Positions 1 through 53,471 of a stretch of DNA of 53,471 nt are shown here, piece by piece; the first letter of the stretch is position 1; each line of letters begins with the position of its first letter. The position numbers and the translations under genes were made by a program. Origin of the DNA: an uncultured Pseudoflavonifractor sp. (GTDB lineage Bacteria; Bacillota; Clostridia; Oscillospirales; Oscillospiraceae). The stretch spans positions 1 to 53,471 of the forward strand of contig CANPTT010000013.1 in assembly GCA_947577065.1 (NCBI GenBank), in the 5' to 3' direction. Under the pieces are notes generated by a model, which was not told the DNA's origin, searched no databases, and worked only from the letters and a program-made list of their open reading frames with translations.

Positions 1-55
<55 letters not shown>

Positions 56-188
56 GAAGGTCCTTCAGGGGCCCCCAATGAAGCCGCGGAGCAGTTCTGT
101 TTGGGGAGAGGAAGCAGGAACCTGTGGATGTGGAATCTTCGACCGCCCTTCAGGCCGGAAATGGAACAGAACAGGTTTCTTTTTGCAT

Positions 189-264
189 TGGAGCGGGCAA
201 CGAGGCTCGAACTCGCTACCTCCACCTTGGCAAGGTGGCGCTCTACCAGATGAGCTATGCCCGC
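189..264 (-). tRNA. tRNA-Gly (GCC)
   Basis: Complete cloverleaf on the reverse strand. The acceptor arms GCGGGCA and TGCCCGC pair, the anticodon loop carries GCC, the T-loop has TTCGAGC, and CCA is encoded. It is fourth in the operon. The ~130 nt spacer to tRNA-Cys shows nothing recognisable. Confidence 0.96.
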
Positions 265-330
265 ATATGAAGGGGACTTTCCGTCCCCCCACTTGCGGAT
301 ACTTCATACTATGCAGTATCCTTTGAAAAG

Positions 331-362
331 ATTCTCCCGGAATGTCCCCATTCCGGGAGAAT
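331..362. terminator. Hairpin between tRNA-Phe and tRNA-Gly, possible bidirectional terminator
   Basis: A perfect 13-bp inverted repeat (ATTCTCCCGGAAT and its complement) encloses a 6-nt loop. On the + side it is followed by TCTTTTTT and on the - side by CTTTTC. For the leftward tRNA transcript it may be a weak terminator or a processing hairpin. Confidence 0.5.
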
Positions 363-369
363 TCTTTTT

Positions 370-445
<76 letters not shown>

Positions 446-596
446 ATAGGTGAGGTTCAAAACGAACCTCATAGCCTAAGGGCTGATATGCTCCCCCAAA
501 AACGCCCTTCCACTTTTTGGGGAAAAGGAGGAGTAGCGACGGGGATGAGCTTTCGCGCATTGCGCGGAAGCAAACGATCCGCAGCTTGCTCCGATG

Positions 597-673
<77 letters not shown>

Positions 674-676
674 GTA

Positions 677-752
677 TGGTGGGAACAACAGGGCTCGAAC
701 CTGTGACATCACGCGTGTAAGGCGTGCGCTCTACCAGCTGAGCTATGCTCCC
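677..752 (-). tRNA. tRNA-Val (TAC)
   Basis: Full cloverleaf. The acceptor GGGAGCA pairs with TGTTCCC, and the anticodon stem CACGC/GCGTG has loop CTTACAC with anticodon TAC. CCA is encoded. It is the first gene of the operon, ~34 nt downstream of a consensus promoter. Confidence 0.96.
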
Positions 753-785
753 CTGTTGGTGCTGACCTTCCAAGCGGCGATGATT

Positions 786-814
786 ATTATACTAAAACCC
801 CCGCCACCTGTCAA
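786..814 (-). promoter_or_regulatory. Consensus vegetative promoter of the tRNA operon
   Basis: On the reverse strand TTGACA (809-814) is followed by 17 nt and TATAAT (786-791), exactly the sigma-A consensus. It drives Val-Asp-Phe-Gly-Cys and is the strongest-looking promoter in the window, as expected for a stable-RNA operon. Confidence 0.93.
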
Positions 815-852
815 GGCAAATTTCAACATTCGGAAATTTTTTCTTGCGGCAC

Positions 853-1725
853 TCAGCCCAACAGCTTCTCCAGTTCCTCCCGGCCAAACTCATAGACCGC
901 ATCGCAGAACTGGCAGGTGAGCTCCGCTCTGCCCTGCTCCGCGATCAAAGCGCGCAACTCTTCCGGCCCCATGCTCACCAGGGCCCTGACCACACGCTCC
1001 CGGCTGCAATAGCAACGGTATTCCACCGGATGCCGCTCCAAGGTTTCCAGTTCAAAGGCGGACAGCGCCTGCCGCAGAAGATTTTCGGCGTCCATTCCCT
1101 CCCTCATAAGAGCGGCGGTCACAGGGCCAAGCATAGACACCCCTTCCTCCACGCTTTCGATCACCTCCTCAGAGGCCCCGGGAAGAAGCTGAATGAGATA
1201 ACCCCCCGCCCGGAGAACGGACTGGTCCGTATCCACCAACACTCCCAGAGCGCAGGCGGTGGGGATCTGCTCACTGACAGCAAAGTAGGCCGTCACATCC
1301 TCAGCGATCTCTCCAGAGACCAGGGGAACCGTTCCCACATAGGGTTCCTTCATCTCCAGATCCTTGATGACCGTAAGGCTCCCCGACTTACCCACAGCGC
1401 CGCTCACATCCAGTTTTCCGTTGGGCTTGGGGGGCAGAAACACCGCCGGCTCCTGGACAAAGCCCCGGACATTTCCCCCCGCATCCGCCACGGCGGTGAG
1501 GGCGCCCATGGGGCCGTCCCCCTTGATGCGCAGGGTCACGGAGGCCCCCTCTCCCTTCAGCTGGTCCCCCATCATGGAGCAGGCCATAAGAGACCGGCCC
1601 AGAGCGGCGGTGACCACGGGCAGCGTTTTGTGGATGCGCCGCGCCCGCTCCACAAGGTCCCTTCCGGTGATGGCCATAGCCTTCACCGGAGCGTCTTTGG
1701 CGATCATACGAACGATCTCATCCAT
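853..1725 (-). CDS. hslO: Hsp33 redox-regulated holdase chaperone
   Basis: Cytoplasmic chaperone activated by oxidation. Its four C-terminal cysteines bind zinc when reduced and form disulfides under oxidative stress, releasing a client-binding surface (family knowledge). The protein is 290 aa, the usual length. The cysteines are visible as C238-x-C240 and C271-x-x-C274, the Hsp33 CxC...CxxC pattern. The N-terminal fold includes a GDGPMGALTAVADAGG stretch typical of the family. It is the last gene of the yerC-methyltransferase-hslO run and starts 2 nt after the methyltransferase stop, so it is probably translationally coupled. Confidence 0.96.
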   Translation of the reverse strand: MDEIVRMIAKDAPVKAMAITGRDLVERARRIHKTLPVVTAALGRSLMACSMMGDQLKGEGASVTLRIKGDGPMGALTAVADAGGNVRGFVQEPAVFLPPKPNGKLDVSGAVGKSGSLTVIKDLEMKEPYVGTVPLVSGEIAEDVTAYFAVSEQIPTACALGVLVDTDQSVLRAGGYLIQLLPGASEEVIESVEEGVSMLGPVTAALMREGMDAENLLRQALSAFELETLERHPVEYRCYCSRERVVRALVSMGPEELRALIAEQGRAELTCQFCDAVYEFGREELEKLLG

Positions 1726-1727
1726 GC

Positions 1728-2471
1728 CTATTCCCCTTTCACAGCGGTAAAAAAGATCCTCTGCTCGCCCTCCTTTGGGGTGCGGCGTTTCAGCTCTCCG
1801 TACCGCCTGATCCGGACAAAGCCCGCTTGCTTCAAATACTCCTCCAGCTCATCCATGGTATAGGCATACTCCTCATGGAGCTCGCCCCCCCGGCGCCAAA
1901 CTTGCCCCTCCCGCTGAAAAATATCCATCCAAAAGGAGCACACCCGCCGCTTTGAGCTATACTCTCCCCGCCAGACGCAGAACTCATCCTCCGTCTCATC
2001 CAAAAACACCTGGCCGTCCATGCTCTCCAGCTTTTCCGGCGTGTCCGCGTCAAAAAGGAACAAGCCCCCGGGAGCCAGGACTTCATAGACTTTCCGAAAT
2101 GCCCTCTGCAGTTTTTGGGGCTTCAACACATAGTTGACGCTATCCAGGCAGCACACACAGGCGTCCACCCCATAGGGCAGGGCCAGATCTTCCATGGCCT
2201 CTTGGAAAAACCGGGGCCTGACAGGCAGGTCCCGGCACTTTTCCTCCGCGATGGAAAGCATGTCCGCAGACAGGTCTGCCCCCGTCATCTCATAGCCCCG
2301 GCAGGAGAGCTCATAGGTCAAGCTGCCGGTACCGCAGCAGAGGTCCAGCACAGTGCGGACCGGCTTTTTCAGCCGGGCAAAATGTCCTTCGATATAGTCC
2401 GCCCAGCGGGAATACCCCACATCGGCGGTAAGGGCGTCGTAACTGCCCGCCAAGAATTCATAGCTTGCCAT
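1728..2471 (-). CDS. Class I SAM-dependent methyltransferase, substrate unknown
   Basis: A 247-aa cytoplasmic Rossmann-fold methyltransferase. Motif I is clear at residues 41-50 (VLDLCCGTGS), followed by the acidic residue of motif II (TGADLS) and a CLDSVNY stretch near motif IV. The C-terminal half resembles the small family of uncharacterised methyltransferases that often sit beside yerC or hslO in clostridia. Its start overlaps the end of yerC by 14 nt, so it is coupled to it. The substrate cannot be told from sequence. Confidence 0.85.
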   Translation of the reverse strand: MASYEFLAGSYDALTADVGYSRWADYIEGHFARLKKPVRTVLDLCCGTGSLTYELSCRGYEMTGADLSADMLSIAEEKCRDLPVRPRFFQEAMEDLALPYGVDACVCCLDSVNYVLKPQKLQRAFRKVYEVLAPGGLFLFDADTPEKLESMDGQVFLDETEDEFCVWRGEYSSKRRVCSFWMDIFQREGQVWRRGGELHEEYAYTMDELEEYLKQAGFVRIRRYGELKRRTPKEGEQRIFFTAVKGE

Positions 2472-2769
2472 CTTTTTTCAGCTTTTCCTTGATCCGGGGC
2501 AGCACATCCTGATATCCGTCCACCCCATACTGGAGGGAACGGTTCACCCGGCTGATGGTAGCGCTGGAGGCCCCAGTCCGCTCCAGGATATCATTGTAGA
2601 TCATCCCCTCACTGAGAAGAAGCGCCACCTCAAAGCGCTGCTCCATGGCCCGCAGCTCAGACACCGTACACAGATCCTGAAAAAACTTTTTGCACTCATC
2701 CAGGCTTTGAAGAGTGAGAATAGCCTGATAGAGGGTATCGCTCTCGCCCTTCTTTCCGCTTTTACTCAT
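2458..2769 (-). CDS. YerC/YecD-family TrpR-like DNA-binding protein
   Basis: A 103-aa all-helical protein of the TrpR/YerC fold. The start matches the family (LYQAILTLQSLDECKKFFQD), and a helix-turn-helix lies at about residues 58-85 (YNDILERTGASSATISRVNR). Family members are predicted regulators and lack the tryptophan pocket of TrpR. It is the first gene of a three-gene run with its own promoter (2826-2854). Role unknown; self-regulation is possible. Confidence 0.9.
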   Translation of the reverse strand: MSKSGKKGESDTLYQAILTLQSLDECKKFFQDLCTVSELRAMEQRFEVALLLSEGMIYNDILERTGASSATISRVNRSLQYGVDGYQDVLPRIKEKLKKDGKL

Positions 2770-2825
2770 CCGGGTCCCGCCCCCTTTTCTTCTAGTAACT
2801 TCTCTTCCCTATGGAAGCTACGCCT

Positions 2826-2854
2826 ATTTTATCAAAGTGAAGCGTGAAAGTAAA
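2826..2854 (-). promoter_or_regulatory. Predicted promoter of yerC-methyltransferase-hslO
   Basis: Reverse-strand TTTACT, 17 nt, TAAAAT, about 57 nt before the yerC start codon. The -10 is good and the -35 is one or two bases off consensus. Confidence 0.65.
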
Positions 2855-2913
2855 GCCCCGAACCGAAAAAATTTCCCCCGCATAGACTGTTTTAACGGAA
2901 AGGGGGAGATTTT

Positions 2914-3573
2914 ATGAAAAAAGAGTTTTCCATCCTCACCCTGGAAGAGCCGGGGAACTATGAAGAGACCTTTCGGGAGGGCGATTCCGTACTGCTCACC
3001 GTGAAAGCCCGATGGCCCCGGCTGGAGGAAAACGGCCCCGGCTCCCGCCGGGTAAACCGATATTACGCCGCTTTGGCGGATCGTTGGAAAAAACGGTGGG
3101 CGGGCCCCCTTTTGGAGCAGGCCAAGGCCCTGGCCGGACCGGGAGCGCCCCCCTGGAGCGCAAGCCTGGATTTTACCGTCGCCCTTTTTGAAGACGGTTT
3201 TTTCAGTCTCTATTGGGACGCCTCCGAGGATGTGGGTGGGCGGCGGCCCCGGCGGGTACGACAGGGGGATGTGTGGCGCCTTCCCGAGGGCACTCCCGTT
3301 ACCCTGCGTGAGCTGCTCCCTCCCCGCCGCTGGTGGCGCGGTCCCATTCTGGAGGAGGTCCGGCGGCAGATCGGGGCTCAAGTCAATACCGGAGAGGCCG
3401 TCTTTTATGAGGATTGGCCCAGCCTGGCCTCCCGCAAGTTTTCCCCTGGACGATTTTTTCTGACGGCCGACGGTCCGGTGATTTTTTATCCGGTGGAAAG
3501 CATTGCCCCGGCTATGGAGGGATTCCCCAGGTTCTCCTTAAAGGGGCTTATGGAAATATCGCAGGCACAATAA
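2914..3573 (+). CDS. DUF3298-like protein (RsiV-type C-terminal domain)
   Basis: A 219-aa protein with no obvious signal peptide or membrane segment. The middle holds the pattern of DUF3298 domains (LFEDGFFSLYWDASEDVGG, then a predicted helix and 'EGTPVTLRELLPP'). In RsiV-like anti-sigma factors that domain binds lysozyme or sits outside the membrane; here no anchor is visible, so the location is unclear. The ribosome binding site AAAGGGGGAG lies just before the ATG. It stands alone between the divergent yerC operon and rpmB. Function unknown; the family assignment rests on pattern, not a search. Confidence 0.6.
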   Translation: MKKEFSILTLEEPGNYEETFREGDSVLLTVKARWPRLEENGPGSRRVNRYYAALADRWKKRWAGPLLEQAKALAGPGAPPWSASLDFTVALFEDGFFSLYWDASEDVGGRRPRRVRQGDVWRLPEGTPVTLRELLPPRRWWRGPILEEVRRQIGAQVNTGEAVFYEDWPSLASRKFSPGRFFLTADGPVIFYPVESIAPAMEGFPRFSLKGLMEISQAQ

Positions 3574-3581
3574 AAAAATGC

Positions 3582-3613
3582 TTGCATTTTCCCTCCGGTT
3601 CTGGTAATATAAT
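3582..3613 (+). promoter_or_regulatory. Predicted rpmB promoter
   Basis: TTGCAT (3582-3587), 17 nt, TAATAT (3605-3610), overlapping a TATAAT at 3608-3613 that would give a 20-nt spacer. It lies ~55 nt before the rpmB start, just after the stop of the preceding gene. Confidence 0.6.
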
Positions 3614-3665
3614 GTTCGATTCTTTTTAGAGTGTATTATCCTGCCAGTAAGGAGGGAATTGTGAA

Positions 3666-3854
3666 ATGGCCAAATGTGAATTCTGCGACAAGGGCGTGAC
3701 CTTCGGCATCAAGGTCTCCCACTCCCACCGTCGCTCCAACCGGACGTGGAAGCCCAACGTGAAGCGGGTCAAGGCTGTCGTTGACGGCACCCCCAAGCAC
3801 GTGTACGTCTGTACCCGTTGTCTCCGCTCCGGCAAGGTCACCCGTGCGGTGTAA
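3666..3854 (+). CDS. rpmB: 50S ribosomal protein L28
   Basis: A 62-aa basic ribosomal protein. It is the zinc-ribbon ('C+') form, with CxxC pairs at C4/C7 and C49/C52 and the conserved VSHSHRRSNRTWKPNVKRV core. In many bacteria zinc limitation swaps this for a cysteine-free paralog; none is visible here. GGAGG lies 8-12 nt before the ATG. It is monocistronic, with its own promoter and terminator. Confidence 0.98.
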   Translation: MAKCEFCDKGVTFGIKVSHSHRRSNRTWKPNVKRVKAVVDGTPKHVYVCTRCLRSGKVTRAV

Positions 3855-3874
3855 GACGCGACCTCATTTGCCCC

Positions 3875-3907
3875 AAAAAGCCGCTGTCCTGAGACAGCGG
3901 CTTTTTT
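3875..3907 (+). terminator. rpmB intrinsic terminator
   Basis: A GCCGCTGTC stem with a short loop and GACAGCGGC, preceded by AAAAA and followed by TTTTTT. The flanks would also allow termination from the other side, but no gene faces it. Confidence 0.92.
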
Positions 3908-3930
3908 GTTTTCCTTCCCACCTTTTCCGC

Positions 3931-4027
3931 TTCCGCCGCGGGGCGATCAATGGCCGAGCGTCCCGATCGCTTCGATCGAAAGGGGGAAGCACAGCCTCAG
4001 AGAGTCTCAAAGGGCGTGCCGCGGGAA
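3931..4027 (+). ncRNA. Unassigned structured RNA candidate
   Basis: This gene-free stretch after rpmB can close into a multi-stem fold. An outer helix pairs 3931-3941 (TTCC-GC-CGCGG) with 4019-4027 (CCGCGGGAA). Inside is a hairpin CGATCG-ctt-CGATCG (3964-3978), and a third region around 3985-4018 has short complementary arms GCAC/GTGC. I compared it by eye with TPP, c-di-GMP, c-di-AMP, SAM and T-box consensus elements and none fits. No promoter is evident. It could be a leader of the small ORF at 4129 or chance structure. Confidence 0.3.
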
Positions 4028-4128
4028 TTTTGAACCTGCCGGGTATATTTTTGTTCGGCTATTTTTTCCAATGTCCCCTCCCCATGTTTCTCTCTCTTCC
4101 GGGCATACTCTGTTTTGGGGGTGATGGC

Positions 4129-4314
4129 ATGGAGAAGAAGGGCAAAAACAGGCACAAGGAAACGGCCTGGCCCCGGGACTGTCTTCGCCTGGAACCGGAT
4201 AAACGCCTATGCTCCGAGGTAGACGATGTTTCTATTCGCAAGTATCCCTTGCCAAGCTGGGAGGAAATGGGCGTCCGGGTCCTGGACGACTGCGCCAGAG
4301 AAAATATCCAGTAA
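4129..4314 (+). CDS. Small hydrophilic ORF, unknown
   Basis: A 61-aa product beginning MEKKGKNRHKETAWPRDCLR. The choice of start rests on GGGGGTG 6 nt upstream of the ATG. It is charged and soluble, with two well-spaced cysteines (near positions 18 and 28) and no signal or membrane segment. I recognise no family. It lies between the structured stretch after rpmB and the first SleB gene and reads the same way. A GC-rich hairpin (CCGCCGCC/GGCGGCGG, 4325-4346) follows the stop but lacks a U-run. It may be spurious. Confidence 0.4.
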   Translation: MEKKGKNRHKETAWPRDCLRLEPDKRLCSEVDDVSIRKYPLPSWEEMGVRVLDDCARENIQ

Positions 4315-4404
4315 CCACAGCTCCCGCCGCCGCCAAAGGGCGGCGGTACATACCATCGGCCCAGGCCCTGTTTTTCTATTCCTTTCCATGGAAGATATTG
4401 TTCC

Positions 4405-4433
4405 TTGAAACAGCTCCTTCCTTCTATTACAAT
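4405..4433 (+). promoter_or_regulatory. Predicted promoter of first SleB-type gene
   Basis: TTGAAA (4405-4410), 17 nt, TACAAT (4428-4433), ~37 nt before the chosen start codon. The -10 overlaps the WalR-type box. Confidence 0.75.
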
Positions 4434-4442
4434 TTCATTACA
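4426..4442 (-). promoter_or_regulatory. WalR (YycF)-type box over the -10 region
   Basis: The reverse strand reads TGTAAT-GAAAT-TGTAAT, a perfect match to the WalR consensus TGTWAH-N5-TGTWAH known from Bacillus and Staphylococcus. It overlaps the -10 element, a position where WalR usually represses. WalR is known to control wall hydrolases, and the gene downstream is one. Confidence 0.65.
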
Positions 4443-4469
4443 ACCTAAAGAATGGAAGGAGCGCTTACA

Positions 4470-5243
4470 ATGAAGCGACAGCTTGCCGCCCTTGCCCTGG
4501 GCGCGACTCTATTTACCACCCCGGCCCAGGCCGCCGTCCTCACCCTGGACGGAACCCCTTTGAACGCCGGAGCCACCTCCGTTTATGAGAATACCACCTT
4601 TGTTCCCCTTCGTAATTTGGTCCAGGTGCTGCTCCCCGGCTGCACCGTCCAATGGGAAGACGGTCAGGCAGCCGTCTGGGCGGAGGGAATGTCCCTCAGC
4701 GCCCGGCCCGGGGACAACGCGTTGATCTGTAACGGAGACCGGGTGGAAACGAGCCAGCCCATTCGTCTGGAGGAGGGCCGCACCCTGGTACCGATCCGAC
4801 CCCTGGCCGGTCTTTTGGGACTGGAGGTAAACTGGGACCCCACGACCGGAGAGGTGGCTCTCTCTACTCCCGAGGACACCCACGACCAGCTCTACTGGCT
4901 CTCCCGCATTATTTCCGCTGAAAGCCAGGGGGAGTGCTGGGAGGGAAAGATCGCCGTGGGCAATGTGGTCCTGAACCGAGTTGCCAGCCCCGACTTTCCG
5001 GATACTATCTACGGGGTCATTTTTGACGAGCGCTGGGGGGGCCAATTCGAACCGGTCCGAAATGGCACCGTTTACAACGACCCCACCCCTGAAAGCATTC
5101 GGGCTGCCAAGGCCTGCCTGGAGGGCGCCAACGTGGTGGGCAACAGCCTTTATTTTCTGGCTCCCGAGCTCACCGACAACCACTGGACCATGGAAAATCG
5201 GACCTACATTACTACCATTGGAGCCCATTGGTTCTACGAATAA
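4470..5243 (+). CDS. Exported SleB-type cell-wall hydrolase with copper-amine-oxidase-like N-domain
   Basis: A 257-aa exported protein. Residues 1-20 are a signal peptide (cut after AQA). About residues 25-140 match the 'copper amine oxidase N-terminal' fold found as a wall-associated stalk in Firmicutes (VPLRNLVQVL, LVPIRPLAGLLGLEVNW). About 145-257 are the SleB/Hydrolase_2 catalytic domain (LYWLSRIISAESQGE, GKIAVGNVVLNRV), with the likely catalytic glutamate at E151. The family cuts muramic-lactam peptidoglycan during spore germination, but vegetative paralogs exist. An upstream in-frame ATG at 4452 is rejected because AAGGAGC lies 7 nt before the ATG at 4470. It is paralogous to the next gene. 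Confidence 0.88.
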   Translation: MKRQLAALALGATLFTTPAQAAVLTLDGTPLNAGATSVYENTTFVPLRNLVQVLLPGCTVQWEDGQAAVWAEGMSLSARPGDNALICNGDRVETSQPIRLEEGRTLVPIRPLAGLLGLEVNWDPTTGEVALSTPEDTHDQLYWLSRIISAESQGECWEGKIAVGNVVLNRVASPDFPDTIYGVIFDERWGGQFEPVRNGTVYNDPTPESIRAAKACLEGANVVGNSLYFLAPELTDNHWTMENRTYITTIGAHWFYE

Positions 5244-5258
5244 GCGCCATTTTATTTC

Positions 5259-5287
5259 GCCCCCGGAGAATTCCGGGGGCACTTTTT
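5259..5287 (+). terminator. Terminator after first SleB-type gene
   Basis: GCCCCCGGA-gaa-TTCCGGGGGC followed by ACTTTTTT. It separates the two paralogous hydrolase genes, so they are separate transcription units. Confidence 0.9.
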
Positions 5288-5454
5288 TGTGCATTTTTAC
5301 ATCTTGTATACAGCTTCCCTTTTTTTCGATTACCTGCCGTATCCCTTGTCCCCCAGCGGGTAGGACTTGTTTCCGTTTTGTAACTTTTTCCGAGAATGTT
5401 TTTTTGTCGAATTGGCATCTTTTTGTTTGTTTCGCCGTTTTCACGATAGTTTTC

Positions 5455-5483
5455 TTGATTTTTGCTTCTAAAGCGGTTACAAT
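5455..5483 (+). promoter_or_regulatory. Predicted promoter of second SleB-type gene
   Basis: TTGATT (5455-5460), 17 nt, TACAAT (5478-5483), leaving a ~60 nt leader. As in the first paralog, the -10 sits inside a WalR-type box. Confidence 0.65.
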
Positions 5484-5492
5484 ATGGTTACA
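5476..5492 (-). promoter_or_regulatory. Second WalR-type box, same position
   Basis: The reverse strand reads TGTAAC-CATAT-TGTAAC, again a perfect TGTWAH-N5-TGTWAH match. It starts at the same place relative to the -10 as the box before the first paralog, which argues against chance. Confidence 0.65.
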
Positions 5493-5553
5493 ATTTGGTG
5501 GAACCGCGGAAACGGCTTGACACCCAAAATTGTGATCGGAGGAAAATAATAAT

Positions 5554-6369
5554 ATGAAAAAGCTTTTCGCTTTGGCGCTGGCGCTGTGCCTGACCTTTGG
5601 CCTGGCCCTGCCCGTCACCGCCGTGGAGGGCGACGGCTTGGACATCATCGTCAATGATACCGTCGTCGCCATGGACACGCCTGTCCAGGTTTGGAATCAG
5701 GTCACCTATGTGTCCTACTGGCCTGTTGTCCAGGCTCTCTATCCCGACGCCACAGCCGCTTGGGAAAATGACCGGGCCATGGTCTCCGCCCCCGGACTCC
5801 AGCTGGAGATCCGGCCGGGCCTCAAGTATATGATCGCCAATGGCCGCTACCTGTATCTGCCCGACGGAGTACGGACCAGCAACGGCAACCTGATGGTGCC
5901 TGTCCGCACCCTTGCCGCCGCCCTGGGGGCGGAGGTCTCCTGGGATCCCATCGGCAACAACGTGGTGCTCACCGCCGGGGTCGGTCCTATCACTGCCGGC
6001 AGCATCGCCTATCAGGAGGATGTAGTATACTGGCTGAGCCACATCATCAACGCCGAGGCGGGCAACCAGCCCCTGGACGGCAAGATCGCCGTGGGTAATG
6101 TGGTACTCAACCGGGTGGCAAATCCCCGATTCCCCAGCACGGTGTATGAGGTGATCTTCCAGCGGGGTCAGTTCACCCCCGTGTCCAATGGCTCCATCCA
6201 CCTCACTCCCAATGAGCAGAGCATCGTTGCCGCAAAGCTGTGTCTGGACGGAGCCAATACGGTGGGCAACGCCCTCTACTTCATTAACCCCCGCTATTCG
6301 CCCAACAGCTGGGCCTCCCGCAACCGGCCTTATGTTGCCACTATTGGGGCCCACGCTTTCTACGCCTGA
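5554..6369 (+). CDS. Exported SleB-type cell-wall hydrolase, second paralog
   Basis: A 271-aa exported protein. Residues 1-24 are a signal peptide ending AVEG. About 25-150 are a copper-amine-oxidase-like stalk (LMVPVRTLAAALGAEVSW). About 155-271 are the SleB/Hydrolase_2 domain (VYWLSHIINAEAGNQ, GKIAVGNVVLNRVANPRFP), with likely catalytic glutamate E168. The C-terminus (YVATIGAHAFYA) is nearly the same as the first paralog (YITTIGAHWFYE). GGAGG is 11 nt before the ATG, slightly long. It has its own promoter, WalR-type box and terminator. It arose by duplication of the preceding gene or the reverse. Confidence 0.88.
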   Translation: MKKLFALALALCLTFGLALPVTAVEGDGLDIIVNDTVVAMDTPVQVWNQVTYVSYWPVVQALYPDATAAWENDRAMVSAPGLQLEIRPGLKYMIANGRYLYLPDGVRTSNGNLMVPVRTLAAALGAEVSWDPIGNNVVLTAGVGPITAGSIAYQEDVVYWLSHIINAEAGNQPLDGKIAVGNVVLNRVANPRFPSTVYEVIFQRGQFTPVSNGSIHLTPNEQSIVAAKLCLDGANTVGNALYFINPRYSPNSWASRNRPYVATIGAHAFYA

Positions 6370-6393
6370 CCGTTTCCGCCAAACCAGATCTCC

Positions 6394-6428
6394 CCGCCCC
6401 TTCCCTCCCAGGAAGGGGCGGCTTTTTT
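6394..6428 (+). terminator. Terminator after second SleB-type gene
   Basis: CCGCCCCTTCC-ctccca-GGAAGGGGCGG followed by CTTTTTT. Eleven base pairs, mostly G-C. Confidence 0.93.
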
Positions 6429-6464
6429 GCGCTCTTCCATTTGCTCCCATTTTTGACATTTTTC

Positions 6465-6493
6465 TTGCTTCCCCTTCCCAGGAGGGCTATAAT
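6465..6493 (+). promoter_or_regulatory. Promoter of the SLH-M15 gene
   Basis: TTGCTT (6465-6470), 17 nt, TATAAT (6488-6493). The start point would be near 6500, leaving a ~165 nt leader. A TTGACA at 6453-6458 is too far from the -10 to be used with it. Confidence 0.8.
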
Positions 6494-6499
6494 AGAAGG

Positions 6500-6665
6500 T
6501 ACTGAGAATTTTAGGCGCAGATGGGGTCCATAGATGGCCCCTGGGCCGGTGGGAAAGCTCCGCCACCGGCGGGCGAAACCGCGGCGGCTCTCGCTGTCGC
6601 CGCCGCGACTATATGTACTTTTCCCATATGGGCAAATGACCCTCTCCGAAGAAAGGATACCCCCT
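6500..6665 (+). promoter_or_regulatory. Long structured 5' leader, class not recognised
   Basis: The leader holds three strong hairpins in a row. The first pairs GGGG (6523-6526) with CCCC (6538-6541). The second pairs CCGGTGG (6546-6552) with CCACCGG (6563-6569). The third pairs CGCGGCGGC (6580-6588) with GCCGCCGCG (6599-6607). An unpaired GGGCGAAACC links the last two. A CCATATGG element follows, then the ribosome binding site. c-di-AMP (ydaO) leaders often precede SLH and M15 wall genes, but the conserved ydaO stretches are absent. The GAAACCGCGG part recalls a T-box yet has no U-run terminator. It may be a new riboswitch class or a translation-control leader. Confidence 0.4.
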
Positions 6666-8165
6666 ATGAAACCTCTCCGCCTTATTTGCTCCCTGATCCT
6701 CTGCGCCGCCCTCTCTCTCCCCTTAGGGGCCTTTGCCGCCGGCGGTCCCCCATATCCCGATTTGCCCCAGGAGCATTGGGCCTACGCCGACATTACCCAG
6801 GCTGTGAACCTGGGCATTCTCAAAGGCATGGAGGATGGGCGGATGGCCCCCGAGGACACCTTGACCTGGGGACAATATCTGGTCATGCTGGACCGGGCCG
6901 TCTATCCGGAGGCCTACGCCCTTCAGCTCCAGCTGGGCGCCGCCTGGGATATGGCGGGATACGACGCCGCCAAGGAGATGGGCCTGCTACTGGAAAATGA
7001 CTTTCTTCCGGTATCCCCCTCCTCCCTCTCCCAGCCGATCCTGCGGCAGGACGCCGCCGTATTGCTCAACCGACTGCTGCTGGATATCGACTACAAGGAG
7101 ATGTTTTGGAGCGCCCCCTCCGACGATGAGGATTGGGAGATCCCCACCGCCGCCGGCTCCTTTTCCGACTGGAACACGCTGGACAACAACCACCAGGTCG
7201 CTGTAGCGCGGCTATTTGAGGCCGTCATCGTCAAGGGCCGTGCCGACGGGACCTTCGGCGGCGGAGAGACCATCAAGCGCGCCGACGGTACAGTGCTTCT
7301 CATGCGGGCCCTCCCCCTGGCGGAGATGCGGCTCTGGGGCTCTCCCAAGGATATCACCCTGCGCCTGCTGGACCAGGATGGGGGGCTTCTGGTGGCTGAC
7401 AAGACGATCCCCGCTGAGCTTGGCGCATCCACCTCGGAGCTGGCCGACCTGTACGCCCCCAAGCATTATGCCGCCATGGACGGCGGCGTTACCGTCACCC
7501 GGACCCGAGATCTGTATACCGTCACCATGCGGCCCTTCACCCAGGCGGAGCTGGATGAGGAGGCCTACTATGAGCAGCTCTCTGCCGGACAGGTCACCCA
7601 GGAGGAATATGACGCCCAGAATTTCTGGCTGCGGAAGTTAGGGGAAAACGACCAGAAAAAACTCCTCCTCTATGGCAACGCCAGCCAGCGCCGCTACGCC
7701 AACCGTCAGCAGGCCGAGCAGCACATGGTCACCATCACGGTACCCATGTGGCGCATTGACAAAAACGGCAACAAATATGCCTCCGAGGGCAGCTTCCCCA
7801 TCCATGCCGCCATCGCCAACGATGTAGTCGCTATCTTCACGGAAATTTTTAACGACCCGGAGCAGTTCCCCTTCCGGGACCTGGGCGGCTATGGCTGGCG
7901 GGGAGACAAGGCCACGGGAGAGCACAACTGCGGCACCGCCATCGATATCAACTGGAACGAAAATTATCAGATCCGCAACGGTCGTATCCAGACCGGCTCC
8001 CTCTGGCAGCCGGGGAATAATCCCTACTCCATCTCCCCCAACGGCTCGGTGGTCCGGATTTTTCGGGAACACGGCTGGTCCTGGGGCGGCGACGCCTGGG
8101 CCGATAACAGCGATGACAGCTATGGGTATCATGATTATATGCATTTCTCTTATATGGGATGGTAA
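6666..8165 (+). CDS. SLH-anchored M15 (VanY-like) D-Ala-D-Ala carboxypeptidase
   Basis: A 499-aa surface enzyme predicted to trim the terminal D-Ala from wall stem peptides. Residues 1-22 are a signal peptide. Three SLH repeats (about 26-75, 90-140 and 160-215; the middle one is degenerate) should hold it on secondary wall polymer. The C-terminal Peptidase_M15_4 domain has the zinc ligands in place: H420 and D427 in EHNCGTAID, and H493 in DYMHF near the end. The ATG at 6666 is chosen over 6534 because AAAGGA precedes it and the signal peptide begins there. It converges on the SLH-M13 gene and is headed by the structured leader. Confidence 0.9.
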   Translation: MKPLRLICSLILCAALSLPLGAFAAGGPPYPDLPQEHWAYADITQAVNLGILKGMEDGRMAPEDTLTWGQYLVMLDRAVYPEAYALQLQLGAAWDMAGYDAAKEMGLLLENDFLPVSPSSLSQPILRQDAAVLLNRLLLDIDYKEMFWSAPSDDEDWEIPTAAGSFSDWNTLDNNHQVAVARLFEAVIVKGRADGTFGGGETIKRADGTVLLMRALPLAEMRLWGSPKDITLRLLDQDGGLLVADKTIPAELGASTSELADLYAPKHYAAMDGGVTVTRTRDLYTVTMRPFTQAELDEEAYYEQLSAGQVTQEEYDAQNFWLRKLGENDQKKLLLYGNASQRRYANRQQAEQHMVTITVPMWRIDKNGNKYASEGSFPIHAAIANDVVAIFTEIFNDPEQFPFRDLGGYGWRGDKATGEHNCGTAIDINWNENYQIRNGRIQTGSLWQPGNNPYSISPNGSVVRIFREHGWSWGGDAWADNSDDSYGYHDYMHFSYMGW

Positions 8166-8185
8166 CACCGTGCAAACAGCAAAAT

Positions 8186-8224
8186 AAAAAATGGAGGCAG
8201 TTATTGAAACTGCCTCCATTTTTT
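8186..8224. terminator. Bidirectional terminator between M15 and M13 genes
   Basis: A perfect 12-bp stem ATGGAGGCAGTT with a 5-nt loop, flanked by AAAAA on the left and TTTTT on the right, so it works for both converging genes. Confidence 0.95.
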
Positions 8225-8238
8225 GTGTTGTTCAGCTC

Positions 8239-10596
8239 TTACCAAACTTTGACCCGAGTCTCGGGGGCCGCCCACATGCCGTCCCCCTCCTGAATCTCAA
8301 AGGTCTCAAAAAACAGATCCACGGTCTGCAGCGCTCGGTTGACCCGAAGCTTATCGGCGGCGTGAACATCGCTGGCCGCCAGATGTTCCAGGGTGTTCCG
8401 GGGGGCGGTGGAGGCCCAGGTTCTGGCCACCGTGCGGAAGAGAGTCTCAAAATCGGGCTCCTCCAACTTTCCGGCGGCTTCCACAATGCAGGCCAGAGCG
8501 CCCAGGTCAGCCACATTCTCACTGAGGGTCTGCACTCCCGAACAGAGGATGCCGGGGGCGGACTCCCGGCCGTCGTACCACTCTACCACAGCCTCACATT
8601 TGGTCTGGAACGCGGCATAATCCTCGGCGGTCCACCAGTCCGCGGCGTTACCGTTCTCGTCAAATTTGGCGCCAATGTTGTCAAAGGCGTGGGTGATCTC
8701 GTGGGCGATCACATAGCCGATGCCGCCCAGGTTCTCCTCCCGGCTGGCATTCACATCGTACATGGGGCTTTGAAGGATGGCGGCGGGGAAGGTGATGTCG
8801 TTGGCGGTAGCATTGTAGCAGGCATTTACCGTATAGGGGGCCATCATCCATTCATCCTTGTCCACCCCCTTGTCCTGGTAGGACAACATCTCATCCCTGG
8901 CGGCTTTCTGGACAGCAATCATATTGGAAAAGAAGGATCCGCCCTCCTCAGGGCCCTTAATATCGGCGTTGTCCAGATAGGTGGTCCAATCATCAGGATA
9001 GCCCACCTTTATTGCCATGGCTTCCAACTTCTTAAGGGCCATGGCCTTGGTTTCCTCGCTCATCCAGTCCTGGGCGGCCAGCCGCTCTTTATAGATGGCG
9101 ATGAACTCCCCAATCATCTCCTCCACATCGGCCTTGGCCTCAGGGGTAAAATAGGCTTCGGCATAGGCCTGGGAGAGATAGTCGCTGAGAAGGCTCTGAA
9201 CCTGGGCGGCAGCGACCTGTTCGGGCTCTTGGCGGCCCTCCATGCCGTAGTAAACGGCCTGGAATTCATATTCAGCTTCCATAAAGTCCTGGTTCAGGGC
9301 ACTACAGGTCATCAATACAAGGCCGATCTTGGACATGGCCTTCAGGTCGTCCAGATGGTCATTGTTGAAGTAGACTGCCCCAGCCTCCATCGCCCCCACA
9401 TCGCTGACCCCGATCCGGTCAGCCGGCTTCAGGCCGCTGGCAGCATAAAAACCCTCCAGATCCACCTGGGGGAAGATGGCTTTCAGCTCCTCCATGGTAT
9501 AGAGGTTGTAGATCAGATCCACATTGCCCCTGTCCTGGACGTCCAAAGAGGCAGCGGAGACTACCGCCTCCATGTCATAGACCCGCTGGGCGTTGATCCG
9601 GGCTGCGGTCTCCTCCTCCCCGCTCAGGGTAAGAAGTTTGGTGAGAAAGCTCAGGTAGGCCTCGGTCAGAGTGGGATCGCCTCCGGCGTAGAAGTCTTTC
9701 CCCATCATAGATTCAAAGGTACTGAACCGAACGGCGTATTGGCTGGAGTCCATCAGGTCAATGGTAAGACCGAAGCTCAGGAGGGTGACAAAACCCAGCT
9801 CCTCCCGCATTTTGGTCTCGGAAGCCATCAGGTCGTCCAAGGTCTCAGCGCTATCAATCGCATCGAGATACTTCCGGATCGGTTCCACCCCCGCCTTCTC
9901 CCGGCCCTCGGTATCCACCACTGTGTTGTAAAGGGCAGCGATCTTGGCCTCGGCGGTTCCCTTCTCCTGCGGCTGGGCGGCAATATCGGTAATGAGCCGG
10001 GCCACCTGGTCGTTGACCTCAAACATAAGTCCATAAAGGGCGCCATTGATCATCTGACCGACAGGAATGGTAGACTGAGCCAGCCAGTCCTTGTTGACGG
10101 CGGCATAGAAGTCGTCCTTCAGGTTGGCGCCCTGATAGGCATAGGCCCGGCCGATGAGCGTCTCCAGCTCGGCCTGTGTGATCAATTCCTCCGGAGAGAG
10201 CTGTCCTTCCCCGGTACCGGCCACAATACCGGCCCTCAGCACTTCAGCCAGTTCCTCCTCCGCCCAGGCAGGGATATCGGTGAAGGTCTCGGCCGGAAAG
10301 GCACTCCGTGCATTGGCGCCCACAGGGGGCTCAAAGCCGCCGAAGGCCCGCTCCAGCATAACCAGGGCTTCCGCCCGGGTCAGTGGGCGTTCCAGGTGAA
10401 GATCCCCTGTTTCGTCGCCCTGCAGGATGTCCGCCATAGTTGGGGTGATGTAGTCATCAGCGGCGGCAGCGATTATATCCCGGGCTTGGCCTCGGGTCAG
10501 CACATCTGACCCGGCCGCCAGAGCACCGGAGCCAAGGGTAAGCGTCAAGGCCAAGGCGGAGCTTCCCGCCGCCAGCCGTTGTTTCCAGTGTTTCAT
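8239..10596 (-). CDS. M13-family (neprilysin/PepO-like) zinc metallopeptidase with SLH repeats
   Basis: A 785-aa exported peptidase. Residues 1-27 are a signal peptide. About 30-140 hold two SLH-like repeats (LTRGQARDIIAAA, LTRAEALVMLERAF, ELITQAELETLIGRAY). The rest is a full M13 catalytic region beginning DDFYAAVNKDWL. The zinc site HEITH is at about residue 630 in VIAHEITHAFDN, and the third ligand lies in ENVAD near residue 692. The family substrate-binding motif NDITFPAAIL precedes it, and the protein ends VKVW, like the usual CRVW. M13 enzymes cut short peptides. The SLH anchor keeps it on the surface, perhaps for peptide feeding or host-peptide breakdown (inference). Confidence 0.93.
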   Translation of the reverse strand: MKHWKQRLAAGSSALALTLTLGSGALAAGSDVLTRGQARDIIAAAADDYITPTMADILQGDETGDLHLERPLTRAEALVMLERAFGGFEPPVGANARSAFPAETFTDIPAWAEEELAEVLRAGIVAGTGEGQLSPEELITQAELETLIGRAYAYQGANLKDDFYAAVNKDWLAQSTIPVGQMINGALYGLMFEVNDQVARLITDIAAQPQEKGTAEAKIAALYNTVVDTEGREKAGVEPIRKYLDAIDSAETLDDLMASETKMREELGFVTLLSFGLTIDLMDSSQYAVRFSTFESMMGKDFYAGGDPTLTEAYLSFLTKLLTLSGEEETAARINAQRVYDMEAVVSAASLDVQDRGNVDLIYNLYTMEELKAIFPQVDLEGFYAASGLKPADRIGVSDVGAMEAGAVYFNNDHLDDLKAMSKIGLVLMTCSALNQDFMEAEYEFQAVYYGMEGRQEPEQVAAAQVQSLLSDYLSQAYAEAYFTPEAKADVEEMIGEFIAIYKERLAAQDWMSEETKAMALKKLEAMAIKVGYPDDWTTYLDNADIKGPEEGGSFFSNMIAVQKAARDEMLSYQDKGVDKDEWMMAPYTVNACYNATANDITFPAAILQSPMYDVNASREENLGGIGYVIAHEITHAFDNIGAKFDENGNAADWWTAEDYAAFQTKCEAVVEWYDGRESAPGILCSGVQTLSENVADLGALACIVEAAGKLEEPDFETLFRTVARTWASTAPRNTLEHLAASDVHAADKLRVNRALQTVDLFFETFEIQEGDGMWAAPETRVKVW

Positions 10597-10630
10597 ATGA
10601 ACTTCTCCTTTTCAAAAAATCAACGTTCTA

Positions 10631-10659
10631 AGGATACCACTTTTGTTTCCAAAATTCAA
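10631..10659 (-). promoter_or_regulatory. Predicted promoter of M13 gene
   Basis: Reverse-strand TTGAAT, 17 nt, TATCCT, ~35 nt before the start codon, with AAGGAGAAG as ribosome site. The stretch 10660-10785 shows no gene or clear signal. Confidence 0.5.
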
Positions 10660-10785
10660 CATCACTTTATGAGAGCTACGCTCCCTATGCAAGGAAAATC
10701 TCTTCGCATCCTCTGTTCAATGGCGGCGGCTGAAAAACAGGAACGTCTTGATGATGCGATTTATGATAGTATGCGCCGAAACAGC

Positions 10786-10818
10786 AAAAAGACCGGCACT
10801 GTATTTTGTACAGTGCCG
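10786..10818 (-). terminator. clpB terminator
   Basis: A 10-bp stem CGGCACTGTA/TACAGTGCCG, followed on the reverse strand by GTCTTTTT, 15 nt past the clpB stop. Confidence 0.92.
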
Positions 10819-10832
10819 ATCCTCCCGCCTTT

Positions 10833-13433
10833 TTATTTTTCCACCATTTTCAGCTTGCCCTCTGCTGCGTCTATTGTTACCGTCTCCCCTTCCGTGACTT
10901 CTCCGGCAATGATGGCGCGACTCATAAGGGTCTCCAGGGTGTGTTGGAGATAGCGGCGCAGGGGCCGGGCACCGTACAGGGGGTCGTAAGCGTTTTCAAT
11001 GATGAGCTCCTTGGCCGCCGCAGTCAGCTCGCAGCGCAGCTCCCGCTGGCTTAGGCGCTGGTTCAGGTTTTCCAGCAGCAGATCTACAATATGGGTCACG
11101 TTATCCTTTGTCAAGGGCTTGTAAAAAACGATCTCGTCCAGACGGTTGAGAAACTCGGGGCGGAATGCCTGCTTTAGAAGGGCGTTGATCTGCTCCCTGG
11201 CCTCCGGGGTGATCTCCCCCGCTTCGTTGATGCCTTCCAGCAGATATTGGCTGCCCAGATTGGAGGTGAGGATGATGACGGTGTTCTTGAAGTCCACCGT
11301 CCGGCCCTGGCCGTCGGTGATGCGGCCGTCGTCCAGCACCTGGAGAAGAACGTTAAACACGTCGGGATGAGCCTTCTCCACCTCGTCAAAAAGGATAACG
11401 GAATAGGGCGCCCGGCGGACCGCCTCGGTAAGCTGGCCGCCCTCCTCGTAGCCCACATACCCCGGAGGTGCGCCGATGAGACGGGAGACAGAAAATTTTT
11501 CCATATATTCGCTCATGTCGATACGCACCAGGTTCTTTTCGCTGTCAAAAAGGGTGGCGGCCAGGGTCTTGGCAAGCTCCGTCTTCCCCACACCGGTGGG
11601 GCCCAGGAAAAGGAAGGAGCCGATGGGCTTATTGGGATCTGCGATCCCTGCCCGGCTTCTCAGGATCGCCTCGCTCACCAAGCGGACAGCCTCCTCCTGG
11701 CCTACCACACGCTGGTGGAGGATACTCTCCAGGTGCAGCAGCTTTTCCCGCTCCCCTTCCATAAGCCGAGATACGGGGATACCCGTCCACCGCTCCACGA
11801 CGCGGGCCACCTCCTCCTCGGTGACCCGGTCGCGAAGAAGGCTGTGCTCCTTTCCCCGGCCGGCCGCCTTCTCCTCGGCCTCCAGCCGTTTTTGAAGCTC
11901 AGGGATCCGACCGTATTGGAGCTGGGCCGCCTTTTCCAGGTCATATTGCCGCTGCGCTCTCTGAAGGTCTCCATTCGCCGTCTCCAGCTCCTCCCGGAGC
12001 CTCCGCACCGCGCCGATGGAAGCTTTTTCGTTCTCCCACTGGGCCTTCTTGGCCTTAAACTCCTCACGCAGATCACCCAGTTCCCGCCGGATATCGGCTA
12101 AATGCTCCTGGGAAAGCTTATCCGTCTCCTTGGCAAGGGCGGCCTCCTCGATCTCCAGTTGGGTCATTTTTCCTTGCAGCACATCCAACTCGGTGGGCAT
12201 GGAGTCGATCTCCGTCCGCACGGTGGCACACGCCTCGTCGATCAGATCGATGGCCTTGTCCGGCAAAAAGCGGTCGGTGATATAGCGGCTGGAAAGGGTG
12301 GCAGCGGCAATGATGGCCCCATCAGCGATCATTACTCCGTGGAATACCTGGTACCGCTCCTTCAGCCCCCGGAGAATGGCTACCGTATCCTCCACCGTAG
12401 GCTCCCTCACCAGCACAGGCTGGAATCGCCGCTCCAAGGCAGCGTCCTTCTCGATATACTGCCGATATTCGTTGAGGGTAGTGGCCCCGATGCAGTGAAG
12501 CTCTCCTCTGGCCAGTAGGGGCTTGAGCAAATTGCCCGCATCCATAGCTCCCTCTGTCTTTCCCGCTCCGACTATGGTGTGAAGTTCATCAATAAAGAGA
12601 AGGATGCGACCCTCCGATTTTCTCACCTCATTGAGAACGGCCTTCAGCCGCTCTTCAAACTCTCCCCGATACTTTGCTCCGGCAACAAGGGCGCCCATAT
12701 CCAGATTAAAGATGGTCTTATCTTTCAGGGAGGCGGGCACATCCCCCTTGACGATCCGCTGAGCCAACCCCTCGGCAATGGCGGTCTTTCCCACTCCCGG
12801 CTCACCGATAAGCACAGGATTGTTTTTGCTCTTTCGGGAGAGGATCCGGACTACGTTTCGAATTTCCTCATCCCTGCCGATCACCGGGTCCAGCTTGTTC
12901 TGCCGGGCACGCTCCACCAGATCAACGCCGTATTTTTTCAGCGCGTCATAGGTCTCCTCCGGATTGTCGGAGGTAACCTGCTGGTTTCCCCGGACCTCGG
13001 ACAAAGCCCTCAGGACGCCTTCCGCCGTCACACGATACAGCCTGCAAAGCTCCTCCAACTCCCGGTCCGGACACTTTACCAGTCCCAGCAGCAAATGCTC
13101 CACCGAAACGTATTCATCCTTCATCTGTCCCGCGGTGTCCTCAGCCTCCTCCAGCGCCCTGTCCACCCCCTGGGCGACATAGACCCTCCCCTGCTCTCTC
13201 CCTGGGCCGGAGACCTTAGGCAGCCGCTCCACCTGTGCCTTTACGGCAGCCTGAAAGCTTGGCACAGTGAGCCCCATCTTGACCAGAAGCTGCGGGACCA
13301 GACCATTCTCCGCCTCCAACAGGGCCAACAGCAGATGGCTCTGCTCGATCTGCTGATTTCCGTACCGGCTTGCCAGCGCCTGGGCGCTTTGAATTGCCTC
13401 CAGTGATCTCTGCGTATAGTTTTGCGCGTTCAT
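10833..13433 (-). CDS. clpB: ClpB disaggregase (Hsp100)
   Basis: An 866-aa cytosolic AAA+ machine that pulls proteins out of aggregates together with DnaK. The order is normal. An N-domain (1-145) is followed by AAA-1, with Walker [10 protein letters not shown] near residue 205 and Walker [10 protein letters not shown]. Next comes the long coiled-coil M-domain (about 400-525), then AAA-2 with Walker [10 protein letters not shown] near residue 605. The C-terminal domain contains [11 protein letters not shown]. There is no ClpP-docking loop of the ClpA/C kind, and the M-domain is of ClpB length. It lies 77 nt after hsp20 and shares heat-shock control if the terminator between them leaks. Confidence 0.97.
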
Positions 13434-13467
13434 GGATCTTCACACCCCTTTTGTTTTGGTTCTATAC

Positions 13468-13500
13468 AAAAAGGACCGGCCAGCGATCGCTGGTCGGTCC
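13468..13500 (-). terminator. Terminator between hsp20 and clpB
   Basis: A reverse-strand stem GGACCGACCAGCG/CGCTGGCCGGTCC (one G-U) followed by TTTTT. It would lower clpB output relative to hsp20 unless clpB has its own promoter. None is clear in the 30 nt before its start. Confidence 0.88.
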
Positions 13501-13510
13501 TTGGCCGCAC

Positions 13511-13939
13511 TCACCGGATCTCGATCCGGTGGATCTCCGGCTCTGCAGGCTTCGCCTTGGGGAGAGTCAGAGCCAGCACACCGTTCTCATAGGCAGCGGT
13601 AATGTTCTTCTCCTCAATACCCGTCACATCGAAGCTGCGCTGGAAGGAGCCATAGCGGCGCTCCCGCCGAATGTACGTACCGTCAGCAGCCTTATCCCCG
13701 CTCTCCTCGCTGTGGGTAGCGGTGATGGTGAGAATACCGTCCTTCAGGTCCAAGGTGATGTCCTCTTTCTTGAAGCCGGGCAGCTCAGCCTCCAGCACAT
13801 AGCTGTCGCCAGTGTCTCTGATATCGGTACGGAAGGCAGGCAGATCGGCATTGGAGCGGCGAAAGAAATCCCGGGCGAAGTTATCAAAGGTATCAAACAA
13901 ATTGTTGTCGCCGCGGTCAAAGGGAAGCATACCAAACAT
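13511..13939 (-). CDS. Hsp20/alpha-crystallin small heat-shock protein
   Basis: A 142-aa ATP-independent holdase that keeps unfolding proteins soluble for DnaK and ClpB. The alpha-crystallin domain spans about residues 38-130 (RTDIRDTGDSYVLEAELPGF, then GVLALTLPKAKP). A C-terminal I-x-I-type tail (IHRIEIR) helps oligomer formation. The N-terminus (MFGMLPFDRGDNNLFDTFDN) is typical of clostridial members. AAAGGAG lies before the ATG. Two CIRCE-like operators upstream point to HrcA repression. The clpB gene follows directly and works in the same pathway. Confidence 0.95.
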   Translation of the reverse strand: MFGMLPFDRGDNNLFDTFDNFARDFFRRSNADLPAFRTDIRDTGDSYVLEAELPGFKKEDITLDLKDGILTITATHSEESGDKAADGTYIRRERRYGSFQRSFDVTGIEEKNITAAYENGVLALTLPKAKPAEPEIHRIEIR

Positions 13940-13967
13940 AGTAAAAATCTCCTTTTTGATTTTAATT

Positions 13968-13994
13968 TTAGCACTTTATCCTATTGTTTGCTAA
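13968..13994 (-). promoter_or_regulatory. Degenerate CIRCE-like operator near hsp20 start
   Basis: TTAGCACTT-N9-GTTTGCTAA keeps the 9-9-9 layout of CIRCE with three mismatches (one left, two right). It lies ~30 nt before the hsp20 start, the usual CIRCE position. Confidence 0.45.
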
Positions 13995-14113
13995 TCTTTT
14001 CGAGACTGCATGGGACTCAACCTTTCTTTATCCCGGGCGTCCCCGGTTTTCAAGTTATAGTATAATCAACGCCTGTGAACAAATATACCACAAAGTATGT
14101 CCAAATTGTAAAC

Positions 14114-14140
14114 TTAGCACTCATATCGTGCAAGTGCTAA
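14114..14140 (-). promoter_or_regulatory. CIRCE operator (HrcA site)
   Basis: TTAGCACTC-N9-AAGTGCTAA differs from the CIRCE consensus TTAGCACTC-N9-GAGTGCTAA at one base. It lies ~175 nt before the hsp20 start and before several -10-like sequences. HrcA binding here would control hsp20 and perhaps clpB. The stretch between the two operators holds no gene. Confidence 0.85.
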
Positions 14141-14191
14141 TATCGCCTTTCAAAGACTGCGTTTACACAGGACCAAATCTTTCCTCCCTAT

Positions 14192-14224
14192 AAAAACGAG
14201 CCGTCCCCTTAAGGGGACGGCTCG
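14192..14224 (-). terminator. ftsZ terminator
   Basis: A reverse-strand 12-bp stem CGAGCCGTCCCC/GGGGACGGCTCG with TTAA loop, followed by TTTTTATAG. It ends the division cluster. Confidence 0.95.
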
Positions 14225-14239
14225 TCGCTGCCGCTGCTT

Positions 14240-15388
<1,149 letters not shown>

Positions 15389-15479
15389 ATTTGCTCCTCC
15401 TATGTATGGTTCTTCTGTATTCCACAGCAGATGTAGCCATTTTGTGGCCTTGCCGCCAGTGTGTTCTATATCTTGTACT

Positions 15480-15508
15480 ATTTTATCCTTCTTTGGCCCT
15501 CAGGTCAA
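15480..15508 (-). promoter_or_regulatory. ftsZ promoter
   Basis: Reverse-strand TTGACC, 17 nt, TAAAAT, ~92 nt before the ftsZ start. It lets ftsZ be made at a higher level than the cluster upstream. Confidence 0.8.
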
Positions 15509-15557
15509 TAGCTCTGAGTGGATTTCTTACAACTTTGCCCAACTTTTTTCTCTCCTG

Positions 15558-16349
15558 CTACGACGGAAGCCATCGCTCGGTGAGCAGCCGTGCCTGCGCA
15601 TCCCCATAGGTCAGCTCCAAAGTCCCCGCCACAGTCTCTCCCTGCTGAGCAAAGGTTTCCAATGTCTGCTGCAGCGAGTAGACCCGCAGATCAAAATTTC
15701 CCTCCATGGGGACCGCTACCGTAAGCTCCTCTCCATAGCCAAAGCGGATCACGTTGGAGGCGCTCAGATCAATAAAATCGGTGACTCCCTGCGCCATTCC
15801 CCTGCCATCCAAAGCAGTGAGAAGATAACGCAGTCCATCCAGCTTGGTCTGCTCGGTAATATCCACCTTCAGCCACTCCCCTACGCCGGGCTCCACGGGA
15901 TGGAGTCCCCGGACCTCCGGCAGCCCTTCGGTGATGGACTTTTCCCCCTGCTCCAGCAGCTTTCCCCGGGCGTCTAAAAGCCACCAACTCCCTTCAAAGC
16001 GGAGGGCGGCGGCGGGGGTGCATTCCGTGATATGCAGCTCCACCGTATCCGGCAGACGATGGACGGGGACGGCATTCTCTACATAGGGAAGCTTCCGCAG
16101 AATGCTTTGGGCGGTCTGGGGTCTGTTCACCAAAAACAGGTTATCCCCCAGCTCCACTCCCGAAGCGGCAATGACCTCCTGGGCACTGTAGCGGCTATTT
16201 CCGGTCACCACCACCTGATTTACCCTAAAAAATGCCACACAGCCCATCAAAATGGCGGCAAAAATCACTAGAAAGGACAGCAGCTTATAGAGGAAGCCAA
16301 AGCGTCCCCTTCTCCGCCGCCGTCGATTCCGGTTCTTTCTCACCGCCAT
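15558..16349 (-). CDS. ftsQ: Cell division protein FtsQ/DivIB
   Basis: A 263-aa bitopic membrane protein of the divisome. A very basic N-tail (RKNRNRRRRRRGR) is followed by one membrane helix at about 19-40. A POTRA domain follows (about 45-115: FRVNQVVVTGNSRYSAQEVI) and then the FtsQ beta domain. It bridges FtsL, the septal PBP and FtsW outside the membrane (family knowledge). It comes after murA with a 109-nt gap and before ftsZ, the usual order minus ftsA. No terminator is seen before ftsZ. Confidence 0.9.
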   Translation of the reverse strand: MAVRKNRNRRRRRRGRFGFLYKLLSFLVIFAAILMGCVAFFRVNQVVVTGNSRYSAQEVIAASGVELGDNLFLVNRPQTAQSILRKLPYVENAVPVHRLPDTVELHITECTPAAALRFEGSWWLLDARGKLLEQGEKSITEGLPEVRGLHPVEPGVGEWLKVDITEQTKLDGLRYLLTALDGRGMAQGVTDFIDLSASNVIRFGYGEELTVAVPMEGNFDLRVYSLQQTLETFAQQGETVAGTLELTYGDAQARLLTERWLPS

Positions 16350-16458
16350 TCCATGGCCTCCCGTATCTTTTGTCAGCCTGTGCCCCCGGTCATAGGCCGT
16401 AAAACAGCTTCATCCGCTGCTATGAACGTTATCTTATCACGTTCAGATGAAAAAATCG

Positions 16459-17727
16459 TTAAGATTCCGTGACAATTTCCTCTTCCCGAACGATTTCCGC
16501 CCCCAGGGCCCTCAGATCTCCCGCCAGGTCGCTATATCCCCGGCAGATGTGATGTAATCCGGAGAGGATCGTCTCCCCCTCCGCCCCCAAGCCCGCCAAG
16601 GCCAGTGCCGCTCCGCCCCGCAGATCGGCGGCCCGGACCCTGGCCCCAAAGAGACAGGGTACGCCGCAGACCACCGCCACTTTTCCCTCTACCCGGATGT
16701 CCGCCCCCATACGGGCCAGCTCATCCACGTGACGGTAACGGCTGTCAAACATATTCTCTGCAAAAACGGTAGCTCCCTCCGCCTTACACAGCGCCGCCAT
16801 CACCACCGCCTGGGCGTCAGTGGGAAAGCCGGGGTAGGGGGCCGTTCGAATGGGCCGGACCGAGCGCAGACGTCCTAAGACTCTGATACGGACAGACTGC
16901 GCGCCGCTCTCCACCTGGCACCCCGCCTCAGCCAGGACGGCTGTCACGGTAGACAGCTGCCGCCAATCCACCCCTGTGACCTCTCCCTCTCCCCCGGCGG
17001 CGGCCACCGCCGAGAGGTATGTAGCCGCCACGATCCGATCCGCCAGTACGGTGTGCTCCCCGCCGTGAAGAGGCTTCCCGCCCTCAATGACGATCACAGA
17101 ACTCCCCGCCCCCCGGATCTTTGCCCCCAGCGCCTGAAGAAAGTTTTGCAGATCTACGATCTCAGGCTCCCGGGCAGCGTTTGTAATGGTGGTGGTCCCC
17201 TCCGCCATCACTGCCGCCAGCATGGCGTTCTCGGTAGCTCCTACGCTGGCCAGGGACAAGGTGATATCTCCACCCGTCAGCTTCCCTTTGCAAAAAAGTC
17301 TTCCATTCCGCTCCTCGATCTCTGCCCCCAACGCCCGAAGGGCCATCAGATGCAGATCGATGGGGCGGGGCCCCAATTCGCAGCCGCCGGGGTAGGTCAA
17401 CTCTGCCTGCCCCATGCGGCCCAAAATGGGGCCCAAAAAAACTACGGAGGAACGCATCTCTCGCATAAGGCTGTCCGGTACCGCCCAGCCGGTAGGCGCG
17501 GAGGCGTCCACCGTCACCGTCTCTCCCTCCCGCGCCACCCGGCAGCCCAAGTGGCGGAGGATATCTAATGTATGGTCCACATCTGTAAGACGGGGACAAT
17601 TGTGCAGTACGCACACGCCCTCTGAGAGGAGAGTGGCCGCCAGGATGGGCAGGACGCTGTTTTTGGCCCCCTGCACCCGGACAGACCCAGACAGGGGTCG
17701 ACCCCCTTGGATCTTAAAAACGCTCAT
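16459..17727 (-). CDS. murA: UDP-N-acetylglucosamine 1-carboxyvinyltransferase
   Basis: A 422-aa cytosolic enzyme for the first committed wall step, moving enolpyruvate from PEP to UDP-GlcNAc. The N-terminal KNSVLPILAATLL is the family start. The catalytic cysteine is present at about C116 in PGGCELGPRPIDLHL, so the enzyme should be fosfomycin-sensitive by the known Cys rule. Length matches the family. Clostridia often have two copies; only this one is in the window. It sits between murG and ftsQ, replacing murB/murC found there in other species. Confidence 0.96.
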   Translation of the reverse strand: MSVFKIQGGRPLSGSVRVQGAKNSVLPILAATLLSEGVCVLHNCPRLTDVDHTLDILRHLGCRVAREGETVTVDASAPTGWAVPDSLMREMRSSVVFLGPILGRMGQAELTYPGGCELGPRPIDLHLMALRALGAEIEERNGRLFCKGKLTGGDITLSLASVGATENAMLAAVMAEGTTTITNAAREPEIVDLQNFLQALGAKIRGAGSSVIVIEGGKPLHGGEHTVLADRIVAATYLSAVAAAGGEGEVTGVDWRQLSTVTAVLAEAGCQVESGAQSVRIRVLGRLRSVRPIRTAPYPGFPTDAQAVVMAALCKAEGATVFAENMFDSRYRHVDELARMGADIRVEGKVAVVCGVPCLFGARVRAADLRGGAALALAGLGAEGETILSGLHHICRGYSDLAGDLRALGAEIVREEEIVTES

Positions 17728-17802
17728 GATTTGCCCTCCCTATCGGATTTCCTTCGGGTCATCCTATGCAAAGGGAGGAAAAAGGGTCAAACCGAGGCAG
17801 AC

Positions 17803-18924
17803 TTATCTCAGCAGTCCCTTCAGTGTCTCAAATATCTTTTCATTCGCGTCAGGGATCGACAGCTCCGACAGTTTTCGGGACATCACGGTTCGCCTCTCCG
17901 GATCTTGAAGCAGCTCTGAGATCACCTCATAGAGCCGTTCTCCGGAGCACTCCTTCTCAGGCAGCAGCACCGCCCCTCCGACATTGGAAAGGATGCGGGC
18001 ATTCTTGGTCTGATGGTCTGCCGTCACATTGGGAGAGGGCACCAAGACCGAGGGCTTGGCTATGGCCGCCAGTTCAGAGATGGTGGAAGCCCCGGAACGG
18101 CACAGCACCAGGTCCGCCGCCGCCATCACCAAAGGCATGTCGTAGATATACTCCCTCACCTCTACCCCAGGGTGGGGATGGGCCGAAACGCCGGACTCCG
18201 CCAGGGCCTGGGTAAGCCTGGCAAAGTCCCGCCCTGCCCCATGGATGTGGCGAAAGCTTTGGCCCTTCTGGCATTCCAGGCGGAGGAAATCCGCCATATA
18301 TCCATTCATGACCTCCGCCCCCAGGCTTCCCCAGTAGGACAGCAGCAGAGGTCTATCGTCATGAAAGCCCAGTTCCCTCCGGGCCTCCGCCCGGGTCCGG
18401 CGGAAAAAATCTCCCCGGACCGGCGTACCGGTGACCACCACCTTGGTCGGGTCGTCATAATGCTCTCTGCTCTCGGCAAACCCCACCATCACCACATCGG
18501 CAACCCTGGAGAGAGCTTTGGTCGTAAGCCCAGGGACCGCGTTGGATTCGTGAACGGCGGTGGGAATGCCCCGCTTGGCGGCGGCCTTTACCACCGGATA
18601 GCTGGCATAGCCCCCAGTCCCCACCACCAGGTCGGGCTTAAAATCATCCAAAATAGCTTTTGCCTGACGGTCGGACTTCACCATATTTGTCAGCGTTCCC
18701 ATGTTATGCCGGATAGCGGCGGGGCTCAGGGAGCGCCAAAAATTGGTAATGGTCACCGTTTTTATCTCAAAGCCCTCTTTGGGAACCAGACGGGTCCCCA
18801 TCCCCTTGTCTCCCCCCACAAAGAGGATCGAACAGCCAGGATACCGCTCCTGAAACATATGGGCCAGGGCCACGGCGGGATTGATATGCCCTGCCGTACC
18901 GCCACAGGTGAAGATAATATTCAC
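17803..18924 (-). CDS. murG: Lipid II synthase MurG
   Basis: A 373-aa peripheral membrane glycosyltransferase adding GlcNAc from UDP-GlcNAc to lipid I. The N-terminal loop FTCGGTAGHINPAVALA and the C-terminal donor site (DLVLCRSGASTISELAAIAKPSVLVP, in pieces) are intact. I take GTG at 18924 as the start because GGAGGAG lies 5 nt before it and the protein then begins at the conserved strand. A longer frame reaching 19038 includes part of a direct repeat and is rejected. It is followed by murA with a 75-nt gap. Confidence 0.95.
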   Translation of the reverse strand: MNIIFTCGGTAGHINPAVALAHMFQERYPGCSILFVGGDKGMGTRLVPKEGFEIKTVTITNFWRSLSPAAIRHNMGTLTNMVKSDRQAKAILDDFKPDLVVGTGGYASYPVVKAAAKRGIPTAVHESNAVPGLTTKALSRVADVVMVGFAESREHYDDPTKVVVTGTPVRGDFFRRTRAEARRELGFHDDRPLLLSYWGSLGAEVMNGYMADFLRLECQKGQSFRHIHGAGRDFARLTQALAESGVSAHPHPGVEVREYIYDMPLVMAAADLVLCRSGASTISELAAIAKPSVLVPSPNVTADHQTKNARILSNVGGAVLLPEKECSGERLYEVISELLQDPERRTVMSRKLSELSIPDANEKIFETLKGLLR

Positions 18925-18950
18925 GGAAACTCCTCCTTGCCGTCCACATA

Positions 18951-19015
18951 GCTTCGCCATTCTGCAAAATTTCGCTCCGCTTCGGGTCTTAGCCCTTTTG
19001 CTGATCTGCTCTCCG
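18951..19015 (+). repeat. 65-bp direct repeat, copy 1
   Basis: Begins GCTTCGCCATTCTGC and is matched base for base by copy 2 at 19104-19168, 153 bp away. It lies in the ~250-bp gap between ftsW and murG, directly before the murG ribosome site. The interval also carries GAATGGC-ttc-GCCATTC, a small palindrome. No ORF in it is credible. Confidence 0.85.
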
Positions 19016-19103
19016 GCTTTTTTGAAGGGCCGGGGCAAGCTCCGATCAGATCAGGCTTGCAAAAGCTCTAAGCCCCTTCGTCTTCGCAAAATCTTTCCGA
19101 ATG

Positions 19104-19168
19104 GCTTCGCCATTCTGCAAAATTTCGCTCCGCTTCGGGTCTTAGCCCTTTTGCTGATCTGCTCTCCG
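19104..19168 (+). repeat. 65-bp direct repeat, copy 2
   Basis: Second copy of the repeat, ending 5 nt before the ftsW stop. The two copies and the DNA between them may come from a tandem duplication or from two insertions of a small mobile repeat. Confidence 0.85.
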
Positions 19169-19173
19169 CTCTT

Positions 19174-20394
19174 CTAACCCTGCTTAGGCGCCGGGACCTG
19201 TCTTGATACTCCCAGCACAATGCCCATCTCGATAAGCTGTATCATCAATGCCGTGCCACCGTAACTGAAGAAGGGCAGCGACACACCGGTGGTCGGCAGA
19301 AAATTGGTGACCACAGAGATATTAAGAAATACCTGCACCGCCATCAACGTAGTGATACCCACTACCAAGAGGGAGCCAAACCGGTCCCTGGCATGGAGGG
19401 CGATCCAGTAGCCCCGGAGGATCAACAGGACAAACAATATCAGAATGAGTCCCGCCCCAATAAGGCCCAGTTCCTCGCAGGCAATGGAAAAGATAAAATC
19501 GTTCTCCGCCTCGGGAAGAAATCCCTGCTTTTGCCGGCCCTGGCCAAAGCCCACGCCAAAGAGCCCTCCAGATCCGATGGCGTAGAGCGACTGAATGATC
19601 TGGTAGCCGCCGTCCCGTGGGTATGACCAGGGGTCCCGCCACAGATTGATCCGCTTACTCATGTAATCGGTGGTCGTGATGATAAGGGTCAGAAGGCTTA
19701 CCACCGTGGTGCCGCCAATGGCAAACCAACGCAGCTTTATCCCTCCGGCAAAAAGGATCGCGGCGGCAGGGATCAGAATGAGGATCGTACCTGACATATG
19801 GGGTTCAAAGTACATCAGCACAATGATGGTCAAGAGAATGGCCCCATAGGGCACCAACTCCATAAAGCCCCACTCGTCCAAGGCTTGGAAGATAACGCCG
19901 GAGGGCTTCCGGATATCGTATACCTTCTTTTTTTCAGTATTTCGCTTGGACATTCTGGCGGAAAAATAGAGGATCACCCCCAATTTTGCCACTTCAGAGG
20001 GTTGGAAGGCGCCAATGCCCGGCATTCTGAGCCACCGCTTTACATTGTCGCTTCGATTGGTATGGAAGCCGGGGATCAACACCAGCACCAGCAGCAGGAA
20101 AGCAAGCCCCAGCACCAGAACCGAGCCCCAACGGTACCACTGGTAGTTTACCTTGGAGGCGATATACATAAGCACAAAACCTGCTGCTGCAAACTCCGCC
20201 TGCCGCAGGAAATAAAAAATCGGATCTCGCCCCTCCCCCATGGCCGTAGCGTAAGAGGCGGAGAGGACCATAATGACGCCGATGCTCGTCAGCATTACCA
20301 CCAGCATCAAAAAGGGCAGATCCAGGGGCCCTCGGACCAACTGTTGTTCCATGGTCAGATCTCGCTTCAGTTTGGGCAATCGATCCACCCCCAT
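19174..20394 (-). CDS. ftsW: FtsW/SpoVE-type SEDS lipid II polymerase
   Basis: A 406-aa polytopic membrane glycosyltransferase of the SEDS family, which polymerises lipid II with its partner PBP. About ten membrane segments are visible. The family loop ends are present: GVGFGQGRQKQGFLPEAEND for the large outer loop and SLPFFSYGGTALM near the C-terminus. The start is uncertain: ATG at 20394 and a GTG two codons later are both open, and an internal ATG at 20352 lacks a ribosome site. The septal PBP partner is three genes upstream in the same run. It could be FtsW or the sporulation form SpoVE. Confidence 0.93.
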   Translation of the reverse strand: MGVDRLPKLKRDLTMEQQLVRGPLDLPFLMLVVMLTSIGVIMVLSASYATAMGEGRDPIFYFLRQAEFAAAGFVLMYIASKVNYQWYRWGSVLVLGLAFLLLVLVLIPGFHTNRSDNVKRWLRMPGIGAFQPSEVAKLGVILYFSARMSKRNTEKKKVYDIRKPSGVIFQALDEWGFMELVPYGAILLTIIVLMYFEPHMSGTILILIPAAAILFAGGIKLRWFAIGGTTVVSLLTLIITTTDYMSKRINLWRDPWSYPRDGGYQIIQSLYAIGSGGLFGVGFGQGRQKQGFLPEAENDFIFSIACEELGLIGAGLILILFVLLILRGYWIALHARDRFGSLLVVGITTLMAVQVFLNISVVTNFLPTTGVSLPFFSYGGTALMIQLIEMGIVLGVSRQVPAPKQG

Positions 20395-20485
20395 TCCGGT
20401 TAAAAGTCAAAGCAAAAAAGCGACACAAAGAGTCCGGCAGGCGGAAAAGCCACGTCTTTTTGTCCCTTCCGCCTGCGGCTTCCTC

Positions 20486-21499
20486 TTACAGATATCTCCC
20501 TCTTACGCCCAGATAGGCAATGACACAAAAGACTGCCGACACGGCGGCAAATACCGCCACCACCTTTTTTTCCCTCCACCCGCACATCTCAAAGTGGTGG
20601 TGAAGGGGCGCCATTTTGAAGATGCGCTTGCCATGGGTCAACTTAAAGTAAGTGACTTGAATGATGTCGGAGAGGGTCTCGGCAATATAGATGATCCCCA
20701 CCAAGACCAGGATCAAGGGCATATCGGAAGCAAAGGCCAGCCCACAGACCGCCCCCCCCAGGAACAGGGAGCCCGTGTCCCCCATGAACACCTTGGCGGG
20801 ATAATGGTTATAGACCAGGAAGCCCAGCAGCCCCCCCAGCAAAGCGGCGGAGAAGACGGTCAACTCATCCCGGCCCCACAGGGCGGTGACGGCGGTAAAG
20901 AACACCACCACCGGCACCGTTACGGAGGAGGACAGTCCATCCACCCCATCGGTGATATTGACTGCGTTCACCGTCCCCACCATAACAAAGGCGGCAAATA
21001 CCATGTAGACCGACCACGGAAGGGGGATGGAGTAGTTGTGGGTGAACGGGATATAGAGATTCGGAGTCAGGTAGTGCTCATATCTCAGCAACACCGTCAT
21101 CAGAATGGCGGCGGAGAGCTGGAGAAGAAATTTCCACCCAGCGGTAAGACCTGTATTCTGATGGTGGACCACCTTCATATAGTCGTCAATAAACCCGATC
21201 CCCCCAAAAATAAGGGCAAATCCAAATACATAGATACCGCCGAAGTCGCCGGCCTTCACGTGCCCCACCGCGCTGAAGACCGCCGTCACCACGCCGATGG
21301 CAGCAATGAACATGAGTCCTCCCATGGTGGGGGTGCCCTGCTTGGACATATGCCAGGTGGGGCCGATCTCCTTGATGGATTGCCCCGCGTGAAGGGCCCG
21401 CAGAATGGGGATCAGCAGCTTTCCCAGCACAACGGTGACGGCAAAGCTCACCGCGGTGACGATCAGGATCCCCAGAACGATTTCATAGATGCTCTCCAT
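20486..21499 (-). CDS. mraY: Phospho-N-acetylmuramoyl-pentapeptide transferase
   Basis: A 337-aa polytopic enzyme making lipid I from UDP-MurNAc-pentapeptide and undecaprenyl phosphate. The family motifs are present: GTPTMGGLMF near residue 55, the DDYMK motif (GFIDDYMKV) and the aspartates in ITDGVDGLSS and VFMGDTGSL. About ten membrane helices are seen. A hairpin with GCAGGCGGAA arms (20437-20476) lies between it and ftsW; it lacks a U-run and may tune readthrough. It follows murE by 63 nt. Confidence 0.97.
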   Translation of the reverse strand: MESIYEIVLGILIVTAVSFAVTVVLGKLLIPILRALHAGQSIKEIGPTWHMSKQGTPTMGGLMFIAAIGVVTAVFSAVGHVKAGDFGGIYVFGFALIFGGIGFIDDYMKVVHHQNTGLTAGWKFLLQLSAAILMTVLLRYEHYLTPNLYIPFTHNYSIPLPWSVYMVFAAFVMVGTVNAVNITDGVDGLSSSVTVPVVVFFTAVTALWGRDELTVFSAALLGGLLGFLVYNHYPAKVFMGDTGSLFLGGAVCGLAFASDMPLILVLVGIIYIAETLSDIIQVTYFKLTHGKRIFKMAPLHHHFEMCGWREKKVVAVFAAVSAVFCVIAYLGVRGRYL

Positions 21500-21562
21500 G
21501 GTTTGGTCCTCCAGCTCTTTCGTCTTAAAAGCTTCCTCAATTTTGCACAGTCTGGTATTGTA

Positions 21563-22990
21563 TCATACCGAACCGGGATCCGCAACTATTTCCCGTTCGT
21601 CCAGATGCCGCTTTTCCCCGTTTACTTCCTGATAGGTCTCATGGCCTTTTCCCGCCAGCAGAAGAGTGTCCCCCTCCTTCAGCAGAGATAGTCCCAGGCG
21701 GATGGCCCGTACCCGGTCAGGCTCTACGATCTTGACCTTATCAAACTTTACCATCCCCCGAAGGATATCTCCAATAATGGCCTCGGGTGGCTCGCTTCGC
21801 GGATTGTCGGAGGTGACTAGGCACACATCCGCCAGGTCGGCGCACACCGAACCCATAATGGCCCGTTTGCTCCTATCCCGGTCCCCCCCGCAGCCAAAGA
21901 GGCAGATAAGCCGTCCCGGCGTAAAATCCCGCAGTGCGGTGAGTGCCTTTTCCAGCGCGTCAGGGGTGTGGGCATAATCGATGATGACTACGCCGGGGCC
22001 GGAATGGGGCACCACCTCCATCCGCCCCTTCACACCAGGCGCGTGGCCCAGGGCTGCGGCAGCCTTTTCCAGCGGAAGCCCCAATGCCTTCGCGCACCCA
22101 AGAACACACAGAGCGTTGTAGAGCGTGAATCCCCCCGGGATCCCCAAACTCACATGGACCAATTCATCCCTGGTGGCCCCTTCAAACTCAATATGTCCGG
22201 GGGCAAGCCGCAAATTTTTGGCGGTCAGATCAGCCTCATCCCTGCTCTCGGAATAGGAGAGCTTTTCTCCCTCCACCGTCTCCCAATAGCAACGCCCCGC
22301 CTCATCGTCCAGATTCAGCACAGACACATCACTCTGGGCAAAAAGCCGTCCCTTTGCCCGACGGTACTCCTCCATGGTCTTGTGGAAGTCCAGATGATCC
22401 TGCGTCAGATTTGTGAACGCTCCCACGGCAAAGCGGATACCGTCTACCCGGTGCATACAAAGGGCATGGGAGGATACCTCCATCACCACATGGCTGCACC
22501 CCGCATCCGCCATTTGACGCAGCCACCGCTGGACCTCCCAACTCTCCGGGGTAGTACGCTGGGCCGGAAACGTCTCCTCCCCCACTTGGATCCCATTGGT
22601 TCCGATCAATCCCACCGGGCTTCCCAGGGTCTCCTGAAGCATGGCCCAAAGAAGGGTCGTGGTGGTGGTCTTTCCATTGGTCCCCGTGACCCCCACCACC
22701 GCCAGATCCCTGGTCGGATGCCCAAACCAGTTGGCCGAGAGGACCGCCAGAGCCTCACGACTATCCGGGACAAGGATCACGTTCTCCCCCTCCTCTGCCA
22801 CCACGGCGGCAGCTCCCCGGGAGCGGGCCTCGTCAATGTATCTGTGTCCGTCCGTCTTATACCCGCGCAGCGCTACAAAAAGCTGGCCGGGGCTTATCGT
22901 TCTGGTGTCGTATGAGATCCCGCTTATCTCCAGGTCCTGGGGCACCGGGCCCTCATAGCCCGTGCCCTCCAGCAGTTCGTTCAGACGCAT
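21563..22990 (-). CDS. murE: UDP-MurNAc-tripeptide ligase, DAP-type
   Basis: A 475-aa cytosolic Mur ligase adding the third stem-peptide residue. The ATP site GVTGTNGKTTTTTLL is at about residue 110. The substrate-choice motif DNPR (near residue 395, SDNPRSEPPE) marks the meso-diaminopimelate-adding type, so the wall is predicted to be mDAP-linked. Three Mur domains are complete. It lies between the PBP and mraY, where murF would come next in many species; here murF is ~18 kb away beside ddl. Confidence 0.96.
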   Translation of the reverse strand: MRLNELLEGTGYEGPVPQDLEISGISYDTRTISPGQLFVALRGYKTDGHRYIDEARSRGAAAVVAEEGENVILVPDSREALAVLSANWFGHPTRDLAVVGVTGTNGKTTTTTLLWAMLQETLGSPVGLIGTNGIQVGEETFPAQRTTPESWEVQRWLRQMADAGCSHVVMEVSSHALCMHRVDGIRFAVGAFTNLTQDHLDFHKTMEEYRRAKGRLFAQSDVSVLNLDDEAGRCYWETVEGEKLSYSESRDEADLTAKNLRLAPGHIEFEGATRDELVHVSLGIPGGFTLYNALCVLGCAKALGLPLEKAAAALGHAPGVKGRMEVVPHSGPGVVIIDYAHTPDALEKALTALRDFTPGRLICLFGCGGDRDRSKRAIMGSVCADLADVCLVTSDNPRSEPPEAIIGDILRGMVKFDKVKIVEPDRVRAIRLGLSLLKEGDTLLLAGKGHETYQEVNGEKRHLDEREIVADPGSV

Positions 22991-23088
22991 AGGAACACCT
23001 CACCCATTTCAATATAGGCGGGGTCTTTCTCTCTTCCTCCCTTGACTATCTTTTGAATTTACCGCGGCCCACTTCTCTATCCCTTATC

Positions 23089-25506
23089 TTAGTCGATCAT
23101 CGTATTGTCCGAGAACAGGCACACCACCACCGTGCCCCGTTCCACCTGAGCGCCGATGGTCAGCTCCTGGCTTGCCACAATGGCGTCCGAGGACATATAG
23201 CTGCTGGAGCCTCCGATTTTTAAGTAGAGGCCGTTTCCGGCAAGGATCTCCCGTGCCTGGGCGGCGGTTTTGCCCCGGACATCAGGAACACTTACCAGAT
23301 CGGAAGGCTTCTCCTCCCCCAGATACAAAATGATCTCACTTCCGCTGGGGATCACCGCGCCGCCGCTGGGGATCTGTGCAGTGACCGTATCTCCCTGTCC
23401 CACCGTACGAACGGTAAAGCCGATGTTCTTCGCCGCCTCTATGCCGATCTGCGCTGTCTGTCCCACCACCTTGGGCACGGTCACATCGATCTTGGCCCGT
23501 TCCGCCTCGGTATAAGACTTCTCGATCCCCATGTGATCCAAGATATCCTCCAAAAGCTCTCCGGCCATCAGGGCCGCCATATTTCCGCCGGAAATGTAAT
23601 AGCCCCGCTCAGTGAAGTTGCTTTTGTGGGCCACTGGCTTCGGCGCGTCATAGGCCAGCAGCACCACGATCTGGGGATCGTCCGCAGGGGCAAAGCCCAG
23701 GAAGGACACGATGGTCCGGTCCTCACCCCGGCGGCTCTCTACCGTCTCAGAAGAGCCGGTCTTGCCGCCGATGCGATATCCCGGGACATACGCCCGCTTA
23801 CCGGTACCGCCGTTGACCACTCCTTCCAAGATCGTCCGGCACCGGGCAGAGGTCTCCTCACTGACCACCTGCCGTACCTCAGTGGGCTCCGTCTGCTGTA
23901 AAATAGCACCATCGGGAGCCGTGATGGACTGCATTACATAGGGCTCCATCAGATGCCCGCCATTGATTACCGCCGAAGCCGCTGTAATAAGCTGGATCGG
24001 GGTGGCCTGGAAGCCCTGCCCAAAGGAGGCCGTAGCCAGATAGGCATTTTGCTGAGTACTGGGAGCGGTAAAAAGCTTCCGGTCCCAGACAAGACTTATT
24101 CCCTCTCCCTGCATATCGATCCCCGTCTGCTCCAAAAACCCGAAATCCTCTAAATAGTCATAGAATTTTTCCGCCCCCAACGCCTGCCCGATCATCATAA
24201 AGGCGGGGTTGCAGGAATTGGCCACCGCTTTGGCCAAGGATTGGCTGCCGTGGCCGGGCGCCTTTTGGGAACAGCTGATGCTCTCGTTGCCTACCTTGTA
24301 ATAGCCGGGGCAGTAGTAGGTGGAATTCTCATTGATGACCCCCTCCTCCAAAGCCGCCGCCAGCACCATGGATTTGAACGTGGAGCCCGGTTCGTAGGAG
24401 TCGTTCATGGCCTTATTACGCCACTGGCGGTTCTGTATCTGTCCCAGGGCGGTACTGTACGCCCCCTCGAGAGCGGCAGGGTCCTCCCTCACGGTGTTCA
24501 AATATTCGCAAAGCACCGGGTCGGTCACTGTCCAGGGGTCGTTCAGGTCATAGTTTGGCGAATTGGCCCACGCCTTGATCGCCCCTGTCTTGGGGTCCAT
24601 GGCAATGGCAAACCCGCCATTTTGTACATCAAACATCTCGATGCCCTTTTCCAGAATACGTTCGCAGTAATACTGAATGGTGGCGTCCACCGTCAGGTGG
24701 ATGGTATTGCCGTCGGAGGCGTCGTAATAATCCTGGAAGGAATACTTCATCTCCTTGCCCGAGGCGTCCTTGGCGGTGACCACCCGTCCCGTCTCTCCTG
24801 CCAGAGTCTCCTCATAAAGGGCCTCCATCCCATAGGCTCCCCGGTTGTCGTTTTTCCAGTTCACCCATCCGATGAGCTGGGCGCCCAAGGATCCGTAGGG
24901 ATAATAGCGTTTCGTGGTCGGGACCAGAAGGACGCTGTTGGACAGGTGTTTCTCTTTGATCAGACCCCGCACCTCATCAGACACCTCCAGCTCCACCCGG
25001 CTGGCGGCGACCTCATAGTAAGTGTTTTTTTCCAGCTTTTTCAGTACGGACTCCGGGTCCAAACCCAGGATCGCGGAAAGAGCGGCGGCCACATCATCGG
25101 TCTCAGGTCGGGGATAATATCCATTCTTCTCGGTAAGCACCCTTCCCTCGTTGTCTGTATACTTATCATCCCAGCGCTCCTGAAGCGCTTTAAAGTCTTT
25201 TGGGGAAAGGATCACATCATAGACTGTGGCCGACATCGCCAGCACATTGCCGTTGGTGTCCAGAATGTCCCCCCGGTTTGCGGAGACAGGATTGTCCATG
25301 GTCTGCTGGTCGATAGCTTTCTGCTGGTACATGGCGTGGTCCCGGATCTGGATGGTATAGAGTCTGTGGAACAGCGGCAGAAAGGTGATAAGGCCAAAAA
25401 GAAGCATAAGAAAAAGCGTCCGCCGGAGAATGACCCGGTTGGCCTTCCGATCCGGAGCGGTGCGGGAGAGTTCTGTCTGAGCCTCTCCTCTCTTTGGCGT
25501 CTCCAC
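23089..25506 (-). CDS. Class B penicillin-binding protein with two PASTA domains (SpoVD/Pbp2x-like)
   Basis: An 805-aa membrane-anchored transpeptidase that crosslinks septal peptidoglycan. One N-terminal membrane helix (about 25-47) is followed by the dimerisation domain (NRGDILDTNGNVLAMS). The transpeptidase domain has STFK at about residue 374, SCN at about 430 and KTG at about 580, all intact. Two PASTA domains at about 675-805 (VPKVVGQTAQ and VPDVRGKTAAQ) bind muropeptides. Position between ftsL and murE is that of FtsI, Pbp2x or SpoVD. Whether it serves vegetative or spore-septum division cannot be settled here. Confidence 0.94.
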   Translation of the reverse strand: METPKRGEAQTELSRTAPDRKANRVILRRTLFLMLLFGLITFLPLFHRLYTIQIRDHAMYQQKAIDQQTMDNPVSANRGDILDTNGNVLAMSATVYDVILSPKDFKALQERWDDKYTDNEGRVLTEKNGYYPRPETDDVAAALSAILGLDPESVLKKLEKNTYYEVAASRVELEVSDEVRGLIKEKHLSNSVLLVPTTKRYYPYGSLGAQLIGWVNWKNDNRGAYGMEALYEETLAGETGRVVTAKDASGKEMKYSFQDYYDASDGNTIHLTVDATIQYYCERILEKGIEMFDVQNGGFAIAMDPKTGAIKAWANSPNYDLNDPWTVTDPVLCEYLNTVREDPAALEGAYSTALGQIQNRQWRNKAMNDSYEPGSTFKSMVLAAALEEGVINENSTYYCPGYYKVGNESISCSQKAPGHGSQSLAKAVANSCNPAFMMIGQALGAEKFYDYLEDFGFLEQTGIDMQGEGISLVWDRKLFTAPSTQQNAYLATASFGQGFQATPIQLITAASAVINGGHLMEPYVMQSITAPDGAILQQTEPTEVRQVVSEETSARCRTILEGVVNGGTGKRAYVPGYRIGGKTGSSETVESRRGEDRTIVSFLGFAPADDPQIVVLLAYDAPKPVAHKSNFTERGYYISGGNMAALMAGELLEDILDHMGIEKSYTEAERAKIDVTVPKVVGQTAQIGIEAAKNIGFTVRTVGQGDTVTAQIPSGGAVIPSGSEIILYLGEEKPSDLVSVPDVRGKTAAQAREILAGNGLYLKIGGSSSYMSSDAIVASQELTIGAQVERGTVVVCLFSDNTMID

Positions 25507-25530
25507 ATTTCTCCCCCCTTTTCATCACAC

Positions 25531-25564
25531 AAGGGCGTAAGAAATTGGATTTTCTTACGCCCTT
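25531..25564. terminator. Perfect 14-bp hairpin between ftsL and PBP, U-run on the + side
   Basis: AAGGGCGTAAGAAA and its exact complement around a 6-nt loop. On the + strand it is followed by TTTCTC, so it looks like a terminator against the direction of the operon. On the operon strand no U-run follows. It could stop antisense transcripts or act as an mRNA processing hairpin. Confidence 0.5.
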
Positions 25565-25627
25565 TTTCTCTGTTGCCGCCTTGGCGGTCCGTTTTCTCTT
25601 TGGTCCTCAAAGCATATGTGCCGCGGA

Positions 25628-26164
25628 TCAGAAATATGACAGAACGCTGCCTACGATCTGCTCCAGACTGCCCCAAAAGCCGTCCGTCGTCTCATCCGGA
25701 TGATAGAGCACCACGCTGTCGGGCTCCGTCAGATCCACATAGACCATTTGCCCCGCCTGGGGACGGCTCATGGAGCCGTCAGAGGTGACAGCCTTTTCGA
25801 TCGCGCCCAGGTCATAGGCCAGTTCGTACCGGGCCCGAAGGGTAGCCTCTTCTCCCCGGAGCTGGGTCATTTCAGAATTGAGACTTACCACCTGATTGGA
25901 GATGGTGGTAAGTTGGATATAGCTCATGAGGATCAGCACAGCCAGCACTGCCACTGCCCCAAAGCCGGTCACGGCAAACAGGGATACCTTTCCCGCCGGA
26001 CGCACCGCCACCTTGGGCCGGGCAAGCTCCCGTTCTCTGGGTCGGACCCGGGGCTGAGGCTGAAGGTCCTCTTCCTCCTGGGCCACGCGTACGGCAGAGC
26101 CGTCATATTGATAATTTAGATTCCGATAGGGGTCATAGCTGGCCCGTCTTACGGTCTCCGCCAT
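25628..26164 (-). CDS. ftsL: FtsL-like divisome protein
   Basis: A 178-aa bitopic protein. A long charged cytoplasmic tail (1-60), one membrane helix (about 62-85: LFAVTGFGAVAVLAVLIL) and a short coiled coil (about 87-115: TTISNQVVSLNSEMTQLRGE) give the FtsL architecture. The extra C-terminal tail (VYVDLTEPDSVVLYHPDE) resembles clostridial members. FtsL proteins are poorly conserved, so the call rests on architecture and on the slot between rsmH and the PBP. It should pair with FtsQ and an unseen DivIC. Confidence 0.8.
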   Translation of the reverse strand: MAETVRRASYDPYRNLNYQYDGSAVRVAQEEEDLQPQPRVRPRERELARPKVAVRPAGKVSLFAVTGFGAVAVLAVLILMSYIQLTTISNQVVSLNSEMTQLRGEEATLRARYELAYDLGAIEKAVTSDGSMSRPQAGQMVYVDLTEPDSVVLYHPDETTDGFWGSLEQIVGSVLSYF

Positions 26165-26201
26165 TGCTCCTCACTTCTCTTTCCTCTGGGTTAAGCGCCG
26201 T

Positions 26202-27140
26202 TTACAGCTTTTCCGCGATCCGCAGCTTGGCGCTGCGGGCTCTCGGGTTCTCTTCCAATTCTCTCTCTCCCGGCAGGACAGGCTTTCGGGATACCAGCTT
26301 CAGGCTGGGTTTCTTTCCGCACACGCACACAGGAAAACTTGGTGGGCAGGTGCAGCCCTTCACAAATCCGGCGCAGCCCGTTTTCACGATCCGGTCCTCC
26401 AGGGAGTGGAAGGTGATCACGCACAGCCGTCCGCCTTTTGCCAGCAGGGGGACCGCCTGGCCGATGACCCGCTCCGCCGCGGTGAGCTCATCGTTGACGG
26501 CAATGCGGATGGCCTGGAAGGTCCTTTTGGCAGGATGCTGCTTTTCCCGCAGCGCCTGGGCCGGCATAGCGGAGCGGATCACCTCCACCAATTCCAGAGT
26601 GGTCTCAATGGGCTTTTGTCCCCTGACCCGGACGATGGCTCCCGCAATGGCGGGGGCATACCGTTCCTCCCCGTATTGGAAGAGGATCCGCCGCAGCTCC
26701 TCTTGGGGCCACTCATTGACCACCGTCCGGGCCGTCAGGGGTTGACTTTGATCCATCCGCATATCCAGCGGGGCGTCGTGCATGTAGGAGAAACCCCGCG
26801 CAGGGTCGTCCAGCTGCGGGGAGGAAACCCCAAAATCAAAAAGCATCCCGTCGGCCGCGGAGACCCCAGCCTGGATCAGCAACTGCTCCAGATCGGTAAA
26901 GTTCCCGTGGATAAGGGTCACCTTGTCCCTCCAGGGAGCAAGCGTTTCCTCGGCCGCCTCTATGGCCGCCATATCCCGGTCGATGCAGTAAAGATGACCC
27001 GTGGTGAGACGCTTTGCGATCTGAGCGGAATGGCCCGCCCTGCCCAGGGTACCGTCCACATAGATCCCATCGGGGCGGATATTCAGGCCCTCGATGCACT
27101 CGTCCAACAGGACCGGGCGATGAGAATACTGTTCCCCCAT
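26202..27140 (-). CDS. rsmH: 16S rRNA m4C1402 methyltransferase
   Basis: A 312-aa SAM-dependent enzyme (MraW) that N4-methylates C1402 of 16S rRNA. Family motifs are clear: HRPVLLDECIEGL at the start, VDGTLGRAGHS (motif I), DFGVSSPQLDDPARGFSY, and the C-terminal SLEDRIVK and ENPRARSAKLR. The ATG at 27140 is preferred to a TTG at 27155 that would overlap mraZ; the gap to the mraZ stop is 4 nt, so translation is coupled. Second gene of the dcw cluster. Confidence 0.96.
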   Translation of the reverse strand: MGEQYSHRPVLLDECIEGLNIRPDGIYVDGTLGRAGHSAQIAKRLTTGHLYCIDRDMAAIEAAEETLAPWRDKVTLIHGNFTDLEQLLIQAGVSAADGMLFDFGVSSPQLDDPARGFSYMHDAPLDMRMDQSQPLTARTVVNEWPQEELRRILFQYGEERYAPAIAGAIVRVRGQKPIETTLELVEVIRSAMPAQALREKQHPAKRTFQAIRIAVNDELTAAERVIGQAVPLLAKGGRLCVITFHSLEDRIVKTGCAGFVKGCTCPPSFPVCVCGKKPSLKLVSRKPVLPGERELEENPRARSAKLRIAEKL

Positions 27141-27144
27141 AGCT

Positions 27145-27561
27145 TTAGAACCCAAGGGCTTCCATACAGGCGGACATTTTCTCCGGAGTCATCTCTTCCT
27201 CCTCCTGCGCGTTCCAGGTCTCGGCGGACCAGATCTCGGCCCGGTCATTGACCCCGATGATAACTACGTCCTTATCCAAAGCCGCATATTTCCGCAGCTT
27301 CTGCGGCACCACGATCCGTCCCTGACTGTCCAGCTCACACTTGCTGGCATTGGCAAAGAGAGGGCGCATCGCCTTGGACTGGCTCATGGGAAGGGAGGCA
27401 AACTTTTCTGTGAAGCGTTCCCAAGTCTCCTGGGGATAGATGGCCAGACACGCGTCCACGCCCATGGCCAGGTAAAAGGACACGCCCAGCTCCTCCCGCA
27501 ACTTAGAGGGAATAAAGAGTCTCCCCTTGGCGTCGATAGAGTGTTCATACGTGCCGGTCAT
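27145..27561 (-). CDS. mraZ: MraZ transcriptional regulator
   Basis: A 138-aa protein with two AbrB-like SpoVT/MraZ repeats, each carrying a DxxGR signature (DAKGRLFIP near residue 10 and DSQGRIVVP near residue 80). MraZ forms rings and binds repeated boxes in its own promoter, controlling the dcw operon (family knowledge). The ribosome site GGGGAGGTGAGG precedes the ATG. A ~95-nt leader contains the promoter and a 10-bp-period repeat that may be its operator. It is the first gene of the cluster. Confidence 0.96.
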   Translation of the reverse strand: MTGTYEHSIDAKGRLFIPSKLREELGVSFYLAMGVDACLAIYPQETWERFTEKFASLPMSQSKAMRPLFANASKCELDSQGRIVVPQKLRKYAALDKDVVIIGVNDRAEIWSAETWNAQEEEEMTPEKMSACMEALGF

Positions 27562-27602
27562 GTCCTCACCTCCCCACTTTGATGTTCATTTATGGTCTTT
27601 TG

Positions 27603-27617
27603 CTCCATTTCGCTCCA
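27603..27617 (-). promoter_or_regulatory. Candidate MraZ operator (10-bp-period repeat)
   Basis: The reverse strand has TGGAG-N5-TGGAG just downstream of the -10. Known MraZ boxes are G-rich TGGG-type repeats at 10-bp spacing. A looser third copy (GTGGGG) lies nearer the start codon within the ribosome site. Confidence 0.4.
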
Positions 27618-27628
27618 CTACGCTTTTT

Positions 27629-27657
27629 ATTATAACGGTTCTGTAACAAAATTGCAA
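27629..27657 (-). promoter_or_regulatory. mraZ/dcw cluster promoter
   Basis: Reverse-strand TTGCAA (27652-27657), 17 nt, TATAAT (27629-27634). A consensus -10 with a good -35; it is the only clear promoter for the 11-gene cluster apart from the one before ftsZ. Confidence 0.85.
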
Positions 27658-27658
27658 T
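27642..27658 (+). promoter_or_regulatory. WalR-like box overlapping the mraZ -35
   Basis: TGTAAC-AAAAT-TGCAAT matches TGTWAH-N5-TGTWAH with one mismatch. It overlaps the -35, so binding could block or modulate the promoter. Weaker than the two perfect boxes before the SleB genes. Confidence 0.3.
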
Positions 27659-27883
27659 ACTAAATCAGAATTTTTTTCTCCAAATTTTCCCTTTTTTTCC
27701 GGTGGAAAATGGGTCTTTTTAAAACGATTCTTAAAAAATGTTTTTCTTTGTCATTTTTCCACCACACTTTATAGATGCTTTTTCTGCTTTTATCCCAAGA
27801 TATTGTGTTCCCCCTCTTTCTATCCTTTTCGACAGGAACCCTTTGCCGTCATTTTCCCCGTATCACCTTTTTGCCGCCGGCAC

Positions 27884-27922
27884 AAAAAGATCCCCTCAGA
27901 GAAAAAATCTCTGCGGGGATCT
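27884..27922 (-). terminator. Terminator downstream of divIVA
   Basis: A reverse-strand 15-bp stem with one mismatch (AGATCCCC.CAGAGA paired around a T-run loop), followed by TTTTTGTG. It lies ~174 nt after the divIVA stop and ends the divIVA transcript before mraZ. The A/T-rich stretch 27660-27880 upstream of mraZ holds nothing else I can name. Confidence 0.9.
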
Positions 27923-27937
27923 ACAAGCTACCGCATT

Positions 27938-28081
27938 CTAAATTCGATTTTCCGTCTTCGGCGTATACCCGACGGCCAACACCGTTTCGCCGGTGGTCGC
28001 CGGTAAATATGCGGCTGTGGAGTTTCGCCATAGCCGCATCGCCCGGGCAAAGATCTCCGGCAGGACCGTCCCGCCGGGAAT
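27938..28081 (-). CDS. Possible small protein with non-canonical (ATT) start
   Basis: A 47-codon frame that reads like a real protein (PGGTVLPEIFARAMRLWRN, then TGETVLAVGYTPKTENRI) with G/C-rich third positions, directly after divIVA and 16 nt before its terminator. No ATG, GTG or TTG opens it. The choices are ATT at 28081, with only a weak AAGAAAG ribosome site, or an internal ATG at 28039 giving 33 aa and no ribosome site. It may be a gene remnant, a rare-start small protein, or an accident of a structured 3' UTR (hairpins CCGGCGGGA/TCCTGCCGG and ATGCGGCT/AGCCGCAT overlap it). I know no homolog. Confidence 0.3.
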   Translation of the reverse strand: MPGGTVLPEIFARAMRLWRNSTAAYLPATTGETVLAVGYTPKTENRI

Positions 28082-28095
28082 ATAGCGCTTTCTTT

Positions 28096-28776
28096 TTATT
28101 CCTCCAGCAGCTCCAGGGGCTGAGGGGGCTTTGCGCTGTCCAGGGCCTCAATCTGGGCCTGGATGGCGGCGAGGGCCGCATCCTGCCCCTCCAGCCCACC
28201 GCTCAGCTCCTCTATGCTTCTGCCGGCCCGCTCAAGCTCTTGGGCCGCATGGCCCATGGTGGCCGTAATATCGGAGCGAAGACGGTCATACGCCTCCCGA
28301 GTCCTGTCAAACCATTCCTTCACCTGTTCCTGACACTTCAGGGCCTTGACCCGGCCCTCCCGCTCAATAGCCTGAGCCCTGCCATGGGCCTCCAGCTCAA
28401 TGCTGGCGGTACGGTCCTTCACCGCCTCATAGGCCTCCGCCAAGGGGCCAAGCCGGTCCACCTCCGCTTGAAGCCCTGCAGCAAGCGCCTGAATCTCATC
28501 TCGCTCCGCCATGGTCTGATTCAGCCGGTCCTCCCGGTCTGCCAGTTCGGCGGAAAGACGCTGCCCCTCCGCCTCCAGGGCAGCGATCCGTTCCTCCAGC
28601 GCGGCGGAACGCTCCTCCTCCTGTGCCCTGGCTACCTTCTCTTCCGCCAGCTCCTTCTGAACGGCCGCCAACTTCTGGGCGTGTTCCCGAGCGCTTCGTT
28701 CCAGATAGTCCATCACGTCCTGCTTCTGGAAGCCGCCAAAGGCCGCCGTACGGAACTGAAATCCGTTTTCATTCAT
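28096..28776 (-). CDS. divIVA: DivIVA-family coiled-coil protein
   Basis: A 226-aa cytoplasmic scaffold that gathers at curved membrane of poles and septa (family knowledge). The N-terminal motif FGGFQKQDVMDYLE is the DivIVA membrane-binding start. Residues ~30-115 are a long coiled coil rich in Glu, Ala and Lys, and a second helical segment covers ~125-200. DivIVA usually sits at the end of the dcw cluster near sepF; here it lies upstream of mraZ. It has its own promoter, shared back to back with the serpin gene region. Confidence 0.85.
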   Translation of the reverse strand: MNENGFQFRTAAFGGFQKQDVMDYLERSAREHAQKLAAVQKELAEEKVARAQEEERSAALEERIAALEAEGQRLSAELADREDRLNQTMAERDEIQALAAGLQAEVDRLGPLAEAYEAVKDRTASIELEAHGRAQAIEREGRVKALKCQEQVKEWFDRTREAYDRLRSDITATMGHAAQELERAGRSIEELSGGLEGQDAALAAIQAQIEALDSAKPPQPLELLEE

Positions 28777-28811
28777 GGAGTTTTCCTCCTTGGTCCCTAT
28801 TTTGATATATT

Positions 28812-28840
28812 ATCATACCACACATTTCGACAGATGACAA
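28812..28840 (-). promoter_or_regulatory. divIVA promoter
   Basis: Reverse-strand TTGTCA, 17 nt, TATGAT, ~36 nt before the start codon; ribosome site AAGGAGG. No equally good rightward promoter for the serpin gene is seen in this 140-nt gap. Confidence 0.8.
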
Positions 28841-28916
28841 CCGCGGAAAACGGAAAGGAACTTTTTCCCTCTATCTTCGTCTAAACAGCAAAGAACCACG
28901 AAGGGAGCGGATCCTT

Positions 28917-30182
28917 ATGAAGCGACCCCAGCTTTTTTCTCTTATTCTCGCACTGTCCCTGCTGGCCGGATGCGCCGGCGCTCTGGTCCAGCCACAGGGG
29001 TCCCTGCAGCCTCTGCCCACCCCGCAGGGGACCCTACCCCCGGTAGAGCCTTTAGAGCTTACTGACGGGGATACCTTGGACGGATACCGCTCCTTTGCTG
29101 TGGACCTGCTGCGCCGGAGCCATGCCGGGGGAGAAAATGTGCTGGTATCCCCCCTGTCCGTCACCTTGGCTCTGGGCATGACCGCCAATGGGGCGGCGGA
29201 GAATACCTTGACGGAGTTTGAGACTCTTTTCGGCCTGAGCCGGGAGGACCTCAATGCCCTGTGCGCCAAGTTCATGGCGGATTACGCCCAATTGGGCGGC
29301 TCCACCGAGGCCACCTTGGTCAACAGCCTGTGGGCCGACCCGGACGTCAACTTGGCCAACGGTTTTGTCCTTCGGTGCCAAGATACCTACGCAGCCCAGC
29401 TTTTCCAGCAGGACCTTCAGGATCCGTCTACGGTAAAAGCGGTGAACGGCTGGGTCAATGAGGCCACAAGAGGGCTTATCCCCTCGGTGGTGGACGAATT
29501 TAGCGGCGATGCGGTACTGGCCCTTATCAACGCCATCTACCTGAAAAATCAGTTCCAGCGCCCCTTTGAAACTCCCACCTCCGACTGGGAGATGGATTTC
29601 ACCGCCGCAGACGGCAGGGTGACCCACCCCAAGGGGATGCACAACGGTACCCGGAACGAGGAGTACATTGCCGCCGAAGACGGGCAGGGAGTTCTTCTCC
29701 CCTATGACGACGGACGGCTTGGACTTCTGTTGATGTTGCCCAATGAGGGTACGGCCCTTACCGACTATCTGGCAGGATGGGAGGAGGACACGGTCCCGAC
29801 TCTGCTCTCCTCGCGGGAAAGCCGGAGGGTCAGCCTTTCCTGCCCCAAATTCAAAACCGAGAGGGGCAGCTCCTTGGCCGGTACCCTTGGAGATATGGGA
29901 TTGACCGGGGCCTTTGATCCAGCCCTTGCCGACTTTTCCGCTATGGGCAGCGTGGAGGGACGTTCCCTCTATATCGGAGACGTGATCCACAAGACCTCCT
30001 TTGAGCTGAATGAGAAGGGGACCGAGGCCGCGGCGGTGACGGCGGTCATGATGGAAGCCACCTCTGCCATGCCCCCCCAAGACCTCATCTATCTCCGCTT
30101 TGACCGTCCCTTTATCTACGGCATCGTGGATCTGGAGACTGAGACTCCCCTTTTTCTCGGAGCCATGGAACGCTGCCAGTAG
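28917..30182 (+). CDS. Serpin-family protease inhibitor, predicted lipoprotein
   Basis: A 421-aa surface lipoprotein. The signal peptide ends in the lipobox LAGC (C19), followed by a Pro/Gln-rich linker and a full serpin fold from about residue 55 (NVLVSPLSVTLALGMTANGA). The hinge of the reactive loop is intact and of inhibitory type (NEKGTEAAAVTAV). Counting from hinge E as P17, P1-P1' would be Thr-Ser in EATSAM, followed by the serpin end FDRPFIYGIVDLETETPLFLG. Gut-bacterial serpins such as siropins block host elastases (established). A Thr at P1 suggests an elastase- or subtilisin-like target (inference). GAAGGGAG precedes the ATG. Confidence 0.93.
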   Translation: MKRPQLFSLILALSLLAGCAGALVQPQGSLQPLPTPQGTLPPVEPLELTDGDTLDGYRSFAVDLLRRSHAGGENVLVSPLSVTLALGMTANGAAENTLTEFETLFGLSREDLNALCAKFMADYAQLGGSTEATLVNSLWADPDVNLANGFVLRCQDTYAAQLFQQDLQDPSTVKAVNGWVNEATRGLIPSVVDEFSGDAVLALINAIYLKNQFQRPFETPTSDWEMDFTAADGRVTHPKGMHNGTRNEEYIAAEDGQGVLLPYDDGRLGLLLMLPNEGTALTDYLAGWEEDTVPTLLSSRESRRVSLSCPKFKTERGSSLAGTLGDMGLTGAFDPALADFSAMGSVEGRSLYIGDVIHKTSFELNEKGTEAAAVTAVMMEATSAMPPQDLIYLRFDRPFIYGIVDLETETPLFLGAMERCQ

Positions 30183-30205
30183 ACATTTCGTTTGAGATCG
30201 CCCAT

Positions 30206-30267
30206 GAAAAAGCTGGACAAAAACGTGTTTAAAGGTCTCTTCTCCACACGCTTTTGTCCAGCTTTTC
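30206..30267. terminator. Bidirectional terminator between serpin and M18 genes
   Basis: Long imperfect inverted repeat, GAAAAAGCTGGACAAAA paired with TTTTGTCCAGCTTTTC, with an ACGTGT/ACACG inner stem and A/T-runs at both ends. Serves both converging genes. Confidence 0.88.
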
Positions 30268-30272
30268 GCGTT

Positions 30273-31682
30273 TTATCCCGCCTGATAGACGGCCTTCATC
30301 CCCTTATACATCATATAGCAATCCAGCTTGCCCGTGGTCTCGAAGGGAGCGTGCATGGAGAGGACGGGGACCCCGGCGTCCAGAGTGTCAATGTCCCGCT
30401 CGGCCATAAACTTGGCCACCGTACCGCCGCCGCCGGCGTCCACCTTGCCCAGCTCCGCCATCTGCCAGAGGACCTCAGCACGGTCAAACACCCGGCGGAC
30501 AAAGCCCACCACCTCGGCGGAGGCGTCGGAGGAGCCCGACTTTCCGCCGGATCCGGTATACTTGCAAAGACCCACGCCATAGTTCACCAGGGCGGAGTTG
30601 CGCTTCTCATAGACCTCGGTAAAGTTGGGGTCATAAGCCGCCGTCACATCGGCAGAAAGACAGAAGGAATGCTCATAGCAGGTCTTCAGGGCCACCCGCT
30701 GGGCGTCGCACAGGTCGCTCATAAAGGTGTCAAAGGCCGCCGACTTCATGCCGGAGACCCCCTCGGAGCCGATCTCCTCCTTGTCGGCCAGAATGCACAC
30801 CGCGGTGTGGGCAGGATTTTCGATATCCAGCAGAGCGGCCAGACAGGCATAGCCGCACACCCGGTCGTCCTGGCCATAGGCTCCGATGAGGGAGCGGTCA
30901 AAACCCACGTCGCTGGCCCGGAAAGCGGGCACTGCCTCCAGCTCGGCGGAGATAAAGTCGGTCTCGGTAAGGCCGTACTTCTGATTGAGGATGTCCAAAA
31001 TGGCCAGTTTCACCCGGTCGGAGCCCTCATCGTCCTTGAAGGGGCGGGAGCCCACCAGAATGTTCAGGGTCTCGGCGGGGATGGCCTCCGCCATGGGCTT
31101 CTTGGCCTGTTCCCGGCCCAAGTGGGGCAGCAGGTCGTCCACGGTAAACACCGGGTCCCCCACCCCCGCTCCGATGGCCACCCGGATCAGAGAGCCGTCG
31201 GTGCGGACCACCACCCCGTGGAGCTCCAGAGGAATGGTGACCCACTGGTACTTACGGATACCACCGTAGTAGTGGGTCTTCAAAAAGCACAGCTCGCTCT
31301 CCTCATAGAGGGGCTGGGGCTTCAGATCCAGTCGGGGGGAGTCGATATGAGCCGCCCCGATGGAGACTCCATCGGCCAGGGACTTCTCCCCGATGACCGC
31401 CAGCATCACCGCTTTGCCCCGGTTCACCCGGTAGAGCTTATCGCCAGGCTTCACCGTCATGCCCCGGGTAAAGGGGGCAAAGCCCCGGGCCTGGGCCAGG
31501 CGGACGGTCTCGTCCACCGCCTCCCGCTCGGTCTTGGCGGCGTCCAGAAACTTTTTGTAGTCCTCACAATACCCCTTCATGGCGGCCTCATCGGCCACCG
31601 AGAGGCGGTCGTAGCCATTCTTTCTGCTGTCCATCAGCTGCTCCCGCCGCAGCTGGGCGGGAGTTTTTCCCTTCTCTTCCAT
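30273..31682 (-). CDS. M18-family zinc aminopeptidase
   Basis: A 469-aa cytosolic dodecameric aminopeptidase family member (DAP/ApeA type) that removes N-terminal, often acidic, residues from peptides. Visible metal-site motifs are AHIDSPRLDL (near residue 110), GAYGQDDRVC (near 270) and DKEEIGSEG (near 300), followed by the C-terminal SMHAPFETTGKLDCYM stretch. Length fits. It is the last gene of the long leftward run, 51 nt after coaE, and ends at the terminator shared with the serpin gene. Confidence 0.93.
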   Translation of the reverse strand: MEEKGKTPAQLRREQLMDSRKNGYDRLSVADEAAMKGYCEDYKKFLDAAKTEREAVDETVRLAQARGFAPFTRGMTVKPGDKLYRVNRGKAVMLAVIGEKSLADGVSIGAAHIDSPRLDLKPQPLYEESELCFLKTHYYGGIRKYQWVTIPLELHGVVVRTDGSLIRVAIGAGVGDPVFTVDDLLPHLGREQAKKPMAEAIPAETLNILVGSRPFKDDEGSDRVKLAILDILNQKYGLTETDFISAELEAVPAFRASDVGFDRSLIGAYGQDDRVCGYACLAALLDIENPAHTAVCILADKEEIGSEGVSGMKSAAFDTFMSDLCDAQRVALKTCYEHSFCLSADVTAAYDPNFTEVYEKRNSALVNYGVGLCKYTGSGGKSGSSDASAEVVGFVRRVFDRAEVLWQMAELGKVDAGGGGTVAKFMAERDIDTLDAGVPVLSMHAPFETTGKLDCYMMYKGMKAVYQAG

Positions 31683-31733
31683 ACCCTTACCTCCTTGATC
31701 ATAGTTAAGATTTCACTTATCACTTTTCCACGC

Positions 31734-32327
31734 TCAGGCCAATATCTCCTGAAACAGCTTCAGAGCCCGCTTTTGAAACTCCTCGGGAGTGTCTCCCTCG
31801 CCATTCTCCAGCACTTGGTCGCTGCATTCCCGATAAAAGTCATCCGGCTTCTGGGCCTCTATCCGGCGACGGGCGTAGGTCTCGCCGATACCGTCCCGGA
31901 CCATGATGCGGCGCAGACGCAGCTCCTTTGGGGCCAGCACCGCCACCACCCTGTCGCACCGGTGGGCAAGACCGCTCTCCACCAAAGCGATAGCGTCAAT
32001 GGCTAAAATGGGGCGATCCATACTTTTCGCCGCCGCAAGCTTGGTCTCCACCGCCTCCACCACATAGGGATGAGTGAGAGCGTTCAACTCCTCCAGGCGG
32101 TCCGGATAAACCGCCCGGGCCAGACGCTTCCTATCTATTTTACCCTCCCGGTCCAGGATATTCTCCCCAAAGGAGCCGATGAGCCGTGTTTTTAGCGCCT
32201 CGCACTCCAGCAGCAGCCGGTGATAGACCGCGTCCGCGTCCACCACCTCCGCCCCCAGGGCGCGCAGGACGTTCAGGGCGGTGGTTTTCCCCGCCCCGGT
32301 GGGGCCGGTGATGCCGATGACCTTCAT
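31734..32327 (-). CDS. coaE: Dephospho-CoA kinase
   Basis: A 197-aa cytosolic kinase for the last step of coenzyme A synthesis, phosphorylating the 3'-hydroxyl of dephospho-CoA. P-loop GPTGAGKTT is at residues 7-15, DADAVYH follows in the substrate region, and the LTHPYV motif is near residue 100. A longer frame reaching 32729 is only the overlap with the upstream gene. The ATG overlaps the HD-gene stop in TGATG, so the two are translationally coupled. Confidence 0.95.
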   Translation of the reverse strand: MKVIGITGPTGAGKTTALNVLRALGAEVVDADAVYHRLLLECEALKTRLIGSFGENILDREGKIDRKRLARAVYPDRLEELNALTHPYVVEAVETKLAAAKSMDRPILAIDAIALVESGLAHRCDRVVAVLAPKELRLRRIMVRDGIGETYARRRIEAQKPDDFYRECSDQVLENGEGDTPEEFQKRALKLFQEILA

Positions 32328-32926
32328 CAGGTGTTGGCGGAGACTTCCGCTTCCACCGCGTCCTCGGTCTCCGCCATGGCCCGGAGGGTCTTGTCCAGAA
32401 GGTCGTCCAGCTCCCAGCCCAGAAGCTCCGCCCCTTGGGCGATGCACTCCCGGGAGCAGCCGGCGGCAAATTTCTTGTCCTTGAACTTCTTTTTCAGGCT
32501 CTTGAGCTCCATATCCTTGGTGGACTTGCTGGGCCGCATGAGGGCGGCGGCCCCGATAAGCCCGGTGAGCTCGTCGCAGGCGAAGAGGACCTTCTCCATC
32601 TCCAGCTCGGGCTTGCAGTCGGTGCCCGTCATGCCCCAGCCGTGGGAGCAGACGGCGTGGATGAGTTCGCCGGTGAAGCCGGCCTCCTTCAAGAGTTCCG
32701 GGGCCTTCACACAGTGCTCCTCGGGCCACTTCTCAAAGTCCACGTCGTGGAGCAGGCCCGCGGTGGACCAGAACTCTCTCTCCTCCCCGTGGCCCAACTC
32801 CTGGGCAAACCAGCCCATCACCGCCTCTACGGTGAGGGCGTGGCGGATATGGAAGGGTTCGGCGTTGTAGGTTTTCAGGAGGGTCAGGGCCTCGGGACGG
32901 GTCTTGCCGGTGGTGGGGGTAGACAT
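32327..32926 (-). CDS. HD-domain protein, putative phosphohydrolase
   Basis: A 199-aa cytosolic HD protein. The histidine-aspartate pair is in AGLLHDVDFEKW, with outer ligands in HIRHALTVEAV and VCSHGW. These are the metal ligands of HD nucleotidases and phosphodiesterases. The substrate is not predictable. The ATG at 32926 has AAAGGA 8 nt upstream and is chosen over 33028, whose extra N-terminus is low-quality. Coupled to coaE by TGATG. Similar HD proteins are common in clostridia and often called hydrolases without proof. Confidence 0.82.
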   Translation of the reverse strand: MSTPTTGKTRPEALTLLKTYNAEPFHIRHALTVEAVMGWFAQELGHGEEREFWSTAGLLHDVDFEKWPEEHCVKAPELLKEAGFTGELIHAVCSHGWGMTGTDCKPELEMEKVLFACDELTGLIGAAALMRPSKSTKDMELKSLKKKFKDKKFAAGCSRECIAQGAELLGWELDDLLDKTLRAMAETEDAVEAEVSANT

Positions 32927-33037
32927 GGGGATCATCCTTTCTTTTTTTCGGAATGCGGATATTTGCGGCGGGGGCAAGGTCTCGCCTGCCGGCTCGGTCG
33001 TGCGGTACCGCTTGCCGCTGGCAAGCACCGCCCCGCC

Positions 33038-33448
33038 CTACTTTTCGAGGAGAAGGGCCTCAAAGCCCTCCAGGACAGCCTGTGGACTGCAAATATGATA
33101 TGTTTTCAACCCCAATCCATAGCAGAAGTCGCTGCCTTGGCCCAAGGCCATGTGGTAGGGCCGGTAGTCATCTCCGTAGTAAAAGGATACCTCCACGACA
33201 CAGCGGTAGGAGGTCCGGTTGGAGAGGCTTCTGCGGGCCGTGACCTGGCTCAGCAGCTCCGCGGCCCGGGCCTGGTCAAAGTCCGTAACGTACTCCCCGT
33301 TGTACTCGATGCGGATGTCTCGGATCTCCCCCGGGTCCTTTACGATGGGGCGGGGGATAACAGACCAGAGGAGAAGGCCCGCCAGGGCGGCGGCCAGGAG
33401 CCCCAGAAGAAGGCGGTAGGGCTTTTCAAAGCTGAGGAAAAATTTCAT
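33038..33448 (-). CDS. Small membrane-anchored protein, unknown
   Basis: A 136-aa product with an N-terminal membrane segment at about residues 11-30 (YRLLLGLLAAALAGLLLW) and an exported or lumenal remainder rich in Tyr and charged residues (IRIEYNGEYVTDFD, VSFYYGDDYRPY). It may be a signal anchor rather than a cut signal. No family recognised. Its start overlaps the preceding small gene by 4 nt, which supports both being real and cotranslated. Confidence 0.65.
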   Translation of the reverse strand: MKFFLSFEKPYRLLLGLLAAALAGLLLWSVIPRPIVKDPGEIRDIRIEYNGEYVTDFDQARAAELLSQVTARRSLSNRTSYRCVVEVSFYYGDDYRPYHMALGQGSDFCYGLGLKTYHICSPQAVLEGFEALLLEK

Positions 33449-33657
33449 CGCGAACTCTCCTCTCCAGTCAGTCGCTCCTCCACCAGCTCCGCTGCCAGAG
33501 TGAAGGCGGCGATCCGGCGGCGGGCCAGGGTGAGTTGGGATCTATAACGGACAGGGTCGGGCTTGGCCTCCAAGGTCTTGACCAACTCTTTCAGCTTGTG
33601 GACAGTGGAGGCGAGCTGCTTTTTTGCTTCCAGCAGTTCTTCTTTCGTGTAGTCCAT
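33445..33657 (-). CDS. Small helical protein, unknown
   Basis: A 70-aa soluble protein, almost wholly helical with coiled-coil character (KEELLEAKKQLASTVHKLKE) and a basic segment (RYRSQLTLARRR). AGAAAGGAG precedes the ATG. It overlaps the next gene by the ATGA type of junction and follows the split kinase by 12 nt. No family recognised; could be a DNA- or partner-binding accessory. Confidence 0.6.
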   Translation of the reverse strand: MDYTKEELLEAKKQLASTVHKLKELVKTLEAKPDPVRYRSQLTLARRRIAAFTLAAELVEERLTGEESSR

Positions 33658-33669
33658 CCGTTTCTCCTT

Positions 33670-34116
33670 TCAACAAAGCCCGAAGTGGGCCTCCAGGGCC
33701 GCCAGGGTCCCCTCAATGGTGCTCTCCTCGGTCCGCAGGTGGGTGAAAAAGCCGCTGCCGGCGAAGGCCTCATACCGTTCTATGCTGTTGGCCAGGGCTA
33801 TACAGGCACGGAAGTTTTCCATAGTCTTCTCGGGCTCCGGCCCCTCCATGATTTGGCGGTAGAGAAACTGCTTTTCCGCATCCGGCCGGTCAAAAAAACG
33901 CTCCACCGAAAGGCTTTGGGGGCTCAGAAGGATGGCCACATGGTCCCAGGAGGAGATTTGCTTCAGCCGCTCCGGAGCAGTGTTGGTGTCCACAAAGATC
34001 TTTTTCCCGCTTTGGGACAGGCGGAGGAGCTGGATGATCTCCAGCTGTGCCGCCTCCCGGGAGGTGCCGTCCAGCCAGGCCACATACTCCTCCGGGGACC
34101 GGGAGACAAACTCACG
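33670..34116 (-). pseudogene. 3' fragment of a split P-loop kinase gene
   Basis: 149 codons (REFVSRSPEEYVAWLDG onward) forming the back half of a small nucleotide-binding protein, with VFVDTN-like strand (KKIFVDTNTAPERL) and a VAILLSPQSLSVERFF segment. It lacks a Walker A motif of its own. A short frame can start at 34128 inside the insertion (MFYW...), but it has no ribosome site. Joined to the fragment at 35112-35342 by removing 34117-35111, it reads on without frameshift or stop, giving a 225-aa kinase. Confidence 0.8.
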
Positions 34117-34179
34117 CCAATAGAACATTTGTCAAGGGGGATTTCACCCAAAAAATGACATCCCCCGATAAGCCAGGAA

Positions 34180-34626
34180 TTATTTTCTTTTTTTGAACTT
34201 TTCGATTGCAAACTCATAAGCTTCTTGAATCAAAGGTTTTAGCTCGTTGAATGCCAAATCTGAGGGATTGAGGATGCTGACCCACCCCATCCAAGCATAT
34301 ACAGGATGTGGTAATAAACAATCTATCGCAGTAAAGTCATAGGGCATCTCTACAACCCCGCCCGCTGCGGGACGTGCGGGGATATATCCGAATAGGTTTT
34401 GAAACGTGCACCTTTTGAGCCCAAGATTTACACGGTAAATGCCTTGCCGGTTCAGATTGGAACTCTTGTCATTCTCTCCATCTTTTTCCTTGATCGTAAG
34501 TACATATACACCGCGCTTCAAAATGTGATTGGGATTATAAAAAACTCCTTTTTCGCCCCAACTCTCAACAAGGGTTGTCCCTTCCAAGTTCTTAAGACAA
34601 TAAGCTAAAATCTCATCCGGTTTCAT
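34180..34626 (-). CDS. DUF6194-family protein (cargo of the insertion)
   Basis: A 148-aa soluble protein. The pattern fits DUF6194: MKPDEILAYCLKNLEGTTLV at the start, IYRVNLGLKRCTFQNLFGY in the middle, and PHPVYAWMGWVSILNPSD near the end. Function of the family is unknown to me; in actinomycetes and some Firmicutes it stands alone or beside resistance and mobile genes. The ribosome site GGAGGTGAG precedes the ATG. Base composition is clearly more A/T-rich than all neighbours, which with the flanking inverted repeats marks it as acquired. Confidence 0.75.
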   Translation of the reverse strand: MKPDEILAYCLKNLEGTTLVESWGEKGVFYNPNHILKRGVYVLTIKEKDGENDKSSNLNRQGIYRVNLGLKRCTFQNLFGYIPARPAAGGVVEMPYDFTAIDCLLPHPVYAWMGWVSILNPSDLAFNELKPLIQEAYEFAIEKFKKRK

Positions 34627-34719
34627 AATAACTCACCTCCATATAACCCAATTTGTCACGGCAAAGTATACCATCATTGTAAGCAACTTTCAACCTTCAC
34701 TTATCGGCAATGATAGTAG

Positions 34720-35060
34720 TAGCAAGCAATGCACCGGTATATACCCGGCGCAGCTTGTTGGTGGCCGATGGCCCCCAAGCCCCCGGTGATCGGCGCAGCT
34801 GCGTCCGATGCACAAGCCGCCGTTGGCGTCTGCTGGTATATACCGGCAGGGGAGGACACCCCGGCGGAGCCGCCCCTGGAGAGCGCACGGCGGCCGCAGG
34901 CGGTACTACCACCCGCTTGTCGGTGGTGAGTAAGTGCGCTCTTCGAGAGGGCTGACAAAGAGAACGGAGCGCCCAGGTCATCCTGGGCGCTCCCGCTTCG
35001 GTTCCCTCCTGCTGGTCGATCACCGCCTTTCCGACCTGCGTCATCTTGCCACAAATGAAC
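34720..35060. other. Structured G/C-rich non-coding stretch inside the insertion
   Basis: Contains two copies of GGTATATACC (34738-34747 and 34839-34848) in inverted-repeat contexts, and two CGGCGCAGC units. A perfect 12-bp hairpin, GGAGCGCCCAGG-tcat-CCTGGGCGCTCC, lies at about 34975-35002. Long frames exist on both strands but read as low-complexity Arg/Pro/Ala, and I do not accept them. It could be a folded RNA or a nest of palindromic repeats. Confidence 0.4.
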
Positions 35061-35111
35061 CATCAGTCAATGTGTATTTGGATGGTGAAACCACCCTTTA
35101 CACAATACATC

Positions 35112-35342
35112 CCAAGAACTCATGGTCTTAAAATAGCCCAGATTGGGCTGGCAGACCGGGTCGGTGGCCTCCATCAATGCGTCGTGATAATTCTCCCCGC
35201 ACTCGATGCCGTCGTGCCTTTGGGCCAGCAGCCGGACCATGGTGGACTTGCCGGCGTAGGCCGTCCCATTGGGAAGTAGCAGTTTTTCAAAAGCTTCTTC
35301 AAAATATTGTCCGCGATCTCCATAGATATCCTTTCCCGTCAA
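35112..35342 (-). pseudogene. 5' fragment of the split P-loop kinase gene
   Basis: 77 codons up to the insertion point. It begins MTGKDIYGDRGQYFEEAFEK and carries Walker A as GTAYAGKST near residue 28-36, then HDGIECGENYHDALMEATDP and GYFKTMSSW. Beyond the junction the frame runs 15 codons into the insertion and stops. The intact protein would be a small nucleotide kinase-like ATPase of unknown substrate. It is 8 nt after tsaC. Confidence 0.8.
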
Positions 35343-35350
35343 AACATCCC

Positions 35351-36364
35351 TTACAGTTCAACAATGTGGAACCCGGCGGCCTTGTTGAGCCGGTTGGTCA
35401 CCGCAAGGCCGATGCCCTCGTCGCTGGGGGATTGGGCCCAGATATCGGTGACATCCAGATGGTCGAAAGCCCGAAGGGCCTCGAAAATATGTCTTGCCTG
35501 GGCGGCGGGATCGGCAGCGGGACCTATGGTCTCCACCGGGTGGTCCGGGAAGGAATCCTTAAATTCGTCAAAGCAGATGACGCCGCTCCCCTGTTGGAGT
35601 TTTAACTGGATGTACGCCGCCGTACAACTTGGCTCCCCCTTCACCACAGTAACAGGGGCCTTGGGAGCATAGTGGCGGTACTTCATGCCCGGGGCCTTGG
35701 GCTGCTCTCCGGGGGCCATGAGGCGGCGGACGGCCTCATCCACCTCCACCTCCCCCAGCGTTTCCTCCAACTCCTCCAGGGTCACTCCGCCGGGGCGAAG
35801 GAGCCGGGGCGGGATTACGGTCAGGTCAATGATGGTGGACTCCACCCCCACGGCGCAGGGGCCGTCGTCCAGGATAGCCTCGATCTTGCCGTCCATATCC
35901 TCCAGCATAGCCGCCGCCGTGGTGGGGCTGGGGCGGCCCGAGGTGTTGCCCGAGGGGGCCGCCACAGGGACGTCGGCAGCGGTGATGACCGCCCTTGTGA
36001 CGGCGCAATCGGGACAGCGCATCCCTACCGTGTCAAGGCCTGCCGTCACCGCATCGGGGACGATGGGCTTCCGGGGCAGGATCATGGTGAGGGGGCCGGG
36101 CCAGAAGCGCGCCGCCAGGGCGTAGGCCGTGGCCGGGATGTCCTCACAGTACCGCTCCAGCCAATCCTCCGTCGGGATATGGAGGATGAGGGGGTTATCC
36201 TGAGGGCGGCCCTTGGCCTCAAAGATGGCGTGGACCGCGTCCGGGTTTAAGCCGTTGGCCCCCAGGCCGTAGACCGTCTCGGTGGGGATGCCCAGAAGGC
36301 CGCCGGAGGTCAGGATCCCGGCGGCTCTCTCTATGTCGTGGGCGGTCAAGCGTTGGGTTTCCAT
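35351..36364 (-). CDS. tsaC: Threonylcarbamoyl-AMP synthase, long Sua5/YwlC form
   Basis: A 337-aa cytosolic enzyme making threonylcarbamoyl-AMP from threonine, bicarbonate and ATP for the t6A base of ANN-reading tRNAs. The YrdC domain fills 1-205 (LGIPTETVYGLGANGL, KGRPQDNPLILHI, SGNTSGRPSPT), and the extra Sua5 C-domain follows a linker (GMKYRHYAPKAPVTVV). ATG at 36364 is chosen over GTG at 36373 because GGGTGA lies 5 nt before it. It sits 14 nt after a small gene that overlaps prfA. Confidence 0.94.
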   Translation of the reverse strand: METQRLTAHDIERAAGILTSGGLLGIPTETVYGLGANGLNPDAVHAIFEAKGRPQDNPLILHIPTEDWLERYCEDIPATAYALAARFWPGPLTMILPRKPIVPDAVTAGLDTVGMRCPDCAVTRAVITAADVPVAAPSGNTSGRPSPTTAAAMLEDMDGKIEAILDDGPCAVGVESTIIDLTVIPPRLLRPGGVTLEELEETLGEVEVDEAVRRLMAPGEQPKAPGMKYRHYAPKAPVTVVKGEPSCTAAYIQLKLQQGSGVICFDEFKDSFPDHPVETIGPAADPAAQARHIFEALRAFDHLDVTDIWAQSPSDEGIGLAVTNRLNKAAGFHIVEL

Positions 36365-36378
36365 CTCTGTCACCCGAT

Positions 36379-36648
36379 TCAGTCAAAGATACGGGACTTG
36401 GTGCCCTGGAGGTCGATGGTGGTGTAGGGGTCGAAGCCCGCCCTCTGGAGGTAGTTCTTCACCGCCAGGATACCGTATTTGGGATTCTGCTTCTCGTCCT
36501 CCAGCTCCAGCTCCACAAAGCCGGACTCCCCGTCCTGGCCCGAGGCCAGGAGCCAGCCGTCGTCGGCTAAAACCGCGTCCAGGTCCGCTTTCATGTCAGC
36601 CAAGGTCTTTTTATCGGGCAGTTTAGGAAAATCAATGCGAAGTTCCAT
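36379..36648 (-). CDS. Small conserved-looking protein after prfA, unknown
   Basis: An 89-aa soluble protein. It has an amphipathic start (MELRIDFPKLPDKKTLADMK) and a pattern of strand-forming segments (GFVELELEDEKQNPKYGILA, NYLQRAGFDPYTTIDLQG). The ATG overlaps the prfA stop in TAATG, so it is coupled to it. No family recognised. Small proteins behind prfA in other species do not match it. Confidence 0.65.
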   Translation of the reverse strand: MELRIDFPKLPDKKTLADMKADLDAVLADDGWLLASGQDGESGFVELELEDEKQNPKYGILAVKNYLQRAGFDPYTTIDLQGTKSRIFD

Positions 36649-37709
36649 TATTGTGTCTCCTTTTCCAATCGTTCCGCCTGATCGGCGGTGACCAGGGCGT
36701 CGATGATCTCGTCGATGGAGCCGTTCATCACCGCATCCAATTTATAGAGGGTAAGGCCCACCCGGTGGTCGGTAAGACGGCCCTGAGGGAAGTTGTAGGT
36801 GCGAATACGCTCGTTGCGCATACCGCTGCCCACCTGGCTTTTCCGGTCCGCGGCGTAGGCCCCCTCCACCTTCTCCCGCTCCTGCTCGTAAAGGCGGGAA
36901 CACAGAAGGCGCATGGCCTTCTCCCGGTTCTGGAACTGGCTGCGCTCCTGCTGGCACTCCACCACCAGGCCTGTGGGTTTATGGATGAGGCGGACGGCGG
37001 AGGAGGTCTTGTTGATGTGCTGGCCCCCGGCTCCCGAGGAGCGGAAGACCTGCATCTCAATATCGGCTTCATTGATGTCCACGCTCACCTCCTCCATCTC
37101 GGGGAGGACCGCCACGGTGACGGTGGAGGTGTGGATGCGGCCCCCCGACTCGGTCTCGGGGACCCGCTGGACGCGGTGGACGCCGCTCTCGAATTTCAGG
37201 CGGCTGTAGGCCCCCGCCCCCTGGATGGTGAAGCAGATCTCCTTCAGGCCCCCCAGTTCGGTCTCGCTGGCGGAATCCACCTCCACGCTCCAGTGTTTCC
37301 CTTCGGCGTACATGGAATACATCCGATAGAGGTCGGCGGCGAAGAGGGCGGCCTCCTCCCCCCCTACCCCCGCCCGGATCTCCACGATGACGTTTTTGTC
37401 GTCGTTGGGATCCTTGGGGAGAAGGAGGATCTTCAATTGATTTTCCAGCTCGGGGAGGGCGGCCTTGGCGGCGGCGAACTCCTCGTGGGCCAGCTCGGAC
37501 AGGTCGGGATCGGAGAACAGGCTCTGGCTCTCCTCCAGGGTCCTTTGGGCCTGGAGATAGGCCCGGTAGGTCTCCATGAGGGGCTGGAGCTCCCGCTGCT
37601 CCTGGTTCAGTCTTGCCGCCAGGGCGGGGTCGGCGTAGGTGGCGTTGTCGGCCAGGCGCTCCTCCACCTCCTGGTAGCGAAGCTCGATGGTTTTCAATTT
37701 ATCCAGCAT
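36648..37709 (-). CDS. prfA: Peptide chain release factor 1
   Basis: A 353-aa cytosolic factor ending translation at UAA and UAG. The GGQ motif that drives peptide release is at 228-230 in SSGAGGQHINKTSS. The stop-reading region before it contains the PxT-type motif as VPETES. ATG at 37709 is used, with AAGGAGCCTGTT before it; the upstream extension to 37736 is dropped. No hemK/prmC methylase gene follows it here, where it often sits. Coupled to the next small gene. Confidence 0.97.
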   Translation of the reverse strand: MLDKLKTIELRYQEVEERLADNATYADPALAARLNQEQRELQPLMETYRAYLQAQRTLEESQSLFSDPDLSELAHEEFAAAKAALPELENQLKILLLPKDPNDDKNVIVEIRAGVGGEEAALFAADLYRMYSMYAEGKHWSVEVDSASETELGGLKEICFTIQGAGAYSRLKFESGVHRVQRVPETESGGRIHTSTVTVAVLPEMEEVSVDINEADIEMQVFRSSGAGGQHINKTSSAVRLIHKPTGLVVECQQERSQFQNREKAMRLLCSRLYEQEREKVEGAYAADRKSQVGSGMRNERIRTYNFPQGRLTDHRVGLTLYKLDAVMNGSIDEIIDALVTADQAERLEKETQ

Positions 37710-37719
37710 AACAGGCTCC

Positions 37720-38370
37720 TTACCGGTCAAAGACAAAAGATTTTACCAGGGCCAACGGCTCCCGGAAAAACATCTGGATGGCCGAGGGGATGTGGCTCAC
37801 CGGAGCGGCCAGGGTGGAGATGGTGCAGGTCCCAGTCCAAGCCCGATCCCACAGCATCTGGATCCGGGCTAAATGGAACCCGCTGGATACCAACAGAAAT
37901 TCACTGCTAGTAAAGCCTCCCGCTCTCTCCTTAAGCTCCAAAGTGTAGTTCACATTCTGCCATGTGTTCCGGGACTGGTCCTCCAGAACAATAATCTCCC
38001 CCTCCACCCCGTGGGCGGTGAGGTAATCATACATACACTGGGCCTCAGACTGGTGTTCGTCGTCCCCCTTGCCCCCGGTGACCACGATCTCCATATCCGG
38101 GTGGTCTTTCAGATAGTCAAGAGCCGCGTCCAAACGGTCTTGAAGCAGGATGGACGGTCCCCAGGGCTCCACTTTACAACCAAAGATGACCATGATCTTT
38201 GGTTCTCCCACGATCTTATCCCGGCTGTGGAGACCAATATAGACCTCGAGCGCCGCAAAAAACAGTACCCCCAGGGCCAACAAAGCCAGTATCACCTTCC
38301 GCAGGGTGTGCCTGCCGCCCTTTTCCCCCCCATAGCCGCTGCGGCCGTCCCAGATGGGCTGATAACTCAT
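37720..38370 (-). CDS. YdcF/SanA-type (DUF218) membrane protein
   Basis: A 216-aa protein with one N-terminal membrane helix (about 24-46: KVILALLALGVLFFAAL) and an exported DUF218 domain. The domain starts IMVIFGCKVEPWGPS, with acidic DRLDAALDYL and VVTGGKGDDEHQSEAQCM, and LEDQSRNTWQNV is the family's E-x-x-S-x-x-T region. SanA/ElyC relatives act in wall-precursor or vancomycin barrier roles, so a cell-wall job is likely but unproved. Its start overlaps the ABC-F stop by 4 nt. Confidence 0.85.
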   Translation of the reverse strand: MSYQPIWDGRSGYGGEKGGRHTLRKVILALLALGVLFFAALEVYIGLHSRDKIVGEPKIMVIFGCKVEPWGPSILLQDRLDAALDYLKDHPDMEIVVTGGKGDDEHQSEAQCMYDYLTAHGVEGEIIVLEDQSRNTWQNVNYTLELKERAGGFTSSEFLLVSSGFHLARIQMLWDRAWTGTCTISTLAAPVSHIPSAIQMFFREPLALVKSFVFDR

Positions 38371-40268
38371 GGCTGTTTCATCTCCTCCAATTCGGCGGCC
38401 AGGGCCTCCCAGACGGTGTAGAGGTGGGCGATCTCCTCCTCCAGCTCCCGCTGCTCCTCATAGACCTTCTGCAGCTCCAGGTAGTTGTCCGAGACCTCCT
38501 CGGCCCGCTGGGTCAGCTCGTACTGCTTCTCCTCGGCCTTGGCCACCGCCCGCTCGGCGGCGGCCACCTGCTTCTCCAGCTCCTTGGTGCCCCCGGGACG
38601 TTTGGGCTTGTCCTTCTTGGGCTCCTCCTTCTCCGGGGGCGGGCTGTTTTTGGCGTAGACCTTCTGCCGCTCCTGATAGTCCAGAAACTCCTGATAGGTC
38701 CCCTTGAAGTCGGAGATATGTCTATCCTCCAGCATCCAGACCCTTTCCGCGAACTCGTTGATAAAGTAGCGGTCGTGGGAGACGAAAAGCAGGTTCCCCT
38801 CGTAGGCCCGCACCGCCTCCTCGATCCAGTCCCGGCTGTCCACGTCCAGGTGGTTGGTGGGCTCGTCCAGGATCAGAAGGTTGATCTTCTGGTGCATCAG
38901 CTCACAGAGCTTTAAGCGGCTCCTCTCCCCGCCGGACAGGTCAGAGACCTGCTTGAACACATCCTCCCCCCGGAAGTTGAAGGCGGCCAGGGTGTCCCGG
39001 GCCTCCTGGGGGGTGCAGTTCAGATCCCACAGAAGGGTGTCCACCAGGTTCCGCTCCGGGTGGTCGAAGGTCACCAGCTGGGGAAGATAGCCGATGCGGA
39101 CGGTGGGGCCGAAACGGAGTTTTCCCCCGGTGGGCTCCAGCTCCCCCAGCAGGATCTTGACGAAGGTGGATTTGCCTGTGCCGTTGTCCCCCAGGAGGGC
39201 GATGCGCTCCCCCCCGGCTACCTCCAGATCCACATTTTCAAAGAGGGTGCGGCCCTCAAAGCCCATGGTCAGCTCCTTCACCGTAAGGACCTCGTCCCCA
39301 CGGAACTCCTTCTCCCCAAAGCCCATGGTCATTTTCCGCTCCTTGGTGGGCCGGTCGGTGGTCTGGAGCCGCTCCATCCGCCGCTCCATATTGATGGCCC
39401 GCTTGTAGAGCTTGTCGTTGCCCATGAAGGCCCACAGGCGCATCTTATCGGCGGCCTCCTGGAGCTGCTCGATCTTGGCCTGCTCCTTCTCGTACTGCTT
39501 CAGCTTCTCCTGGAAGCGGCGCTCCTTCTCCTCCACGTAGAAGCTGTAGTTACCCGAGTAGAGCTCCGCCTTGCCGTCGTGGATCTCCACGCAGCGCTGG
39601 ACCACCTTGTCCAAAAACCAGCGGTCGTGGGAGATGGCCAGAACGGTGCCCTTGTAGCGGGACAGGTATTCCTCCAGCCACTGGGTGGCGTGGAGGTCCA
39701 GGTGGTTGGTGGGCTCGTCCAGGAGTAAAATTTCCGTCTCCCGGAGGATGAGCCGGGCCAGGTTCACCCGGGTCTTCTCCCCGCCGGAAAGTTCCGAAAA
39801 AAGCTGAGAGCGCATGGCGGGCGGGATGTCCAGGCCGTTGCAGACCTTGTTGAGGTTCATTTCCGTCTCGTAGCCCCCCTGCCGCTCGTAGAGGGCGGTG
39901 AGGGTGTCGTAGCGGGAGAGGGCGGACTTGTCCCCCTCCCCCATCTTTTCCGCCAACTGGGCCATCTCCCTCTCCATGTCCCGGAGGTGGTCAAAGGCGG
40001 TGTTCAGCACGTCCAGAACGGTGTACTCCGGGGGATAGACGGGGATCTGGGAGATCAGGCCCACCCCCTTGCCGGGGGCGGTGCGGGCCTCCCCCTCATC
40101 GGGCAGGAGTTCCCCGGTCAATATTTTGAACAGGGTGGTTTTTCCCGCGCCGTTTCGGCCCAAGAGCCCCACCCGCTCCCCCTGGTCCACCTGGAAGGAG
40201 AGGCCGTCCAGAATTTTTCTTCCAACCTCAAACTCGATGGACAGATCGGTGACTTGGATGTCAATCAT
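38367..40268 (-). CDS. ABC-F ATPase, YdiF/Uup-like translation factor
   Basis: A 633-aa soluble protein with two ABC domains and no membrane part. Walker A GRNGAGKTT is at about residue 37 and GDNGTGKST at about 360. ABC signatures LSGGEKTRV and LSGGERSRL and the P-site linker between them (about 240-320, GNDKLYKRAINMERRMERL) are all intact. A C-terminal coiled coil (about 555-633) marks YdiF/Uup-type housekeeping members rather than resistance types. ABC-F proteins enter the E-site and rescue stalled ribosomes. Overlaps the YdcF gene by ATGA; 48 nt after murF. Confidence 0.93.
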   Translation of the reverse strand: MIDIQVTDLSIEFEVGRKILDGLSFQVDQGERVGLLGRNGAGKTTLFKILTGELLPDEGEARTAPGKGVGLISQIPVYPPEYTVLDVLNTAFDHLRDMEREMAQLAEKMGEGDKSALSRYDTLTALYERQGGYETEMNLNKVCNGLDIPPAMRSQLFSELSGGEKTRVNLARLILRETEILLLDEPTNHLDLHATQWLEEYLSRYKGTVLAISHDRWFLDKVVQRCVEIHDGKAELYSGNYSFYVEEKERRFQEKLKQYEKEQAKIEQLQEAADKMRLWAFMGNDKLYKRAINMERRMERLQTTDRPTKERKMTMGFGEKEFRGDEVLTVKELTMGFEGRTLFENVDLEVAGGERIALLGDNGTGKSTFVKILLGELEPTGGKLRFGPTVRIGYLPQLVTFDHPERNLVDTLLWDLNCTPQEARDTLAAFNFRGEDVFKQVSDLSGGERSRLKLCELMHQKINLLILDEPTNHLDVDSRDWIEEAVRAYEGNLLFVSHDRYFINEFAERVWMLEDRHISDFKGTYQEFLDYQERQKVYAKNSPPPEKEEPKKDKPKRPGGTKELEKQVAAAERAVAKAEEKQYELTQRAEEVSDNYLELQKVYEEQRELEEEIAHLYTVWEALAAELEEMKQP

Positions 40269-40316
40269 AGGTATTTCCTCAAATATAAATTGGAGACAGG
40301 CAACGGATCGTCGTCT

Positions 40317-41708
40317 CTATTCCTCTACTGTAACACTCTTCAAATAATCGGTGATGGTCTCAAACTCCATGCCTCTTGACGCCTTCACCAAAACGGTAGA
40401 TCCCGGGCGAATAAGGTCATGGAGGGTCAGCATAGCCCGCTCCTTGGTCTCAAAGTGGTAACACTCAGGGACCTGGGAGGTGATGGCGGCGTCATAGATG
40501 TTTTTCGCCAGCTCCCCGATGGCCACCAGACAGTCCACATGGCTCCGGCCCAGGAATTCTCCCACCCCGGCGTGGAGCACCTCCGCCAGGGGACCCAGCT
40601 CAAACATATCCCCCAGAACGGCGATCTTGTAGTCTCCGGTATAGCCGTCCAGCACCTGGATGGCCGCCCGCATAGACTGGGGGTTGGCATTATAGCCGTC
40701 ATCCAAAATGGTAATATTTCCCCCCCGGGGCAGGATGTTCATCCGCATCTTGGTGGGGGCAAAGTTGTGGACTCCAGCGGCCACTTCCTCCAGGGTCATG
40801 CCAAAATGCTCCCCCACAGCGGCGGCCATAAGGGTGGGGTAGATCATGTGCTCCCCCAGGGCCGGGATATCCATGCGGCAGGCCCCCCTGGGGGTATCCA
40901 CCTGACAGCTCATCTGGCTTCTCCAGTCGCTCTCCAGGTCTCCGGCTCGGTAGTCCAGACCCTCCCCCCGGCCGCAGAACACCGCCCTGCCAGGGGTGGT
41001 ACCCTTCAGGCCCAGCAGCAGGGGGTCGTCCCCGTTGAGCACGGCAAAAGCCCCCGGCCTGGCGTGGTTGAAAATCTCCGCCTTGGCCTTCAGCGTATTC
41101 TCCCGGCAACCAAAATTTTCGATGTGTGAATCCCCGATGTTCGTCATCACCACCACATCGGGCTGGGCGATCCCGGAAAGATAATCCATCTCGCCGGGAT
41201 GGTTGATGCCCAGCTCCACCACGGCGATCTCATGTTCCTTCCCCAAGCGCAGCAAGGTCATGGGCAGGCCGATGTCGTTGTTCTTATTGCCCTCGGTCTT
41301 TAGGACGGTGAACCTCTCGCTCAACACGGCGGCGATCATATCCTTGGTGGTGGTCTTTCCCACACTGCCTGTGATCGCCACCACCGGGACAGCAAAGCGA
41401 TCTTTATACCACACCGCCAGATCCCGAAGGGCCTGATGGGTAGAGTCCACTTTGATATAGAACTTTCCGGGCAGATAGCTCTCCCGCTCCCGCTGGGTCA
41501 GGCAGCCGGCGGCGCCCGCCTCCAGGGCAGCATTGATATAGGCATGGCCATCAAACCGCTCCCCGGTAAGGGGCAGAAACAGGGCCCCCCTATCAATGGT
41601 ACGGCTGTCGGTCTCCACCAAAGTCACTGTGGCGTCAAGGTCGGTAAAATCACCCAGCAGGCGACCGCGGACCGCTGTCAATATCTCTTGTATGGTCAAG
41701 GCTTCCAT
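40317..41708 (-). CDS. murF: UDP-MurNAc-tripeptide:D-Ala-D-Ala ligase
   Basis: A 463-aa cytosolic Mur ligase adding D-Ala-D-Ala to the stem tripeptide. ATP site AITGSVGKTTTKDMI is at about residue 112; the domain-2 NIGDSHIENFG and domain-3 LDDGYNANPQSM motifs are intact. ATG at 41708 has AAAGGAGG 9 nt before it and is preferred to a longer frame. It directly follows ddl, whose product it consumes, with a 16-nt gap. Confidence 0.95.
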   Translation of the reverse strand: MEALTIQEILTAVRGRLLGDFTDLDATVTLVETDSRTIDRGALFLPLTGERFDGHAYINAALEAGAAGCLTQRERESYLPGKFYIKVDSTHQALRDLAVWYKDRFAVPVVAITGSVGKTTTKDMIAAVLSERFTVLKTEGNKNNDIGLPMTLLRLGKEHEIAVVELGINHPGEMDYLSGIAQPDVVVMTNIGDSHIENFGCRENTLKAKAEIFNHARPGAFAVLNGDDPLLLGLKGTTPGRAVFCGRGEGLDYRAGDLESDWRSQMSCQVDTPRGACRMDIPALGEHMIYPTLMAAAVGEHFGMTLEEVAAGVHNFAPTKMRMNILPRGGNITILDDGYNANPQSMRAAIQVLDGYTGDYKIAVLGDMFELGPLAEVLHAGVGEFLGRSHVDCLVAIGELAKNIYDAAITSQVPECYHFETKERAMLTLHDLIRPGSTVLVKASRGMEFETITDYLKSVTVEE

Positions 41709-41724
41709 TTCCGGGAGCCTCCTT

Positions 41725-42777
41725 TCAGGATCTGCGCCGCTGGCGCAGGGAACTGTCAATGATCCGCTGACACAGGGCAGGGTAACCGATGCCCGCCGCC
41801 GCCGCCTCTTGTGGCATCAGGCTGGTGGGGGTCATGCCGGGAAGGGTGTTGATCTCCAAAAACCAAAGCTTTCCCGTCCTGTCCAGAATAAAGTCGGCCC
41901 GGGAATAGACCGCCAGCCCCAGAGCGGAGTATACTGTCTCCGCGCTCTTGGCCGCCTCCGCCGCCTGCTCCGGGGTGAGGGCGGCGGGACAAACCTCCTC
42001 CGCGGCTCCGGGCTGGTACTTGTTCTCATAATCGTAAAACCCCTTCCGGGGAATGATCTCGATGGCGGGCAGAGCCTTCCCATCCAAGACGCCGACCTGG
42101 ATCTCCCGGCCCTCCACATACCGTTCCAGCACACAGCGCCCCCCATGCTTGAGTCCCTCCAACAGGGCGGCGCGAAGTTCTTTTTTCTCCCAGGCAATGG
42201 AGACGCCGATGGAGGATCCCGAATCCACCGGCTTTACCACACAGGGCACAGCGGTCCTGCTGGTAAGGGAATCCACATCCTTTTCCCCATAAGAGGCAAA
42301 GCGCCAGTCCGGGGTGTCCACCAGATGGGCTGTCAGGCGTTTGGTCAGATCTTTATCCATGGCGATAGCCGAGCCCAGATAGCCTGAGCCGGTGTAGGGG
42401 ATACCCAGCAGGTCAAAGGCGGCCTGGACCCTGCCATCCTCCCCACACTGGCCGTGGAGCGCCAGAAAGACGATATCCGCCTCCCGACACAGCTCCAGCA
42501 CTCCGGGGCCAAAATCCCCCTTGCCGGCCCATCTCCGGGCGGCTCTCACCGCCTCCAGATCGGGTTCGGTCCGGTCCACCGACTGCCAGCGCTCCGGAAT
42601 GGGGGCGGTATAAAGCTCCTCCCTATCAAGGTCGGGGTAGTCCTCCAGGCCAAAGTACATATCCACCAGCGCCGCGGTATGCCCCAGCCCCCGCAGAGCC
42701 TGAGCGATCTTGGTCCCCGAGGACAGGGACACGTTCCGCTCCGGGGACAGGCCCCCGGCCAATACTACGATTTTCAA
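41725..42777 (-). CDS. ddl: D-alanine-D-alanine ligase
   Basis: A 350-aa ATP-grasp ligase joining two D-Ala for wall precursors. The start KIVVLAGGLSPERNVS, the ATP-grasp PVDSGSSIGVSIA region and the metal site LWFLEINTLPGMTPTSL are clear. TTG at 42777 is chosen: it has GGAGGG 8 nt before it and gives the usual family start; an ATG at 42792 would place that ribosome site inside the gene. The active site loop follows the normal Ddl form, not a D-Ala-D-Lac type, so vancomycin resistance is not suggested. First gene of the long leftward run. Confidence 0.93.
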   Translation of the reverse strand: MKIVVLAGGLSPERNVSLSSGTKIAQALRGLGHTAALVDMYFGLEDYPDLDREELYTAPIPERWQSVDRTEPDLEAVRAARRWAGKGDFGPGVLELCREADIVFLALHGQCGEDGRVQAAFDLLGIPYTGSGYLGSAIAMDKDLTKRLTAHLVDTPDWRFASYGEKDVDSLTSRTAVPCVVKPVDSGSSIGVSIAWEKKELRAALLEGLKHGGRCVLERYVEGREIQVGVLDGKALPAIEIIPRKGFYDYENKYQPGAAEEVCPAALTPEQAAEAAKSAETVYSALGLAVYSRADFILDRTGKLWFLEINTLPGMTPTSLMPQEAAAAGIGYPALCQRIIDSSLRQRRRS

Positions 42778-42830
42778 GGGTGATCCCTCCATAAAAAGGT
42801 CATATCACTCCAGTTTATGCTCAAGTGTAA

Positions 42831-42859
42831 ATGATACCACAAAATCCAGAAAAAGACAA
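42831..42859 (-). promoter_or_regulatory. Promoter of the ddl-murF run
   Basis: Reverse-strand TTGTCT, 17 nt, TATCAT, ~54 nt before the ddl start. It is the only clear promoter for the leftward run down to the M18 gene. Confidence 0.75.
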
Positions 42860-42963
42860 CCCGTCAGCGTTGATGTCCCTTTTGAGAAAAGTATCATGTC
42901 TCCCTTTAAGCGGCAAAGGAAGTCATAGCCCTGCGGGAGCAAAAAACAGTCCTAAAAAATCTC

Positions 42964-42992
42964 TTGCTTCCCCTTCGGTACTCGTATATAAT
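42964..42992 (+). promoter_or_regulatory. purA promoter
   Basis: TTGCTT, 17 nt, TATAAT, ~77 nt before the start codon. The leader holds a small GCAAACCG/CGGTTGC hairpin and GGAGG. It does not match the purine riboswitch or PurR boxes. Confidence 0.85.
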
Positions 42993-43068
42993 AAGCTGTG
43001 TCGTTATGGGCCCTGGAAAAGGCAAACCGTTTTCGGTTGCGAATCCCCCGGCCCGGAGGTAACGAACT

Positions 43069-44355
43069 ATGGTAAAAGCGATCGTGGGCGCCAACTGGGG
43101 CGACGAGGGCAAGGGCAAAATCACCGATCTGCTGGCGGAGAAGTCCGATGTGGTCATCCGCTTTCAGGGCGGGGCCAACGCGGGTCACACCATCATCTGC
43201 GACTATGGCCGATTTGCCCTGCACCAGCTTCCCTCCGGCGTATTCTTTCCTCACACCACCAACATCATCGGTACCGGGGTAGCTTTGGATATCACCAAAT
43301 TTCTCCATGAGCTGAAGTCCCTGGAGGAGGGCGGCGTACCCACTCCCCACGTACTGGTGGACCAGCGGACCCAGGTGCTGATGCCCTACCACTCTCTTCA
43401 GGACGCCTATGAGGAGGAACGGCTGGGGGGCAGAGCTTTTGGCTCCACCAAGTCAGGCATCGCCCCCTTCTACTCCGACAAATACGCCAAACAGGGCATC
43501 CAGCTGGCCGAGCTGTGGGACGAGAAGCGGCTTATGGAACACCTGGAGCGGATCTGCGAACTGAAAAACGTGCTGTGGATCCATCTCTACCACAAGGATC
43601 CCCTGGACCCCAAGGTCCTCTTTGACAGCCTCATGACCCAGCGGGAAGCTATCGCCCCCTATGTGGGGGACACGGTAGCCTTGATCCACAAGGCCCTGAA
43701 GGAGGACAAGACGGTACTTCTGGAGGGCCAGTTGGGCTCCATGAAGGATCCGGACCACGGCATCTATCCCTTTGTCACCTCCTCACACACCTTGGCCGGC
43801 TTTGGAGCGGTGGGTGGTGGAGTCCCCGCCGCCGCCATTCAGGATGTGATATGCGTCTCCAAGGCTTATTCCTCCAGCGTAGGCGCTCCCGGCGAGCCCT
43901 TTGTCAGCGAGCTGACTGGGGCCGAGGGGGATGAGCTGCGCCGCCGGGGCGGCGACAAGGGAGAGTTTGGCGCCACCACGGGCCGTCCCCGCCGGGTGGG
44001 CTGGTATGACGCGGTGGCCAGCCGCTACGGTTGCATGGTACAGGGCGCCACTGAGGTGGCCCTCACCGCCATTGACTGCCTGGGATATCTGGATGAGATC
44101 AAGGTCTGCGTAGGCTATGAGATCGATGGTAAGGTGACCCGGGACTTCCCCGTCTTCTCCCAGCTATGTAGGGCCAAGCCGGTCTATGAGACCCTCCCCG
44201 GTTGGAAATGCGATGTTCGGGGCGTCACGGAGTTTGCCAAGCTGCCCCAGGAGACGCAGAATTATGTAAACTTCATCCAGCGGGAGTTGGAGGTCCCCAT
44301 CAAGATCGTCTCCACCGGCCCCAGCCGGCACGAGATCATCGACCTGCACGAATAA
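43069..44355 (+). CDS. purA: Adenylosuccinate synthetase
   Basis: A 428-aa cytosolic GTP-dependent enzyme joining IMP and aspartate on the way to AMP. GDEGKGKITDLLAE (residues 11-24) is the P-loop, GGANAGHT binds IMP, and GATTGRPRRVGWYDA near residue 305 is the C-terminal substrate loop. Length matches the family. It is monocistronic with its own promoter and terminator, divergent from ddl. purB is not in the window. Confidence 0.97.
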   Translation: MVKAIVGANWGDEGKGKITDLLAEKSDVVIRFQGGANAGHTIICDYGRFALHQLPSGVFFPHTTNIIGTGVALDITKFLHELKSLEEGGVPTPHVLVDQRTQVLMPYHSLQDAYEEERLGGRAFGSTKSGIAPFYSDKYAKQGIQLAELWDEKRLMEHLERICELKNVLWIHLYHKDPLDPKVLFDSLMTQREAIAPYVGDTVALIHKALKEDKTVLLEGQLGSMKDPDHGIYPFVTSSHTLAGFGAVGGGVPAAAIQDVICVSKAYSSSVGAPGEPFVSELTGAEGDELRRRGGDKGEFGATTGRPRRVGWYDAVASRYGCMVQGATEVALTAIDCLGYLDEIKVCVGYEIDGKVTRDFPVFSQLCRAKPVYETLPGWKCDVRGVTEFAKLPQETQNYVNFIQRELEVPIKIVSTGPSRHEIIDLHE

Positions 44356-44362
44356 ATGAAAG

Positions 44363-44397
44363 TCCCCGGCGGGAAAATTCCCGCCGGGGATTTTTTT
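44363..44397 (+). terminator. purA terminator
   Basis: An 11-bp stem TCCCCGGCGGG/CCCGCCGGGGA around AAAATT, followed by TTTTTTTG. Confidence 0.95.
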
Positions 44398-44427
44398 GTT
44401 TTGGGCTTGGGAGATATAACTCTTTGA

Positions 44428-44523
44428 ACAGGACGGTCCTGTAGAGGCCGGACTCCGGCCGGCCTGCTTCCTATAGAGGCTCCTATAGAGATCCACAACG
44501 CGAAGGGCGCTCAGTGCGTTGTG
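44428..44523. repeat. Cluster of short palindromes and a 9-bp direct repeat before the VanZ gene
   Basis: Contains the palindrome ACAGGAC-G-GTCCTGT (44428-44442), AGGCCGG-type inverted arms, CCTATAGAG repeated at 44470 and 44482 (12-bp step), and a CACAACGC/GCGTTGTG hairpin (44494-44523). No gene or promoter inside. It may be a folded leader or regulator sites for the next gene. Confidence 0.45.
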
Positions 44524-44570
44524 TAGGGAGCGACGCTTTTAAACATTTTCTTACAATATCCCGTTTTTTG

Positions 44571-44599
44571 TTCCGTATCGCAGAAGGCCATGCTATACT
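44571..44599 (+). promoter_or_regulatory. Possible promoter of the VanZ-like gene
   Basis: TTCCGT, 17 nt, TATACT, ~43 nt before the start codon, with AAGGAGG as ribosome site. The -35 is poor. Confidence 0.4.
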
Positions 44600-44641
44600 G
44601 TCTGTGTTTCCCGACAAATAAGAAGGAGGAAACCCCTCACT

Positions 44642-46087
44642 ATGCATGACTTTATTCGCACAATTTTCTATTTATTCCGGCGGTCCATCCCTCCCGCCTT
44701 GATCGGCTTGGCAATCGGAACAGTATTTCTTGTTCTGCTGAACCGAAAGCACCGTCAAGAGGGGACGAAGTTTTCAAAAGGGCAAGCCTTGGCCGTTCTA
44801 TTACTACTGTGCTACCTGGGTGGGCTGGTTGCCATCACGCTTATGAACCGCAGAGGATACGGGATGCGGATAGGCGTCCAGCTTTATCCGTTTTTGGCCT
44901 TTCGGGAGGCATGGAATGCCTTTACTCTCCAGATCTGGCTGAACCCTTTGCTGAACATCGCCATGTTTGTCCCTTTGGGTGTATTGCTTCCCTTGGCGGT
45001 AAAGTTCTTCCAGCGATGGTATTGGATACTGGCAGCAGGGGCAGGGACCTCCCTTATCATCGAAACGCTCCAGTATGCCCTGGGTCGGGGACAGGCTGAT
45101 GTGGATGATCTGTTCTGCAACACCTTGGGCTCCATGTTTGGCTACTGTCTGTGTATGCTCTTTATCAGTCTGGCAAGGAAACAATGGAAAACCGCCGGGA
45201 CCTATGCCGTACTTCCAGCCCTGTCCATTATCGCTTTAGCAGGTGTGTTCCTTGCCTACCGCCTCCAGCCCTATGGCAATTTGGCAGATGCTCCATTCTA
45301 TGCCGCCAACACCAAGGGGGTGGAGTGGGTGCAGGAATGTCCGCTGTCCCATGAACCCGGGCCGTCCGGGGTATATTGGACAGCGCCCTTTACCAGGGAG
45401 AGCTGTGACGCTTTCGCTGTGGATTTTCTTGGGCGGCAAGGCGCAGACATTAATTTTGGCAGCCCGGATGTAAATTACTACGACAACAGCACCTTCTACT
45501 CTGACCACCGCACCTATAGCCTGATCGTAAATCACAATGACTGTTCCTATGCGTATACGGATTATCGGATAGATAGCGACTTGCGCTACAGCTCCAAGGG
45601 CGGAACGATTACTGAAGATGAACTCCGTGCCGCCCTGGAAACGCTTGGCATCGATATGCCCGACACGGCCCGATTTGTTGCTGTAGACGTGGAAAAAGGC
45701 GAGTATGCGTTCCGAGCAGAATGTGTAGTGGACGATGGTGTGCTGACCGCCGGAGAGTTGACCTGCCGCGTTGCAGAAGGCGGCATTCTCTATGAGGTAA
45801 ACAACACCCTCTCTGTCAGCACCCTTTGCGGAGATGCCGCTGTGATTTCTTCCCAAGAGGCTTACGAACGCCTTTGCGCAGGCCAATTTTCCTGGCAGGA
45901 CGTACCTATGTTCAATTTCTCAAAGCCCAGTCAGGTGCGGGTCACCGCCTGCGATTTGAAATACATGACTGACAGCAAAGGGTTTCGTCAGCCGGTCTAC
46001 GTCTTTGCCCTCTCGGATGACCAAGATGCGGAACTGCGCGGCGGCAACGGTTGGACTACCTTTGTTCCCGCATTGTCTAAATCATAA
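44642..46087 (+). CDS. VanZ-family membrane protein with large C-terminal outer domain
   Basis: A 481-aa protein. The first ~210 residues hold five to six membrane helices and the VanZ pattern (NPLLNIAMFVPLGVLLPL, LIIETLQYALGRGQADVDDL). Some VanZ relatives give low-level teicoplanin resistance; most have no known job. The remaining ~270 residues are outside the membrane and unlike the core family (WTAPFTRESCDAFAVDFLG, DYRIDSDLRYSSKGG); I recognise no domain in them. Stands alone between purA and the oppositely read Lsa-type gene. Confidence 0.8.
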   Translation: MHDFIRTIFYLFRRSIPPALIGLAIGTVFLVLLNRKHRQEGTKFSKGQALAVLLLLCYLGGLVAITLMNRRGYGMRIGVQLYPFLAFREAWNAFTLQIWLNPLLNIAMFVPLGVLLPLAVKFFQRWYWILAAGAGTSLIIETLQYALGRGQADVDDLFCNTLGSMFGYCLCMLFISLARKQWKTAGTYAVLPALSIIALAGVFLAYRLQPYGNLADAPFYAANTKGVEWVQECPLSHEPGPSGVYWTAPFTRESCDAFAVDFLGRQGADINFGSPDVNYYDNSTFYSDHRTYSLIVNHNDCSYAYTDYRIDSDLRYSSKGGTITEDELRAALETLGIDMPDTARFVAVDVEKGEYAFRAECVVDDGVLTAGELTCRVAEGGILYEVNNTLSVSTLCGDAAVISSQEAYERLCAGQFSWQDVPMFNFSKPSQVRVTACDLKYMTDSKGFRQPVYVFALSDDQDAELRGGNGWTTFVPALSKS

Positions 46088-46199
46088 GTGAAATCAACGA
46101 TTGAAAAATTGGGAATTTCCCGTTATACCGAAGGGTAGGGCAATGGGGAAGGTGATCCCGGCAGTCCGCCCAGGTATGGAACCACCCAAAAATTCCGAT

Positions 46200-47681
46200 T
46201 TACTCCAATGTTACCACCCTGGTGGCGATCTTCTCCCGGAAAGCGGCGTCGTGCTCCACGAAGATCATGGTAGGGGAAAACTGCCGGATCAGCGCTTCGA
46301 TCTGCATCCGGGAATAGACGTCGATAAAGTTCAGCGGCTCGTCCCAGACGTAGAGATGGGCCCTCTCGCACAGGCTTTTGGCGATGAGCACCTTCTTTTT
46401 CTGACCCCCGGAAAAATCCCTGACATCCTTCTCAAACTGCACCCGCTCGAGATCCATCTTCCGCAGGATGGTCTTGAAAAGGCTCTCGTCAATGTTCGAG
46501 CTTTGGGCCAACTCCGCCAAGGTCCCCTTCAGGTGGGAGGTGTCCTGGGACACATAGGAGATCACCAGCCCAGAGCCCACGCTGAGCGTTCCCCTGTGGT
46601 CGATGTCCCAACCCAGTAACAGTTTCAGAAGGCTGCTCTTGCCGCTGCCGTTGGCTCCGTCCAACGCCAAGCGCTCTCCCCGCCGGATGTCAAAGGACAG
46701 GGGGCCGCACACCGGTCTTCTGTCATAGAACACCTCCACCTTGTCAAAGGCGGCCAGCACCTCCGCGCGGTATTCCAAAGGGGCCAGCTTCAGTTCCTGG
46801 GCCGTCTCCCGGTTTTTCAGCAGCCCCTCTTTCTCCTCCAAGGCTTTCTCCTGCCTGGCCTCAATGGTCTTGGAGCGCTTCATCATCTTGGCAGACTTGT
46901 GTCCGATATATCCCTTGTCGGGCCGCAGGCCGGAATTCCGGGCGCCGTTCTTCGTGGCCTCCACCCGGTCTGACCAGGTCTTGGTCCGCCCGGCCGCCTG
47001 TCTCAGCCGCTTCACATCCCTCTGGAGGCGTTGGCTCTGGGTCTCCTCAAAGTCCTGCCGGCGCTGAAAGTTCTCCATCCAGGTGGAAAAATCGCCGCTC
47101 TGAACGGTGATATCCGCCCGGTTCAGGGAGAGGATGTGGTCTACACAGCCATCCAGAAACCGACGGTCGTGGGACACCAGGATAAACCCCCTCTTCCCCC
47201 GCAGGTACTCCGTCACCAGTTCCCGGCCCCGCAGGTCCAGGTGGTTGGTGGGCTCGTCAATAAGCAGAAAGCTCCCCTCCCGCAGGAAGAGGGCGGCCAG
47301 CAGGGCCCGGGTCTGCTCCCCGTTGGAGAGGGTAGAGTAGGGCCGGGCCAGGATCTTCTCCTCCAACTCCAGCCGGGCCAGCTCCCGCAGCAGCTCCCAC
47401 CCCTGGGCTTGGGGGCACACCTCCTCCAGTACCTCCCCTGCAGGCCGGGCTGGGTCGGGGACAGGACAGGGGAAATAGTCAAAGCTTACGGAGGACAGGA
47501 TCTTTCCACTATACTCATATCTCCCCATCAGAAGGTTCAAAAAGGTGGTCTTCCCCCTGCCGTTTCGGCCCACAAAGCCCAGCTTCCAGTCGGTGTCCAG
47601 CTGGAAGCTCACATTTTCAAATACATTGTCATAGCTGCCCGGATAGGCAAAAGTCAGGTTTTCTACTTTTATCATGGACAT
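46200..47681 (-). CDS. Lsa-type ABC-F ribosomal protection protein
   Basis: A 493-aa soluble tandem ABC protein. Walker A motifs GRNGRGKTT (about 39-47) and GANGSGKSS (about 340) and signatures LSNGEQTRA and FSGGQKKKV are present. Between them is the antibiotic-resistance-type linker (about 190-290: MKRSKTIEARQEKALEEKEG). The short length and opening (FAYPGSYDNVFENVSFQLDTDWKLGFVGRNG in pieces) match Lsa/CplR proteins, which displace lincosamides, streptogramin A and pleuromutilins from the ribosome. The first signature has N for G, as in related members. A 230-nt leader with promoter, small ORFs and a terminator precedes it. Confidence 0.88.
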   Translation of the reverse strand: MSMIKVENLTFAYPGSYDNVFENVSFQLDTDWKLGFVGRNGRGKTTFLNLLMGRYEYSGKILSSVSFDYFPCPVPDPARPAGEVLEEVCPQAQGWELLRELARLELEEKILARPYSTLSNGEQTRALLAALFLREGSFLLIDEPTNHLDLRGRELVTEYLRGKRGFILVSHDRRFLDGCVDHILSLNRADITVQSGDFSTWMENFQRRQDFEETQSQRLQRDVKRLRQAAGRTKTWSDRVEATKNGARNSGLRPDKGYIGHKSAKMMKRSKTIEARQEKALEEKEGLLKNRETAQELKLAPLEYRAEVLAAFDKVEVFYDRRPVCGPLSFDIRRGERLALDGANGSGKSSLLKLLLGWDIDHRGTLSVGSGLVISYVSQDTSHLKGTLAELAQSSNIDESLFKTILRKMDLERVQFEKDVRDFSGGQKKKVLIAKSLCERAHLYVWDEPLNFIDVYSRMQIEALIRQFSPTMIFVEHDAAFREKIATRVVTLE

Positions 47682-47836
47682 ACAGATCCCTCCTTGTCAA
47701 AAAACAAGCGCCCCGGAAAGAAACCCCTTCCGCGGCGCGCAACAGCATACAGCATCCCCCTGTACGGGATACCTCTATGATGAAAAGCAACAGGCGGCAG
47801 GTTTTCCTGTAAAGGGCGCAAAAATACTGTGGTCAT
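47672..47836 (-). CDS. Second leader ORF candidate, 54 aa
   Basis: An ATG frame starting MTTVFLRPLQENLPPVAFHH that runs through the attenuator and ends at TGA 47674-47672, overlapping the first codons of the Lsa-type gene. AAAGG lies 4 nt before its ATG. Ribosomes on it would break up the terminator hairpin. It may be a true leader peptide or a chance frame. Confidence 0.35.
   Translation of the reverse strand: MTTVFLRPLQENLPPVAFHHRGIPYRGMLYAVARRGRGFFPGRLFFDKEGSVCP
47698..47738 (-). terminator. Attenuator terminator just before the Lsa-type gene
   Basis: Reverse-strand stem GCGCC-x-CGGAA paired with TTCCG-x-GGCGC (one mismatch), then TTGTTTTTT, only ~17 nt before the start codon. A terminator between promoter and ribosome site is the mark of transcription attenuation. 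Confidence 0.85.
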
Positions 47837-47866
47837 CAGCCTTTTGTCTTCCCTTGTTTACAGGAC

Positions 47867-47878
47867 TTACTTGCGCAT
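47867..47878 (-). CDS. Three-codon leader ORF (Met-Arg-Lys-stop)
   Basis: ATG CGC AAG TAA, 31 nt after the promoter -10, with AAGGGG 7 nt before the ATG. Two nt after its stop begins TCCTGTAAA (47865-47857), which pairs perfectly with TTTACAGGA at 47813-47805. A ribosome stalled here by a drug would cover that arm. This is the usual logic of ABC-F and erm leaders. Confidence 0.5.
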   Translation of the reverse strand: MRK

Positions 47879-47908
47879 GCTCCCGCCCCTTCCATTTTTG
47901 TCGATTTT

Positions 47909-47937
47909 AGTGTATCATGGAAAAAGGAAAAAAGCAA
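47909..47937 (-). promoter_or_regulatory. Promoter of the Lsa-type gene and its leader
   Basis: Reverse-strand TTGCTT, 17 nt, TACACT, ~225 nt before the Lsa start. It overlaps the region upstream of the divergent methyltransferase gene. Confidence 0.75.
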
Positions 47938-47973
47938 GCTGGAAATTTTTTGGATCAGATTGGAGCGATTTCC

Positions 47974-49206
47974 ATGAAGCAGCAGCGTCCCTACCCCATT
48001 GTCACCATCACCAAGAAAAGCCAGCGTTCCATTGAGGCCGGACACCCCTGGGTCTATGCCGGGGAGGTGCTTTCCTGCCCGGAAACGGCGGAGAACGGCG
48101 CCATCGTAGACGTTTTGTCCGAGAAGGGGACTTGGCTGGGGGCGGGACTTCTGAGCCTTACTTCCCTTATCCGGGTACGACTACTGAGCCGGAACGCCAA
48201 CGACTGCTTTGACGAAGGCTTTTGGCTCCGGCGATTCCAATACGCCTGGGCCTATCGGAAGACGGTGTTGGAACCTCAGGACCTTGCCGCCTGCCGGGTG
48301 ATCTTTGGGGAATCGGACGGCCTGCCGGGGCTGACGGTGGACCGGTTCAACGACGTCCTGGTGACCCAGACCCTGTCCTACGGTATGGAGCAGCGGAAGG
48401 AACAGCTCCTCCCCCTGCTGGTCCGGGCCCTTCGGGAGGATGGGCAGGAGATCCGGGGCGTCTATGAGCGCAATGACGAGGCCCTGCGGGAGAAAGAGGG
48501 ACTGGCCCAAGGCAAGGGCTTCTTCCCCCTGCCCGGAGAGAGCGTCCCCGCCGGGACCGTCACCGAGATCACGGAAAACGGCGTTAAGTACACCGTGGAT
48601 TTTAAAAACGGCCAAAAGACCGGCTTCTTTCTGGATCAAAAGTACAACCGCCGGGCGGTGGGGCGGCTCTCGGCGGGCAAACGGGTGCTGGACTGCTTTA
48701 CCCATACCGGCTCCTTTGCCCTCAACGCCGCCCTGGGCGGAGCGGAGCATGTCACCGCCGTGGACGTGTCTCAGGCCGCCGTGGATATGGCCCGGCGGAA
48801 CGCCCTTCTGAATGGCCTGGAGGGCAGGATGGACTTCCTCTGTGCCGATGTGTTCGACCTGCTGCCTCAGCTTTTGGAGGAAAAGCGGCGGGGGTGGGAC
48901 TTTATCATTCTGGACCCTCCCGCCTTCACCAAATCCCGCCGCACGGCAGACCAGGCGGCCAAGGGCTACAAGGAGATCAACTACCGGGCCATGCGCCTGC
49001 TGCCCCGGGGCGGGTATCTGGCCACCTGCTCCTGCTCCCACTTTATGGAGGAACCCCGGTTTTTGGGCGTCATTGCCGCGGCAGCCCGGGACGCAGGGGT
49101 CCAACTCAAGCAGATCGAGGCCCGCCAGCAGGCCCCCGACCATCCCATCCTATGGGGCGTGCCGGAGACCAACTATTTGAAATTTTATCTCTTTCAGGTG
49201 GTGTAA
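47974..49206 (+). CDS. rlmI: RlmI-like 23S rRNA cytosine-C5 methyltransferase
   Basis: A 410-aa enzyme with an N-terminal PUA domain (about 6-75: HPWVYAGEVLSCPETAENG), an EEHEE-like middle, and a C-terminal Rossmann methyltransferase. Motif I is near residue 235 (VLDCFTHTGSFALNAALGG). Catalytic-region ILDPPAFTKS and the CSCSH stretch near the end complete it. RlmI methylates C1962 of 23S rRNA in E. coli; in Firmicutes the target may differ. ATG at 47974 is chosen, with TTGGAGCG before it; an upstream frame to 47917 overlaps the divergent Lsa promoter. Confidence 0.9.
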   Translation: MKQQRPYPIVTITKKSQRSIEAGHPWVYAGEVLSCPETAENGAIVDVLSEKGTWLGAGLLSLTSLIRVRLLSRNANDCFDEGFWLRRFQYAWAYRKTVLEPQDLAACRVIFGESDGLPGLTVDRFNDVLVTQTLSYGMEQRKEQLLPLLVRALREDGQEIRGVYERNDEALREKEGLAQGKGFFPLPGESVPAGTVTEITENGVKYTVDFKNGQKTGFFLDQKYNRRAVGRLSAGKRVLDCFTHTGSFALNAALGGAEHVTAVDVSQAAVDMARRNALLNGLEGRMDFLCADVFDLLPQLLEEKRRGWDFIILDPPAFTKSRRTADQAAKGYKEINYRAMRLLPRGGYLATCSCSHFMEEPRFLGVIAAAARDAGVQLKQIEARQQAPDHPILWGVPETNYLKFYLFQVV

Positions 49207-49213
49207 AAGCGAT

Positions 49214-49242
49214 CCGGACCGGACGAAGAGCGTCCGGTCCGG
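49214..49242. terminator. Hairpin between rlmI and the small leftward genes
   Basis: A 12-bp perfect stem CCGGACCGGACG around AAGAG, with short GCTTTC/GCTTTT sides. It ends rlmI and, from the other side, the two small genes. Confidence 0.7.
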
Positions 49243-49247
49243 GCTTT

Positions 49248-49379
49248 CTATCTCTCTGTAACAGGCTTTGCCTTGCTCTTGGTGGTCTTGGCCTTCCCCT
49301 GGAGCTCCGGCACAGGCGGAACCTCGTTCTTGGGCGGCTTAGGGTTGATCTGGGGTCGCTTCATTCCCTGCTTTGCCAT
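49248..49379 (-). CDS. Small basic protein (MAKQ...MKRP type), 43 aa
   Basis: A 43-aa Lys/Pro-rich product starting MAKQGMKRPQINPKPPKNEV and continuing PPVPELQGKAK. I recall similar short MAKQxMKRP proteins with a VPPVPE-QGKAK core in clostridial genomes, function unknown. AAGGAGAAG lies 11 nt before the ATG. It follows the 52-aa gene by 18 nt and was short enough to be easily missed. Confidence 0.6.
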   Translation of the reverse strand: MAKQGMKRPQINPKPPKNEVPPVPELQGKAKTTKSKAKPVTER

Positions 49380-49397
49380 ATCATACTCTTCTCCTTT

Positions 49398-49556
49398 TCA
49401 AAGCTCCTCCAGATCTGCGGCGGGCAGGTCATTTTCCAGGTTGTCCCTTGCAAGATCCGTGTCCAATACGGGGTATACCTCCTCCGGAATGGGGCGCTCC
49501 ATCTCTTCCGCTACCGCCTGAGGCGGCCAGAGCCGCTTTTTGTTTTTAGGTGTCAT
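49398..49556 (-). CDS. Small acidic protein, 52 aa, unknown
   Basis: MTPKNKKRLWPPQAVAEEME start, then an acidic tail (DTDLARDNLENDLPAADLEE). ATG at 49556 is chosen because GGGAGGTGG is 5 nt before it. The pair of a basic and an acidic small protein in one transcript suggests the two could act together, but this is only inference. A possible promoter (TTGACG, 17 nt, TTAAAC) lies ~100 nt upstream. Confidence 0.55.
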   Translation of the reverse strand: MTPKNKKRLWPPQAVAEEMERPIPEEVYPVLDTDLARDNLENDLPAADLEEL

Positions 49557-49876
49557 CGTTCCACCTCCCCAGATAGCATACCCCAAATCCTAAAGATTAA
49601 TATCTTCAAAAGATCATTGAGCATGGCCATAGGGTCAGTATGTGTTTAACACAGCTCTCTCCTTGCCGTCAAGCCCCAATCATATGTTGGAAATTTCTTC
49701 TTATAAATTACATTATACAATTGATTTACCGTCTCCATAACGGAAAGCAGAGCCTTTTCCACTCAAATTCTCTTTGATTTTTGAAGAATTTTTCTTCCGT
49801 TTGCAATCTCTGCGTCCAGTTTTAAAGAATTCAATAATTATCGCAATCTATTGGCACAACTGTATTTTGAATATGA

Positions 49877-49934
49877 AACGAGGGTCGGCTTTCACTACAT
49901 TCCAAAAAGAATGTTGCAAAAGTCGACCCTCGTT
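49877..49934 (-). terminator. Long hairpin after the tRNA-Lys 3' end
   Basis: AACGAGGGTCG and its exact complement enclose a second stem ACATTC/GAATGT. On the reverse strand it follows the tRNA 3' end by 5 nt and leads into TTTCATATT, so it was probably the terminator of the intact tRNA. The stretch 49590-49870 between it and the small genes is A/T-rich and I see no gene in it. Confidence 0.6.
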
Positions 49935-49939
49935 CACTT

Positions 49940-49984
49940 TGGTGACCCGGCGGGGGCTCGAACCCCGGACAACCGGCTTAAAAG
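49940..49984 (-). other. Attachment site: 3' half of tRNA-Lys (TTT)
   Basis: The reverse strand gives a normal tRNA 3' half: anticodon loop CTTTTAA, 3' anticodon stem GCCGG, variable loop, T-arm with TTCGAGC, acceptor CGGGTCA and encoded CCA. The bases before the loop (TCTGC) do not pair with GCCGG, and no D-arm or acceptor 5' arm follows. So it is a tRNA copy cut at the anticodon loop, the classic product of integration by a tyrosine integrase. It marks one end of the prophage. Confidence 0.85.
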
Positions 49985-50074
49985 GCAGAGCAAAATCCAT
50001 TTATATCAGTATTTTATTTTAGTTTGACCTGTGTCCCGACCTGTATATAACATCCTGCTTTAGCAGCCCCCAGC

Positions 50075-50740
50075 TCATGCCGGGGGCTGCCTTTTGACCC
50101 GTTCCGCTTCCAGTCTCTTCAGGAACTCGTTCAGCGTCACCTTCTGCTCATAGGACAGCTGGTCCACCATAGTCCGGAGCCGGGCCAGCCTTTCCCCCTC
50201 TCGCTTTGGCTCCGGCAGAGAAAGAACAGGCTCCCCTGTCAGCTCCCGCACAGCGTAGGCGTGAAGCGTCCGCTCCTCCGCTGTCCCTTTGTACCGCTTG
50301 GCGATCTGGGTTAGAACGTGAGCCGCCTGCACCTCGGCGCTCTTTTGTCGGCTCGCCGCCACCACCCTCTGGTACTCTGTTATGTCCGCCGATTTGATCT
50401 GTCCCCGGCGGATCCCCTTCAGAACTGTCCGAACCCAGCCCCGAAACTCCCTGGCCCGCTCCGTCCGGGCCAGCATTGTCACCTCATAGATACCATCCTC
50501 GGTGAATATGCGGGTTCTCTGTGTTCCTCCAGCAGGTAGGGACAAATTGTCCCACCCTGAAAATTCGGGTTGGTTAAGATACTGGTTTCGGTCAACAATT
50601 TTTTGGACGCCACTCCGATCCGCATAACCAAGGCACTCCGCAAGCTGGTGGATGGTCATGTAGACCTCGTTGTCCTTGCCGTAGAAATCGCATGGAATCT
50701 CGCCAAAATGTTCCTCTTTGAGCAAAGCAAGTTCGCTCAC
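50075..50740 (-). CDS. Phage antirepressor with Bro-N domain
   Basis: A 221-aa DNA-binding phage regulator. Residues ~10-115 match the Bro-N fold (DNEVYMTIHQLAECLGYADR, then TRIFTEDGIYEVTMLARTER and FRGWVRTVLKGIR). The C-terminal part is helical and of unknown fold. GTG at 50740 is chosen because AAGGAGG is 8 nt before it and it opens with the family start SELALLKEEHFGEIPCDF. It is the gene nearest the attachment site, with no integrase between them. A hairpin with a TTTTTT run on the + side (50812-50860) lies after the upstream gene. Confidence 0.88.
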   Translation of the reverse strand: MSELALLKEEHFGEIPCDFYGKDNEVYMTIHQLAECLGYADRSGVQKIVDRNQYLNQPEFSGWDNLSLPAGGTQRTRIFTEDGIYEVTMLARTERAREFRGWVRTVLKGIRRGQIKSADITEYQRVVAASRQKSAEVQAAHVLTQIAKRYKGTAEERTLHAYAVRELTGEPVLSLPEPKREGERLARLRTMVDQLSYEQKVTLNEFLKRLEAERVKRQPPA

Positions 50741-50850
50741 TCTGAAAACCTCCTTGATTTTTTCCAAGAAGGTTGATAGAATAGATTTATCAACCTCTTT
50801 GGTTGGTGTATAAGACAATCGGGTAAGCTTCCTACGGCGGCCCGGTTGTC

Positions 50851-51018
50851 TTATTTTTTGCTGGCCGCTTCAATCCCCCGTTTAAGCAATTCCAAAAGCG
50901 AACATCCTGTGCTTCTTGCAAATTGCTGAATTTCCGCCTTTTCTTCTGGTGTAACCCGAATAAATAGGCGTTCTGTCTTGGGATTCTCGATCCGCGGCCG
51001 TCCCTGTGAAGGGGCCAA
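50851..51018 (-). CDS. Ribbon-helix-helix (Arc/CopG-like) phage protein
   Basis: A 55-aa dimeric DNA-binding protein by pattern: a short basic lead (PSQGRPRIENPKTERLFIRV, the strand) then two helices (TPEEKAEIQQFARSTGCSLL and ELLKRGIEAASKK). TTG at 51018 is chosen because AAAGGAGG is 7 nt upstream; the longer frame to 51090 is an artefact. The promoter just upstream carries two GTGCGCAC palindromes, likely its own operators. Confidence 0.75.
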   Translation of the reverse strand: MAPSQGRPRIENPKTERLFIRVTPEEKAEIQQFARSTGCSLLELLKRGIEAASKK

Positions 51019-51035
51019 TTTTGCACCTCCTTTTA

Positions 51036-51078
51036 TTGTGCGCACAACAATTATATATCGTGCGCACATTAAAGTCAA
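51036..51078 (-). promoter_or_regulatory. RHH promoter with two palindromic operators
   Basis: Reverse-strand TTGACT (51073-51078), 17 nt, TATAAT (51050-51055). The palindrome GTGCGCAC lies in the spacer (51060-51067), and the longer TTGTGCGCACAA (51036-51047) lies just after the -10. Their centres are 22 bp apart, two helical turns. A dimer at each would block the promoter. Confidence 0.75.
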
Positions 51079-51085
51079 GAGGTTT

Positions 51086-51124
51086 TCCAAAACTTCCTTT
51101 CCAAATCAGGGCCAGCTCGCCCAT
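51086..51124 (-). pseudogene. Remnant of a second antirepressor start
   Basis: After a strong AAGGAGG site, the frame opens MGELALIWKGSFG, closely like MSELALLKEEHFG of the antirepressor at 50740, then loses all similarity where the RHH promoter begins. The frame runs on to 50882 but reads as noise. It looks like a broken duplicate left by recombination. Confidence 0.4.
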
Positions 51125-51137
51125 TACAAAAACCTCC

Positions 51138-51221
51138 TTACTTTTTCGGCCAGTTCCTCCTAAGCACCCACAGCGACAGCCCAATGCTTACCGTCAGCAA
51201 ACCATAAATCAAAATGTCCAT
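51138..51221 (-). CDS. 27-aa membrane peptide in the prophage
   Basis: MDILIYGLLTVSIGLSLWVL followed by RRNWPKK: one membrane helix and a basic tail. GGAGG precedes the ATG at 9 nt. It is typical of small phage membrane peptides (holin-like or superinfection-exclusion), with no stated family. Confidence 0.5.
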   Translation of the reverse strand: MDILIYGLLTVSIGLSLWVLRRNWPKK

Positions 51222-51282
51222 ACTTGACACCTCCGCAAGCGTTTGGTATTCTATGAGGGGGAGGGAGTTCCCTCCCCCTCTG

Positions 51283-51399
51283 CTACCCTCTCAGCTTCTC
51301 ATAGAGAAGGATGAGAGCGGTAATCAGATTCAGGACGGCGGCGGTGAGGTTGATGTAGGAGTCGGTCTTGCCGCCGTCCTTTTTTGTCCGCTTGCTCAT
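51283..51399 (-). CDS. 38-aa small prophage protein
   Basis: Starts MSKRTKKDGGKTDSYINLTA with a basic lead and ends with a hydrophobic helix (AVLNLITALILLYEKLRG). AAAGGAGGTGAACACC precedes the ATG, an excellent ribosome site. It is the first gene after the strong leftward promoter of the divergent switch. A G-rich hairpin (51255-51280) follows its stop. Confidence 0.6.
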   Translation of the reverse strand: MSKRTKKDGGKTDSYINLTAAVLNLITALILLYEKLRG

Positions 51400-51425
51400 G
51401 GTGTTCACCTCCTTTCCACGGTTTT

Positions 51426-51454
51426 ATTGTACTACGATTCTCGTATTTTGTCAA
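51426..51454 (-). promoter_or_regulatory. Leftward promoter of the prophage switch
   Basis: Reverse-strand TTGACA (51449-51454), 17 nt, TACAAT (51426-51431). The spacer contains TACGA-GAA-TCGTA, an inverted repeat also seen in the rightward promoter. Confidence 0.85.
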
Positions 51455-51470
51455 TACTATTTTCGTTAAT

Positions 51471-51491
51471 TTCGTAAATATTTTTTACGAA
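51471..51491. promoter_or_regulatory. Central palindromic operator of the switch
   Basis: TTCGTAAA-N5-TTTACGAA, perfect 8-bp arms, between the two divergent promoters. The flanks hold further TCGTTA/TCGTAA half sites. The likely binder is the adjacent XRE protein. Confidence 0.7.
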
Positions 51492-51498
51492 CTGGGTA

Positions 51499-51526
51499 TT
51501 GCAAAAATACGAAAATCGTTTATAAT
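51499..51526 (+). promoter_or_regulatory. Rightward promoter for the XRE gene
   Basis: TTGCAA (51499-51504), 16 nt, TATAAT (51521-51526). The spacer has TACGA-AAA-TCGTT, nearly the same operator as in the leftward promoter. Confidence 0.75.
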
Positions 51527-51545
51527 ATAGTTTAGAGGTGGTTTA

Positions 51546-51761
51546 ATGATAAAGTTTCGTGTAAAGGTAATGCTTGCCTTGCGGGAAATGACTCAAAAAG
51601 AATTATCTGAAAAAACAGGAGTCAGACCCCCAACCGTATCCGCCATATGTACAGGCACAGCAAAGCACATTCCTGTCGGCGTTCTGAATCGGTTTTGCCA
51701 AGCACTAAACTGTCAACCAGGCGACCTAATGGAATATGTAGAGGAAGAGGCCGGGGAGTAA
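51546..51761 (+). CDS. XRE/Cro-type repressor, 71 aa
   Basis: A small Cro/C1-type helix-turn-helix protein, with the helices at about 14-40 (MTQKELSEKTGVRPPTVSAI) and the rest a short dimer tail (NCQPGDLMEYVEEE). GAGGTGG precedes the ATG. It is the only rightward gene in the prophage part and faces a leftward promoter across shared operators, so it likely represses its own and the opposing promoter. Its terminator overlaps its stop codon. Confidence 0.88.
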   Translation: MIKFRVKVMLALREMTQKELSEKTGVRPPTVSAICTGTAKHIPVGVLNRFCQALNCQPGDLMEYVEEEAGE

Positions 51762-51773
51762 TCCCCGGCCTCT
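51747..51773 (+). terminator. XRE-gene terminator overlapping its stop codon
   Basis: GAGGCCGGGGA-gtaa-TCCCCGGCCTC followed by TTCTTATT. The loop contains the TAA stop. Confidence 0.88.
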
Positions 51774-51784
51774 TCTTATTGCGT

Positions 51785-52252
51785 TTATTTATCCCTGGGG
51801 GCGGCGCTGTCTCCAGCTGTGTCCACTACATCTCTCAAGGACGCTACCCATTTACGCAGCCATGCGGGGATGGGTGCTCCCAGTTTCCCGGCATTTTCAA
51901 TGATACTACCGGCCTCGGTCAAAATGTACCAGGTGACTGCCAGAGGACACAGGAGTACAGCGTACGTGAACGGAAGATTTGCCCCTACATTTTCCACCAG
52001 CTGGCCCACCACCAGATCCAAGACTCCGGCAATGAGTACGGCTGCCACACAACCTATTTTGTGCCACAGCCCCGCTCTTGCCACCTTGGACGACCACTCT
52101 CCGTTCTTGCAGCTTGCTGCCATACCCGTAAATACATCCATAGCCATACAGGCGATCCAGGCTACCACAAGCCACCCGAACCAGCCCCAGAGGGCCGTCA
52201 GGAGGCCCAGAGCGGCACTTACCGCCGCTTTGAAGCGATTGACGCTCTCCAT
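51785..52252 (-). CDS. Phage holin (Phage_holin_4 / toxin-secretion holin type)
   Basis: A 155-aa membrane protein that opens the membrane for endolysin release. Three to four membrane segments are seen, at about 12-50, 70-90 and 92-115 (LTALWGWFGWLVVAWIACMA, GCVAAVLIAGVLDLVVGQLV). The family's MDVFTGMAASCKNGEWSSK loop is clear. The C-terminal tail is charged. It follows the endolysin by 1 nt, the normal lysis cassette. Converges on the XRE gene. Confidence 0.92.
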   Translation of the reverse strand: MESVNRFKAAVSAALGLLTALWGWFGWLVVAWIACMAMDVFTGMAASCKNGEWSSKVARAGLWHKIGCVAAVLIAGVLDLVVGQLVENVGANLPFTYAVLLCPLAVTWYILTEAGSIIENAGKLGAPIPAWLRKWVASLRDVVDTAGDSAAPRDK

Positions 52253-52253
52253 G

Positions 52254-52937
52254 TTATTCTGCTCCTTTCTGCCCGTACAGGGCCCGTAAAACGATTTCTA
52301 CCACCTCTGCCCGGGTGATGGGATCCTCCGGGCGGGTGCCATCTACCAAGCCCAGGTCTGTGGCTTTCTTCCAGCTGTCAGCGTACCAGGGTTTGGTGGT
52401 GTCCAAATTGGACGCCGGGGGCTTGTCCGCCATGCTGGCGTAGTCGGGGCAGCAGTAACCCCGGATGTACCGGCCATTGACCGGGATCTTGCGGGTGCCC
52501 ACGTGGCTGGGGCTGCCCATGTTGCCCTCCACCACCGTGATGGTAGTGCCAGAGACGCCCACCACCATGCCCACGTGGTTGGGGGCCTTGATGTTATCCC
52601 CCACCCCATCGTCGGCCCAGCTGTAGAGGATCAGATCCCCCAGCTGGGGGACGTAGGCGTCATCCTCCACCCAGCGTCGCAAGCCCTGGTAGAGCCGCAG
52701 CAGCGAGCCACAGCTGCACTCCACCGGCATAATGTCCGTGAGGCCCAGGGCGATGCCCACCGCCGAAGTGGTGGCTGCGCACCAGTCCATGGTGTAGCTC
52801 ATCCGGATGCCCCGGGGGATAGGCTTGTGGCTGTTGTAGATGTCAATTATCTGGTGATGGGTAGCGCTACCCTTGGGCGCTCCCACCCAGCCGCAAATTA
52901 AATCTACCGCTTGTTGTCTCAGTTGTTGCTCAGTCAT
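52254..52937 (-). CDS. Endolysin: CHAP-type amidase/peptidase with SLH-like C-terminal repeat
   Basis: A 227-aa cytosolic lytic enzyme. The catalytic domain (about 1-165) has cysteine in MDWCAATTSAVGIALG, histidine in NHVGMVVGVSG and a following VVEGN, in CHAP/NlpC order. The last ~45 residues (KPWYADSWKKATDLGLVDG, then DPITRAEVVEIVLRAL) are a single SLH-like repeat, rare in lysins and matched to SLH-carrying host proteins in this window. Its ATG overlaps the XkdX gene by 8 nt. Confidence 0.88.
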   Translation of the reverse strand: MTEQQLRQQAVDLICGWVGAPKGSATHHQIIDIYNSHKPIPRGIRMSYTMDWCAATTSAVGIALGLTDIMPVECSCGSLLRLYQGLRRWVEDDAYVPQLGDLILYSWADDGVGDNIKAPNHVGMVVGVSGTTITVVEGNMGSPSHVGTRKIPVNGRYIRGYCCPDYASMADKPPASNLDTTKPWYADSWKKATDLGLVDGTRPEDPITRAEVVEIVLRALYGQKGAE

Positions 52938-53076
52938 TTTTGGGCCCCTCCTTTTTGATCTTGGTAGCCTGAGCCTTGGTCAAAACTCCTTTACTCACAG
53001 CGTCGTCCACCATCTTGTCGGACCAAAGGCCCTGCTTATACCAGCGGGCCACCTTGTCCGGGTCAATTTTTGCCAT
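52930..53076 (-). CDS. XkdX-like small phage protein, 48 aa
   Basis: MAKIDPDKVARWYKQGLWSD followed by KMVDDAVSKGVLTKAQATKI: the short Trp/Tyr-plus-helix pattern of XkdX proteins that sit between tail-fibre and lysis genes. AAGGA precedes the ATG. It starts 3 nt after the tail-associated gene stops and overlaps the endolysin start. Confidence 0.75.
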   Translation of the reverse strand: MAKIDPDKVARWYKQGLWSDKMVDDAVSKGVLTKAQATKIKKEGPKND

Positions 53077-53079
53077 TCC

Positions 53080-53442
53080 TTATCCCTCCTCCAGCAGCGT
53101 ATCGGTCATCATGGCGGTATAGGTTATCTGGGCTTCCATTCGCTCTTTGTCTGTGGGAGGCGGATCGGGGATGGCTGCCCGGTCGGCCTCGATCTGATCC
53201 GCCATCCGGCGGTAAGCCCGCTGGTCCTCCTCAGACCAACGCCAGAGTGGGATCCCATCCATCGTATAGAGGGGCGGGTTTTCCTCCCCGCCCTCCCAAA
53301 CCCTAAACTGATACCCGCCCTGCTCGTTGATGCAGATAGCGCCGGTGGTGTCCTTCTCAGGGTGGGGACCATCGCTCCAGCCGTCCACGATACGCCCCTG
53401 GTCGTCCACGTCTATATAGTGCTTGTTATAGATTTCGTCCAT
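53080..53442 (-). CDS. Tail-associated phage protein, 120 aa
   Basis: A soluble acidic protein (YIDVDDQGRIVDGWSDGPHP, GGYQFRVWEGGEENPPLYTM) with a helical C-terminus. The strand-rich start with IDxDDxGRIVDGWSDG recalls small proteins next to tail fibres in clostridial phages. GGGAGG precedes the ATG. Position before XkdX fits a fibre-assembly or fibre-tip role; no firm family. Confidence 0.7.
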   Translation of the reverse strand: MDEIYNKHYIDVDDQGRIVDGWSDGPHPEKDTTGAICINEQGGYQFRVWEGGEENPPLYTMDGIPLWRWSEEDQRAYRRMADQIEADRAAIPDPPPTDKERMEAQITYTAMMTDTLLEEG

Positions 53443-53453
53443 GTTGGGCCTCC

Positions 53454-53471
53454 CTATAAATTGGCATCCAG
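53454..53471 (-). CDS. Last codons of an upstream phage gene, cut by window edge
   Basis: The reverse strand reads five codons (Leu-Asp-Ala-Asn-Leu) and TAG just before the ribosome site of the 120-aa gene. By position it should be the end of a tail-fibre or base-plate gene. Only the stop is visible. Confidence 0.3.
   Translation of the reverse strand: MDANL

What the first reader, a model, noticed from the sequence alone, without database searches (positions are those of the whole stretch)
47672..47937. Drug-responsive attenuator before an Lsa-type resistance gene, with a three-codon leader ORF
In 260 nt there is a promoter (TTGCTT-N17-TACACT), a Met-Arg-Lys-stop ORF, a 9-bp arm starting 2 nt after its stop (47857-47865) that pairs with 47805-47813, and a U-run terminator ~17 nt before the ABC-F start. 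A second 54-aa frame crosses the terminator and ends on the Lsa start. Stalling on so short a leader would be an unusually minimal sensor.
Basis: partly seen in the sequence, partly recalled or inferred. Interest (0 to 1): 0.72.

Follow-up and report, generated by a model that had tools for sequence, protein, structure and literature searches.

The report
Three-codon leader switch before lsa gene
Upstream of a predicted antibiotic-resistance gene in a clostridial bacterium lies what looks like an RNA switch with a three-codon reading frame; it appears to be a cut-down version of a common six- or seven-codon switch, and similar cut-down versions, some of only two codons, seem to have arisen several times.

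Summary
The anatomy is real: on the minus strand before an Lsa-like ABC-F gene lie a promoter shared with two close relatives, ATG-CGC-AAG-TAA, a 9-nt arm with an exact complement, and a U-run terminator. The 54-aa frame exists but is not conserved. Relatives usually encode M-x-x-F-S-C-(K/R) at this start codon; the window's arm TCCTGTAAA is the former Ser-Cys-Lys codons, now outside the ORF yet still paired. The downstream arm also complements the terminator's loop and 3' strand; in stepwise folding it captures that strand only if the leader arm is blocked, though in the window the completed terminator still wins at equilibrium. Among 102 distinct model-detected leaders, ORFs have 7 (62), 6 (31), 3 (5) or 2 (4) codons; a quick tree needs seven changes, at least five forced by supported branches. 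Plasmid lsa(E) has the same element. Best reading: a transcription attenuator sensing a ribosome stalled at the leader start, as in vmlR and cplR. Three-codon leaders are already known, so 'unusually minimal' is not supported; the recurrent trimming is the new part. Drug response was not testable.

The parts
47909..47937 (-). promoter: TTGCTT, 17 nt, TACACT (extended -10 TGATACACT)
   Evidence: read; L009 has TTGATT, L090 TTGCTT, both 17 nt before TACACT; not found by the consensus scan
47773..47892 (-). stem-loop SL1 (proposed anti-antiterminator) holding the leader SD, leader ORF and both arms
   Evidence: covariance model R1 match, 57.9 bits, E 2.7e-9; the window copy is one of the 41 rows of the model, so the match is partly by construction
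47867..47878 (-). leader ORF ATG CGC AAG TAA (Met-Arg-Lys-stop)
   Evidence: start column shared with M-x-x-F-S-C-(K/R) leaders of relatives
47857..47865 (-). arm 1, TCCTGTAAA; corresponds to the Ser-Cys-Lys codons of relatives' leader ORFs, here outside the ORF
47800..47813 (-). arm 2, TTTACAGGA (47813-47805) plus AAACC; pairs with arm 1 or with the terminator loop and 3' strand
47708..47738 (-). intrinsic terminator hairpin (-22.2 kcal/mol); loop and 3' strand 47725-47708 complement arm 2 and the GCGCCC before it
47698..47707 (-). U-run of the terminator, TTGTTTTTTG
46200..47681 (-). Lsa-like ABC-F ribosomal protection gene, 493 aa; SD AAGGAGGG at 47695-47688
   Evidence: NF000355 462.6 bits (cut-off 380), NF000167 Lsa 717.5 bits (cut-off 750); Lsa(A) chain 7nhk E 1.8e-123
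47672..47836 (-).
   Evidence: exists; frames at this place differ in L009 and L090

Best explanation
A ribosome-mediated transcription attenuator. Without drug, a ribosome translates Met-Arg-Lys and leaves; arm 1 pairs with arm 2 (SL1), so arm 2 cannot interfere, the terminator hairpin forms and transcription stops about 17 nt before lsa. A drug that traps the ribosome at the leader start codon (lincosamide, pleuromutilin or streptogramin A, by analogy) leaves its leading edge at about +16, which covers the first bases of arm 1 (+14 to +22) and weakens SL1. Free arm 2 then captures the terminator's loop and 3' strand as they emerge, and polymerase reads on into lsa. The three-codon ORF is a shortened M-R-x-F-S-C-K leader: a stop codon now precedes the Ser-Cys-Lys codons, which survive only as pairing arm 1. 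Seen in sequence or computation here: ORF, arms, covariation, terminator, complementarity, differing leader lengths on the tree. Inferred: translation, stalling site, antitermination, drug response, and that the short form is the derived one.
For: Leader ORFs M-x-x-x-S-C, with or without a final K/R, occur in 58 of 94 distinct leaders against a mean of 0.05 in 20 shuffled sets. Arm pairing on 41 leaders: 97.9% of cells paired (94.8% shuffled, 0 of 500 as high), 14 two-sided cells against 4.9 (0 of 500), 36.6-51.7% paired when slid. Swap test: window-clade arm 2 binds window-clade terminators at -16.8 (self pairs included) but other leaders' at -8.9 kcal/mol; other leaders' arm 2 binds the clade's terminators at -8.7 and each other's at -15.3. 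Stepwise folding: the free leader gives the terminator; with arm 1 blocked, arm 2 pairs with the terminator strand before the terminator does in the 9 leaders run. Blocking to +12 leaves about 8 arm pairs in the window leader; blocking to +16 leaves 4.8 falling to 0.3 as the transcript grows. Model hits lie before lsa in 33 of 34 sense places of the family search and 20 of 21 others of the class search.
Against: At full length the terminator is the more stable state in the window leader even with arm 1 blocked, so antitermination would have to be kinetic. For L090, same clade, the arm 2-terminator energy is reached by 298 of 1000 shuffles; with a slightly shifted arm 2 window it is -20.7 instead of -11.9 kcal/mol, so that test depends on the window chosen. 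Only 3 of 8 arm pairs have two-sided changes, which 69 of 500 shuffles reach. In the whole set about 29% of other leaders' terminators bind a given arm 2 better than its own. The MRK variant in B. subtilis vmlR induced less well than MIN. No expression data exist here.
Confidence: 0.77

Rival explanations
1. Translation attenuation dominates: the stalled leader ribosome mainly frees the lsa Shine-Dalgarno site, and the terminator matters little.
For: cplR of C. difficile keeps drug control when its U-run is mutated (PMC10201436 passages). A small hairpin (CTTGT-ACAAG) touches the window lsa SD in the predicted fold.
Against: The window terminator ends before the SD AAGGAGGG and does not bury it; arm 2 complements the terminator.
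Confidence: 0.1
2. A decaying leader: the MRK clade lost a working longer leader and the gene is now simply off or constitutive.
For: The ORF is three codons in three species while the sister group on the tree has MRKFSCK, MRQFSCK and MRMISC.
Against: Leader SD, start codon, stop at codon 4, arms and terminator are kept in the three species although the sequences diverged (TAA or TGA stop; arm TGT with partner ACA in two of three, a mismatch in L009). Short forms recur elsewhere with arms kept.
Confidence: 0.08
3. A peptide-specific sensor: Met-Arg-Lys itself is the arrest motif, in the way ketolides favour Arg/Lys-X-Arg/Lys.
For: R or K stands at positions 2-3 in this clade; the ketolide motif is from the abstract start of PMC8298421 in the listing, and MRK is not an exact fit to it.
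Against: Positions 2-3 vary widely among leaders (MIN, MRN, MYN, MRK, MKL, MSG; names), and two-codon leaders MI and MK exist; PLSA drugs, against which ARE3 LsaA protects, act after initiation with little context (PMC10201436 passages).
Confidence: 0.05

Closest known systems
vmlR leader of Bacillus subtilis (PMC9226507; sections 18 and 23 read, plus passages)
   Same: three-codon uORF inside an anti-antiterminator stem-loop, intrinsic terminator, proposed antiterminator, ABC-F gene against lincosamides and pleuromutilins; needs uORF initiation; an MRK variant works, less well
   Different: no report there, in what I read, that an arm is a former stretch of codons; the sequences could not be compared here (a pattern search in 397 genomes found none); a pause hairpin and an SD hairpin are described there
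cplR leader of Clostridioides difficile (PMC10201436; passages read)
   Same: uORF MRI, terminator before an ABC-F gene, uORF start codon needed for induction by lincomycin and retapamulin
   Different: the terminator stem also hides the cplR SD, so translation attenuation is strong; CplR is ARE1, Lsa is ARE3
E. faecalis lsaA uORF MAGN (PMC10201436; passages read, a prediction)
   Same: short uORF before an Lsa gene
   Different: four codons, sequence unlike F-S-C-K
are5sc and tiaA leaders of Streptomyces (PMC12421871; passages read)
   Same: three-codon MLV leader, toeprinted at its start codon with lincosamides, tiamulin and pristinamycin IIA
   Different: ARE5 genes; no shared sequence looked for

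Membership tests
uORF-dependent ARE ABC-F attenuators (vmlR/cplR kind) | short uORF with its own SD between promoter and ABC-F gene | tested here: met
   (by sequence; translation not shown)
uORF-dependent ARE ABC-F attenuators (vmlR/cplR kind) | stem-loop that overlaps the uORF (anti-antiterminator), conserved with covariation | tested here: met
uORF-dependent ARE ABC-F attenuators (vmlR/cplR kind) | intrinsic terminator upstream of the gene | tested here: met
   (hairpin plus T-run in the window and in 62 of 67 distinct leaders examined); the consensus scan missed the window's
uORF-dependent ARE ABC-F attenuators (vmlR/cplR kind) | alternative antiterminator that wins when the uORF is occupied | tested here: inconclusive
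   wins part-way through transcription in stepwise folding, loses at full length in the window leader
uORF-dependent ARE ABC-F attenuators (vmlR/cplR kind) | drug-dependent readthrough; ribosome stall on the uORF | not testable with these tools
   needs transcripts and toeprints
Lsa family ABC-F proteins (NF000167) | score at or above the curated cut-off of 750 bits | tested here: not met
   717.5 bits over the full profile; hence called Lsa-like; 63.1% identical to Lsa(B) over 98%
ribosomal protection-like ABC-F (NF000355) | score at or above 380 bits | tested here: met
   462.6 bits
any Rfam 15 family | match at gathering score | tested here: not met
   5 matches in the window, all tRNA; 3 weak matches in 47600-47990, all snoRNA models below gathering score

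The most novel reading that the evidence does not exclude
The lsa leaders form an undescribed RNA attenuator family whose coding part is dispensable beyond the first codons: selection keeps the old Phe-Ser-Cys-Lys codons as a pairing arm and repeatedly places a stop in front of them, leaving leaders of three and even two codons (Met-Ile-stop, Met-Lys-stop). These would be smaller than any antibiotic-sensing ORF in the papers I saw, and natural proof that only a start-codon-trapped ribosome is read out.
Probability: 0.5. Interest if true: 0.66.

Novelty: new variant of a known kind. Interest (0 to 1): 0.5.

Why it matters
Whether short drug-sensing leaders read the nascent peptide or merely a ribosome trapped at initiation is usually asked by mutation. 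Here natural variation appears to have done the experiment: the same RNA arms are kept while the peptide is cut to three or two codons, apparently several times. The element also sits before the plasmid-borne gene lsa(E), so what holds for these leaders bears on how that gene is switched on.

Tried and rejected
Single-sequence tests: arm pairing (26 of 300 shuffles as good), whole-leader z-score and constrained MFE with a ribosome footprint (terminator unchanged) do not by themselves prove a switch. The consensus scan found no terminator here.

The 54-aa frame and a 19-aa frame, 47895-47836, that overlaps MRK were dropped; the second by eye only, because L009 lacks its ATG and L090 shifts its frame.

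That the element is in Rfam was tested and dropped. That it serves many genes was tested: of 34 sense places in 300 family genomes, 33 precede lsa and one lies at a contig end; of 21 further places in 391 class genomes, 20 precede lsa and one (L196) another ABC-F gene. In 387 genomes of the order of G348 (the genome of L081), 27 places came up at E up to 0.05; of the 20 read, one (L212) precedes lsa and 19 do not, so weak model scores there are noise, mostly an SD and ATG.

A link to the vmlR MIN leader (same first three codons as MINFSCK) was sought; the DNA pattern was not found in 397 genomes, so it stays a lead.

Rows dropped: of 111 and 56 model matches I kept 74 and 49 sense rows of 30 bits or more. 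The rest were antisense echoes of the near-palindromic stem, two off-site rows (L025, L109) and four sense rows under 30 bits (L110, L061, L111, L102). Of the loci then held, 157 were given to these two calls; left out were L035 and L068 (little upstream DNA), near-copies or repeats of genomes already in (L089, L091, L092, L120, L125, L127-L129, L133, L139, L140), L150 (cut off), and the loci of other proteins. Leaders with other short ORFs that the model did not catch (for example L104 MKNR, L114 MHISA, L116 MRILIA) are outside the length count, so 'no other length' holds only inside the model's set.

Full report
What is there. The gene is on the minus strand, 46200-47681, 493 aa. It scores 462.6 bits with NF000355 (cut-off 380) and 717.5 with the Lsa model NF000167 (cut-off 750), so I call it Lsa-like. 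The only solved chain at E up to 1e-60 is Lsa(A), 7nhk; plasmid Lsa(B) is 63.1% identical over 98%. Two same-genus loci (L091, L092) have the same leaders as contigs named uncultured Pseudoflavonifractor (L078, L030). The promoter recurs in L009 and L090 with the same -10 region and spacing. The 54-aa frame exists, but the frames at this place differ in L009 and L090.

What relatives show. I took leaders from 80 named loci, 29 loci of relatives (36 of 99 genomes, the window's own included, had a match at the threshold used) and the window: 110 in all, 105 of at least 250 nt, 94 distinct in their last 250 nt. A leader ORF M-x-x-x-S-C, with or without K/R, more than 160 nt upstream is present in 58 of 94, against a mean of 0.05 (largest 1) in 20 shuffled sets. 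Typical is MINFSCK with a GAGGTGA SD. The codons for F-S-C-K pair with TTGCAAGAAAG about 40-80 nt on, and the terminator, typically GAGCTGCAAGAATTGACTTTCTTGCAGCTC, carries a further copy of the same arms. The window's 9-nt arm corresponds to the S-C-K codons: L093 of the same genus reads ATGCGCAAG TTT TCC TGC AAG TAA (MRKFSCK), the window ATGCGCAAG TAAG TCCTGTAAA, L009 ATGCGCAAG TGA TCCTGTAAA and L090 ATGCGCAAG TAA GCCTGTAAA. In the genus, 10 of 16 held genomes have the gene at E up to 1e-100: three with MRK, one each with MRQFSCK, MRMISC and MRKFSCK, and four more distant ones (52-56% identity), of which L118 and L119 read MRNISR and MRHISR, L113 the same kind from TTG, and L117 is unclear.

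Is the pairing real? On 41 aligned leaders the eight arm pairs form in 97.9% of cells (94.8% shuffled, 0 of 500 as high), with 14 cells changed on both sides against 4.9 (0 of 500); sliding the partner gives 36.6-51.7% paired. Three of eight pairs have two-sided changes, against 1.8 in shuffles (69 of 500), so that measure alone is weak; the rows are related and were aligned by sequence. In the window clade a C-G pair became U-A in two of three rows; the third, L009, has a mismatch there. Terminators fit their own clade: window-clade arm 2 binds window-clade terminators at -16.8 kcal/mol (self pairs included) but others at -8.9; other arm 2 sequences bind the window clade's terminators at -8.7 and each other's at -15.3 (54 leaders used of 60 with clean data, of 67 with an ORF). 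Over the set, own arm 2-terminator energy is -17.5 against -14.6 for foreign ones, and about 29% of foreign ones are better than the own; for arm 1-arm 2 the figures are -13.9, -11.9 and 23%. In the clade the pairing has two blocks, GCGCCC with GGGGCGC and GGAAA with TTTCC. Against: for L090 the energy is reached by 298 of 1000 shuffles (window 4, L009 13), though a shifted arm 2 window gives -20.7 instead of -11.9.

How it may switch. Folding the transcript at increasing length, the free leader forms the terminator in the nine leaders run. With arm 1 blocked, arm 2 pairs with the terminator's loop and 3' strand before the terminator does in all nine; in L027 and L059 it still holds at the end, in six (window included) the terminator is favoured once complete, and L090 is mixed. 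So in the window antitermination would rest on kinetic capture. Blocking -15 to +12 leaves about 8 arm pairs in the window leader; blocking to +16, the edge of a ribosome with ATG in its P site (toeprint distance from PMC9226507), leaves 4.8 early and 1.1 or less once the terminator is out. That fits a ribosome trapped at the start codon. This is computation, not proof.

Recurrent shortening. A covariance model (R1) was run over 157 loci. Of its matches I used 123 sense rows of at least 30 bits, 102 of them distinct at the 5' end (first 45-50 nt). ORF length from the shared start column: seven codons 62, six 31, three 5, two 4. The three-codon ones are MRK (window, L009, L090), MRN (L192) and MKL (L204); the two-codon ones MI (L203, L151) and MK (L207, L211). 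L151 has a poor SD. All nine keep an arm 2 and a hairpin before lsa; the T-run is weak in L192, L207 and L211, and the arm pairing alone beats shuffles clearly in only some (0 to 54 of 300 as good). On a quick Lsa tree of 100 rows (L196 and the short L130 left out; LG+G4, SH-aLRT only) the short label needs 7 changes, at least 5 forced by starred branches; the window clade is a supported trio (99) beside the genus's F-S-C and I-S-C leaders, and L203 (MI) is sister to L200 (MINFSC, 100). Stars of a quick tree deserve less trust, and parsimony cannot tell gain from loss; the far greater number of long leaders makes shortening the simpler reading. Sequencing error in MAGs could explain single cases but hardly different stops at one place in several lineages.

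Spread. The model hit 33 of 300 family genomes; of 34 sense places 33 precede lsa and one is at a contig end. In 391 class genomes, 22 had a match; apart from the window, 20 of 21 precede lsa and L196 precedes another ABC-F protein. In 387 genomes of the order of G348 (Sutcliffiella horikoshii, L081) one real case was seen among the 20 of 27 places read. The plasmid lsa(E) record NZ_KR936172 has MYNFSC with the same arms and terminator. lsa(B) (L184) has another leader type, read by eye.

Compared with what is known. Three-codon leaders are established: vmlR MIN, needed for lincomycin induction, with the Bacilli variants MDN, MDK and MRK tested, MRK being weaker (PMC9226507 sections 18 and 23); cplR MRI (PMC10201436 passages); are5sc MLV, stalled at its start codon by lincosamides and tiamulin (PMC12421871 passages). 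LsaA was assigned MAGN by prediction. So the mechanism class is known and the window is a new member. The F-S-C-K leader family, its presence before lsa(E), and its cutting to two or three codons did not show in my paper searches or in the passages I read; these cover open papers only, I saw listings for most, and the seven papers holding the peptide strings have unrelated titles and were not opened. Rfam has no such family at gathering score in the window.

Verdict.

Noticed in passing
L012, L084, L014, L016, L056, L081, L184 (plasmid lsa(B)), L185: A second leader type with a VTH-like stretch (for example MSTDTVVTHDLLRISR in L056) lies before other Lsa genes; L012 and L084 carry the F-S-C-K attenuator and then a frame of this second type.
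   Followed up: partly
L196 (reverse strand), leader at 1501-1621, gene 1-1437: The MIIFSCK leader stands before a non-Lsa ABC-F protein (NF000355 421 bits, next best Msr and CplR models), so the element may have moved between ABC-F genes.
   Followed up: partly
window 47917-49206 (+): Divergent gene like 23S rRNA C5-methyltransferases (RlmI models, below cut-off); its longest ORF start overlaps the lsa promoter, so the true start may be 47974.
   Followed up: no
window 38367-40268 (-): Second ABC-F gene in the window (633 aa ORF; NF000355 438 bits).
   Followed up: no
e.g. L038 1741-1858 (-), L049 1206-1330 (-): SL1 is near-palindromic: the model also scores its antisense strand in many loci.
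   Followed up: partly
L086 (Scardovia wiggsiae): An actinobacterial Lsa gene with a GTG-start MYSFSCR frame and matching arms by eye, though the model gave no hit there; possible transfer of gene and leader together.
   Followed up: no
L187 (Paenibacillus urinalis plasmid): Arms and a terminator of this type are present by eye but the leader start is unclear; an ATG is directly followed by TGA near the expected place; no model hit.
   Followed up: no
L070, leader at 590-713, lsa at 2001: The leader lies about 1.3 kb from lsa, with other sequence in between.
   Followed up: no
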